Source of the DNA: Rhodospirillaceae bacterium
GTDB lineage: Bacteria > Pseudomonadota > Alphaproteobacteria > Thalassobaculales > Thalassobaculaceae
Direction: 5' to 3'
Length of the DNA: 35,659 nt
NCBI GenBank assembly: GCA_002708305.1
Contig: PANE01000009.1
Coordinates: 1-35,659, forward strand
In this document: positions 1 through 35,659 of the stretch, piece by piece
Layout: each line of letters opens with the position of its first letter
Numbering within the stretch: the stretch's first letter is position 1
Position numbers and translations under genes: made by a program
The notes under the pieces: model-generated
What the model saw: only the letters and a program-made list of their open reading frames with translations
Databases searched by the model: none
What the model was told of the DNA's origin: nothing

Positions 1-1
1 T

Positions 2-163
2 GGTGTCGCAGATGATGAGTTACTAATGGCATGCCCGCCTGATGAGTTTATTAAAGGCGTAGAAGGAATGCGACATCTTGCCAAAAATGGGCTTAGGTAT
101 CCTTATCCGCCATACTCCGCATTTGCAGACCCAAATGATGGAATGTCTAAAAGTTATAATTGA
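2..163 (+). CDS. C-terminal fragment of an unidentified protein
   Basis: An open frame enters from the left edge of the window and ends at a TGA at 161-163, giving about 53 C-terminal residues. The fragment is rich in Pro, Tyr and acidic residues (it contains DELLMACPPDEF and ends NDGMSKSYN). It shows no membrane segment and no catalytic motif I can name. It lies 66 bases ahead of the ABC exporter gene on the same strand, so the two may or may not be co-transcribed. The frame is open over its whole visible length and its codon choice fits the neighbouring genes, which is why I call it coding. I do not recognise the family; the upstream sequence would be needed to assign it. Confidence 0.55.
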   Translation, partial: GVADDELLMACPPDEFIKGVEGMRHLAKNGLRYPYPPYSAFADPNDGMSKSYN

Positions 164-229
164 TTTGTGACTTTATCGTAATCAACATCTTTGTGTAAGT
201 TAGGGCCCTTTTGTGAAGGTTTTCATTTA

Positions 230-2128
230 GTGAGTGCAATCAATACCAGTGAGGGGCCGCCATCCACCGAAATAGGACTAGATGATACATCCCGCGCCGA
301 CCAATTTGTAGAAGGTAACAAACTTGAGTTTGGTCTTTTACTACGAATTACAAAAATGGGTTTCGCTCATTCGGTAAGAATGTTTATTGCATTGAGTGCA
401 ACCATTGCAGCGTGTGTTTTTCAGCTTTTTATTCCTCGATATGTTGGAGATGCGGTTGACTATGCGCAAGGTCTACTTTCAGTTTCTAGCGCAACTGGAA
501 CTGATGCTGAGACAGCATTATGGTCGGCCGCCTACATGATAATCCTTTTTAGTATATTAAGGGGGTTATTCACGATGTTACAGAACTATCATGGTGAAGC
601 AATTGGCCACTGCATAGGCTATGAACTTCGTTTAGCGTTTTACAAAAACATTCAACGGCTCTCTTTTGGGTTTCACGATAAAGTTCACAGTGGTGATTTA
701 ATTACCCGGGGGATGCTCGATCTAGAGGGTGTCCGAATGTTTATTAGTACAGGTATTGTTCGTCTCGTGATGTTGATAGTGTTAATTGGAGGCGCAACGG
801 CCTTGATGCTAAAAACAGATTCTCTTCTTACCCTTTTGGCTCTATCCTTTGTTCCGTTTGTTGGCTGGCAGTCCTCAGTGGCAAGATTGAAACTACGCTG
901 GATGTGGCTGTTGATGCAGGAAAAGCTTGGAATACTTACGCGTCTCATGGAAGAAAACCTTACTGGGATAAGGGTGGTAAGAGCATTTTCTGGTCAAAAA
1001 CACGAACTCAACTTATTTGAAAGAGCTTCAAACAGCACATTAAGTGTTGCCCTAAAACGAGTTAGTGTTCGGGTTGCTAGTACAACAGTCATGAGTTTTT
1101 CTTTTTTTATTGCTATGGGGCTAGTTCTTTGGGTTGGAGGTTTGAAGGTTATTGAAGGAGAAATTACTGTAGGGCGTTTGGCAGAATTTTTGGCGTTTAT
1201 GACAATACTCCAAATGCCAGTCCGGCAAATTGGAATGTTAGTGAATTCTTTTGCAAGAGCCTCAACATGTGGTGCGCGCCTATTTGAAGGGATAGATAGA
1301 AAACCAAATATTTATGAAAAACAAGGAGCTACTCCTCTAAAAATCACTGATGGTATCCTTAGATTTGAAAATGTTGATTTTAGTTTTATACCAGGATCAG
1401 AAGCTAACAAGGTTTTATCAGGAGTCAGTTTCTCGATAAGATCAGGGAAGACTCTTGGTATTGTAGGTCCGCCTGGCTCTGGCAAGTCCACAATTGCTAA
1501 CTTAATACCTCGTTTTTATGATGCGTCAGCTGGACGCATCACAATTGATAATCAGGATGTGAGAGATATCAGTTTGGAGTCGCTAAGACAATTTGTCTCA
1601 GTAGTTCAACAGGATTCGTTTCTGTTCACGGCCTCCATTGAAAATAATATAGCGTATGGTGATCCATGGTCTGATGGAGATCGGATTACCGTTGCAAACA
1701 CATCTGCGCAATTGCACGATTATGTAGCCCGGCTCCCTCTTGGGTACGAAACTCTTATTGGAGAGAGAGGAGTATCTCTGTCGGGAGGTCAACGTCAGAG
1801 GTTGTCTATCGCACGTGGACTTATACTAAAGCCTGGTATCATTATTTTTGATGATTCTACAGCTGCGATTGATTCTGGCACAGAACAAAAAATTCGATTG
1901 GCGTTAAGAACAGACCATGAAAAGAGAGCGACGATTATAATATCGCACAGGCTAGGTTCTTTAATGCATGCAGATGAAATTTTGTTCTTAGAAAAAGGTA
2001 ACATTGTAGAGCGTGGTAAGCATGAGGATTTGCTCAAAAAGAAAGGTCGATATTACGACTTATTTAGACTTCAATCTCAGCCCGGTCTAGATCATGGCGT
2101 TGAAGCTATAAATTTGGATCAAGCTTGA
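230..2128 (+). CDS. ABC exporter half-transporter, degenerate-site subunit (TM287/MdlA-like)
   Basis: About 632 residues: an N-terminal six-helix exporter membrane domain (about residues 30-340) fused to a nucleotide-binding domain. Visible motifs are Walker A GPPGSGKST (413-421), the Q-loop VVQQDSFLF, an intact LSGGQ signature (517-521), Walker B ending in FDD and the switch His in IISHR (573). The residue after the Walker B Asp is Asp (542), not the catalytic Glu, which is the hallmark of the degenerate-site subunit of heterodimeric exporters such as TM287/288, BmrCD and MdlAB. I chose GTG at 230 because GAAGG lies at 215-219; a longer frame from TTG at 191 has no ribosome site. The stop overlaps the next gene's ATG (TGATG), implying translational coupling to its partner. 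The substrate (drug, lipid or peptide) cannot be read from sequence. Confidence 0.92.
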   Translation: MSAINTSEGPPSTEIGLDDTSRADQFVEGNKLEFGLLLRITKMGFAHSVRMFIALSATIAACVFQLFIPRYVGDAVDYAQGLLSVSSATGTDAETALWSAAYMIILFSILRGLFTMLQNYHGEAIGHCIGYELRLAFYKNIQRLSFGFHDKVHSGDLITRGMLDLEGVRMFISTGIVRLVMLIVLIGGATALMLKTDSLLTLLALSFVPFVGWQSSVARLKLRWMWLLMQEKLGILTRLMEENLTGIRVVRAFSGQKHELNLFERASNSTLSVALKRVSVRVASTTVMSFSFFIAMGLVLWVGGLKVIEGEITVGRLAEFLAFMTILQMPVRQIGMLVNSFARASTCGARLFEGIDRKPNIYEKQGATPLKITDGILRFENVDFSFIPGSEANKVLSGVSFSIRSGKTLGIVGPPGSGKSTIANLIPRFYDASAGRITIDNQDVRDISLESLRQFVSVVQQDSFLFTASIENNIAYGDPWSDGDRITVANTSAQLHDYVARLPLGYETLIGERGVSLSGGQRQRLSIARGLILKPGIIIFDDSTAAIDSGTEQKIRLALRTDHEKRATIIISHRLGSLMHADEILFLEKGNIVERGKHEDLLKKKGRYYDLFRLQSQPGLDHGVEAINLDQA

Positions 2129-3975
2129 TGACAAGTTCACGACATTCAGAGAAGCCCCCAAAGGCTGTAGTAGGTTCTCAAGTAAGTCATGAAGAGGAAA
2201 TGTTTGGAAAAGCATTTGACGGTATAGTCATTGGGAGGTTTTTATCATATTGCCTTCCTTATAAGAAATCCCTCGCGCTGGCTGTTGTAGCTGTATTAAT
2301 TTTCACGATTACTCAGATTTCAATACCTCTCATCATTTTATATATTATAGATAATGCTCTGGTAGCTGGTAGTAAAAACAGGTCAGTTCTTGACATTGGA
2401 TCTGTCATTTTTGGTTTGATAATAATTATTAACTATGGAGCTAATTTTTTACAGGAAAATTTAGTAGGAAGAGCGGCTGAGCGTGTATTAATTGATTTAC
2501 GCCGCGACATGTTTTCCCATCTTCAGCGGGTGTCACTTTCGTTTATGGATAAGACAGAAGTAGGTCGTTTAATGTCTAGACTTCAAAGTGATGTCAATTC
2601 GTTACAGGAATTTCTTGAGACATCAGTCTTCGCTGTTGGGGATTTAGTTTTGCTGATTGGTATCATTATTGTTCTTTTAATGTTGGACCTTAATTTAGCT
2701 CTTTTGACACTGTGTATAGTTCCGACATTGTTCGTTGTTCGTTTTATTTGGTTGCCGCGAGCGCGTGTTGCGTTTATTCGTGCAAGAGAATCAAATTCTA
2801 TTACTAACGGGGCCTTAGCGGAGGCTATTCATGGGGTCCGTACAGTCCAAGGAATGGTCAGAGAACAGACTAACTTTAACCTGTATACGGATAGGGCCCG
2901 GGAAAACATGTTAGCCCATCTTCGTGCTGCTAAATTTGCACAATTTAATATACCTATTGTGGATACATTGACAGGCACGGCTATGGCAATTGTGATTGTG
3001 TTTGGCGGAAACGAGGTGATGAGTTCTGAGCTTGAATTAGGAGTTATGGTTGCCTTTATCTTTTATGTTCAACGATTTTTTGATCCTATACGGTCTCTGA
3101 CATTACACTACAGTTTTATGCAACGCGCCATGGTTTCGGGACAAAGGATCCTTGAGGTGCTTGATGTTCCTATCAGCATAAAAGATAAAGCGAATTCAAA
3201 AAATATGACTGAGTGTGACGGAAGTATAGAGTTTCGTAATGTAACATTCGGTTATGCCCGCGAACAACCAATACTTCACAATATTAGTTTTAAAGTACAG
3301 CCAGGAGAAACTATCGCATTAGTTGGGCCAACAGGATCGGGAAAGACCAGCATAACTGCTTTGGTCCATCGGTTTTACGATGCGTGGGAAGGAGAAGTTC
3401 TGATTGGTGGGGACGATGTGCGTGATGTATCGCAGGAATCTCTGGGTGAACACGTCTCTATGGTTCTGCAAGAACCCTTTCTTTTCACGGGGTCAATTCT
3501 CGATAATATAAAATATAGATGTAGTACTGCGACCTTAGAAAAAGTAATGGATGCCTCTAGAGCCGTTGGGGCGGACGAGTTCATCAGAGAGTTACCTGAT
3601 GGTTATGATACCATTTTGGAACAACGTGGAGCTAACTTATCATTAGGACAAAGGCAATTGATAAGTTTTGCGAGAGCAATTGTAGCCGACGCAAAAATAC
3701 TAGTACTGGATGAGGCAACGGCGAGTGTTGATAGTTATACTGAAATGCAAATTCAGACGGCACTCAGAAAGCTTTTGGAGGGGCGAACCGGGTTGGTCAT
3801 TGCTCATAGACTGGCTACTATCCGTGGATGTGATAGGATTATAGTACTGCAGGATGGAAGAATATTTGAAGAAGGTAACCACGATGAGCTAATACAAAAA
3901 AATGGACTCTATGCCCATCTTTATTCGCTGAACTATGCATCTTTTGATGATATTTCTGAAAACCCTTTAGTTTAA
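2128..3975 (+). CDS. ABC exporter half-transporter, catalytic-site subunit (TM288/MdlB-like)
   Basis: About 615 residues with the same layout as its neighbour: a membrane domain (about 35-330) then an ATPase domain. Motifs are Walker A GPTGSGKTS (400-408), the Q-loop VLQEPFLF, signature LSLGQ (504-508), Walker B LVLDE with catalytic Glu529, and the switch His in VIAHR (560). Here the Glu is present but the signature is altered (LSLGQ for LSGGQ). That is exactly complementary to the upstream protein, so a heterodimer would have one full and one degenerate ATP site. This is known for the MdlAB/TM287-288 class and is inferred here. The ATG at 2128 shares its A with the upstream TGA, so the two are almost certainly one operon. 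A TTG codon just before it (2125) is a less likely start. The gene runs convergently toward the acyl-CoA synthetase, with a 36-base gap and no obvious terminator. Confidence 0.93.
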   Translation: MTSSRHSEKPPKAVVGSQVSHEEEMFGKAFDGIVIGRFLSYCLPYKKSLALAVVAVLIFTITQISIPLIILYIIDNALVAGSKNRSVLDIGSVIFGLIIIINYGANFLQENLVGRAAERVLIDLRRDMFSHLQRVSLSFMDKTEVGRLMSRLQSDVNSLQEFLETSVFAVGDLVLLIGIIIVLLMLDLNLALLTLCIVPTLFVVRFIWLPRARVAFIRARESNSITNGALAEAIHGVRTVQGMVREQTNFNLYTDRARENMLAHLRAAKFAQFNIPIVDTLTGTAMAIVIVFGGNEVMSSELELGVMVAFIFYVQRFFDPIRSLTLHYSFMQRAMVSGQRILEVLDVPISIKDKANSKNMTECDGSIEFRNVTFGYAREQPILHNISFKVQPGETIALVGPTGSGKTSITALVHRFYDAWEGEVLIGGDDVRDVSQESLGEHVSMVLQEPFLFTGSILDNIKYRCSTATLEKVMDASRAVGADEFIRELPDGYDTILEQRGANLSLGQRQLISFARAIVADAKILVLDEATASVDSYTEMQIQTALRKLLEGRTGLVIAHRLATIRGCDRIIVLQDGRIFEEGNHDELIQKNGLYAHLYSLNYASFDDISENPLV

Positions 3976-4011
3976 CAAAACGACGAAATACAAGTAATAA
4001 TTAATCCTAAA

Positions 4012-5661
4012 CTATGATTTAATTCCGTTAAAATAGTTTTCTTCTACAAATTTTTGTTTTAATCCAGGTTTGTGTATCTTACCTGTAGAAGTTCTTGGAA
4101 GGTCTTTATTCCGCTTAAACGAGACTAAAGATGGAACTTTGTAGGAGGCAAGATCTTTTCTACAAAAAGAAATAATGCTTAATGCATCTTCTCTCTGACC
4201 CGGCTTTAATTCTATGACTGCAGCTACCAATTCATCTTTTTGATTATCAGGAATTCCAAAAACAAAAGCCTGCTTTATATTGGGGTGTTGAACTAGTACT
4301 TTTTCTACCTCAAGCGGTGAAACATTGACACCACCCGTTTTAATAATCTCTTTCAATCTTCCTTTAAAATAAATCCGGCCATCTGTACCAACCATACCAA
4401 GATCACCAGTTAAAAAGTACCCATTTTCATCAAAAGTGTTGGCTGTTAATTCCGGTGAACCATAATATCCTGGTGTTACATATCCGGCCACCGTCAACTC
4501 CCCAATCTGACCGTCAGGTAGTGGTAATCTGGTTTCCAAATCAACTGCTCTAATTTTCATCCCAGGAAGTGGCAGGCCTTGAGAGTTCAATCGTAATTCG
4601 ATCGGGTCAGTCGATGAACACACAGCTGCATTACCATAAGTTTCTGTGGAACCGTAAACGTTACATAACTCTTTTGCGCCTACAGTATCGATTATCATTT
4701 TTATGTCTTCAGGCAATCCAATGGTTAAGCCGGTTCGCATCGAGCTAAATCGTTTTGTGGACCAATTACTACTTTCCCTTATAGAGCGCGCCATATTAGC
4801 CATACCATAAAAAACAGAACACTGCTCTCGATCTATTAATTCTATAGCAGCATATGGTTCAAAACTTTCTTGCAAAACTATGCAACCTCCATGTGACATT
4901 ATGGCTGGCAGAGCATTAGCAGAACCAAAAGACCAAAATAAGGGAATAGCGAACCACAATCGATCCCTATTATTTAAATTTTGCCTTTCACCTATATCGT
5001 ATCCATTCGCAATAACCCTACCATGAGCAAGAGTGACTCCTTTTGGTTCGGCGGTAGAGCCTGAAGTATACAAGATATAACAAAGGTCCCCTTCTGAAAC
5101 ATTTTTTTGTCTATTTCTTAGCAAATTCATAGACATGTTTTTTGATAAGATAAAACAATCCTTCCATGCAAGCGCAATGTTTTCAGTTACAGAATCAATT
5201 GAAATTATAAATTTCAAATCAGGTAACTGCTTAATATCCAACGGACGTGAACTCTCGTTTGGGCTCTCCGTCGAAAGAGATTTGATTGTCTTTAAGAAGT
5301 CGTTTCCCTTGAATGAGGGTATGGTAATTAGGCAGGTCGCGCCGCAATGTCGTAAAGTCCAAGTTAATTCAGAGGCAGTTGAAAAAGTACTTATAGCGGT
5401 TGTAATGCCACCTATTTTTGCGATTGCAAAAGTTGCTATTAACCATTCAGGTCGATTGGGAGCTAACAAGGCAACTCTATCACCCGCCACTATTCCCAGA
5501 TGTATTAGTGAGAGTGCAAGAGTATCCACTTTTTTTTTAAAGTCGCTATAAGTAACACGTTGATCTTGATAAATAATAAATTCCTTTGAAGAATAGAGAG
5601 AGACAAGCTCGTCTAGTAAATCCCCAAGTGTGCTGCTGGCTGGCCGTTTAGTTGTGTTCAT
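4012..5661 (-). CDS. AMP-forming acyl-CoA synthetase (ANL superfamily)
   Basis: A 549-residue adenylate-forming enzyme that would activate a carboxylic acid to acyl-AMP and then acyl-CoA. The family motifs are in order: P-loop YTSGSTAEPKG (198-208), YGSTE (336-340), TGD (418-420), the hinge region GRLKEIIKTGG (434-444) and the C-terminal catalytic Lys528 in PRTSTGKIHK. The length is normal for fatty or aromatic acyl-CoA synthetases, and there is no signal peptide or membrane segment, so it is cytosolic. It is transcribed after the enoyl-CoA hydratase-like gene, with 9 bases between that gene's stop and this ATG, which indicates an operon. The ribosome site before the ATG is weak. The acid substrate is not predictable here; the hydratase neighbour suggests beta-oxidation-type or aromatic-acid catabolism. 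Confidence 0.93.
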   Translation of the reverse strand: MNTTKRPASSTLGDLLDELVSLYSSKEFIIYQDQRVTYSDFKKKVDTLALSLIHLGIVAGDRVALLAPNRPEWLIATFAIAKIGGITTAISTFSTASELTWTLRHCGATCLITIPSFKGNDFLKTIKSLSTESPNESSRPLDIKQLPDLKFIISIDSVTENIALAWKDCFILSKNMSMNLLRNRQKNVSEGDLCYILYTSGSTAEPKGVTLAHGRVIANGYDIGERQNLNNRDRLWFAIPLFWSFGSANALPAIMSHGGCIVLQESFEPYAAIELIDREQCSVFYGMANMARSIRESSNWSTKRFSSMRTGLTIGLPEDIKMIIDTVGAKELCNVYGSTETYGNAAVCSSTDPIELRLNSQGLPLPGMKIRAVDLETRLPLPDGQIGELTVAGYVTPGYYGSPELTANTFDENGYFLTGDLGMVGTDGRIYFKGRLKEIIKTGGVNVSPLEVEKVLVQHPNIKQAFVFGIPDNQKDELVAAVIELKPGQREDALSIISFCRKDLASYKVPSLVSFKRNKDLPRTSTGKIHKPGLKQKFVEENYFNGIKS

Positions 5662-5670
5662 TTATTTATA

Positions 5671-6423
5671 TCAGTATTTTGGAGTTCGTTTTTCAAGAAA
5701 TGCGGTTACGCCTTCCTTGAAGTTTGGGTGAGCTCTAACTTGATCTCCAAGCACTTGATCTAAATTTTCTCTCGATAATGTATGTTCAGCAATAGTTGAG
5801 CTAATTTGGGTTTTGACAGCCTGAACAGCTGAAGGGCTATTAGTTGCAATTAAATGTGCTTTCTCCAAAGCCCAATCAATTACAGAACGATCACGTACTA
5901 TATCATTTATAAGCCCAAGTTTTTTTGCTTCAATCGCAGTAATTAATCTGCCAGTCATTAGTAAGTCCATGGCATGAATATGGCCTATTTGCTGGACTAG
6001 TTTTATGGTAGCACCACCAAAAGGATAAATAGACCATTTTACTTCCGGCAGTCCAAATCTAGCCATTGGGGTAGCTACTCTAATGTCAGTAGGAAGCAGG
6101 AGTTCTATTCCGCCACCCACACAATCTCCATTTACGGCTCCTATTATTGGTTTTCTATAAATATCAGTTTTAAGCAAGGCATGATTCACAATCTTCGACA
6201 GCTCAGGGCTTGCGTCTAAGTCCCCAGTAATATCAGCGCCAACGCAGAATGCCCGGTTTCCCGAGCCTGTTATTATAATGCAGCGTGTTTCATCGTTCGA
6301 TAATTCGTCCCAAAGGTCGCCCAAGTCTTGCATCATTCCTCGTGACATAGCATTTAACTTCTCGGGGTTATCTATGGTGATTATGGCTATGTGAGGTTCT
6401 TGTCTTTCTAGAAAAACGCGCAT
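5671..6423 (-). CDS. Enoyl-CoA hydratase/isomerase (crotonase) family protein
   Basis: A 250-residue crotonase-fold enzyme, the usual length for soluble enoyl-CoA hydratases. The oxyanion-hole segments are visible (AFCVGADI near 59-65 and NGDCVGGGIEL near 98-108). Both acidic residues used by true hydratases appear to be present: Glu107 in GGGIEL and Glu127 in GLPEV. By family analogy it hydrates trans-2-enoyl-CoA, but isomerase, hydrolase or lyase activity cannot be excluded. The ATG at 6421-6423 is preceded by a very strong ribosome site. It is the first gene of a minus-strand pair with the acyl-CoA synthetase and is divergent from the quinone-oxidoreductase-like gene across 141 bases. Confidence 0.92.
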   Translation of the reverse strand: MRVFLERQEPHIAIITIDNPEKLNAMSRGMMQDLGDLWDELSNDETRCIIITGSGNRAFCVGADITGDLDASPELSKIVNHALLKTDIYRKPIIGAVNGDCVGGGIELLLPTDIRVATPMARFGLPEVKWSIYPFGGATIKLVQQIGHIHAMDLLMTGRLITAIEAKKLGLINDIVRDRSVIDWALEKAHLIATNSPSAVQAVKTQISSTIAEHTLSRENLDQVLGDQVRAHPNFKEGVTAFLEKRTPKY

Positions 6424-6429
6424 TGTGAA

Positions 6430-6437
6430 CCTCCTTT
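6430..6437 (-). promoter_or_regulatory. Strong ribosome binding site (AAAGGAGG)
   Basis: On the minus strand AAAGGAGG lies 6 bases before the ATG of the crotonase gene. It is the closest match to the anti-Shine-Dalgarno sequence I noticed in the window and settles that start. It suggests that this pair's first enzyme is translated more efficiently than the synthetase downstream, whose own site is weak. Confidence 0.8.
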
Positions 6438-6564
6438 CATCAGAGACGAGATATGATATTTAAACAGTTCGGTTGCCTCATAGTAGAGCTCTGGGATAAA
6501 TCTATTGAGTATCAAGTTTTTAGTATCATAAAAAGAATTCTATTAAACAAGGTGATATTACTCG

Positions 6565-7545
6565 ATGAAAGCTGTTTTTTGTAAACAATTAGGTGGTCCA
6601 GAAAATTTAGCAATAGGTGAATCCGATCCGCCAATCCCTGGCCCCAATGAGGTCCATATCCGCGTCCGAGCTGCAGGCTTAAATTTTGCAGACACATTAC
6701 AAATCGCTGGCAAATACCAATCAAAATTAAAACCCCCATTTATTCCCGGAATGGAAGTTGCTGGGGAGATTATTGGTCTGGGGCCGGAGGTTACACGGCC
6801 ACTTCGAATAGGGCAACGCGTGATGGCGTTTATGCGCGGTGGCGGGGCATTTGCCGAAGAGGCACTTGTTGATAGCGAGTGGCTAGTTCCTATACCCGAT
6901 GAGATGGATAATATTATTGCTGCAGGGTTTCCAACCGTCTATGGAACATCAAACTTCGCTTTGAAACATAGAGGACAACTGAAAAAAGGAGAGACTTTGC
7001 TTGTTTTGGGTGCTGCTGGTGGGGTGGGACTTACCGCAGTTGAGCTAGGAAAACAAATGGGAGCAAGAGTTATAGCTGCGGCTGGAGGAACTGAAAAATG
7101 TAATGTGACCCTTGGTCATGGTGCTGACTTTGCCATCGACTATAAATCGGAAAGTATTAAAGAGAGAGTTCGGGAAATAACAGGTGGTATAGGGGCTGAT
7201 GTCGTTTACGATGCTGTTGGTGGCGACGTATTCGATCAAGCTATCCGGGCCGTTAATTGGGAAGCAAGAATGTTAATTATTGGTTTTGCTTCTGGAAGAA
7301 TTCAACAAGTTCCAGCTAATTTAATACTAGTGAAAAACATTTCCGTTGTAGGGGTGGTTTATGGAGCTCAGACAGAGCGTGACCCAGCGTATGGGGCAAG
7401 TTTTGTGCAAGAGGCGGCAGATTTTTTCAGGCAAGGGAAACTAAAACCTCATACGGGAAAGGTTTTTCCTCTTGAGGACGCAACTGGAGCCATGAATGCT
7501 TTATTATCTCGAGATTATGCAGGTAAAATAATTCTTGTTCCCTAA
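6565..7545 (+). CDS. Zn-independent NADPH:quinone oxidoreductase-type dehydrogenase (MDR superfamily)
   Basis: A 326-residue medium-chain dehydrogenase/reductase of the quinone oxidoreductase (QOR/zeta-crystallin) branch. The N-terminal GroES-like domain (1-120) carries the family patterns RVRAAGLNFAD and PGMEVAG. The Rossmann domain has the NADPH-binding AAGGVG (150-155). The Cys/His zinc ligands of alcohol dehydrogenases are absent, as expected for QOR. It would reduce a quinone or an alpha,beta-unsaturated carbonyl with NADPH in the cytosol. The ATG at 6565 has AAGGTGAT 8 bases upstream. It is divergent from the crotonase gene, so the two gene pairs may share a control region. The true substrate is unknown; acrylyl-CoA-like or enone reduction are alternatives. 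Confidence 0.92.
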   Translation: MKAVFCKQLGGPENLAIGESDPPIPGPNEVHIRVRAAGLNFADTLQIAGKYQSKLKPPFIPGMEVAGEIIGLGPEVTRPLRIGQRVMAFMRGGGAFAEEALVDSEWLVPIPDEMDNIIAAGFPTVYGTSNFALKHRGQLKKGETLLVLGAAGGVGLTAVELGKQMGARVIAAAGGTEKCNVTLGHGADFAIDYKSESIKERVREITGGIGADVVYDAVGGDVFDQAIRAVNWEARMLIIGFASGRIQQVPANLILVKNISVVGVVYGAQTERDPAYGASFVQEAADFFRQGKLKPHTGKVFPLEDATGAMNALLSRDYAGKIILVP

Positions 7546-7685
7546 ATCATTTCTTAGAGTGTGACACTTGAACAACATGGTTAGAGGCTGTCTAGAACTA
7601 ATTTTGACTAGGGCTAGCCTATTAAACATATAAAAAAGGTAAACTTATAAATTTTTAAAGTGATGTAAAAAGGAAAATTACAAGG

Positions 7686-8108
7686 ATGTCTCTTGTCAGC
7701 ATTGCCGAAGTAATGAAACTAATAAACGAAGATATACCGTCAGTAGCCGAAACCGGCTTGGTTTTCGAGGAAATATCCGTTGCAAAAGTTAGCGCCCGGC
7801 TTCCATTTGATGCCTCATCTTTAAGGCCTGGTGGAACAATAAGCGGCCCAACTATGATGGGCTTAGCCGATATAGTCGTATTTGTTTGTGTTTTAGCAAG
7901 AATTGGAATCGTCAAGGATGCTGTTACAACTAATCTAAATGCAAACTTTTTAAGAAAACCTGCTCCATCGGATCTCATCGCCGAAGGAAGATTAATTAAA
8001 TGTGGGCGAAGGTTGGCGTACGGGGAGGTCTCAATGTTTTCGGATACAGATCCAGAAAACCTCGTGTTTCATGCTACATGCACGTATTCGATCCCACCAT
8101 CAAAGTAA
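7686..8108 (+). CDS. PaaI-like hotdog-fold thioesterase
   Basis: A 140-residue single hotdog domain. The segment from SSLRPGGTISGP to MMGLADIVVF matches the PaaI/YdiI-type thioesterase region, with Asp62 at the place of the catalytic acid, followed by NLNANFLRKPAPSDLIAEGRL, the conserved beta-strand pair. It probably hydrolyses an acyl-CoA. The start at ATG 7686 is backed by AAGGA upstream. It sits 232 bases ahead of rplM, an arrangement familiar from alphaproteobacteria, and is separated from it by a long perfect hairpin. It could act with the acyl-CoA enzymes on the other side of the QOR gene, but that is only context. Confidence 0.9.
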   Translation: MSLVSIAEVMKLINEDIPSVAETGLVFEEISVAKVSARLPFDASSLRPGGTISGPTMMGLADIVVFVCVLARIGIVKDAVTTNLNANFLRKPAPSDLIAEGRLIKCGRRLAYGEVSMFSDTDPENLVFHATCTYSIPPSK

Positions 8109-8190
8109 AATAAATAGACTTATATTTTGTCGAGGTTAAGTTAAAATATGCGAGTTGATTAATTAAAGGTTAATTTACCTAACTATTAAG

Positions 8191-8228
8191 AGATAAAATA
8201 ACGGTAGCATAATACCGTTATTTTATCT
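8191..8228. terminator. Perfect 16-bp inverted repeat with 6-base loop
   Basis: AGATAAAATAACGGTA (8191-8206) and its exact reverse complement (8213-8228) flank the loop GCATAA. In RNA it forms a long hairpin with a CGG/CCG centre and A/U-rich base. The lower arm is T-rich but no clean U-run follows, so it could be a bidirectional terminator for the thioesterase gene or a regulatory hairpin or operator ahead of rplM. Confidence 0.6.
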
Positions 8229-8253
8229 AATTGATTTATCAGTTAAATTCATC

Positions 8254-8259
8254 TTGACA
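8254..8259 (+). promoter_or_regulatory. rplM: Possible -35 element for rplM-rpsI
   Basis: CTTGACAT contains a consensus -35 TTGACA and follows the hairpin at 8191-8228. The best -10 candidate about 17 bases downstream is poor, so the call rests on the -35 and position only. If it is real, the mRNA leader before rplM would be about 50 bases and would include a small GCACG/CGTGC inverted repeat at 8291-8304. Confidence 0.35.
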
Positions 8260-8340
8260 TTTACCTTTAAAAAATTCAAAACAACGTCAGGCACGCACAC
8301 GTGCATGCTTTAACTTAATCTATTTCAAAGGGTAAATTAA

Positions 8341-8799
8341 ATGCGAACCTACTCGGCCAAACCGAGCGAGATTGAAAAAAAATGGTGGATCATCGATGCT
8401 GATGGGCTTGTCCTTGGTCGTCTCGCTACAGTCGTCGCTATGTATTTACGTGGCAAGCACAAAACTACGTTTACACCTCACATGGATTGCGGGGATAACA
8501 TTGTAATCGTTAACGCAGAGAAAGTCCGACTAACTGGTTCAAAAAGAACTGCGAAGACGTATTACTGGCATACTGGATATCCCGGTGGTATTAAATCTCG
8601 AACTGCGGACAAAATTCTGGATGGGGAGTACCCCGAACGTGTTATTCAAAAGGCAGTTCAAAGAATGATTAACCGCGGACCTCTTGGTAGAGTTCAGATG
8701 GGGAATTTAAAAGTTTACGGCGGATCTGAACACCCGCATGAAGCTCAACAACCAGAAGTTTTGGACGTTGGTGCAATGAATTCGAAGAATAAGAGGTAG
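8341..8799 (+). CDS. rplM: 50S ribosomal protein L13
   Basis: A 152-residue protein matching L13 along its length: the N-terminal [17 protein letters not shown], the central [12 protein letters not shown], and the C-terminal MLxxGPLGR-like region (here [20 protein letters not shown]). L13 is an early-assembly 23S rRNA-binding protein of the large subunit. The ATG at 8341 has AAAGGG 8 bases upstream. It is directly followed by rpsI, whose ribosome site (AAGAGG, 8791-8796) lies inside the last codons of rplM, so the two are translated from one mRNA. The order rplM-rpsI is nearly universal in bacteria. Confidence 0.99.
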
Positions 8800-8802
8800 G
8801 TT

Positions 8803-9333
8803 ATGACTGATGAAACCGAAGTAGTTACCCAAGCACCTGTAACGACAGAGGCCCCAGAAGCTGATGTGGTAACTGGATTAGAGGCACTTGGAGCGTTAAA
8901 AGAAGAACAGGAGGTTATTGTTGTAAGGGAGCCAAAGTTAGACGCTCATGGTCGAGCTTACGCAACAGGGAAAAGAAAGAATGCGATAGCTAGGGTATGG
9001 TTAAAACCAGGTGCTGGTCGTATCTCAGTGAATGGACGAGAGGTTAACACCTACTTTGCTCGTCCCGTTTTAAGAATGCTTCTAGGGCAGCCTTTCGAGG
9101 TTACTGAAAGAGTAGATTCATATGATGTTGTTTGCACTGTCACTGGTGGTGGTTTATCAGGTCAGGCCGGCGCAGTTAGGCATGGTATATCCAAGGCTTT
9201 AACCTACTCGGAGCCTACACTTCGAACTGTCCTTAAGAAGGGCGGATTCCTAACGCGAGACCCAAGAGTGGTTGAGCGTAAGAAATACGGCAGGGCGAAG
9301 GCCCGTAGGAGTTTTCAATTCTCAAAGCGTTAG
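8803..9333 (+). CDS. rpsI: 30S ribosomal protein S9, N-terminally extended
   Basis: 176 residues. The last 130 or so match S9: [39 protein letters not shown], and the basic tail ending SFQFSKR, which reaches toward the P-site tRNA in ribosomes. About 45 extra N-terminal residues are acidic and Thr/Glu/Val-rich and look disordered; similar extensions are typical of alphaproteobacterial S9. The ATG follows the rplM stop after 3 bases. A strong intrinsic terminator 30 bases beyond the stop closes the operon. Confidence 0.98.
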
Positions 9334-9363
9334 TATTGTACTTGAAATATTCACAACAAAAAC

Positions 9364-9397
9364 AAAGGGTTGCATCATTTAGCAACCCTTTTTTTAT
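9364..9397 (+). terminator. Intrinsic terminator of rplM-rpsI
   Basis: AAAGGGTTGC (9364-9373) pairs exactly with GCAACCCTTT (9382-9391) around an 8-base loop and runs into a T-tract. This is the clearest Rho-independent terminator in the window. Confidence 0.93.
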
Positions 9398-9490
9398 GTT
9401 ACACACTTAGTTTATAGTTAACGATTATGCCAACCAAATATTATGAACCAACAGACGACTTATTGATAATTAGTAAGATTACATAATTGC

Positions 9491-9507
9491 ATATCCAGTT
9501 TGGATAT
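9491..9507. repeat. Inverted repeat ATATCCA-GTT-TGGATAT
   Basis: A perfect 7-bp inverted repeat with a 3-base spacer lies 79 bases before the Na/Pi transporter gene. Its size and symmetry suit a dimeric repressor's operator. It does not match the Pho box (CTGTCAT direct repeats), so phosphate control through PhoB is not supported by it. Confidence 0.4.
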
Positions 9508-9585
9508 CTGCTGTTGATTATCCTTCTCCATCTTCGTATTTGGTAAATTCTTTCGTAACTATTCTAATATCTATCTGAGACAAAA

Positions 9586-11217
9586 ATGAATGAACCAAAT
9601 TTAATACAATTTTTACTTAATATTGCTGGAGCAGTCGCTTTGTTAATCTGGGCTGTCAGATTAGTTCGTACAGGTGTTGAACGTGGCTTCTCCAATCTAT
9701 TACGAAACTGGTTAAAACAATCCACAAATAATAGAATATTATCTGCATTCTCTGGAATGAGTGCCGCCATATTTTTACAAAGTTCTACTGCAGTTGCAGT
9801 ATTTGTTTCAAACGTTTTCTCAAAGAATAAATTAGCAACAGCAAGTGGGATTGCCATGCTGCTGGGAGCTGATTTAGGTTCAGCAATTGTTACTCAAATT
9901 TTAATGATAAAAATGTCATTTCTGACACCTCTCTTGCTTCTTGCAGGTGTATCAATGTTTTTGAGATCAAAACAAACTACCAATAAACAAATTGGTAGAA
10001 TAATAATTGGTGTATCATTAATTTTTGTTTCTTTAGATATGTTAAGAATGGCTACTGGGCTAGTTGTAGCAAATCCAGGTACACAATTAGTAATAGAATA
10101 TTTAAGCCAGGATTTACTTGTAGCATTCATTGTAGGTGCTGGGTTTGCTTGGATCATTCATTCAAGCGTCGCTGCTGTATTATTATTTGTTACCCTGACT
10201 GCCCAATCAATACTTCCCGTTCTTGCAGTATCAATAATGATTTTAGGAGCGAACTTTGGAGGAGCTTTAATAGCTTATGTCCTTACACTAGAGGCCCCCC
10301 TAAATTCTCGTAGAATTGTTTTTGCAAACTTAGTTCTCAGAGGTGGTGGTGCAATGATAGCATCAATTATACTCATAAATGCTTCTTTCTTAATCGAGAA
10401 ACTTGGAGGAAATGCCGTTCAACAAACTTTAAACGTTCATCTTTTATTTAATTTTTTACTTCTTATTTTAACATTACCTCTCGTAGGCTTAGCGGATAGA
10501 GTATTGTCTAAGTTTATGCTTCAAAGAACAAACCCAACTGATAATATAAATAATATTAGTACATTGGATCCATCAGCACTTGAACGGCCACAAAGAGGCC
10601 TTGATTGTGCAGCACGTGAATTATTAGGTATTGGTCAAAAAATTGAACAAATGCTCATAAACATCAAGCCATTGTACGATAACTGGGACGTAGAAATTGC
10701 CAAATCAATAAAAGCACAAGATAAAGCCATCAAACTCATGCATTTAGATGTTAAGCTTTATTTAGCCCGCTTAGGTAAGAGTGGATTAGACGAAGAACAG
10801 AGTAGCCGTTCAATGGAACTGGCTGCTATATCTTCGAATTTTGACGCTGCATCCTCTGCTATAGCAAGTAATATGCTTAACCTAGCTAGGCGTTTAGAAA
10901 ATAAAGGCTTAAAATTTTCAAAGAAAGGAAGTCGCGAAATTAGTGATTTCTCTGACAGAATTCTCAGTAATGTGCAATTGGCATTAAATGTCATGATGAA
11001 CCAAAACCCAGGAGAAGCTGAAGAATTAGTCAATGCCAAAGATGAAATACGCAGTTGGGAACAAAAACTTCAACGCCAACATATTTCTAGACTTCGAGAA
11101 GGTCTTACTGAGAGCATAGAAACAAGCAACATTCATCAAGAAACATTAAGAGCTCTCAAACAAATAAACACTTCATTTTCAATAGTAGGGTTTTCAATTT
11201 TATCAAATCAAACGTAG
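9586..11217 (+). CDS. Na/Pi-cotransporter family membrane protein with PhoU-like C-terminal domain
   Basis: A 543-residue inner-membrane protein. Residues 1-310 hold about eight to nine hydrophobic helices in two inverted halves. The first half carries the QSST signature (65-68, within AIFLQSSTAV) followed by MLLGADLG. The second half carries the degenerate HSSV (192-195) followed by ILGANFGG. These paired QSS and GANxG elements mark the NptA/PNaS family. Residues 330-543 are soluble and helical, resembling PhoU, as in the YjbB/NptA subfamily. It probably moves phosphate (import or export) coupled to sodium. The replacement of Gln by His in the second QSS is noteworthy. The ribosome site is weak. 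It has no phosphate genes next to it. Confidence 0.9.
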   Translation: MNEPNLIQFLLNIAGAVALLIWAVRLVRTGVERGFSNLLRNWLKQSTNNRILSAFSGMSAAIFLQSSTAVAVFVSNVFSKNKLATASGIAMLLGADLGSAIVTQILMIKMSFLTPLLLLAGVSMFLRSKQTTNKQIGRIIIGVSLIFVSLDMLRMATGLVVANPGTQLVIEYLSQDLLVAFIVGAGFAWIIHSSVAAVLLFVTLTAQSILPVLAVSIMILGANFGGALIAYVLTLEAPLNSRRIVFANLVLRGGGAMIASIILINASFLIEKLGGNAVQQTLNVHLLFNFLLLILTLPLVGLADRVLSKFMLQRTNPTDNINNISTLDPSALERPQRGLDCAARELLGIGQKIEQMLINIKPLYDNWDVEIAKSIKAQDKAIKLMHLDVKLYLARLGKSGLDEEQSSRSMELAAISSNFDAASSAIASNMLNLARRLENKGLKFSKKGSREISDFSDRILSNVQLALNVMMNQNPGEAEELVNAKDEIRSWEQKLQRQHISRLREGLTESIETSNIHQETLRALKQINTSFSIVGFSILSNQT

Positions 11218-11525
11218 CTAGGTTCAGTTCAAAAGGCGTGTGCAGAATACGAAGATAAGAAAGATAGTTATATTTGCTGTTCTTGGCTCATCATTCATAA
11301 GCGCAGAATATTAGAAAATAGCATTTATTGGTTTCGTACAAAGATTGGGCGGTCAGGTTGTGAAGATTTGCTGGTTTGCGAGAAGTCATGGAGCCAAATA
11401 ATCTTAAACAGTAGGTCGGCGCTATTCAAGCAACGTAAGGGCCACCATAAACCAAAGCTTATCCAACCATTTTTTTGGTCCAAAGAAGAAAACTGATTGA
11501 TAACAATCCCTAAGCCCTAAAGGGA
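11218..11525 (+). other. Gene-less interval with a start-less open frame
   Basis: 308 bases between two convergent genes. In the same frame as the Na/Pi gene, sequence stays open for 92 codons after its TAG (11215-11217) up to a TGA at 11494-11496, with no ATG, and no GTG or TTG near its beginning. A second frame (11240-11314) encodes a short signal-peptide-like string (NTKIRKIVIFAVLGSSFISA) that stops at once. I see no family resemblance, terminator or RNA gene. It may be a decayed gene or chance. Confidence 0.3.
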
Positions 11526-12227
11526 TCAAATTTTAATGAAACGATTTGGGTTGGGTATATGTGCGGGTAACTTCCGTTCTAGCACACGAGCTACATCAAT
11601 CACATAATCGCTACCAGCGTTTGGATATCGTTCGGCAGATTTTAAATAGTTTACGATACCAGGCTGATCCATAATCCGATTGTACAATTCTGTGAGTTGT
11701 GGAAAATTTCTAAGCAGGTTCGGTATCCACTCTAAGTAGGAGTTTAGAGCCTCAACAAGAAGCACATCAGCGAATGTGAGATATTTTCCAGCACAATAAC
11801 CAGAGCCGTTATCTATGAGACGTTGCTCAAAACATGGTCCAAATTTATTAAACCGCTCAGTCAAGATCGACTCTACAACCTGTCGTGTTGATTGAAAAGC
11901 GGCTTGCATAGCAGCCTCTGCAAAGTCAGCAACTACTCCAGCAATCATATCGCACCAGAGTGCATCGTTGTTGTTATCACCATAGAAATTACCACGACGG
12001 GCTAAATATCTTACCATAGCACTCGATTGGCTTAGGTTGCTTCCATCAATTTCCAGGAGTGGCATTTGATCAAAAGGAAGTTTTCCAGAATTTCGAAGTT
12101 CCGCAAGCATATTAGCGTCTTTAATGGCAACGTTTTTAAACTCTATTTGATTAATAGCTAACATCCACCTGGTAGTCTCTGCCCTTCCTCTGCCGGAAAA
12201 ATAGTGAAGTTTTGGGATGCCTGCCAT
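11526..12227 (-). CDS. Glutathione S-transferase, Tyr-type (alpha/sigma-like)
   Basis: A 233-residue cytosolic GST. The N-terminal thioredoxin-like domain starts with PKLHYFSGRGRAETTRW, where Tyr9 sits at the catalytic tyrosine of the alpha/mu/pi/sigma classes. It is followed by QMPLLEIDG, with the cis-Pro, and SQSSAMVRYLARR, which binds the gamma-glutamyl moiety. The helical C-terminal domain has the conserved TFADVLLVEAL capping segment. Most bacterial GSTs are beta or theta type with Cys or Ser, so this class is less usual in bacteria. The ATG has AAGGAA 7 bases upstream. It lies 63 bases downstream of an SDR gene on the same strand and could be co-transcribed. The substrate is unknown. 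Confidence 0.9.
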   Translation of the reverse strand: MAGIPKLHYFSGRGRAETTRWMLAINQIEFKNVAIKDANMLAELRNSGKLPFDQMPLLEIDGSNLSQSSAMVRYLARRGNFYGDNNNDALWCDMIAGVVADFAEAAMQAAFQSTRQVVESILTERFNKFGPCFEQRLIDNGSGYCAGKYLTFADVLLVEALNSYLEWIPNLLRNFPQLTELYNRIMDQPGIVNYLKSAERYPNAGSDYVIDVARVLERKLPAHIPNPNRFIKI

Positions 12228-12290
12228 CTATAGTTCCTTGTGCTTGGTTAATGGTACTGCGGTGAACTTTTAGTTATCATCATGAGCGAA

Positions 12291-12995
12291 TTACGACAAT
12301 AACCATCCGCCATCTACATCAACAGTAGTTCCGGTTACAAAATCATTTTGGATCAAGAAAATAATTCCTTGTGAAGCCTCGTCTGCAGTTCCTGCACGTG
12401 GGATAATATTATCCGCTGTAGCCTTTGAATAGAATGAGGCTCGTTCGTTACCTTCAAGTGGTACCATCGGTGTATTGATCGTACCAGGCGCTAAAATATT
12501 TATCCGTTTAGGGGCTATTTCTGGTGCAACGGCTCGAACCAATGTTTCGACAGCACCACCAACAGAACCAATAGCTACCTGACCGGGTTTTGTTTTACGG
12601 GCAGGAGTCCCGCTTACTAGCACAATGGAGCCATTATCACTTAGGAATTCTGTTCCATATCGAACAATATTTGCATACCCCCATAGTTTATCGAATGAGT
12701 CTCTATAACCATCCATATCCATTTCAAGAAAAGGACCGATCGCGCGTGCTCCTCCTGTGGCTGCACTGACGAGTATGTCATAGGGTGCGCATTCTTTTAC
12801 TAGACTTTGAACTCCTTCACGGTCCAAAACATCACATTTTTTTAAGTTTATACCTTTCGGAACATTATCCGCTTTTTCTGGATAACGGCTTACAGCGACT
12901 ACATTTGCGCCTAATTCAAAAAGTTTTTTTGTTGTGGCAAGACCAATGCCAGACGTTCCACCAAAAACTAATGCTTTTTTTCCAGCTATTTCCAT
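12291..12995 (-). CDS. Short-chain dehydrogenase/reductase lacking the YxxxK motif
   Basis: A 234-residue Rossmann protein with a good NAD(P)-binding motif (GGTSGIG, 12-18), a likely cofactor-selecting Arg37, the CDVLD acidic strand, and the C-terminal VTGTTVDVDGGW of classical SDRs. Ser128 (VLVSGT) aligns with the catalytic Ser. Where Tyr and Lys should follow (about 142 and 146, in the VAIGSVGGAVE segment) there are Ile and Gly. Canonical hydride-transfer chemistry is therefore unlikely, and the protein may be a non-catalytic or atypical SDR. The ATG has AAAAGG about 10 bases upstream. It is followed by the GST gene and is divergent from another SDR that keeps YxxxK. Confidence 0.9.
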   Translation of the reverse strand: MEIAGKKALVFGGTSGIGLATTKKLFELGANVVAVSRYPEKADNVPKGINLKKCDVLDREGVQSLVKECAPYDILVSAATGGARAIGPFLEMDMDGYRDSFDKLWGYANIVRYGTEFLSDNGSIVLVSGTPARKTKPGQVAIGSVGGAVETLVRAVAPEIAPKRINILAPGTINTPMVPLEGNERASFYSKATADNIIPRAGTADEASQGIIFLIQNDFVTGTTVDVDGGWLLS

Positions 12996-13059
12996 AATAA
13001 TGTACCTTTTAGACTGGTTAAATCCTCTATTATATTTGTCACAAAATTCAACAAATTAA

Positions 13060-13072
13060 GTTACTGTGTAAC
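13060..13072. repeat. Small inverted repeat GTTAC-TGT-GTAAC in a divergent promoter region
   Basis: A 5-bp perfect inverted repeat with a 3-base spacer lies between two divergent SDR genes. That is a common position for a TetR- or GntR-type operator. It is short enough to arise by chance, and no regulator gene is adjacent. Confidence 0.25.
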
Positions 13073-13284
13073 AGATCTAGGTCTTCTACACCTCGGCCCC
13101 GACTTTATCTACCTTTAAAACTTTTAAAAATAATAATTGGTTCCCGTTTAGATATTGCTCATAGTAAAGAACTTTTTTTATTAAGCGTGTAGTATTACGA
13201 AACTGGTGTCTAACTAGACTCGAAAAGAGGCTAAAATTGCCTTTAGGATTGATGAGAAACATAAATTAATTGGATGGGATGAAG

Positions 13285-14079
13285 ATGCGATTAGCAAATA
13301 AGGTAGCAATAGTAGTGGGTGCTGGGCAACAACCAGGAGAAACAATTGGTAACGGAAGAGCTACTGCTATTCGGTTTGCAGAAGAGGGGGCTAAGGTCCT
13401 GTTGGTTGATAAAAATCCAGACTGGGCGTCCGACACCTTGAGAATGATTGAAGAAAAAGGCGGGACTGGTCAGGTACAAGCGGCCGATATAACGGATGAA
13501 AAAGACTGCCAAGACATTGCTTCGGCCTGCCTGGCCCATTTTGGTAAAATTAATATTTTGCATAATAATGTTGGGCGTTCGGAAGGAGACACCTCCACCA
13601 TAGACATGGATCCTGATATCTGGGATCAACTAATGTCCATGAACGTAAAAGGTATGTTCATGGCTTGTAAATATGTTTTGCCTGTTATGCGGGAACAGAA
13701 AGATGGGGTGATAATTAATATTTCGTCGATAGCATCAATATGTTCTCACAATAGCATTACGTATAAAACGGGTAAGGGGGCGGTTAATACAATGACGCAT
13801 CATCTCGCTATGGAAAATGCAGAGTTCGGTATCCGAGCAAATGCAATTTTACCCGGTTTAATGGACACGCCAATGGCCATCGAAAGACGTGCTAGGGAAC
13901 AAAATGTCCATAGAGATGAGGTTCGGCAGGGTAGAAATAATCGAGTGCCCCTATTACGACAGATGGGCACCGCATGGGATGTTGCAAATGCAGCAGTATT
14001 TTTGGCTTCAGACGAGGCTCAATATATTACAGGGTTAATAATGCCTGTTGACGGCGGACTTTCCTCAAGTATTGGCTAA
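13285..14079 (+). CDS. Short-chain dehydrogenase/reductase (classical)
   Basis: About 264 residues from ATG 13285 (MRLANKVAIVVGAG). Earlier in-frame ATG (13279) and TTG (13270) codons are less well placed relative to the GGATGGG at 13272-13278. The nucleotide site is an extended glycine-rich turn, GAGQQPGETIGNG, rather than the compact GxxxGxG; this form is seen in some SDRs. NNVGRSEG corresponds to the NNAG element, ISSIAS supplies the catalytic Ser, and YKTGK is the YxxxK dyad. The C-terminal ITGLIMPVDGG is typical. It is a probable NAD(P)-dependent alcohol or 3-oxoacyl/sugar dehydrogenase of the cytosol, substrate unknown. It ends 57 bases from the convergent GMC oxidoreductase gene. Confidence 0.93.
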   Translation: MRLANKVAIVVGAGQQPGETIGNGRATAIRFAEEGAKVLLVDKNPDWASDTLRMIEEKGGTGQVQAADITDEKDCQDIASACLAHFGKINILHNNVGRSEGDTSTIDMDPDIWDQLMSMNVKGMFMACKYVLPVMREQKDGVIINISSIASICSHNSITYKTGKGAVNTMTHHLAMENAEFGIRANAILPGLMDTPMAIERRAREQNVHRDEVRQGRNNRVPLLRQMGTAWDVANAAVFLASDEAQYITGLIMPVDGGLSSSIG

Positions 14080-14136
14080 GTCTCATATTTTTAGGTTTCC
14101 AGAATAGAAATTTGAAAATATGTATCTTAAAAACAA

Positions 14137-15741
14137 CTATGGAGTGTTAGCGGCTAAAATCATACTTGCTGCCTTTTCTCCAATCATAATGGCTGGGGCA
14201 TTTGTGTTTCCAGATGTTAGTGTAGGCATTATTGATGCATCGGCTATACGTAAGCCGAGTATCCCATGCACCTTCAGCTCGTTATCAACAACAGCATCTG
14301 GGTCCATTCCCATTTTACATGTGCCAACCGGATGATAAGTCGTCTCGGCATTGTTTCTAACCCAATTCAAAAGATCTTCGTCGGCAGTCGTTGTTACTCC
14401 GGGAGCTAGTTCACATCCTACTATACCTTTCATAGCGTCAGCGTTAACCCAATTTCTCACTACTTTCATTCCCTTAAGTAATGTTTGACAGTCACTATCA
14501 CTGGACAAAAAGTTGAAACGTATCTCCGGAGGGCATTTTGGATCTAAATTTTTTATATGCACAGTGCCTGTGCTCTCTGATCGTAAAACATGAACAGCCA
14601 TTGTAAATCCACTTTCCCTTGATAATTTAACCCCATTAGTAATTAGAAACGGATTAACCGAAAGACCTAAGTCGGGTGACAACAGGCCTTCTCGTGATTT
14701 GACATATGCGCGCATTGGCGCTGCCGGCAAGGCTAAAAAGCCACTCTTAAAACAGATATAATTTAGCGCCTGGAATAGCATGCCTAAGCCTTTAGCCTTA
14801 TCGTTATATGTATAACCTTTTTTAAGAATAGCCCATTTCATCCGCGGGGCGTAATGATCCCGGAGGTTTTTTCCAACGCCCGGTAGGTGGTGATGCACTA
14901 ATAAGCCTGCATTTTTGATTACATCGACATCACCAATGCCTGAAAGTTCAAGCAACTTTGGAGAATTTATAGTGCCAGAACAAACAATAACCTCTCGATT
15001 GACAAAAACCTGTCGTAAACGTTTACTTTGATAAAATTCAACACCTATACACCGCTTATTATCAATTATTAACTTTGTGGCGTAAGCTTCGGTAATTATT
15101 GTTAAATTTTCCCGTTTTTTGGCAGGGGAGAGATAAGAAGTAGCAGTGCTTTGCCTTTTTCCTTTAGAGATAGTCGCTTGGGTCATCGCTACACCTTCTT
15201 GCGTTGCCCCGTTATAATCTGTGTTTTTCTGCAGTCCAATTTGACTGGCCGCATCGAACATTGCGTCGTAGAGGGGGCCCCTTTCCTGAGGGTCGGTTAC
15301 AATTAGTGGTCCATTTCTTCCCCTAAATTGATCGTCTCCAAACGAACAAGTTTCCATTTTTTTGAAAAATGGTAAAACCTCCTCATAACTCCAACCACGG
15401 TTACCTAATTGAGACCAATGGTTATAGTCATGAGGTTGGCCCCTGACAAAAACCATGCCATTTATTGCGCTTGACCCACCGAGTAATTTTCCTCTTGGTA
15501 TTTCTATTTCGCGGTAATTAGACCCTGAATCCGGTTCCGATTTATACAACCAATTGGCTTTAGGGTTATTCATTAAAGTGGCAAAGCTAATCGGTATTGA
15601 AGACCAAATATGTTTATCTTTGCCTGCTTCAATAAGTAACACATCATAGTGCCCGTTTTCAGATAAGCGATTAGCTAAAACGCATCCCGAAGAACCACCA
15701 CCAACTATTATAAAATCATATTTAATTGTTTCTAAATTCAC
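14137..15741 (-). CDS. GMC-family FAD oxidoreductase (choline dehydrogenase-like)
   Basis: A 534-residue flavoprotein. The N-terminal DFIIVGGGSSGCVLANRLSE is the FAD-binding beta-alpha-beta motif. GGSSAINGMVFVRG is the first GMC signature and GTINSPKLLELSGIG the second. The C-terminal active site has His470 (TYHPVGTCKMG) and Asn514 (GNTNAPAIM), the His/Asn pair used in alcohol dehydrogenation by choline dehydrogenase-type enzymes. The predicted reaction is FAD-dependent oxidation of an alcohol, passing electrons to a quinone or oxygen. The start is GTG at 15741, directly preceding the FAD motif; no ATG is available. Betaine aldehyde dehydrogenase is not adjacent, so choline is not specifically supported as substrate. 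Confidence 0.93.
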   Translation of the reverse strand: MNLETIKYDFIIVGGGSSGCVLANRLSENGHYDVLLIEAGKDKHIWSSIPISFATLMNNPKANWLYKSEPDSGSNYREIEIPRGKLLGGSSAINGMVFVRGQPHDYNHWSQLGNRGWSYEEVLPFFKKMETCSFGDDQFRGRNGPLIVTDPQERGPLYDAMFDAASQIGLQKNTDYNGATQEGVAMTQATISKGKRQSTATSYLSPAKKRENLTIITEAYATKLIIDNKRCIGVEFYQSKRLRQVFVNREVIVCSGTINSPKLLELSGIGDVDVIKNAGLLVHHHLPGVGKNLRDHYAPRMKWAILKKGYTYNDKAKGLGMLFQALNYICFKSGFLALPAAPMRAYVKSREGLLSPDLGLSVNPFLITNGVKLSRESGFTMAVHVLRSESTGTVHIKNLDPKCPPEIRFNFLSSDSDCQTLLKGMKVVRNWVNADAMKGIVGCELAPGVTTTADEDLLNWVRNNAETTYHPVGTCKMGMDPDAVVDNELKVHGILGLRIADASIMPTLTSGNTNAPAIMIGEKAASMILAANTP

Positions 15742-15804
15742 TTGTAGGTCCCGTCAGCGTATATCTTCAATAACTATTCGTAATTTCAGTTTCAAAAAAG
15801 TGGT

Positions 15805-15831
15805 ATATTAATTGCTTTAGCTAATTAATAT
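15805..15831. repeat. Long AT-rich inverted repeat between divergent genes
   Basis: ATATTAATT-GCT (15805-15816) pairs with AGC (15819-15821), one unpaired T, and AATTAATAT (15823-15831), giving a 12-bp stem with a single bulge. It lies between the GMC oxidoreductase gene and the divergent unknown gene. No U-run follows, so an operator or promoter-region cruciform is as likely as a terminator. Confidence 0.4.
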
Positions 15832-15975
15832 CTAAGACAAAAATATCTGTAATGCATTTTTTTAATGTTCGTTTAGTCGGTTTATTTAAATAAAAACAGG
15901 TGGGCGTTTAGAAATTATTTTCAAGGTTTCACGTCGCAGTCACTCTCTATACTGATCTTTTTTGTGAGATGTCTA

Positions 15976-17004
15976 ATGGAAGAAAAAAACCAAGGGCCTA
16001 AAACAAATGTCTCCGGTGTTGAAGACAATCTCCATACTCTGAGCTTAACAGCGTTTGATATAAAACATAAGGATCTGTATGAAGCTCGGTTAATTAAAAA
16101 TGTATTTTTAGAGACTGTTATTGAATTTATAGACGAAGAATTAGCAGCGGACGGCCCAATGCAGATACGAGAGCTTGCACTGAAATTCGACGAAAGCGAT
16201 GTTAGTCGGGATGAAATCAAAATGATTTCGAGCATAGCTGCCTTGCCCAGTTTTGATTGTTATACATTGAAAAGAGGAATGGCACCGCTTAAGATCAAAG
16301 TAAAAGATGACGCAATTTTTAAACTGTCTAATAATAGAAAAGCATCACTTTTTGATCTAATGAGCCGATTAACTAGGCCATTAATTCAATATCTTTACAC
16401 CGATGACAATCTTCGTATCAAAGATACCAGTAGTTTATTGGAGTTGATCCAAAACACTGAACCGTTGAAAGTCAAAGATCGTTTGGGCTCGGTTGCACGG
16501 AACTTGGAGGTTTCTCTTATTGGCTTACCAAATTTCCTTCAAGAATTTTCTGAGTTGTTTTTGTCGGTATCATACTTTGAAAGCATATTTCGAGAATATA
16601 ATCCAAAACTTGATCAGTTTCTCCTGTGGGCTGAAGATGGAGTGATGAACTCTAACCTTAGAAACGACCCGAATGCACAACGCGAGTTTTCGAATGTAGA
16701 CAAGCGGTTTAAACAACTAAAAGGGAATCTCGATTCTAGATTTAGATTGTTATCAAATATAACTCAAGTCGACTGGGATGATTTAAATTCGTCAGAATTT
16801 AAGAAAATACAAAGGGAAATATTGTCTCAACAGGCAAATCTTGCTATTGGTTTATGTGGATTATCGGTTAAAATGATAGAATGGGAAAAACAATTTCCGA
16901 GCGCAGGTGGAAGTCCACAACAGTGTCTTGAGTTTCTCTCTAACGAAGCCAGCGGAGGGCTAGACAATCTTCTTAGGAGCCTGCCGTCGCACGACGCTCA
17001 ATAG
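15976..17004 (+). CDS. Hypothetical protein, helical, unrecognised family
   Basis: About 342 residues from ATG 15976; a GTG four codons earlier (15964) is an alternative start. It has no signal peptide or membrane helix and is rich in Lys, Asp, Glu and Leu. Most of it reads as amphipathic helices, with a possible coiled-coil-like stretch near the middle of the C-terminal half (NVDKRFKQLKGN). The N-terminal third (ELAADGPMQIRELALKF, then RDEIKMISSIAAL) could be a small winged-helix-like fold, but the match is too weak to call. It precedes an OmpA-like lipoprotein gene by 156 bases on the same strand. It is long, well formed and in typical codon usage, so it is clearly a gene, but I cannot assign a function. 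Confidence 0.85.
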   Translation: MEEKNQGPKTNVSGVEDNLHTLSLTAFDIKHKDLYEARLIKNVFLETVIEFIDEELAADGPMQIRELALKFDESDVSRDEIKMISSIAALPSFDCYTLKRGMAPLKIKVKDDAIFKLSNNRKASLFDLMSRLTRPLIQYLYTDDNLRIKDTSSLLELIQNTEPLKVKDRLGSVARNLEVSLIGLPNFLQEFSELFLSVSYFESIFREYNPKLDQFLLWAEDGVMNSNLRNDPNAQREFSNVDKRFKQLKGNLDSRFRLLSNITQVDWDDLNSSEFKKIQREILSQQANLAIGLCGLSVKMIEWEKQFPSAGGSPQQCLEFLSNEASGGLDNLLRSLPSHDAQ

Positions 17005-17149
17005 ATAACCAAGCTTAAACAGATAATGTTGTCTTTATATTCAAAAAAGTTATGATTGCGTGCCGAATAAAAATACGAATTATATTTAACCAGTTATATC
17101 TGGATGTGATTAACTATGTTAAACATATCACACTGGATTTATTCACTTC

Positions 17150-17155
17150 GAGGAG
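17150..17155 (+). promoter_or_regulatory. Ribosome site deciding the OmpA-like start (GAGGAG)
   Basis: GAGGAG lies 5 bases before ATG 17161. It favours that codon over the in-frame ATG at 17116, which has no such site. Confidence 0.75.
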
Positions 17156-17160
17156 CGGTC

Positions 17161-18192
17161 ATGACTTTGAATTTGTTGCTACATGTCAGCACACAATTGA
17201 TTGGTAACCTAAAGGTTTTAATTAAGGTAGGTTCGGTCGTAGCACTAACACTATTGGTGCTTGGGTGTTCGCAATTATCCCAGTACACACCATCCATGGG
17301 GTGGTTTGAGAATGGTAAAACGAAAATTGGTGAACTCTTTGATAACGTCTTAGGTAATACAAGTAATAGCCACAATGAAAACTATCCCAAGTTATCATCG
17401 GTGCCCACTTTGCCTGAGGGAATGTCCAATAAGGACACGCGGGCTGTCATTAGAGACCGATTAATAGCGGATAGAGGAAATGCTAAGCACGTAAAGGGGC
17501 GATCCAATCTGTGGCCAAATTCTGCCCCCCCTAACACAAGATCAAATAATGATGCTTTGAATAATAAAGTGATAAAATTGAGTAAAGCTCCAGAAATCTC
17601 AAAAAAACCAGCAGTGTTTGGTGTTAAAAAGAAAGTTAAAAGGATAAAATCCGCTGAGAGAGCAAAAGTATCTTCTGATAAATTTGAAAAAAAGCTTAAT
17701 ATCCCCAAATTCGCTAACGCAACCTTAAGAAAGAATGAAGGAAAAAAGTTTAGGTTTAATATTCCCGCAGCAACCACGTTGGAAGAGGATGCTGCCAAAG
17801 GAGAGTTAAAGTTTAAATTCTTAAATATAGATAATGGTAATAGTAACGACACTATTTTATTTTTGCATGGCTCATCTCGACTTTCTAACGCGGACAATCA
17901 AATGATTAGGAGGATTGCCAAGAAAGCTCTTGCGACTAACTCAGTGGTTCACGTAAAGGGGCACGCTTCGATGAGAACAAGAGATATGGATCCAGTTGAA
18001 CATGCCCTAGTCAATTTTAACATTTCTATAAAAAGAGCCAATGCTGTAGCTCAAGCTCTTATCAACAGCGGTGTACCTGCCGAAAAATTAATTATAGATG
18101 CTGTTGGAGCCAGCGAGCCTATAAGTTCTGAGGCAATGCCAAATGGGGAAAGAGCGAATCGTCGAGCTGAAATATCACTTTCCGCAGCATGA
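17161..18192 (+). CDS. OmpA-C-like domain lipoprotein
   Basis: About 343 residues. The N-terminus has a basic region, then a hydrophobic stretch ending VLGC (Cys36), a lipobox-like site for lipidation; Leu at the -2 position is tolerated but not ideal. A Lys/Asn/Ser-rich, low-complexity region (about 60-220) looks like a disordered tether. The C-terminal 110 residues resemble the peptidoglycan-binding OmpA domain: a start near FLHGSSRL, VHVKGHAS, SIKRANAVAQALINSG, and the closing GERANRRAEISL. The usual GHTD is GHAS here (Ser270), and about seven extra residues separate it from Arg292, so diaminopimelate binding may be altered. It probably tethers the envelope to the cell wall. It is followed after 94 bases by hom. 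Confidence 0.82.
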   Translation: MTLNLLLHVSTQLIGNLKVLIKVGSVVALTLLVLGCSQLSQYTPSMGWFENGKTKIGELFDNVLGNTSNSHNENYPKLSSVPTLPEGMSNKDTRAVIRDRLIADRGNAKHVKGRSNLWPNSAPPNTRSNNDALNNKVIKLSKAPEISKKPAVFGVKKKVKRIKSAERAKVSSDKFEKKLNIPKFANATLRKNEGKKFRFNIPAATTLEEDAAKGELKFKFLNIDNGNSNDTILFLHGSSRLSNADNQMIRRIAKKALATNSVVHVKGHASMRTRDMDPVEHALVNFNISIKRANAVAQALINSGVPAEKLIIDAVGASEPISSEAMPNGERANRRAEISLSAA

Positions 18193-18286
18193 ATAATTAT
18201 TTTCGAGGTAGGTTAGATTTGATTGATGTCGCAAGATATCATCCGGTACCTTTTTATGGTTTTGTAGAATAGTGTGGTGAAAAGTA

Positions 18287-19582
18287 ATGGCTGAGACACT
18301 TAGGGTAGGAATAGCTGGGTTAGGAACCGTTGGAGCGGAGACCTTCCGAATTTTATCGGAGCGTAAAGATATATTATTATCTCGTTCTGGAAAAAAAATT
18401 GAAGTTGTTGCTGTATCTTCACAGGATCGTCATATAGACCGTGGAATAGACCTATCTGGAGTTGAATGGGTAGACGATGCCAGGAAACTGTGTCTCATGC
18501 CAAATGTTGATGTTGTTGTCGAGTTGATAGGGGGCGCAGAGGGAATAGCCAAAGATATCGCTGAAGCAACGGTGACGAATAGTAAATACTTTGTAACAGC
18601 CAATAAAGCACTAATTGCACACTATGGGGATGAATTAGGAAAAAATGCGGAGAAAAATGACGTCAGCATCGGGTTTGAGGCGGCTGTAGCAGGCGGGATT
18701 CCAATAATTAAGACACTCCGTGAAGGATTGGGCGGTAACCAGTTTACCCGCGTTTATGGTATTTTAAATGGAACTTGTAATTACATATTAAGTGAAATGC
18801 GAGAGACTGGTCGGGACTTCAAAGATGTATTAACTGATGCACAAGCTCTAGGATACGCTGAAGCCGACCCTTCTTTCGATATTGATGGGATCGATGCAGC
18901 CCATAAATTATCGATCCTCGCTTCAATCGTTTTCCAAACAAAGATTAATTTTGAGGCTATTCATACTGAGGGAATTCGGTTTATTTCTCCAATAGACCTC
19001 GAGTTCGCAACAGAGTTAGGGTTTCGCATAAAATTGTTAGGTATTGCTGAAATTAAGGATGAAGTGATTCAACAACGAGTTAGGCCTTGCCTGGTATCAA
19101 TAAACTCACAAATTTCCCAAGTAGAAGGTGTTTTTAATGCAGTTGCTGTTGAAGGCGGAGATTCCGGATTATCATTATCTTATGGCCGTGGCGCGGGTGG
19201 TGGACCAACAGCATCATCAGTCATATCCGATTTATTAGATATCGCGTCAAACAGAAGAGTACCGAACTTTGGCGTGAAGAGCGATGATTTAGTAGCAAGA
19301 AAGTCAATAAATATGGATGGTTTGCATGGATCATATTATCTAAGACTAAAGGTTTTTGATCGCCCTGGTGTGCTTGCCGATTTAACTGCAATTTTCAGGG
19401 ATGAAAATGTCTCTGTAGAAGCGATATTACAGCGGGGACGGGATCCTGAGGAATTAGTTCCAGTCGTTTTAACAACGCATGAAACGAATGAAGAAGCAAT
19501 ATTAAGATCTATATCAAAATTTAAGTTATTAGATAGTGTGGCAGAAGACCCAAGGATCTTACCTATTGAAAAATTTAGTTGA
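18287..19582 (+). CDS. hom: Homoserine dehydrogenase
   Basis: A 431-residue enzyme that reduces aspartate semialdehyde to homoserine with NAD(P)H, the branch point for threonine and methionine. It has the N-terminal nucleotide fold with GLGTVG (11-16), TANKALIA (104-111), the substrate region AAVAGGIPIIK (132-142), NGTCNYIL (161-168), and the family signature through ADPSFDIDGIDAAHKL with Lys207. A C-terminal ACT domain (about 350-425, starting YLRLKVFDRPGVLADL) should give allosteric feedback, by analogy with threonine-inhibited enzymes. It is monofunctional, with no aspartokinase fusion. It is first of hom-glpX-recJ; glpX starts 33 bases downstream. Confidence 0.98.
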   Translation: MAETLRVGIAGLGTVGAETFRILSERKDILLSRSGKKIEVVAVSSQDRHIDRGIDLSGVEWVDDARKLCLMPNVDVVVELIGGAEGIAKDIAEATVTNSKYFVTANKALIAHYGDELGKNAEKNDVSIGFEAAVAGGIPIIKTLREGLGGNQFTRVYGILNGTCNYILSEMRETGRDFKDVLTDAQALGYAEADPSFDIDGIDAAHKLSILASIVFQTKINFEAIHTEGIRFISPIDLEFATELGFRIKLLGIAEIKDEVIQQRVRPCLVSINSQISQVEGVFNAVAVEGGDSGLSLSYGRGAGGGPTASSVISDLLDIASNRRVPNFGVKSDDLVARKSINMDGLHGSYYLRLKVFDRPGVLADLTAIFRDENVSVEAILQRGRDPEELVPVVLTTHETNEEAILRSISKFKLLDSVAEDPRILPIEKFS

Positions 19583-19615
19583 TTAACTTCTACATTGTTG
19601 AAAAGAGATAGATAT

Positions 19616-20617
19616 ATGCCTGAAGATAAATTTGACGAATCTTTGACGTTGGATCGGAATTTGGCTTTGGAAGCAGTCAGAGTAACAGAGGCTGCCGCGC
19701 TCGCAGCATCGAAACTAATGGGTCGGGGGGATGAAAAAGCTGCGGACCAAGCAGCGGTAGATGCCATGCGGAGAGCCCTGAACGCGTTGGATATTGATGG
19801 GACTGTCGTCATTGGAGAAGGCGAGAGAGACGAGGCCCCTATGCTTTATATTGGCGAGGAAGTAGGACGAGGCGGGCCAAAGATAGACATTGCTTTAGAT
19901 CCCTTAGAAGGAACTACTATAACAGCTAAAGGGGGCCAAAATGCATTAGCAGTAATAGCAATGGCTTCGCATGGAGGGTTTTTAAATGCCCCTGATGTCT
20001 ATATGGATAAAATAGCAGTAGGAGGTGGGCTACCTAATCAGGTAGTCGATATAGATAATTCTATCGAGAAAAATATTAAAAATTTAGCGGATGCAAAAAA
20101 TGTCACACCGGCAGATATCGTTGTTTGTATTTTAGACCGACCTAGGCATAAAGATATTATCAGTGGTGTTAGAGAGTCTGGTGCACGGATAATGCTGATA
20201 TCCGATGGGGATGTGTCCGGAGTTATTGCAACTGCACAGCCTGATGCCGGTGTTGATCTTTATCTTGGTTCTGGCGGGGCGCCTGAAGGAGTATTGGCTG
20301 CTGCTGCTTTGCGGTGCATAGGAGGGCAAATGCAAGGTCGTCTTATGTTTAGAAACGATGATGAAATCGCTAGAGCACGTCGCTGGGGTATAGAAGATTT
20401 AGAAAAAAAATATTGTCTCTCTGAACTAGCTAAAGGCGATGTAATGTTTGCTGCTACAGGAGTTACTGGCGGAACTATGCTTAAGGGTGTGAAGCGTTTT
20501 CCGGGTGGGGCCGATACGCATTCGATAATTATGAGATCGAGCACTGGTACGGTTAGAACGATTGAAGCACACCACGATTGGAGAAGAAAACCTATTTCAT
20601 CTGACCTCAAAGTCTGA
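19616..20617 (+). CDS. glpX: Fructose-1,6-bisphosphatase class II
   Basis: About 333 residues from ATG 19616, with AAGAGA upstream; the frame also opens at a TTG seven codons earlier. It hydrolyses fructose-1,6-bisphosphate to fructose-6-phosphate in gluconeogenesis, and in some alphaproteobacteria also sedoheptulose bisphosphate. Metal-binding elements of the Li-sensitive phosphatase fold are seen in VVIGEGERDEAPMLYIGE and in DPLEGTT (95-101). The C-terminal ATGVTGGTMLKGV segment is the conserved GlpX end region. It is the second gene in hom-glpX-recJ and recJ begins 8 bases after its stop, so they are co-transcribed. Confidence 0.97.
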   Translation: MPEDKFDESLTLDRNLALEAVRVTEAAALAASKLMGRGDEKAADQAAVDAMRRALNALDIDGTVVIGEGERDEAPMLYIGEEVGRGGPKIDIALDPLEGTTITAKGGQNALAVIAMASHGGFLNAPDVYMDKIAVGGGLPNQVVDIDNSIEKNIKNLADAKNVTPADIVVCILDRPRHKDIISGVRESGARIMLISDGDVSGVIATAQPDAGVDLYLGSGGAPEGVLAAAALRCIGGQMQGRLMFRNDDEIARARRWGIEDLEKKYCLSELAKGDVMFAATGVTGGTMLKGVKRFPGGADTHSIIMRSSTGTVRTIEAHHDWRRKPISSDLKV

Positions 20618-20625
20618 CAGAGGTA

Positions 20626-22401
20626 ATGGAATATGTTTTGGACGTTGCAGGTTCTTTAAGTAATAAAAAGTGGGTTCAAAGAGCCGAAAAGATTCCGCAC
20701 TCTGAAAGATTAATAGAAACAGTTATTCAAAAATATGAGCTTCCAGAAATAATTGCTCGTGCTGTAATCGGACGTAATATCAGTCTTGAACAAATCGAAC
20801 CATATTTATATCCTAAGCTAAAACAACTTCTTCCAGACCCTTTAATTTTAAAAGATATGCAAAAAGGTATTAGCCAATTAGCGGATGTGATTATGTCTGG
20901 TGGTAAGATAGGGTTGTTTGCTGACTATGATGTTGATGGTGCAACCTCTGCGGCTCTGTTTATTAACTTTTTAAAAAAGATAAATATTGAAACTACGCTT
21001 TATATACCTGATCGAATAGCAGAGGGTTACGGTCCAAATATCTTTGGACTTAAACAGTTAGCGAATGATGGGGCGGATTTAATTCTTACTCTTGACTGCG
21101 GTATTTCAGCTTTTAAAGTTTTGAATGAGGCAGCCGGCGCTGGATTAAGTATTATCGTAATTGATCATCATATGGCAGAAGTCGAATTACCTAGGGCTAC
21201 GGCTGTTATTAATCCAAATAGAATAGATGATACATCGGGGCTTGGTTTTTTAGCTGCTGTTGGTGTCAGTTTTCTATTTATAGTCGCGCTCAATAGACAA
21301 CTTCGTCAAGAAGGTTGGTACAAAGATAAGGAAGAGCCTGCGCTAATTCAATTATTGGATTTGGTTGCATTAGGAACCGTTTGTGACGTAGTCCCTTTAA
21401 CTCAATTGAATAGAGCGTTTGTTTCTCAAGGATTAAAAGTTATTGCAAGCCGAGGGAATGTCGGGCTTAGAGTGTTATCCGAAGTAGCCAAAATTGATCA
21501 AAAAACCGACTCATATCAGCTAGGATTTGTTCTTGGCCCGCGAATAAATGCAGGTGGGAGAGTTGGTATGGCAGACATTGGGGCAAGGCTGCTTTCAACC
21601 AACGATCTATCTCTTGCCACAACCCTGGCGAAAACATTGGATGCCAATAACACTGTGAGAAAAGAGATTGAGGCTTCAGTTCTTAAGGAAGCTATCGAAC
21701 AAGCTGAAGTTCGCATACAGGATGATGATGTCATTCTTGTTTATGGAGAGAAATGGCACCCTGGTGTCATTGGAATTATAGCTGCCCGATTAAAGGAAAA
21801 ATTTAATAAACCGGCTTGCGTTGTTAGTTTTGATGGAGTGACAGGGAAGGGTTCTGGGAGATCAATCCCAAAGTGGGACTTGGGAGCATCTATAATCGCT
21901 GGTGTTCAATCGAACATTTTGACAGTAGGAGGGGGACACGGAATGGCTGCAGGTTTTAGTATTCAACGAGAGAGAATTGAAGAATTCAGAAGGTTTATTT
22001 GTAGTCGTTTCAATCTAAGCTCTCTTAATGAGGCTACGTCTGTGGAACTAAAACTAGATGGTGTTTTGTCTGTCGGTGGTATGGATAGAAACATTATAAA
22101 TGTATTAAGTCTGCTTGAACCTTATGGCTCAGGTAATCCAGAGCCTATTTTTGCCATCCCGTCAGTAGAAATCACTTATTCGGCGATCGTTGGAGAAAAT
22201 CATGTTCGTTGCAATTTTAGGTCACCAGAAGGATCAACGATAAAAGGGATAGCGTTCCGTTCGTCTGATAATGCTGTCGGTCGGACGTTAATGAACCATA
22301 AAGGTCGCAGGTTTAATTTGGCAGGCAAGGTGAAAGAAGATAACTGGCAAGGAAGAGAAGGGGTTCAGGTTATTATTGAAGATGTTGCGCTCGCCAATTA
22401 A
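20626..22401 (+). CDS. recJ: Single-stranded-DNA-specific exonuclease RecJ
   Basis: A 591-residue 5'-3' single-strand exonuclease of the DHH superfamily, used in recombination and mismatch repair. Motifs are DYDVDG (100-105), Asp157 in LTLDCGI, the name-giving DHH (180-182), TVCDVVPL (251-258), then the DHHA1 region with RINAGGR (306-312), WHPGVIGIIA (377-386) and GGGH (435-438). A C-terminal OB-like domain closes the protein. All metal-ligand motifs look intact. The length is normal for the family. The ATG at 20626 lies only 2 bases from AGAGG, so a slightly later start is possible. It is last in hom-glpX-recJ. No terminator is obvious in the 156 bases before the tRNA. Confidence 0.97.
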   Translation: MEYVLDVAGSLSNKKWVQRAEKIPHSERLIETVIQKYELPEIIARAVIGRNISLEQIEPYLYPKLKQLLPDPLILKDMQKGISQLADVIMSGGKIGLFADYDVDGATSAALFINFLKKINIETTLYIPDRIAEGYGPNIFGLKQLANDGADLILTLDCGISAFKVLNEAAGAGLSIIVIDHHMAEVELPRATAVINPNRIDDTSGLGFLAAVGVSFLFIVALNRQLRQEGWYKDKEEPALIQLLDLVALGTVCDVVPLTQLNRAFVSQGLKVIASRGNVGLRVLSEVAKIDQKTDSYQLGFVLGPRINAGGRVGMADIGARLLSTNDLSLATTLAKTLDANNTVRKEIEASVLKEAIEQAEVRIQDDDVILVYGEKWHPGVIGIIAARLKEKFNKPACVVSFDGVTGKGSGRSIPKWDLGASIIAGVQSNILTVGGGHGMAAGFSIQRERIEEFRRFICSRFNLSSLNEATSVELKLDGVLSVGGMDRNIINVLSLLEPYGSGNPEPIFAIPSVEITYSAIVGENHVRCNFRSPEGSTIKGIAFRSSDNAVGRTLMNHKGRRFNLAGKVKEDNWQGREGVQVIIEDVALAN

Positions 22402-22557
22402 GAATTTATCATAATAACGTTTCCTTTAATGCACCTAATTCTATACCCAAGTGATCTTGTTCAGTGGTTAATTAAAATTTAAAGTATTAACGCTAAATTA
22501 TCTTACATTGTCTCTCTTGCTTTCCTTCCTCGCTTCTTGTAAAACGACGGTCATAGC

Positions 22558-22633
22558 GACCCCTTCGTCTAGAGGCCTAGGACACTGCCCTTTCACGGCG
22601 GCAACACGGGTTCGAATCCCGTAGGGGTCGCCA
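22558..22633 (+). tRNA. tRNA-Glu (anticodon UUC), CCA encoded
   Basis: A complete 76-base cloverleaf. The acceptor GACCCCT (22558-22564) pairs with AGGGGTC (22623-22629). GTCTAGAGGCCTAGGAC forms the D-arm. The anticodon stem CTGCC/GGCGG encloses the loop CTTTCAC, with anticodon TTC. ACGGGTTCGAATCCCGT forms the T-arm. The discriminator is G and CCA is encoded (22631-22633). The layout closely resembles bacterial tRNA-Glu. I see no duplicated 3' end in the window, so it is not marked as an attachment site. Confidence 0.97.
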
Positions 22634-22950
22634 CTTTCTAAGAAAAAGTAAAATTTATTTTCGAAAAATTAAGGTTTCGGCGGTTTTCGTTATGCCTCAG
22701 TTCACTAACTCGTATTATCTTCTGAGATTGCTTCTCGTCTTATGATCAAGATGTAGCATAGTACTCGGAGCGTCGATTATAAGTTCTCGAGGTTACATCG
22801 CTAAAGGTATCTCAAATATTATTAATAATTTTATACTTTTGTCTGGCTGTTTGTGATGGAGTATAGTTGAGTGTTTGCAGTATGAATATTTTTGTAGTAT
22901 TGTCACTTCTAGAATATGTTTTCGTGCGAATATCATGACTGGAGTTTTGG
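22634..22950. other. Intergenic interval after tRNA-Glu, no gene seen
   Basis: 317 bases. Only very short ORFs occur, for example 18 codons at 22882-22938 ending 12 bases before the next gene. There is a weak ACTTT/AAAGT hairpin just after the tRNA, too poor to call a terminator. A promoter for the small gene at 22951 is presumably here but none stands out. Confidence 0.4.
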
Positions 22951-23190
22951 ATGACTAACATAATAGAGTCTCGGTTTGGTACCTTAGTTGATGCTCGGCG
23001 TGTTGCGTTGGGCGCCGCTTCAGGTGTTACGAAAAAAGGTTCCTTTTATGTATTTAGCATTCGTGTGGAAGCGGACGATGTTCGCGAATATAGTTTTACA
23101 AATCGGCAACGTGCAGTTAGTGCGCGGGAAGTATTAATAGGTCATCTAGAACAGAAAATTATGCACAACTTTAAGAAACAGGTTGGTTAA
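22951..23190 (+). CDS. Small hypothetical protein (79 aa)
   Basis: The ATG is preceded by GGAG (22941-22944) at a good distance. The 79 residues alternate in a beta-rich manner (GSFYVFSIRVEADDVREYSF), with a helical, basic C-terminus (REVLIGHLEQKIMHNFKKQ). It is soluble, with no Cys pairs or helix-turn-helix visible. It stands alone between tRNA-Glu and the enolase-superfamily gene with more than 200 bases on either side. The good ribosome site and amphipathic pattern favour a real gene, but I do not recognise it. Confidence 0.6.
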   Translation: MTNIIESRFGTLVDARRVALGAASGVTKKGSFYVFSIRVEADDVREYSFTNRQRAVSAREVLIGHLEQKIMHNFKKQVG

Positions 23191-23404
23191 CTTTTACGGC
23201 AATCTTTTTAAACTATTTTATGTTTATTATATCGTACTTACAATTAGTTAAGTTATGAGGTCGTGGTTTAGTGAGTGCTAGGTTAACTATTTTTTTTAGT
23301 GTTTTCTCATGTTACTAGATAATTAATTTTGTTCAGCCTTTAGATAAACATCATTCTAGCCATTAACTCACGGTTATTCTCGTAAATCGTAAGGGGCTGA
23401 TGGT

Positions 23405-24571
23405 ATGAAAATTAAAACTGTAAAATCCGATTGGATACATGTCCCAATCCCGATAGAACAGCAGCATCGCTCTGACTTTGGTGTAGTTTCGTCTTTTGAT
23501 ATGACCCTAATTAGAATAGAGACTGAAGATGGGCTCGTTGGACATGGTGAAGCAAAAGCGACTGTAGCAAGCGCAGGAGATAACCGGGCGCTTAGTATAT
23601 TGATCGAAAAAGAATTAGGGCCATTGTTGATTGGACAAGACTGCCGCAGTATTTCCAAACATTGGGAAAACTTGTATAGCGGTGTGCGAGGTCAATATGC
23701 CCTAGATAGAGGGCATGTTTTTCCAATTTTGGGCCGAAGAGGAATAACTATTTCCGCTATAAGTGGAATTGATATGGCTCTATGGGATTTACTTGGTCAA
23801 TCATTAAATACACCGGTTTGGCAGCTTCTAGGTGGTAGTCGACATGATGCTATGCCTGCTTATGCTTCAGGCGGTTGGGCCGATGTGAATAATATAGGTG
23901 ACCAGTTAAATTCTTACATTGAGCGTGGCGGATTTGCCGCAGTCAAAATGAGAATAGGTGTAGCCGATGGAGAGGTTCGTCATTCAGTGGCAAGGGTAGC
24001 TGCAGCGCGCGAAGCGATAGGGCCAAATATTGAGCTTATGTGTGATGCACATGGGACATATACAGTTTCTGAGGCGAAACGATTTTGTAGGATGACCGAA
24101 GATTTTAATATTGCTTGGTTTGAGGAACCGGTCACGGCTGACGATAAAAGAGGTTTAAGTGAAATCCGTGCCTCAACGGACATTCCAATAGCAACTGGAG
24201 AAAATGAGTCTACACGTTTTGCATTTAGAGATTTAGCAGAATTAAGAGCGGCTGATATTTTTCAACCAGATTTAGCTATTTGTGGAGGGATTACGGAGGC
24301 GATGCGTATTTCTGCGATAGCAAGTGCTCACCATATACTTTTAGCTCCCCATTTATGGGGAGGGGCTCTAATGTTTGCTGCAGGTCTACATGTATGTGCC
24401 ACGTCTCCAGCTGCGCATATCATAGAATACTCACTAGGCGCGAACCCCATATTATTCGAATTGGCAGAGGAGGCGCCTGTTCTAATTGATGGGATGGTGG
24501 AAATTCCAGATAGACCTGGCCTGGGAGTTAAAATTAATTACGATTTTGTAAAACACTATACGGTCGAGTAG
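23405..24571 (+). CDS. Enolase-superfamily enzyme, mandelate racemase-like (probable acid-sugar dehydratase)
   Basis: 388 residues with the N-terminal capping domain (1-125) and TIM barrel. Candidate active-site residues are Lys181 and Arg183 (KMR, at the KxK position of mandelate racemase), metal ligands Asp214 (CDAHG), Glu240 (WFEEP) and Glu266 (TGENE), and the Asp289/His316 dyad (QPDL and APHLWGG). His216, two residues after Asp214, resembles the DxH arrangement of galactonate/mannonate-type dehydratases, so dehydration of a sugar acid is a better guess than racemisation. AAGGGG lies about 9 bases before the ATG. No sugar-acid transporter or aldolase is adjacent, so the substrate stays open. 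Confidence 0.9.
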   Translation: MKIKTVKSDWIHVPIPIEQQHRSDFGVVSSFDMTLIRIETEDGLVGHGEAKATVASAGDNRALSILIEKELGPLLIGQDCRSISKHWENLYSGVRGQYALDRGHVFPILGRRGITISAISGIDMALWDLLGQSLNTPVWQLLGGSRHDAMPAYASGGWADVNNIGDQLNSYIERGGFAAVKMRIGVADGEVRHSVARVAAAREAIGPNIELMCDAHGTYTVSEAKRFCRMTEDFNIAWFEEPVTADDKRGLSEIRASTDIPIATGENESTRFAFRDLAELRAADIFQPDLAICGGITEAMRISAIASAHHILLAPHLWGGALMFAAGLHVCATSPAAHIIEYSLGANPILFELAEEAPVLIDGMVEIPDRPGLGVKINYDFVKHYTVE

Positions 24572-24581
24572 CCAAACAATA

Positions 24582-25802
24582 TCAACTTTGTGAAATCAAA
24601 GCCTTTTCTATACATTTCCATAGTGCTTTTACGTCTGCTTGGGGATTGGCTGCTACATGTCGGATCCAATATTTATCATTTAGCGTTACTAATGAGGCCG
24701 AGCCAATTGGCATTTTGGTGAATAATTCTTTCGTATCTATGTTGTCTTTGGGGCGCCATAAAATAACCCCTGTGACCGGTTGATCAAAAACGATCACGTT
24801 AGGGTTATTCTGAAGGCTAGTCCAAAGTTGGACAGACAGTTCCATCGTTTTTTCTAGCCTTCCAATTAAGCCTTGTTTACCCCAGGCCATTAATGTTGCT
24901 AACAGAGGAAGGCCGATGGCACCATGAGAACCAAGAAGTCCAACATTTGCGCTCGATAGGTAACCACTATTTGCACTTATTGTTTTATTAGCAGACTGTG
25001 TGTCTCGAAACAGTATTAAGCCAGATTCTTTAGGTTGAAAAAACCATTTATGGCCTGATATTGCTACGGAGTTTGCGTGTTCTACCCCTTTCAACAGATG
25101 GCCATGTTTATTTGAAATACGTAAAGGTCCTGCCCAGGCGGCATCTACATGAACCCAAGCAGCATTTTGTTCAAGATTTAAATTATCAATAGCTCCCGTA
25201 ATCGTAGTTCCCGCTGTTAGGACTAATGCGCTTCTTGAGAGATCTTTGGGAATACTATTTAGATCCATTTCTCCCTTTGCATTTGTGTTTATCTTTTTTA
25301 AATTAAGTCCCAAAAGGTTTGCTGCTTTTTGGATTGATAAATGGGCTGCCTTCGATGCCACTATATCTTTTACACCCATTGAATCCCGCGCTACCCACAA
25401 CGCCGTTAAGTTGGAAATTGTTGACCCAGGCGTCATATGGCCGCCATTCATGCCAAAGAGTGGGGAAAGCCATCTAATTACTTGTTTTTCAAATAGCATT
25501 GCCTTTGGAGAGACGTCTGGATGCAGTAAATTTTGATTCAGTGATGCATTCCACAACGTAGTCACCCATGTGATCCATGGGGTGGGGGGATCCATATGCG
25601 CGAAAGCATTTGGGCTGCCAAGATTAGCGGCATCACCGAAGACTACTGGTGCGAGTTTTTCAATTGTTATTCTTTCTCCGATACCGAACTCTGGCAACTT
25701 ATCAGGAAAACTATCCTTAGCATTGTCCGTTAAACTCCTAAAAAGCGGAGTTATTCCAAAGTCCAAGTCGGATTTAGTCGGTGTAAAGCTCTCGTCTTTC
25801 AT
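24582..25802 (-). CDS. Pyridoxal-phosphate-dependent decarboxylase (group II, DDC/GAD-like)
   Basis: About 406 residues from ATG 25802; a GTG two codons earlier (25808) abuts the upstream stop and is an alternative. The fold-type I PLP core is clear: MTPGSTISNLTAL binds the cofactor phosphate, His154 (AAHLS) should stack on the ring, Asp220 in VHVDAAWAG pairs with the pyridine nitrogen, and Lys252 in SGHKWFFQPKESG forms the Schiff base. Relatives decarboxylate aromatic amino acids, glutamate, aspartate or diaminobutyrate; the substrate is not readable here. It is shorter than the usual 470-500 residues. It directly follows an EamA-type exporter gene, with effectively no gap, so the exporter may handle the amine product or the amino acid. 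Confidence 0.91.
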   Translation of the reverse strand: MKDESFTPTKSDLDFGITPLFRSLTDNAKDSFPDKLPEFGIGERITIEKLAPVVFGDAANLGSPNAFAHMDPPTPWITWVTTLWNASLNQNLLHPDVSPKAMLFEKQVIRWLSPLFGMNGGHMTPGSTISNLTALWVARDSMGVKDIVASKAAHLSIQKAANLLGLNLKKINTNAKGEMDLNSIPKDLSRSALVLTAGTTITGAIDNLNLEQNAAWVHVDAAWAGPLRISNKHGHLLKGVEHANSVAISGHKWFFQPKESGLILFRDTQSANKTISANSGYLSSANVGLLGSHGAIGLPLLATLMAWGKQGLIGRLEKTMELSVQLWTSLQNNPNVIVFDQPVTGVILWRPKDNIDTKELFTKMPIGSASLVTLNDKYWIRHVAANPQADVKALWKCIEKALISQS

Positions 25803-25808
25803 TTGCAC

Positions 25809-26699
25809 TCACGAATTATTTTTGGCAATTCTTTCGCCTCTCAAAAGATATATACCGCTGAGAACTACTACCACAGAACCTATCAAAACTAAATAATTTG
25901 GTATATCACCCCACACAACAAAACCAATAATAATAGCCCAAATTAAACTGCTATATTTAAACGGGGATATCAACCCGACTTCACCCAGCCGAAAAGCTTC
26001 AATCATCAAATATTGAGCTAATCCAACTAAAACGCTTGAGCCTAAAAATAGCCAGAGATGTTTTATCTGAATTTCTGACCACCCTAAAGGATATGTCGCA
26101 TATCCCGAAAGTGTTATTAAAAACATGCTAGTAATTAAGATAGTTAAAGAACTTTCTGAGTTGGTTATTTTTCGAGTTATAACATCGCGTATTGCTCCAA
26201 AAAAAGCTGCCCCAAGGGGAGCAAGTGCTGCTAATTTAAAAGCATCTCCAGTTGGTTGAACGATTATAATCACACCAACAAACCCGAAAAAAATAGCTAC
26301 CCACCTATGCCAACCAACTCGCTCTTTTAGGAAAAATACTGCAAGGATGGTTGTCAATAGCGGGGCTGCAAACGCTATTGCAATAGCATCGGCAATTGGC
26401 AAGAGGCTAAGTCCGGTAATGAAGCAAAAAGTTGACCCTGTCATAGCCAAACCTCTGTAAAGATTGTTTCTCCAAGAGTTTATTTTTACAGTAATTCGAT
26501 TTCTTGAAACCAGAATGAAAACTGCTAATAAAACCAAAATGCTGGTGCCTCTGATAGCCATAACCTGTCCTACAGGGTATGTCTCAGTTAAGTATTTTGC
26601 CATTCCATCATTAATGGTAAGAGCTAAAGCACCACCCATCATACAAAGTATACCGTTTAATGATGAGTTCGGCGTTTGAGTTTTTAAAAAAGCAAGCAT
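25809..26699 (-). CDS. EamA-family (DMT superfamily) transporter
   Basis: A 296-residue inner-membrane protein with about ten hydrophobic helices in two repeats (about 15-140 and 150-290), as usual for EamA exporters such as RhaT/YdcZ-type and riboflavin or amino-acid exporters. The first repeat contains the family-like INDGMAKYLTE and AIRGTSILV segments; the second ends with VVVVLSGIYLLRGER. Its TGA is immediately followed by the decarboxylase gene, so the two form a tight operon with the transporter first. It is divergent from the ABC-F gene across about 110 bases. The substrate is unknown; small metabolites or amino-acid derivatives are typical. Confidence 0.92.
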   Translation of the reverse strand: MLAFLKTQTPNSSLNGILCMMGGALALTINDGMAKYLTETYPVGQVMAIRGTSILVLLAVFILVSRNRITVKINSWRNNLYRGLAMTGSTFCFITGLSLLPIADAIAIAFAAPLLTTILAVFFLKERVGWHRWVAIFFGFVGVIIIVQPTGDAFKLAALAPLGAAFFGAIRDVITRKITNSESSLTILITSMFLITLSGYATYPLGWSEIQIKHLWLFLGSSVLVGLAQYLMIEAFRLGEVGLISPFKYSSLIWAIIIGFVVWGDIPNYLVLIGSVVVVLSGIYLLRGERIAKNNS

Positions 26700-26810
26700 C
26701 TTATCAGAATAAACAAGCAGTGCCTTTAAACCAAAAGAATTAAAAAATAATGGAGTTCAAAAACTCATCTTGGATATTGGATTTTCTATGTTGGGGTGTT
26801 ATCACGTGCT

Positions 26811-28712
26811 ATGATACGAATTCATGATATGACATATAGAGTTGCTGGCCGTATTTTATTTGAAGCTGCATCTGCAACGGTTCCAAAAGGACATAAAGTG
26901 GGTTTAATTGGCCGCAATGGTTGCGGGAAATCCACGTTATTAAAACTTTTGATTGGCGACGTTCAGCCTGATTCTGGGATGATAACAATAGATGGGGTAA
27001 AGGATACTTTAAACGGTATAGGCACTGTAAGTCAGGAAGCGCCTAGTGGTGAGCAGACCCCGTTGGAATTTGCATTATCTGCCGATAAAGAACGCACAGA
27101 GCTAATAAGGCGGTCCAAAACTGAAACGGACCCCGATACGATTGCTGAAATACAGACTAGGTTGTTTGACATAGGGGCACACTCCGCTCCCGCCAAAGCG
27201 GCTACAATTCTTGCTGGATTAGGATTCAATAATGATACCCAAAACCAGCCGCTCTCGAGCTTTTCTGGTGGTTGGAGAATGCGGGTCGCGATAGCAGCTC
27301 TTTTATTCGCTGAGCCTGAAATTTTATTGTTAGATGAACCAACTAATCATTTGGATCTAGAGGCCACCATTTGGCTGGAGACGCATTTAAAGGCTTATCC
27401 AAAAACTCTACTTATCGTAAGCCATGACCGGGGCTTGCTAAATAGAGCGGTTAACGGGATCTTACATGTGGAAGCACATAGAATAACGTTTTATAATGGC
27501 GGTTACGATAGGTTTGAAAAACTTCGTGAAGAAAAATTAGCCCTTCAGGAAGCTATTGCCAGAAAACAAGATGCCCAACGAAAACATATGGAGAAATTTG
27601 TTGAACGTTTCCGGTATACGGCAAGTAAGGCAAGGCAGGCTCAAAGTAGGTTGAAAGCTCTAGAAAAAATGGGTTCTGGCACCATAAAAATTGCTGAGGC
27701 GAATACTGTTTTCTTATTCCCTGAGCCGGCTCTGCTTCCGCCACCTTTAATAACATTAGACCAAGCTTCCGTAGGATACGCTGTTAATGAACCTGTCTTA
27801 ACTGATATTAGTATTCGGTTAGACGCCGATGATAGAATAGGGTTCTTGGGGCAAAATGGTAATGGAAAATCCACATTAGCAAAACTAATCGCTAACAGAT
27901 TGGAAAAAATGAGTGGTGATAGTCATAGAGCAGCCAAGCTAAAAGTTGGTTTTTTTGCTCAGCATCAGATAGAGGAATTAACTCTGGATGATAATGCTAC
28001 GGAGCATATGGCAAGGTTGATGCCTTCAGCGCCACTTGATCGGGTTCGTGCTCGACTTGGAGGAGTTGGATTAATTCAGGATAAACAGACTACTAAAGTT
28101 AAATTCTTGTCCGGTGGAGAAAAAGCTAGATTAACGATTGCTCTCATTACTCATGATAATCCCCATGTTCTTATTTTAGATGAGCCGACCAATCACTTAG
28201 ACATAGATGCACGAGATGCATTGGTTACCGCACTTAATAATTTTAAGGGAGCTGTAATTCTTATCAGCCATGATCGTCGTTTACTTGAATTGACAGTAGA
28301 TCGATTATGGTTAATCGCGGACGGTACTGTTCAGCCTTTTAATGGTGATCTTGATGATTATTCATCTTGGCTTCGGGAAAGGGCTAAAGAACCTAAAGAT
28401 CAACATTTTAAGATAGATCAAAAGAAGCAAATTCAAAAAAAGAATAAAAAAGAAATGAGACAGAATGCAGCTAATAAAAGGAAGGCGAATGCTGAGTTGC
28501 GTAAAAGGGTTCAACAATTAGAGAGGCGACTTCAGCAATTAACCTCAAAAAGGGAGCAGATCATATCCAGACTTGGTGATAATGATACGTATGAACTAAG
28601 TACGAGTGACCTCAAACAAATTATATTTGAAAAAGAGAAAGTAGATATAAAGATAACAGAAACTGAGGGCGACTGGTTACAAGCGTCAGAAATGCTTGAA
28701 CTAGCTAAGTAA
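26811..28712 (+). CDS. ABC-F family ATPase (YheS/Uup-like)
   Basis: About 633 residues from ATG 26811 (MIRIHDMTYRVAGR, the family's normal start); a GTG at 26796 is less likely. Two ATPase domains lie in tandem without membrane segments. The first has Walker A GRNGCGKST (34-42), signature FSGGW (151-155) and LLDEPTNHLD with Glu176. The second has GQNGNGKST, LSGGEKAR and LDEPTNHLD. Between them lies the basic linker (HMEKFVERFRYTASKARQAQ), which in ABC-F proteins contacts tRNA and the ribosome. A lysine-rich coiled coil (about 540-633) ends the protein, as in YheS and Uup. The role is probably translation-associated (stall relief). It is transcribed away from the EamA gene. Confidence 0.94.
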   Translation: MIRIHDMTYRVAGRILFEAASATVPKGHKVGLIGRNGCGKSTLLKLLIGDVQPDSGMITIDGVKDTLNGIGTVSQEAPSGEQTPLEFALSADKERTELIRRSKTETDPDTIAEIQTRLFDIGAHSAPAKAATILAGLGFNNDTQNQPLSSFSGGWRMRVAIAALLFAEPEILLLDEPTNHLDLEATIWLETHLKAYPKTLLIVSHDRGLLNRAVNGILHVEAHRITFYNGGYDRFEKLREEKLALQEAIARKQDAQRKHMEKFVERFRYTASKARQAQSRLKALEKMGSGTIKIAEANTVFLFPEPALLPPPLITLDQASVGYAVNEPVLTDISIRLDADDRIGFLGQNGNGKSTLAKLIANRLEKMSGDSHRAAKLKVGFFAQHQIEELTLDDNATEHMARLMPSAPLDRVRARLGGVGLIQDKQTTKVKFLSGGEKARLTIALITHDNPHVLILDEPTNHLDIDARDALVTALNNFKGAVILISHDRRLLELTVDRLWLIADGTVQPFNGDLDDYSSWLRERAKEPKDQHFKIDQKKQIQKKNKKEMRQNAANKRKANAELRKRVQQLERRLQQLTSKREQIISRLGDNDTYELSTSDLKQIIFEKEKVDIKITETEGDWLQASEMLELAK

Positions 28713-28783
28713 CCAATATTAAACTTTCAATATTCTTGTGTAGTCAATAACAAGGCACTAGTTTGAGAGTCTTAATGATTACG

Positions 28784-28799
28784 GTCTGATATATCGGAC
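28784..28799. repeat. Near-palindrome upstream of the rhodanese gene
   Basis: GTCTGATATATCGGAC is a 16-base palindrome with a single mismatch pair, 28 bases before the rhodanese ATG, in a promoter-proximal position. It looks like a homodimeric repressor site; no adjacent regulator identifies which. Confidence 0.4.
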
Positions 28800-28827
28800 T
28801 ACGTATATTCAGATAGATTGGCGATCC

Positions 28828-30423
28828 ATGGTAAAAAAAATATCTGCACAACAGTTGCATAAGCTAATAGAGGATTTGGAGGAGCTTGCTCTTATTGATA
28901 CAAGAGAGGAGGGGGACTTTGGGCTCGCTCACATTTTATTGTGTGCTAATATTTCTTTGAGTCATTTAGAAATAAAAATCCCCGACCTTGTTCCTCGAAA
29001 ATCAACACGTATTGTTCTTTGTGATGGTGATGGGGTTAATACCCATTTGGCAGCTGAAAAATTAGAGTATTTTGGCTATTCTGATGTGAGTATTCTTGAC
29101 GGTGGCGTCACTGCATGGGGAGATGCAGGCCTAGAAATTTTTAGTGGTCTCAATGTTCCTAGCAAAGCCTTCGGGGAATTCGTAGAACATACCTATGATA
29201 CTCCCTCTGTATCAGCCGAAGAACTGAAGGTAATGATGGACAAAAAAGAAGATATGATCGTCCTAGACTCTAGACCGATGGCAGAGTTTAACGTCATGAA
29301 TATACCAACGGGTATCGATATGCCAGGAGCCGAACTGGTTCATAGGGTACAAGAAACAGGAATTTCTACCGATACTACAATCGTGGTGAACTGTGCAGGA
29401 AGAACGCGCAGTATAATTGGTGCGCAATCCCTTATAAACGCGGGGGTTCCTAATAAAGTTGTTGCTTTGAGAAATGGTACTATGGGTTGGCATTTAGCCG
29501 GGTTTAAATTGGAGCACGGGATGGATCGGCCTCCTCCTTCTGTCTCTAATGCTGGTCATAAAATAGCTATGGAAAGGGCGTTATATGCCGCTAAGCGATT
29601 TGGAGTAACCACTATAAACTCAAAAAAATTGACTGCCTGGAGGGAAGAGCAGGCGGAAAGAACGTTATGTATTTTAGATGTACGAACATTAGAAGAATTT
29701 GAAATTTCGCATATCTCAGATTCACGACATGCTCCCGGTGGGCAATTAGTTCAGGCAACAGATGTATATGTGGCCACACAGAAAGCTAGAGTTGTTCTCG
29801 TTGATGATTTAATGGTTCGTGCATTTATGACAGCAAGTTGGTTAAGACAGCTTGGTTGGTGTGAGGTTTATGTATTAGGCACTGGTTTTGACGGACAAGC
29901 TATGTCATCAGGAGAGAGAATCGCTCCATGTTTCGGTCTTGAAATGCAAAAACTTAATATAATAAGCCCCAAGGAGGCCTTGGCTGCGCAAGAAACTGGG
30001 GCAAATATGATTTGCTTGGATCGAAGCTTAAGTTGCAGAGAAAAGCATCCAAAAGGGTCATGGTTCAGTATCAGAAGTAAACTAACTAAGGATATAGTAT
30101 CCAACAATATTGATGCGCCCCTAATTTTTATATCTACTGACGTAAGGGTCTCTGCATTAGCAGCCCTAGATATGGCAAAATACAAAAATGGAGTATCGAT
30201 TGTTGAGGGTGGAGTAGCAGCTTGGGAGAAAGCTGGGCTGGCTTTAGAAGGTGGTTTAAATAATGTTTTATCCGTCCCCAACGACGTTTATTTGCGAGCA
30301 TACGATCGTGAAGATCCAATTGAGGTTGAAAAAGCAATGAATGAGTATTTAACATGGGAATTGGGACTGGTTGAACAAATTAGCCGTCCAGGAGGGACAA
30401 CTTTCGAGGTTTTCTTAGAATAA
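28828..30423 (+). CDS. Tetra-rhodanese-domain protein, two domains catalytically intact
   Basis: 531 residues read as four tandem rhodanese domains, at about 1-105, 125-232, 255-360 and 375-475, each with the start (LIDTRE, VLDSRP, ILDVRT, CLDRS) and end (DGGVTAW, NGTMGWHLAG, degenerate, EGGVAAW) landmarks. Domain 1 has Cys65 (VLCDGDG) and domain 2 Cys189 in a good loop (NCAGRTRS). In domains 3 and 4 the catalytic Cys is replaced by Val325 and Ser436. Only the first two can carry a persulfide. The final 50 residues form an acidic tail (EVEKAMNEYLTWE). No signal peptide is seen, so it is cytosolic. Likely roles are sulfur transfer or thiosulfate/cyanide metabolism, inferred only. It is convergent with modC. 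Confidence 0.9.
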   Translation: MVKKISAQQLHKLIEDLEELALIDTREEGDFGLAHILLCANISLSHLEIKIPDLVPRKSTRIVLCDGDGVNTHLAAEKLEYFGYSDVSILDGGVTAWGDAGLEIFSGLNVPSKAFGEFVEHTYDTPSVSAEELKVMMDKKEDMIVLDSRPMAEFNVMNIPTGIDMPGAELVHRVQETGISTDTTIVVNCAGRTRSIIGAQSLINAGVPNKVVALRNGTMGWHLAGFKLEHGMDRPPPSVSNAGHKIAMERALYAAKRFGVTTINSKKLTAWREEQAERTLCILDVRTLEEFEISHISDSRHAPGGQLVQATDVYVATQKARVVLVDDLMVRAFMTASWLRQLGWCEVYVLGTGFDGQAMSSGERIAPCFGLEMQKLNIISPKEALAAQETGANMICLDRSLSCREKHPKGSWFSIRSKLTKDIVSNNIDAPLIFISTDVRVSALAALDMAKYKNGVSIVEGGVAAWEKAGLALEGGLNNVLSVPNDVYLRAYDREDPIEVEKAMNEYLTWELGLVEQISRPGGTTFEVFLE

Positions 30424-30447
30424 ATCTCTACATATATCGGCAGGCTA

Positions 30448-31521
30448 TTATCCTAAAACTTCAATGGCTGTCGACTTGATTAATGCGAAAACCTTTTGCC
30501 CGGGTGTTAATTGTAGGTTTGAGACACTTCGTCGTGTCAATCGAGACCAGATGATTGTGTCTTTAACCTTTAACTGTAGATCCATGAAATCCAAGTCATT
30601 TTTTTCAATAGAATGGATTCTCGTTTCAAAGATGTTAGCGATACTTATATCGCTTGGCTGTTTAAGAGCTATGGCTATATCTTGCGCTCGAATTTTGGCT
30701 CTTACTTTTGTTCCTATAGGTTTATCTATAAACTTAGTGGAAATACTACCTCCATTAAATTTTAAATTGCTTATCCTTGCCTCAGTTTCATGATTATCGA
30801 CGGTGCAGGTTAGAAATGAACTTTTTACCCCAATGCCAAAATATGAAGAATTATTACCACCATTAATGACTTCACTAACAGGGCCTTGTGCAACGATTTC
30901 TCCATTATTGAGTAAAATTAGTGTGTCAGCGAGATGCATAATTTCATCTATTTGGTGAGAAACATATATGATTGGTATTTTTAAAATATCCTTTAAAGTT
31001 GATATGTACGGTAATAATTCTTGTTTACGAGCTACATCCAAGGCGGCGAGGGGTTCATCCATAAGTAATATTTTGGGGGAACAAAGAAGTGCTCGTCCAA
31101 TACCGACCCTCTGACGCTCTCCCCCAGATAATGAAAGTGGCTTGCGATCGAGAAATTTTGCTAATCCCAAAATATTAATTACATCTTCTTTTGCTGGAAT
31201 TGAGATGTTTGTTGATTTCATTCCATAAAAAAGATTTTCCTGAACCGTCATATGAGGGAAAAGTCGTCCCTCCTGAAAAACATAACCAAGGCCTCTCTTG
31301 CTAGTAGGGACGTTAATACCTTTATCTGAATCAAAAAGTGTATGACCGTTGATCCTAATAGTGCCAAGATCGGGTTTAACTAGGCCGCAGATAGCATTGA
31401 TAGTTGTCGTCTTTCCAGAACCCGATTGGCCAAACAACGCTGTTACCCCTTTTTCCGGCATTTGGAAGTCGACAGTAAGCTTGAAATCGCTGCGTTCAAC
31501 TATGAATTTTGCTTCAATCAT
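30448..31521 (-). CDS. modC: Molybdate ABC transporter ATP-binding protein
   Basis: 357 residues. The ATPase domain has Walker A GQSGSGKTT (31-39), the Q-loop YVFQEGRLFPH, signature LSGGERQR (131-138), MDEPLAALD (154-162) and the switch His in YVSHQ. After residue 235 come an insert and a C-terminal TOBE/Mop-like domain (about 290-357), where molybdate or tungstate binding regulates ModC-type proteins. The gene overlaps modB by 4 bases (ATGA), showing translational coupling. The order modA-modB-modC and the ModB and ModA partners make the assignment firm; sulfate or tungstate specificity is a minor alternative. Confidence 0.96.
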   Translation of the reverse strand: MIEAKFIVERSDFKLTVDFQMPEKGVTALFGQSGSGKTTTINAICGLVKPDLGTIRINGHTLFDSDKGINVPTSKRGLGYVFQEGRLFPHMTVQENLFYGMKSTNISIPAKEDVINILGLAKFLDRKPLSLSGGERQRVGIGRALLCSPKILLMDEPLAALDVARKQELLPYISTLKDILKIPIIYVSHQIDEIMHLADTLILLNNGEIVAQGPVSEVINGGNNSSYFGIGVKSSFLTCTVDNHETEARISNLKFNGGSISTKFIDKPIGTKVRAKIRAQDIAIALKQPSDISIANIFETRIHSIEKNDLDFMDLQLKVKDTIIWSRLTRRSVSNLQLTPGQKVFALIKSTAIEVLG

Positions 31522-32228
31522 CGAGCGCCCCCATTATTTACTCCAAGCCGTTTGTTCACTCGACGTGCTAAAACATCTGACGCGATGAGCGCGCTAAAAG
31601 CCAATACAAGTGAAATCAACAGCAGTCGAATAGCAGGTGTTTGATCTCCAGGTAATTGTGTAAAATTATATAGTGCCAAAGGAAGAGTTTGAGTTTCTCC
31701 AGGGATGTTTGAAACAAACGTAATCGTTGCACCAAATTCACCTAAACTGCGCGCGAATGCTAAGATTGTACCTGCTATTATTCCTGGTAGAGATAAGGGT
31801 AGTGTAATGGTAAGTAATATTCTAAGCCTGTTCGCCCCGAGAGTACTGGCAGCAGATTCCAATCCCTGATCTATTGAATCTATGGATAATCGGACGGCTC
31901 TTACCATAAGCGGAAAAGCCATTACAGCTGACGCTATCGCGGCTCCTGTCCATGAAAAAGCTACAGTGATGTTAAATGTTTCGTATAACCATTCCCCGAT
32001 TACCCCCCGTTTCCCAAGTAATATAAGTAATAGATAGCCAACGACTACTGGGGGCATCACAAGGGGTAGGTGCACTATTCCATCTAACAACCATTTACCA
32101 GGAAACGAGGTTCTAGATAATATAAATGCAACCAAAATTCCGGTTGGTAAACATATGGCTATACTGAAAAGAGCTACTTTTAAAGTTAGGTATAAAGCAT
32201 CAATCTCTACTGGTGTAAAATTAAGCAA
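31518..32228 (-). CDS. modB: Molybdate ABC transporter permease
   Basis: A 236-residue inner-membrane permease with about five to six helices. The cytoplasmic EAA loop (ASTLGANRLRILLTITLPL, about residues 135-153) couples to ModC, and GEFGATITFVSNIPGETQTLPLAL is the conserved ModB/CysT-family segment. The length is standard for ModB. It starts 3 bases after the modA stop and overlaps modC by 4. With its partners it would import molybdate, needed for molybdenum-cofactor enzymes such as nitrate reductase, formate dehydrogenase or xanthine-oxidase family enzymes; none of these is in the window. Confidence 0.96.
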   Translation of the reverse strand: MLNFTPVEIDALYLTLKVALFSIAICLPTGILVAFILSRTSFPGKWLLDGIVHLPLVMPPVVVGYLLLILLGKRGVIGEWLYETFNITVAFSWTGAAIASAVMAFPLMVRAVRLSIDSIDQGLESAASTLGANRLRILLTITLPLSLPGIIAGTILAFARSLGEFGATITFVSNIPGETQTLPLALYNFTQLPGDQTPAIRLLLISLVLAFSALIASDVLARRVNKRLGVNNGGAR

Positions 32229-32231
32229 TAG

Positions 32232-33005
32232 TTAATCCGATTCAAATCCAAATTGTGAGAAAATTTTCTGACCCTTTGGAGAGCTAAAAAATGAAAAGAG
32301 TTGCTTCGCCTCTGGATTATTCTCAAAATTTTTATGAAGACCTATAGGGTATAGAATTCTATCATGTGCATGTTCAGGAATTTTCCATTCTAAATGTACA
32401 TATGGTGAGGCTCTTGCGTCTGTTTGATAGACAAACCCAAGGGGAGTTTCTCCTCGCTCAACCAATGCCAGAGCGGCTCTGACGTTTGCTGATTGTGCCA
32501 ATTTATCTCTGATCAAGGGCCAAATATTAAGTGTTTTCATGGCTTGTTGAGAATAGATCCCAGCGGGGACAGCAGATACCTCAGCAACTGCTAATCGTTC
32601 ATCTTGTAAGACCCGAATAATATCGTCCCCAGAGGAGATTTTTAAATCGACCGAAAAGTCTTTTGAGGAAATGACAACTAAACGATTAGAAAAGGCAGTT
32701 TTGTGGCGCGCTATAAGCCCCATATTTACAATTTCTTTCATCCAAGCTTTATTTGCCGATAAAAAGAGGGCAGCAGGTGCTCCGTCGATAATTTGCCGGG
32801 CCAGTGCGGAAGTGGCACCGTAAACTGCTGCGACTTGAACATTTTTTTGAATTGGAAATTGTTTTATTAATGCATCTACAGCATTTCTGGTGCTCGCGGC
32901 CGCATAGATGTATAATTTGGTGTCTGCGCTGCACACGGATGATAATAGTAAACCGAGACAACTTAACATTATGATTGATCTTATTTTTACAGTGTAAAAG
33001 CGCAA
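32232..33005 (-). CDS. modA: Molybdate-binding periplasmic protein
   Basis: 257 residues. The N-terminus (MRFYTVKIRSIIMLSCLGLLLSSVCSA) is a clear signal peptide with basic, hydrophobic and small-residue cleavage parts. The mature protein begins near ADTKLYIYAAAST, whose serine is one of the oxyanion ligands of ModA, followed by YGATSALARQI, another ligand segment, and GAPAALFLSANKAWM. The start is TTG at 33005. The first ATG (32969) would remove the basic part of the signal peptide, so the TTG is better, though its ribosome site is weak. It is first gene of modABC and divergent from the PNPOx-like gene. Confidence 0.95.
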   Translation of the reverse strand: MRFYTVKIRSIIMLSCLGLLLSSVCSADTKLYIYAAASTRNAVDALIKQFPIQKNVQVAAVYGATSALARQIIDGAPAALFLSANKAWMKEIVNMGLIARHKTAFSNRLVVISSKDFSVDLKISSGDDIIRVLQDERLAVAEVSAVPAGIYSQQAMKTLNIWPLIRDKLAQSANVRAALALVERGETPLGFVYQTDARASPYVHLEWKIPEHAHDRILYPIGLHKNFENNPEAKQLFSFFSSPKGQKIFSQFGFESD

Positions 33006-33021
33006 AATATAATCCGGGAGT

Positions 33022-33049
33022 TTGGTGACAGAAGATATCTTACTATAAT
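33022..33049 (+). promoter_or_regulatory. Probable promoter of the PNPOx-like gene
   Basis: TTGGTG (33022-33027) and TATAAT (33044-33049) are separated by 16 bases. The predicted start site would leave a leader of roughly 30 bases with a strong GAAGGGGGAG ribosome site (33071-33080). The same 79-base interval must carry the modA promoter on the other strand; no convincing ModE box (CGTTATATA-type half-sites) is seen. Confidence 0.5.
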
Positions 33050-33084
33050 AATCATTAAGAAGGATATATGGAAGGGGGAGCTAA

Positions 33085-33690
33085 ATGAGTTTTTACCATG
33101 AAGGCAATAGAGAGCTTCAAGATCGTTTTGATGGCCGAAATTTGGCAAATAGTCTCGAAAAAAATCGAAACCATCATGTGTTTACGGATAATGATTGCAA
33201 ATTAATAGAAGAGGCATCTTTCTTTTTCTTAGCAACAACTTCTGGTGAGATTGTGGATTGTTCATTTAAGGGCGGGGTTCCTGGTTTCATAAAAATTACT
33301 GGGCCAAATAGTCTCTCTTTCCCGGACTACGACGGTAACTCCATGTATCGTAGTCTTGGTAATATTTTAGTAAATAATAATGTAGGTTTATTATTTATAA
33401 ACTTTAATTCCTCAGCAGAAAGAATGAGAATCAATGGCGTAGCTAGTATTGATTATGACCTTGAAAGGCTACAAGAGTTCGAAGGGGCTAAACTTATCGT
33501 AGACGTGGTGGCTACTAATATTTTCCCTAATTGCCCTAGATATATACCAGAGGTGCAGAATTTGAAAATATCCGATCATGTGCCTCGAGCAGGCCACATT
33601 CCACCAGAAGCGGAGTGGAAGTTTAGAGACTATGCTAAGCCCCATCTTCCAGAATCAGAGCGAAAAAGACTGTTTGGCAAAGAAACCTAA
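33085..33690 (+). CDS. Pyridoxamine-5'-phosphate-oxidase-fold flavin-binding protein
   Basis: A 201-residue split-barrel protein of the PNPOx-like family. SFFFLATTSGE (about 48-58) opens the barrel, followed by FIKITGPNSLSFPDYDGNSMYRSLGN, the FMN-phosphate-binding loop and Asn/Ser-rich segment, and VGLLFINF and RMRINGVASI strands. Relatives reduce or oxidise small molecules with FMN or F420; the cytosol is likely. The ATG has a very strong ribosome site. It lies between modA (divergent) and the ModE-like gene (convergent). Its TAA overlaps the ModE-like TAG on the other strand by 2 bases (the shared stretch reads CTAA). Placement in the molybdate locus hints at a link, but no molybdenum-related motif is visible. 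Confidence 0.87.
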   Translation: MSFYHEGNRELQDRFDGRNLANSLEKNRNHHVFTDNDCKLIEEASFFFLATTSGEIVDCSFKGGVPGFIKITGPNSLSFPDYDGNSMYRSLGNILVNNNVGLLFINFNSSAERMRINGVASIDYDLERLQEFEGAKLIVDVVATNIFPNCPRYIPEVQNLKISDHVPRAGHIPPEAEWKFRDYAKPHLPESERKRLFGKET

Positions 33691-34034
33691 TTTGTTGAGC
33701 TTCCAAGATGCTGCTCAAACCAGACAAGGTCATCTGTTATACTTTCAGCAGCTATTTTTTCTATCAAACCATAGCGTCTGAGCATCTCTTTCCCTAATGG
33801 ACTCAAAAATGTTCCACCACCACCTTTTCCTCCTGAAGATTTTGAAACTATCTCCGCATTAAAATCGTTGTTGAGGCTGTCGATTAATCTCCAAGCTTTT
33901 CTATATGACATTCCCATCTCTTTTGCTGCTGCCGATATTGATCCAGTTGTCGCAATCTTTTCTAATAGTAGTGCTTTACCTGGGCCAATCGCCACAGCGT
34001 CCCCTATCAATATTCGGATCCTTGGCGAAGTCAT
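33687..34034 (-). CDS. Single-domain ModE-like winged-helix regulator
   Basis: About 115 residues from ATG 34034, with GGAG upstream; an in-frame TTG at 34085 would overlap the neighbouring gene and is unlikely. The sequence matches the N-terminal DNA-binding domain of ModE: PGKALLLEKIATTGSISAAAKEMGMSYRKAWRLIDSLN is the winged helix-turn-helix, and SSGGKGGGGTFLSPLGKEML the wing. The two molybdate-binding TOBE domains of full-length ModE are missing, so it cannot sense molybdate in the usual way unless through another protein. It is near modABC (convergent with the PNPOx-like gene), which supports a role in their control. It starts 37 bases after the stop of the metC-like gene. Confidence 0.86.
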   Translation of the reverse strand: MTSPRIRILIGDAVAIGPGKALLLEKIATTGSISAAAKEMGMSYRKAWRLIDSLNNDFNAEIVSKSSGGKGGGGTFLSPLGKEMLRRYGLIEKIAAESITDDLVWFEQHLGSSTN

Positions 34035-34071
34035 ATAGTTAAAGCTCCGGTGACTTAGTGGATTTGATTTC

Positions 34072-35265
34072 TCAAATAGACGCAATTGCTGTAAGTCGAT
34101 CTAGACCTGCACCTAGATCGGTTATTAGATCATCTATATCCTCCAAGCCTGCATGTACTCGAAGTAGTTGGCCTTTCTCATCCCAGCTAGTTGCCGTTCG
34201 GTAATCTTGTGGACCTGCTGGAATTATTAAACTTTCAAATCCACCCCAGCTAGCCCCCATACCATATAGCTCTAGCCCATCTAACATCGCCGCGAGTGCA
34301 GAGCGTGAATAGCCATCATTTAAAACAAATGAAAATAATCCACTTGCACCTTTAAAGTCTCTTTTCCAAATATGATAACCTGGATCTGATTTTAACGCGG
34401 GATGCAGAACTCTTTTAACTTCCGGACGACCTTCCAGCCAAGTTGCCAACTTAATGCCATTTTCTTGATTTTGCTCCATTCTAACAGCCATAGTCCGCAG
34501 GCCTCGTTGAGCTAAATACAAATCATCAGGCCCAGAGACATTTCCATGCATTTGCGCCATTTCCCGGGTCGCATCGGACCAGTCTTGGTTTGCTACAATC
34601 ACCCCCATCATAACATCGGAATGTCCACAAATATATTTAGTAACCGCCTCAATAACAATATCGACCCCTTTGTTGAAAGCATCAAAATAGAGCGCGCTAG
34701 CCCAAGTGTTATCCATTAAAACAACTGCGCCAATTTCATGGGCAGCATCAGCGATCGCGGGAATATCTGAGACTTCAAAAGTTTGAGATCCAGGGGCTTC
34801 TGTATAAACAGCAACCGTATTGTCATTAAATAAAGTTTTAATATCCGAGCCAATCAGCGGATCGAAAAAAGTTGTTTCGATACCAAACTTATCTAAAAAA
34901 CCATTAGCAAAGTTTCTAGCAGGTCCGTAAACATTATCAGTCATCAAAATATGGTCGCCGGGTTTAACACAAGCTAATATTCCGTTGGTCACTGCCGCTA
35001 AACCTGAAGAAACAGCAACACAACCATCTGCCCCGTATATTGCCGCGACAGCTTCTTCGAACGATCTTGTTGTTGGAGTGCCCCTACGGCCATACCTGTA
35101 ACCGGTCCAATCTGGTTTTCGTGCAGCCTCGAAAGCATCTAATGAGGGTTGAAGAATTGTGGAAGCATGATAGACAGGAGGGTTTACTACGCCATGGTTA
35201 TCGTGTGGATAGCGACCAGCATGCACAAGGTTCGTTTTCGGTTTTTTATTTGGTTTAACTGACAT
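34072..35265 (-). CDS. metC: Cystathionine beta-lyase (Cys/Met metabolism PLP enzyme)
   Basis: A 397-residue fold-type I PLP enzyme. Key elements are the YRYGRRGTPT segment near 56-65 (phosphate and active-site Tyr from the neighbouring subunit), AVSSGLAAV (84-92), the Tyr113 ring-stacking region, Asp185 (VLMDNTWAS) and Schiff-base Lys210 in EAVTKYICGHSD. It belongs to the MetC/MetB family. The close match of VTKYICGHSDVMMG to bacterial cystathionine beta-lyases favours cleavage of cystathionine to homocysteine, pyruvate and ammonia, but gamma-synthase or lyase activity is not excluded. It is cytosolic. The start is ATG 35265. No SAM-II riboswitch is evident upstream. The hom gene elsewhere in the window supplies the same pathway. 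Confidence 0.92.
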   Translation of the reverse strand: MSVKPNKKPKTNLVHAGRYPHDNHGVVNPPVYHASTILQPSLDAFEAARKPDWTGYRYGRRGTPTTRSFEEAVAAIYGADGCVAVSSGLAAVTNGILACVKPGDHILMTDNVYGPARNFANGFLDKFGIETTFFDPLIGSDIKTLFNDNTVAVYTEAPGSQTFEVSDIPAIADAAHEIGAVVLMDNTWASALYFDAFNKGVDIVIEAVTKYICGHSDVMMGVIVANQDWSDATREMAQMHGNVSGPDDLYLAQRGLRTMAVRMEQNQENGIKLATWLEGRPEVKRVLHPALKSDPGYHIWKRDFKGASGLFSFVLNDGYSRSALAAMLDGLELYGMGASWGGFESLIIPAGPQDYRTATSWDEKGQLLRVHAGLEDIDDLITDLGAGLDRLTAIASI

Positions 35266-35659
35266 TTATTGTGCCCTGTTTCTTAAAAAAAGATGAAATA
35301 AATTATGAAATCTCAGACTAATGTAACTTAAACATAGTTAAAATGATAATTGTAATGTCTTTAATTCGAATTAAGGATAGCAACTTTAGAGTAGGTCTCG
35401 AACCAAATCAGACCATTAAGCTATTGAAAACAATTTATATTTTAATAAATAGCTGAAATAAAACATAAATTTAAGTCTCAACTATGCAGCGTGTTCGCTT
35501 TTGTCTAAATTTGTTTAGTTATAAATGCGATTGTGTGCTTGCCAAAAGGTGCTGCGGGATGTTTGAATGCAGTTAATTCCGAGTAGGGTTTTGTAACGCT
35601 TTCAATGATTGATTAAAAATCAGTTATGGAAAATGAAATTAAAAACAATTCTTGGGGTA
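35266..35659. other. Very AT-rich terminal interval, no gene supported
   Basis: 394 bases upstream of the metC-like gene and to the window edge. The longest candidate is a 30-codon Cys-rich ORF at 35484-35576 without a ribosome site. A perfect 14-base palindrome lies at 35361-35374. The metC promoter must be here, but no clear -35/-10 pair stands out. Confidence 0.4.
35361..35374. repeat. Perfect palindrome TTAATTCGAATTAA
   Basis: A 14-base perfect palindrome about 100 bases upstream of the metC-like start. It is low complexity, so chance is plausible in this AT-rich stretch. It could be an operator. Confidence 0.3.

Follow-up and report, generated by a model that had tools for sequence, protein, structure and literature searches.

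Why does a gene for a flavin-fold protein lie in reverse orientation between the molybdate regulator gene modE and the molybdate transporter genes modABC, and is it under molybdate control? The question arises in the window, by which we mean the whole stretch of 35,659 nucleotides analysed here, one entire contig (C15) of a 48-contig genome of 3.2 Mb that is 91.8% complete. The mod/flavoprotein locus has its nearest named relatives in single-cell genomes with the label SAR116 cluster. A first-pass annotation had described a PNPOx-like gene that diverges from modA and overlaps stops with a gene for a single-domain ModE, and had suggested that it belongs to the molybdate regulon. The features concerned are these:

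22558-22630, strand not given: tRNA gene (Rfam)
28828-30423, forward strand: four-rhodanese-domain protein (Pfam PF00581), at the same position in relatives, a conserved border at the far end of the mod row
30448-31521, reverse strand: modC, ABC ATPase with a C-terminal TOBE domain (TIGR02142, 394 bits)
30463-30645, reverse strand: TOBE domain of ModC, the sole TOBE match genome-wide
31518-32228, reverse strand: modB, molybdate permease (TIGR02141, 222 bits)
32232-33005, reverse strand: modA, molybdate-binding protein (TIGR01256, 174 bits), TTG start, start uncertain
33006-33084, no strand: divergent gap between modA and the flavoprotein gene, with a conserved TATAAT/GATAAT-like element facing the flavoprotein gene and no ModE box
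33085-33690, forward strand: predicted FMN split-barrel (PNPOx-like) flavoprotein gene (profiles, fold model), antisense between modE and modA
33687-34034, reverse strand: single-domain (TOBE-less) ModE, 115 aa from the ATG at 34034 (TIGR00637), overlapping the flavoprotein stop by 4 bases
34072-35265, reverse strand: cystathionine beta-lyase (CBL; TIGR01324, 464.7 bits), putatively first in an ancestral CBL-modE-modABC row

The layout is real: the flavoprotein gene is divergent from modA and overlaps stops with the ModE gene, the three units adjoin one another in two genera, and chance can be set aside because the arrangement is found again in 7 of 36 family genomes. ModA, ModB and ModC all exceed their NCBIfam cut-offs (62.5, 182.6 and 285 bits, respectively). 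The 79-base length of the gap assumes that modA starts at the TTG at 33005; a later in-frame ATG, at residue 13 of the translation, would make it 36 bases wider. The genome holds four Molybdopterin-family and seven MoCoBD_1 matches of molybdoenzyme type, and molybdenum therefore matters to the cell. At the Rfam gathering threshold the window yields the tRNA only, with no match near modA, which rules out a Moco riboswitch as the control of the mod genes.

By its profile scores the flavoprotein is related to the PNPOx_N and TIGR04025 families, yet it stays under both curated cut-offs, just short for Pfam PNPOx_N (27.4 bits, cut-off 28.1) and far short for TIGR04025 (80.2 bits, cut-off 170). The latter, the MSMEG_1061/DR2398 family of PPOX-type flavoproteins, is the nearest named model and aligns with residues 25-152, but the flavoprotein stands apart from it, in a subfamily of its own marked by the N-terminal motif YHEG..LQDRFDGR. 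An AlphaFold2 model built on an alignment of 29 sequences (mean pLDDT 89.2) is matched by Foldseek to the D. vulgaris FMN-binding protein, PNPOx-like proteins and HupZ (probability 1.00, E about 1e-7); the modelled fold is thus a split barrel and FMN binding is predicted. A sequence search against solved structures gave no match. The same 29-sequence alignment has 28 invariant columns, including N149, C150, R152 and Y153. In two close pairs of relatives dN is 0.056 against a dS of 0.753 and 0.130 against 1.19, and the gene is therefore under purifying selection; pairs that include the window copy are saturated at synonymous sites. We considered and rejected the possibilities that the window copy is a pseudogene, given its open frame and a dN/dS far below 1 in those two pairs, and that it is a recent foreign gene, given a neighbour-like composition (GC 0.388, GC3 0.322). 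The activity is probably an ordinary, molybdenum-independent flavin reaction. A literature search on the family returned no title about it among the matches listed, and one joining pyridoxamine-type proteins with molybdate genes returned none with the word pyridoxamine among the best 15 of 74. A search pairing single-domain ModE with TOBE turned up nothing of use among the titles listed. A molybdenum role for the flavoprotein, which had been raised as a novelty, is a candidate idea that our analysis does not show.

The regulator next to it is a ModE reduced to its DNA-binding part, as had been claimed. Depending on the start codon, the gene (33687-34085) encodes 115 to 132 aa; the ATG at 34034, giving 115 aa, is the likelier start because homologues begin with MTSPRIR-like residues. 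The protein reaches 84.1 bits with TIGR00637 (cut-off 98.5, E 5.7e-24) and has the N-terminal winged helix of ModE, judged by matches to 1b9m and 2ijl, a conserved HTH and a glycine-rich wing; of the two C-terminal Mop/TOBE domains of full-length ModE it has none, there being no TOBE in the window ModE. The E. coli ModE-modABC regulon (1b9m) thus shares with this locus modABC and a homologous DNA-binding domain (phmmer E 1e-13), but the window differs in that its ModE has no molybdate-binding domains, its genus has no box, and a flavoprotein gene sits between modE and modA. A TOBE-less ModE is not new. The closest solved relative, PDB 2ijl, a 135-aa 'Molybdenum-binding transcriptional repressor' (107 aligned residues, E 1.6e-22), is single-domain too, judged by its length in a comparison by name and alignment. 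A ModE of Desulfovibrio that adjoins modABC likewise consists of the DNA-binding domain only, and PMC545781 calls its sensing mechanism unclear. According to that paper, the operator predicted for the Desulfovibrio system is another one, CGGTCACG-N14-CGTGACCG, and close by lies an integrase-MOP fusion gene, which is not seen in the window.

Such a ModE needs a separate sensor, and our results support the first-pass annotation on this point. It had offered either the TOBE domain of ModC or a free Mop protein. In molybdate transporters, TOBE domains are able both to bind molybdate and to inhibit transport. For the window's genome we reject a free Mop sensor as unlikely and favour ModC, because the sole TOBE match there, at 91.8% completeness, is that of ModC. 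A TOBE match was found in 31 of the 36 family genomes, the best usually being that of ModC. The only short TOBE frames seen in the family are those of G016 and G032 (111 aa), together with weak ones in G025 (124 aa, 22.4 bits) and G021 (158 aa, 21.1 bits). In four genomes (G007, G010, G028 and G035) a single-domain ModE and a canonical box occur with just one TOBE match, that of modC, which argues that ModE is informed by ModC or by a different kind of sensor. This makes ModC the prime candidate, and probably the likeliest source, for the molybdate signal.

To ask how the flavoprotein gene came to lie here, we compared 36 family genomes from 12 genera, coded g1 to g12, of which g1 is that of the window. 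Mod regions were read in 32 of them, and one more region (G014) has no mod genes; G003, G014, G015 and G023 gave no ModE match and no modB match above cut-off. The usual row is CBL-modE-modA-modB-modC on one strand, with the four-domain rhodanese gene behind it on the opposite strand. We see this row in g1, g5, g6, g7, g8, g9 and g10, with parts missing at some contig ends, and in g3 it is whole in G006, whereas G017 and G025 keep CBL, modE and the rhodanese gene and have modABC elsewhere. The flanking of modE-modABC by CBL and the four-domain rhodanese gene in most family genera (window 28828-35265; L132-L151) is a conserved neighbourhood of sulfur and molybdate genes. An inverted flavoprotein gene occupies the modE-modA gap in 7 of the 36 genomes and 2 of the 12 genera: G000, G001, G002 (where modA is on a separate contig) and G004 in g1, and G010, G019 and G026 in g7. 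Every g1 genome with a mod row, four in all, retains it, each with the 4-base stop overlap. In G010 its frame contains a TAG, and decay there is indistinguishable from sequence error because modB is split as well (L132:6911-7432 and 8315-9024). The modE-modA gap of G019 has taken a second gene, for a histidine kinase (HisKA, HATPase_c; L134:1118-2602), which lies between ModE and the flavoprotein gene and abuts the latter tail to tail.

Four further family genomes carry the flavoprotein gene elsewhere: G007, and G016, G024 and G032 of g2. The three g2 copies all lie 4-7 kb from a modABC operon of a different type (L125-L127); the genes in between are an ABC transporter and an MFS gene, by family checks in one of these genomes. 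We regard this as a second, loose association of flavoprotein and mod genes, one that counts against a purely accidental reading. In G016 the flavoprotein gene directly follows a Dus (tRNA-dihydrouridine synthase) gene. A concatenated tree of the mod rows groups g1 with g8 and then with g7, and rejects g1 and g7 together without g8 (p-AU 2e-6); it is a quick tree of 23 rows that leaves out those of g2, g12 and the second type of g3. The flavoprotein tree joins g1 to g7 (0.993) and places g2 on another branch. These trees would be explained most simply by a single insertion that predates the split of g7, g1 and g8, followed by loss from g8. The sister grouping of g1 and g8, and hence the g8 loss, could be a composition artefact, as 13 of the 23 rows fail the composition check, among them those of g1 and g8, both AT-rich.

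Outside the family, the flavoprotein subfamily is scattered through the Proteobacteria in unrelated settings. A scan of 84,980 species genomes found 28 loci, 5 of them already counted in the family (G004, G001, G019, G002 and G026) and 23 others, and of 385 genomes drawn from the class, 20 had the subfamily, counting the window's own. In none of the 42 outside places (23 + 19, all on contigs of different length) does a match to ModA or ModE stand beside the flavoprotein, a count that covers the flanking DNA available and is a lower bound, several of these loci being short; the ModC matches there are generic ABC ATPases and the ModB matches are weak. The nearest neighbours are diverse, with a class-III aminotransferase in 8 of 71, a DAO oxidoreductase in 4 of 71 and others in fewer (Pfam), the 71 having been chosen from 155 genes called with a home-made gene caller. 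This tally covers the best 25 of 73 families, and a rare molybdenum-linked neighbour could escape it. In a Craurococcus-like MAG (L012:5072-6603) one gene for iron-sulfur cluster assembly (PF01883) and, judged by eye, suf-like genes precede the flavoprotein gene. Co-occurrence of the three units, proposed in the first-pass annotation as a check on regulon membership, thus fails outside the family (0/42) and is confined within it to 7 of 36 genomes, although the g2 result (3/3) leans the other way.

Whether the flavoprotein is under ModE control depends on the operator. The E. coli ModE box consensus, as quoted in PMC545781, is ATCGNTATATA-N6-TATATANCGAT, and boxes of this type adjoin modA in the family too. 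The family box, CGNTATAT-N8-ATATANCG, lies a short way upstream of modA in many genera; in a scan for CGTTATAT-N8-ATATARCG-like sites, a strong site (score of 24.5 or more) adjoins modA in 19 of the 32 genomes with a mod region, the best per-sequence scores of 30 shuffles being 20.2 to 25.5. All three g7 genomes have a canonical box in the gap between the flavoprotein gene and modA, about 30 bases from modA and about 50 from the flavoprotein start. None was found beside modA in g1 (4 genomes), g8 (5), g9 (2) or g10 (2, in one of which, G022, the contig begins near modB and the modA gap falls outside it). With a weight matrix built from 18 sites (G029, a near-copy, was left out), the G026 gap of g7 scores 29.7, which none of 300 shuffles attains. 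The best score in the window gap is -14.8, which 80% of shuffles attain (p 0.80), with no sequence there resembling a ModE box; the other g1 gaps score -13.6 (G004) and -8.1 (G001). A candidate at 34040-34120 of the window (p 0.033) has a score of -1.6, far below every true site, and we take it as chance. When up to 3 mismatches are allowed, the genome has 173 matches and a reversed control 212, so there is no excess, and none of the matches listed has fewer than 2 mismatches. Upstream of 34 flavoprotein copies only the three from g7 score 24 or more; L007 is cut by a contig edge and L026 reached 23.2. Regulon membership, as proposed in the first-pass annotation, thus becomes plausible for g7, where molybdenum may co-repress modA and the flavoprotein gene, and molybdate co-control in the window's own genus is unsupported.

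The g1 gaps are not featureless. A TATAAT/GATAAT-like element directed toward the flavoprotein gene is conserved among three of them; promoter claims are nevertheless weak, because they are based on this conservation in three gaps and a promoter scan of 32900-34200 is near expectation (5 sites, 4.1 expected). The recognition helix of ModE reads SYRKAW, in place of SYRRAW or SYGRAW, in g1 and g8; SYRRAW is kept in g9 and g10, where boxes are missing. Four genera (g1, g8, g9 and g10; L135-L146) keep a single-domain ModE without a canonical box. A changed, unrecognised operator in g1 is possible, by analogy with the Desulfovibrio ModE, which PMC545781 predicts to use another motif.

We favour, at a probability of roughly 0.6, a reading in which the flavoprotein gene was inserted beside the modA operator and captured that control region. 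The ancestral row would have been CBL-modE-modA-modB-modC with a ModE box just upstream of modA. Into it the flavoprotein gene may have been inserted once, in reverse between modE and modA and on the far side of the modA operator, before g1, g7 and g8 parted, and later lost in g8. By landing beside the operator it would have come under the control region of modA. In g7 a molybdate-responsive ModE bound at the gap box would repress both modA and the flavoprotein gene; in the window's genus the box would have decayed, leaving the flavoprotein gene with a sigma-70-like promoter of its own and probably free of molybdate control exerted via a canonical site. The ModE, having no sensor domain, would take its signal from the TOBE of ModC, the only Mop-type molybdate-binding domain found. 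That each of the four g1 genomes with a mod row retains the gene may reflect more than inertia and would then count against this reading.

It is also possible, if rather doubtful, that the gene is a passenger, inserted without any regulatory effect and kept for a selected function of its own. Its diverse neighbours elsewhere, its apparent loss in g8 and the promoter-like element of its own conserved in three g1 gaps are what one might expect of a passenger, but the 5' gap that it has in common with modA holds an operator in g7, and some coupling there is hard to avoid. We think it unlikely that the flavoprotein belongs to the molybdate regulon in the window's genus, with a ModE informed by ModC or another sensor recognising a diverged operator within the 79 bases of the gap and repressing modABC and the flavoprotein gene when molybdate is plentiful. 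The gap common to modA and the flavoprotein gene in g1, the g7 gap with its canonical box, the winged helix of ModE conserved in g1 and a genome rich in molybdoenzyme genes all speak for it, and the SYRKAW helix in g1 and g8, both without canonical boxes, would fit a changed operator. Against this, three g1 gaps hold no box-like sequence and boxes show no excess genome-wide, and g9 and g10 are boxless too, yet keep SYRRAW.

The arrangement also has the shape of a noncontiguous operon, because modE and modABC are collinear around an inverted flavoprotein gene, with no predicted terminator. Under such a scheme CBL, modE and modABC would be co-transcribed through the antisense flavoprotein gene, and the flavoprotein and mod mRNAs would regulate each other through polymerase collision and RNase III; we judge it improbable. 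The model is menE-menC-MW1733-ytkD-MW1731 of S. aureus, described in PMC7154746, which also has one inverted gene among collinear genes and no terminator detected; for the mod row, co-transcription would be a prediction. All genes of the mod row are collinear around the one inverted gene, a terminator has no space where the stops overlap by 4 bases (4 of 4 g1 genomes), and the gene that lies between ModE and the flavoprotein gene in G019 abuts the latter as well. But few terminators are to be expected from the scan in any case (0 found; shuffles average 0.9 and 2.8), modA has its own upstream operator in many genera and would not need co-transcription, and the stops in G026 are about 47 bases apart. 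Overlapping transcription at the mod row is a lead only. A more elaborate combination, with the ModC TOBE signalling to ModE (the transporter as sensor) and the antisense flavoenzyme gene of g1 and g7 making its transcript and molybdate uptake mutually exclusive or co-tuned through overlapping transcription, seems to us improbable.

Returning to insertion and capture beside the operator, the locus carries a caution, namely that a divergent gap in common is insufficient on its own for calling regulon membership. On the reading we prefer it would be a clear case of a gene that lands beside an operator and is kept in two genera, while the operator later decays in one of them. The family also has genomes in which a single-domain ModE, a canonical operator and one TOBE, that of ModC, occur together, and these make the question of how such a ModE senses molybdate directly testable.
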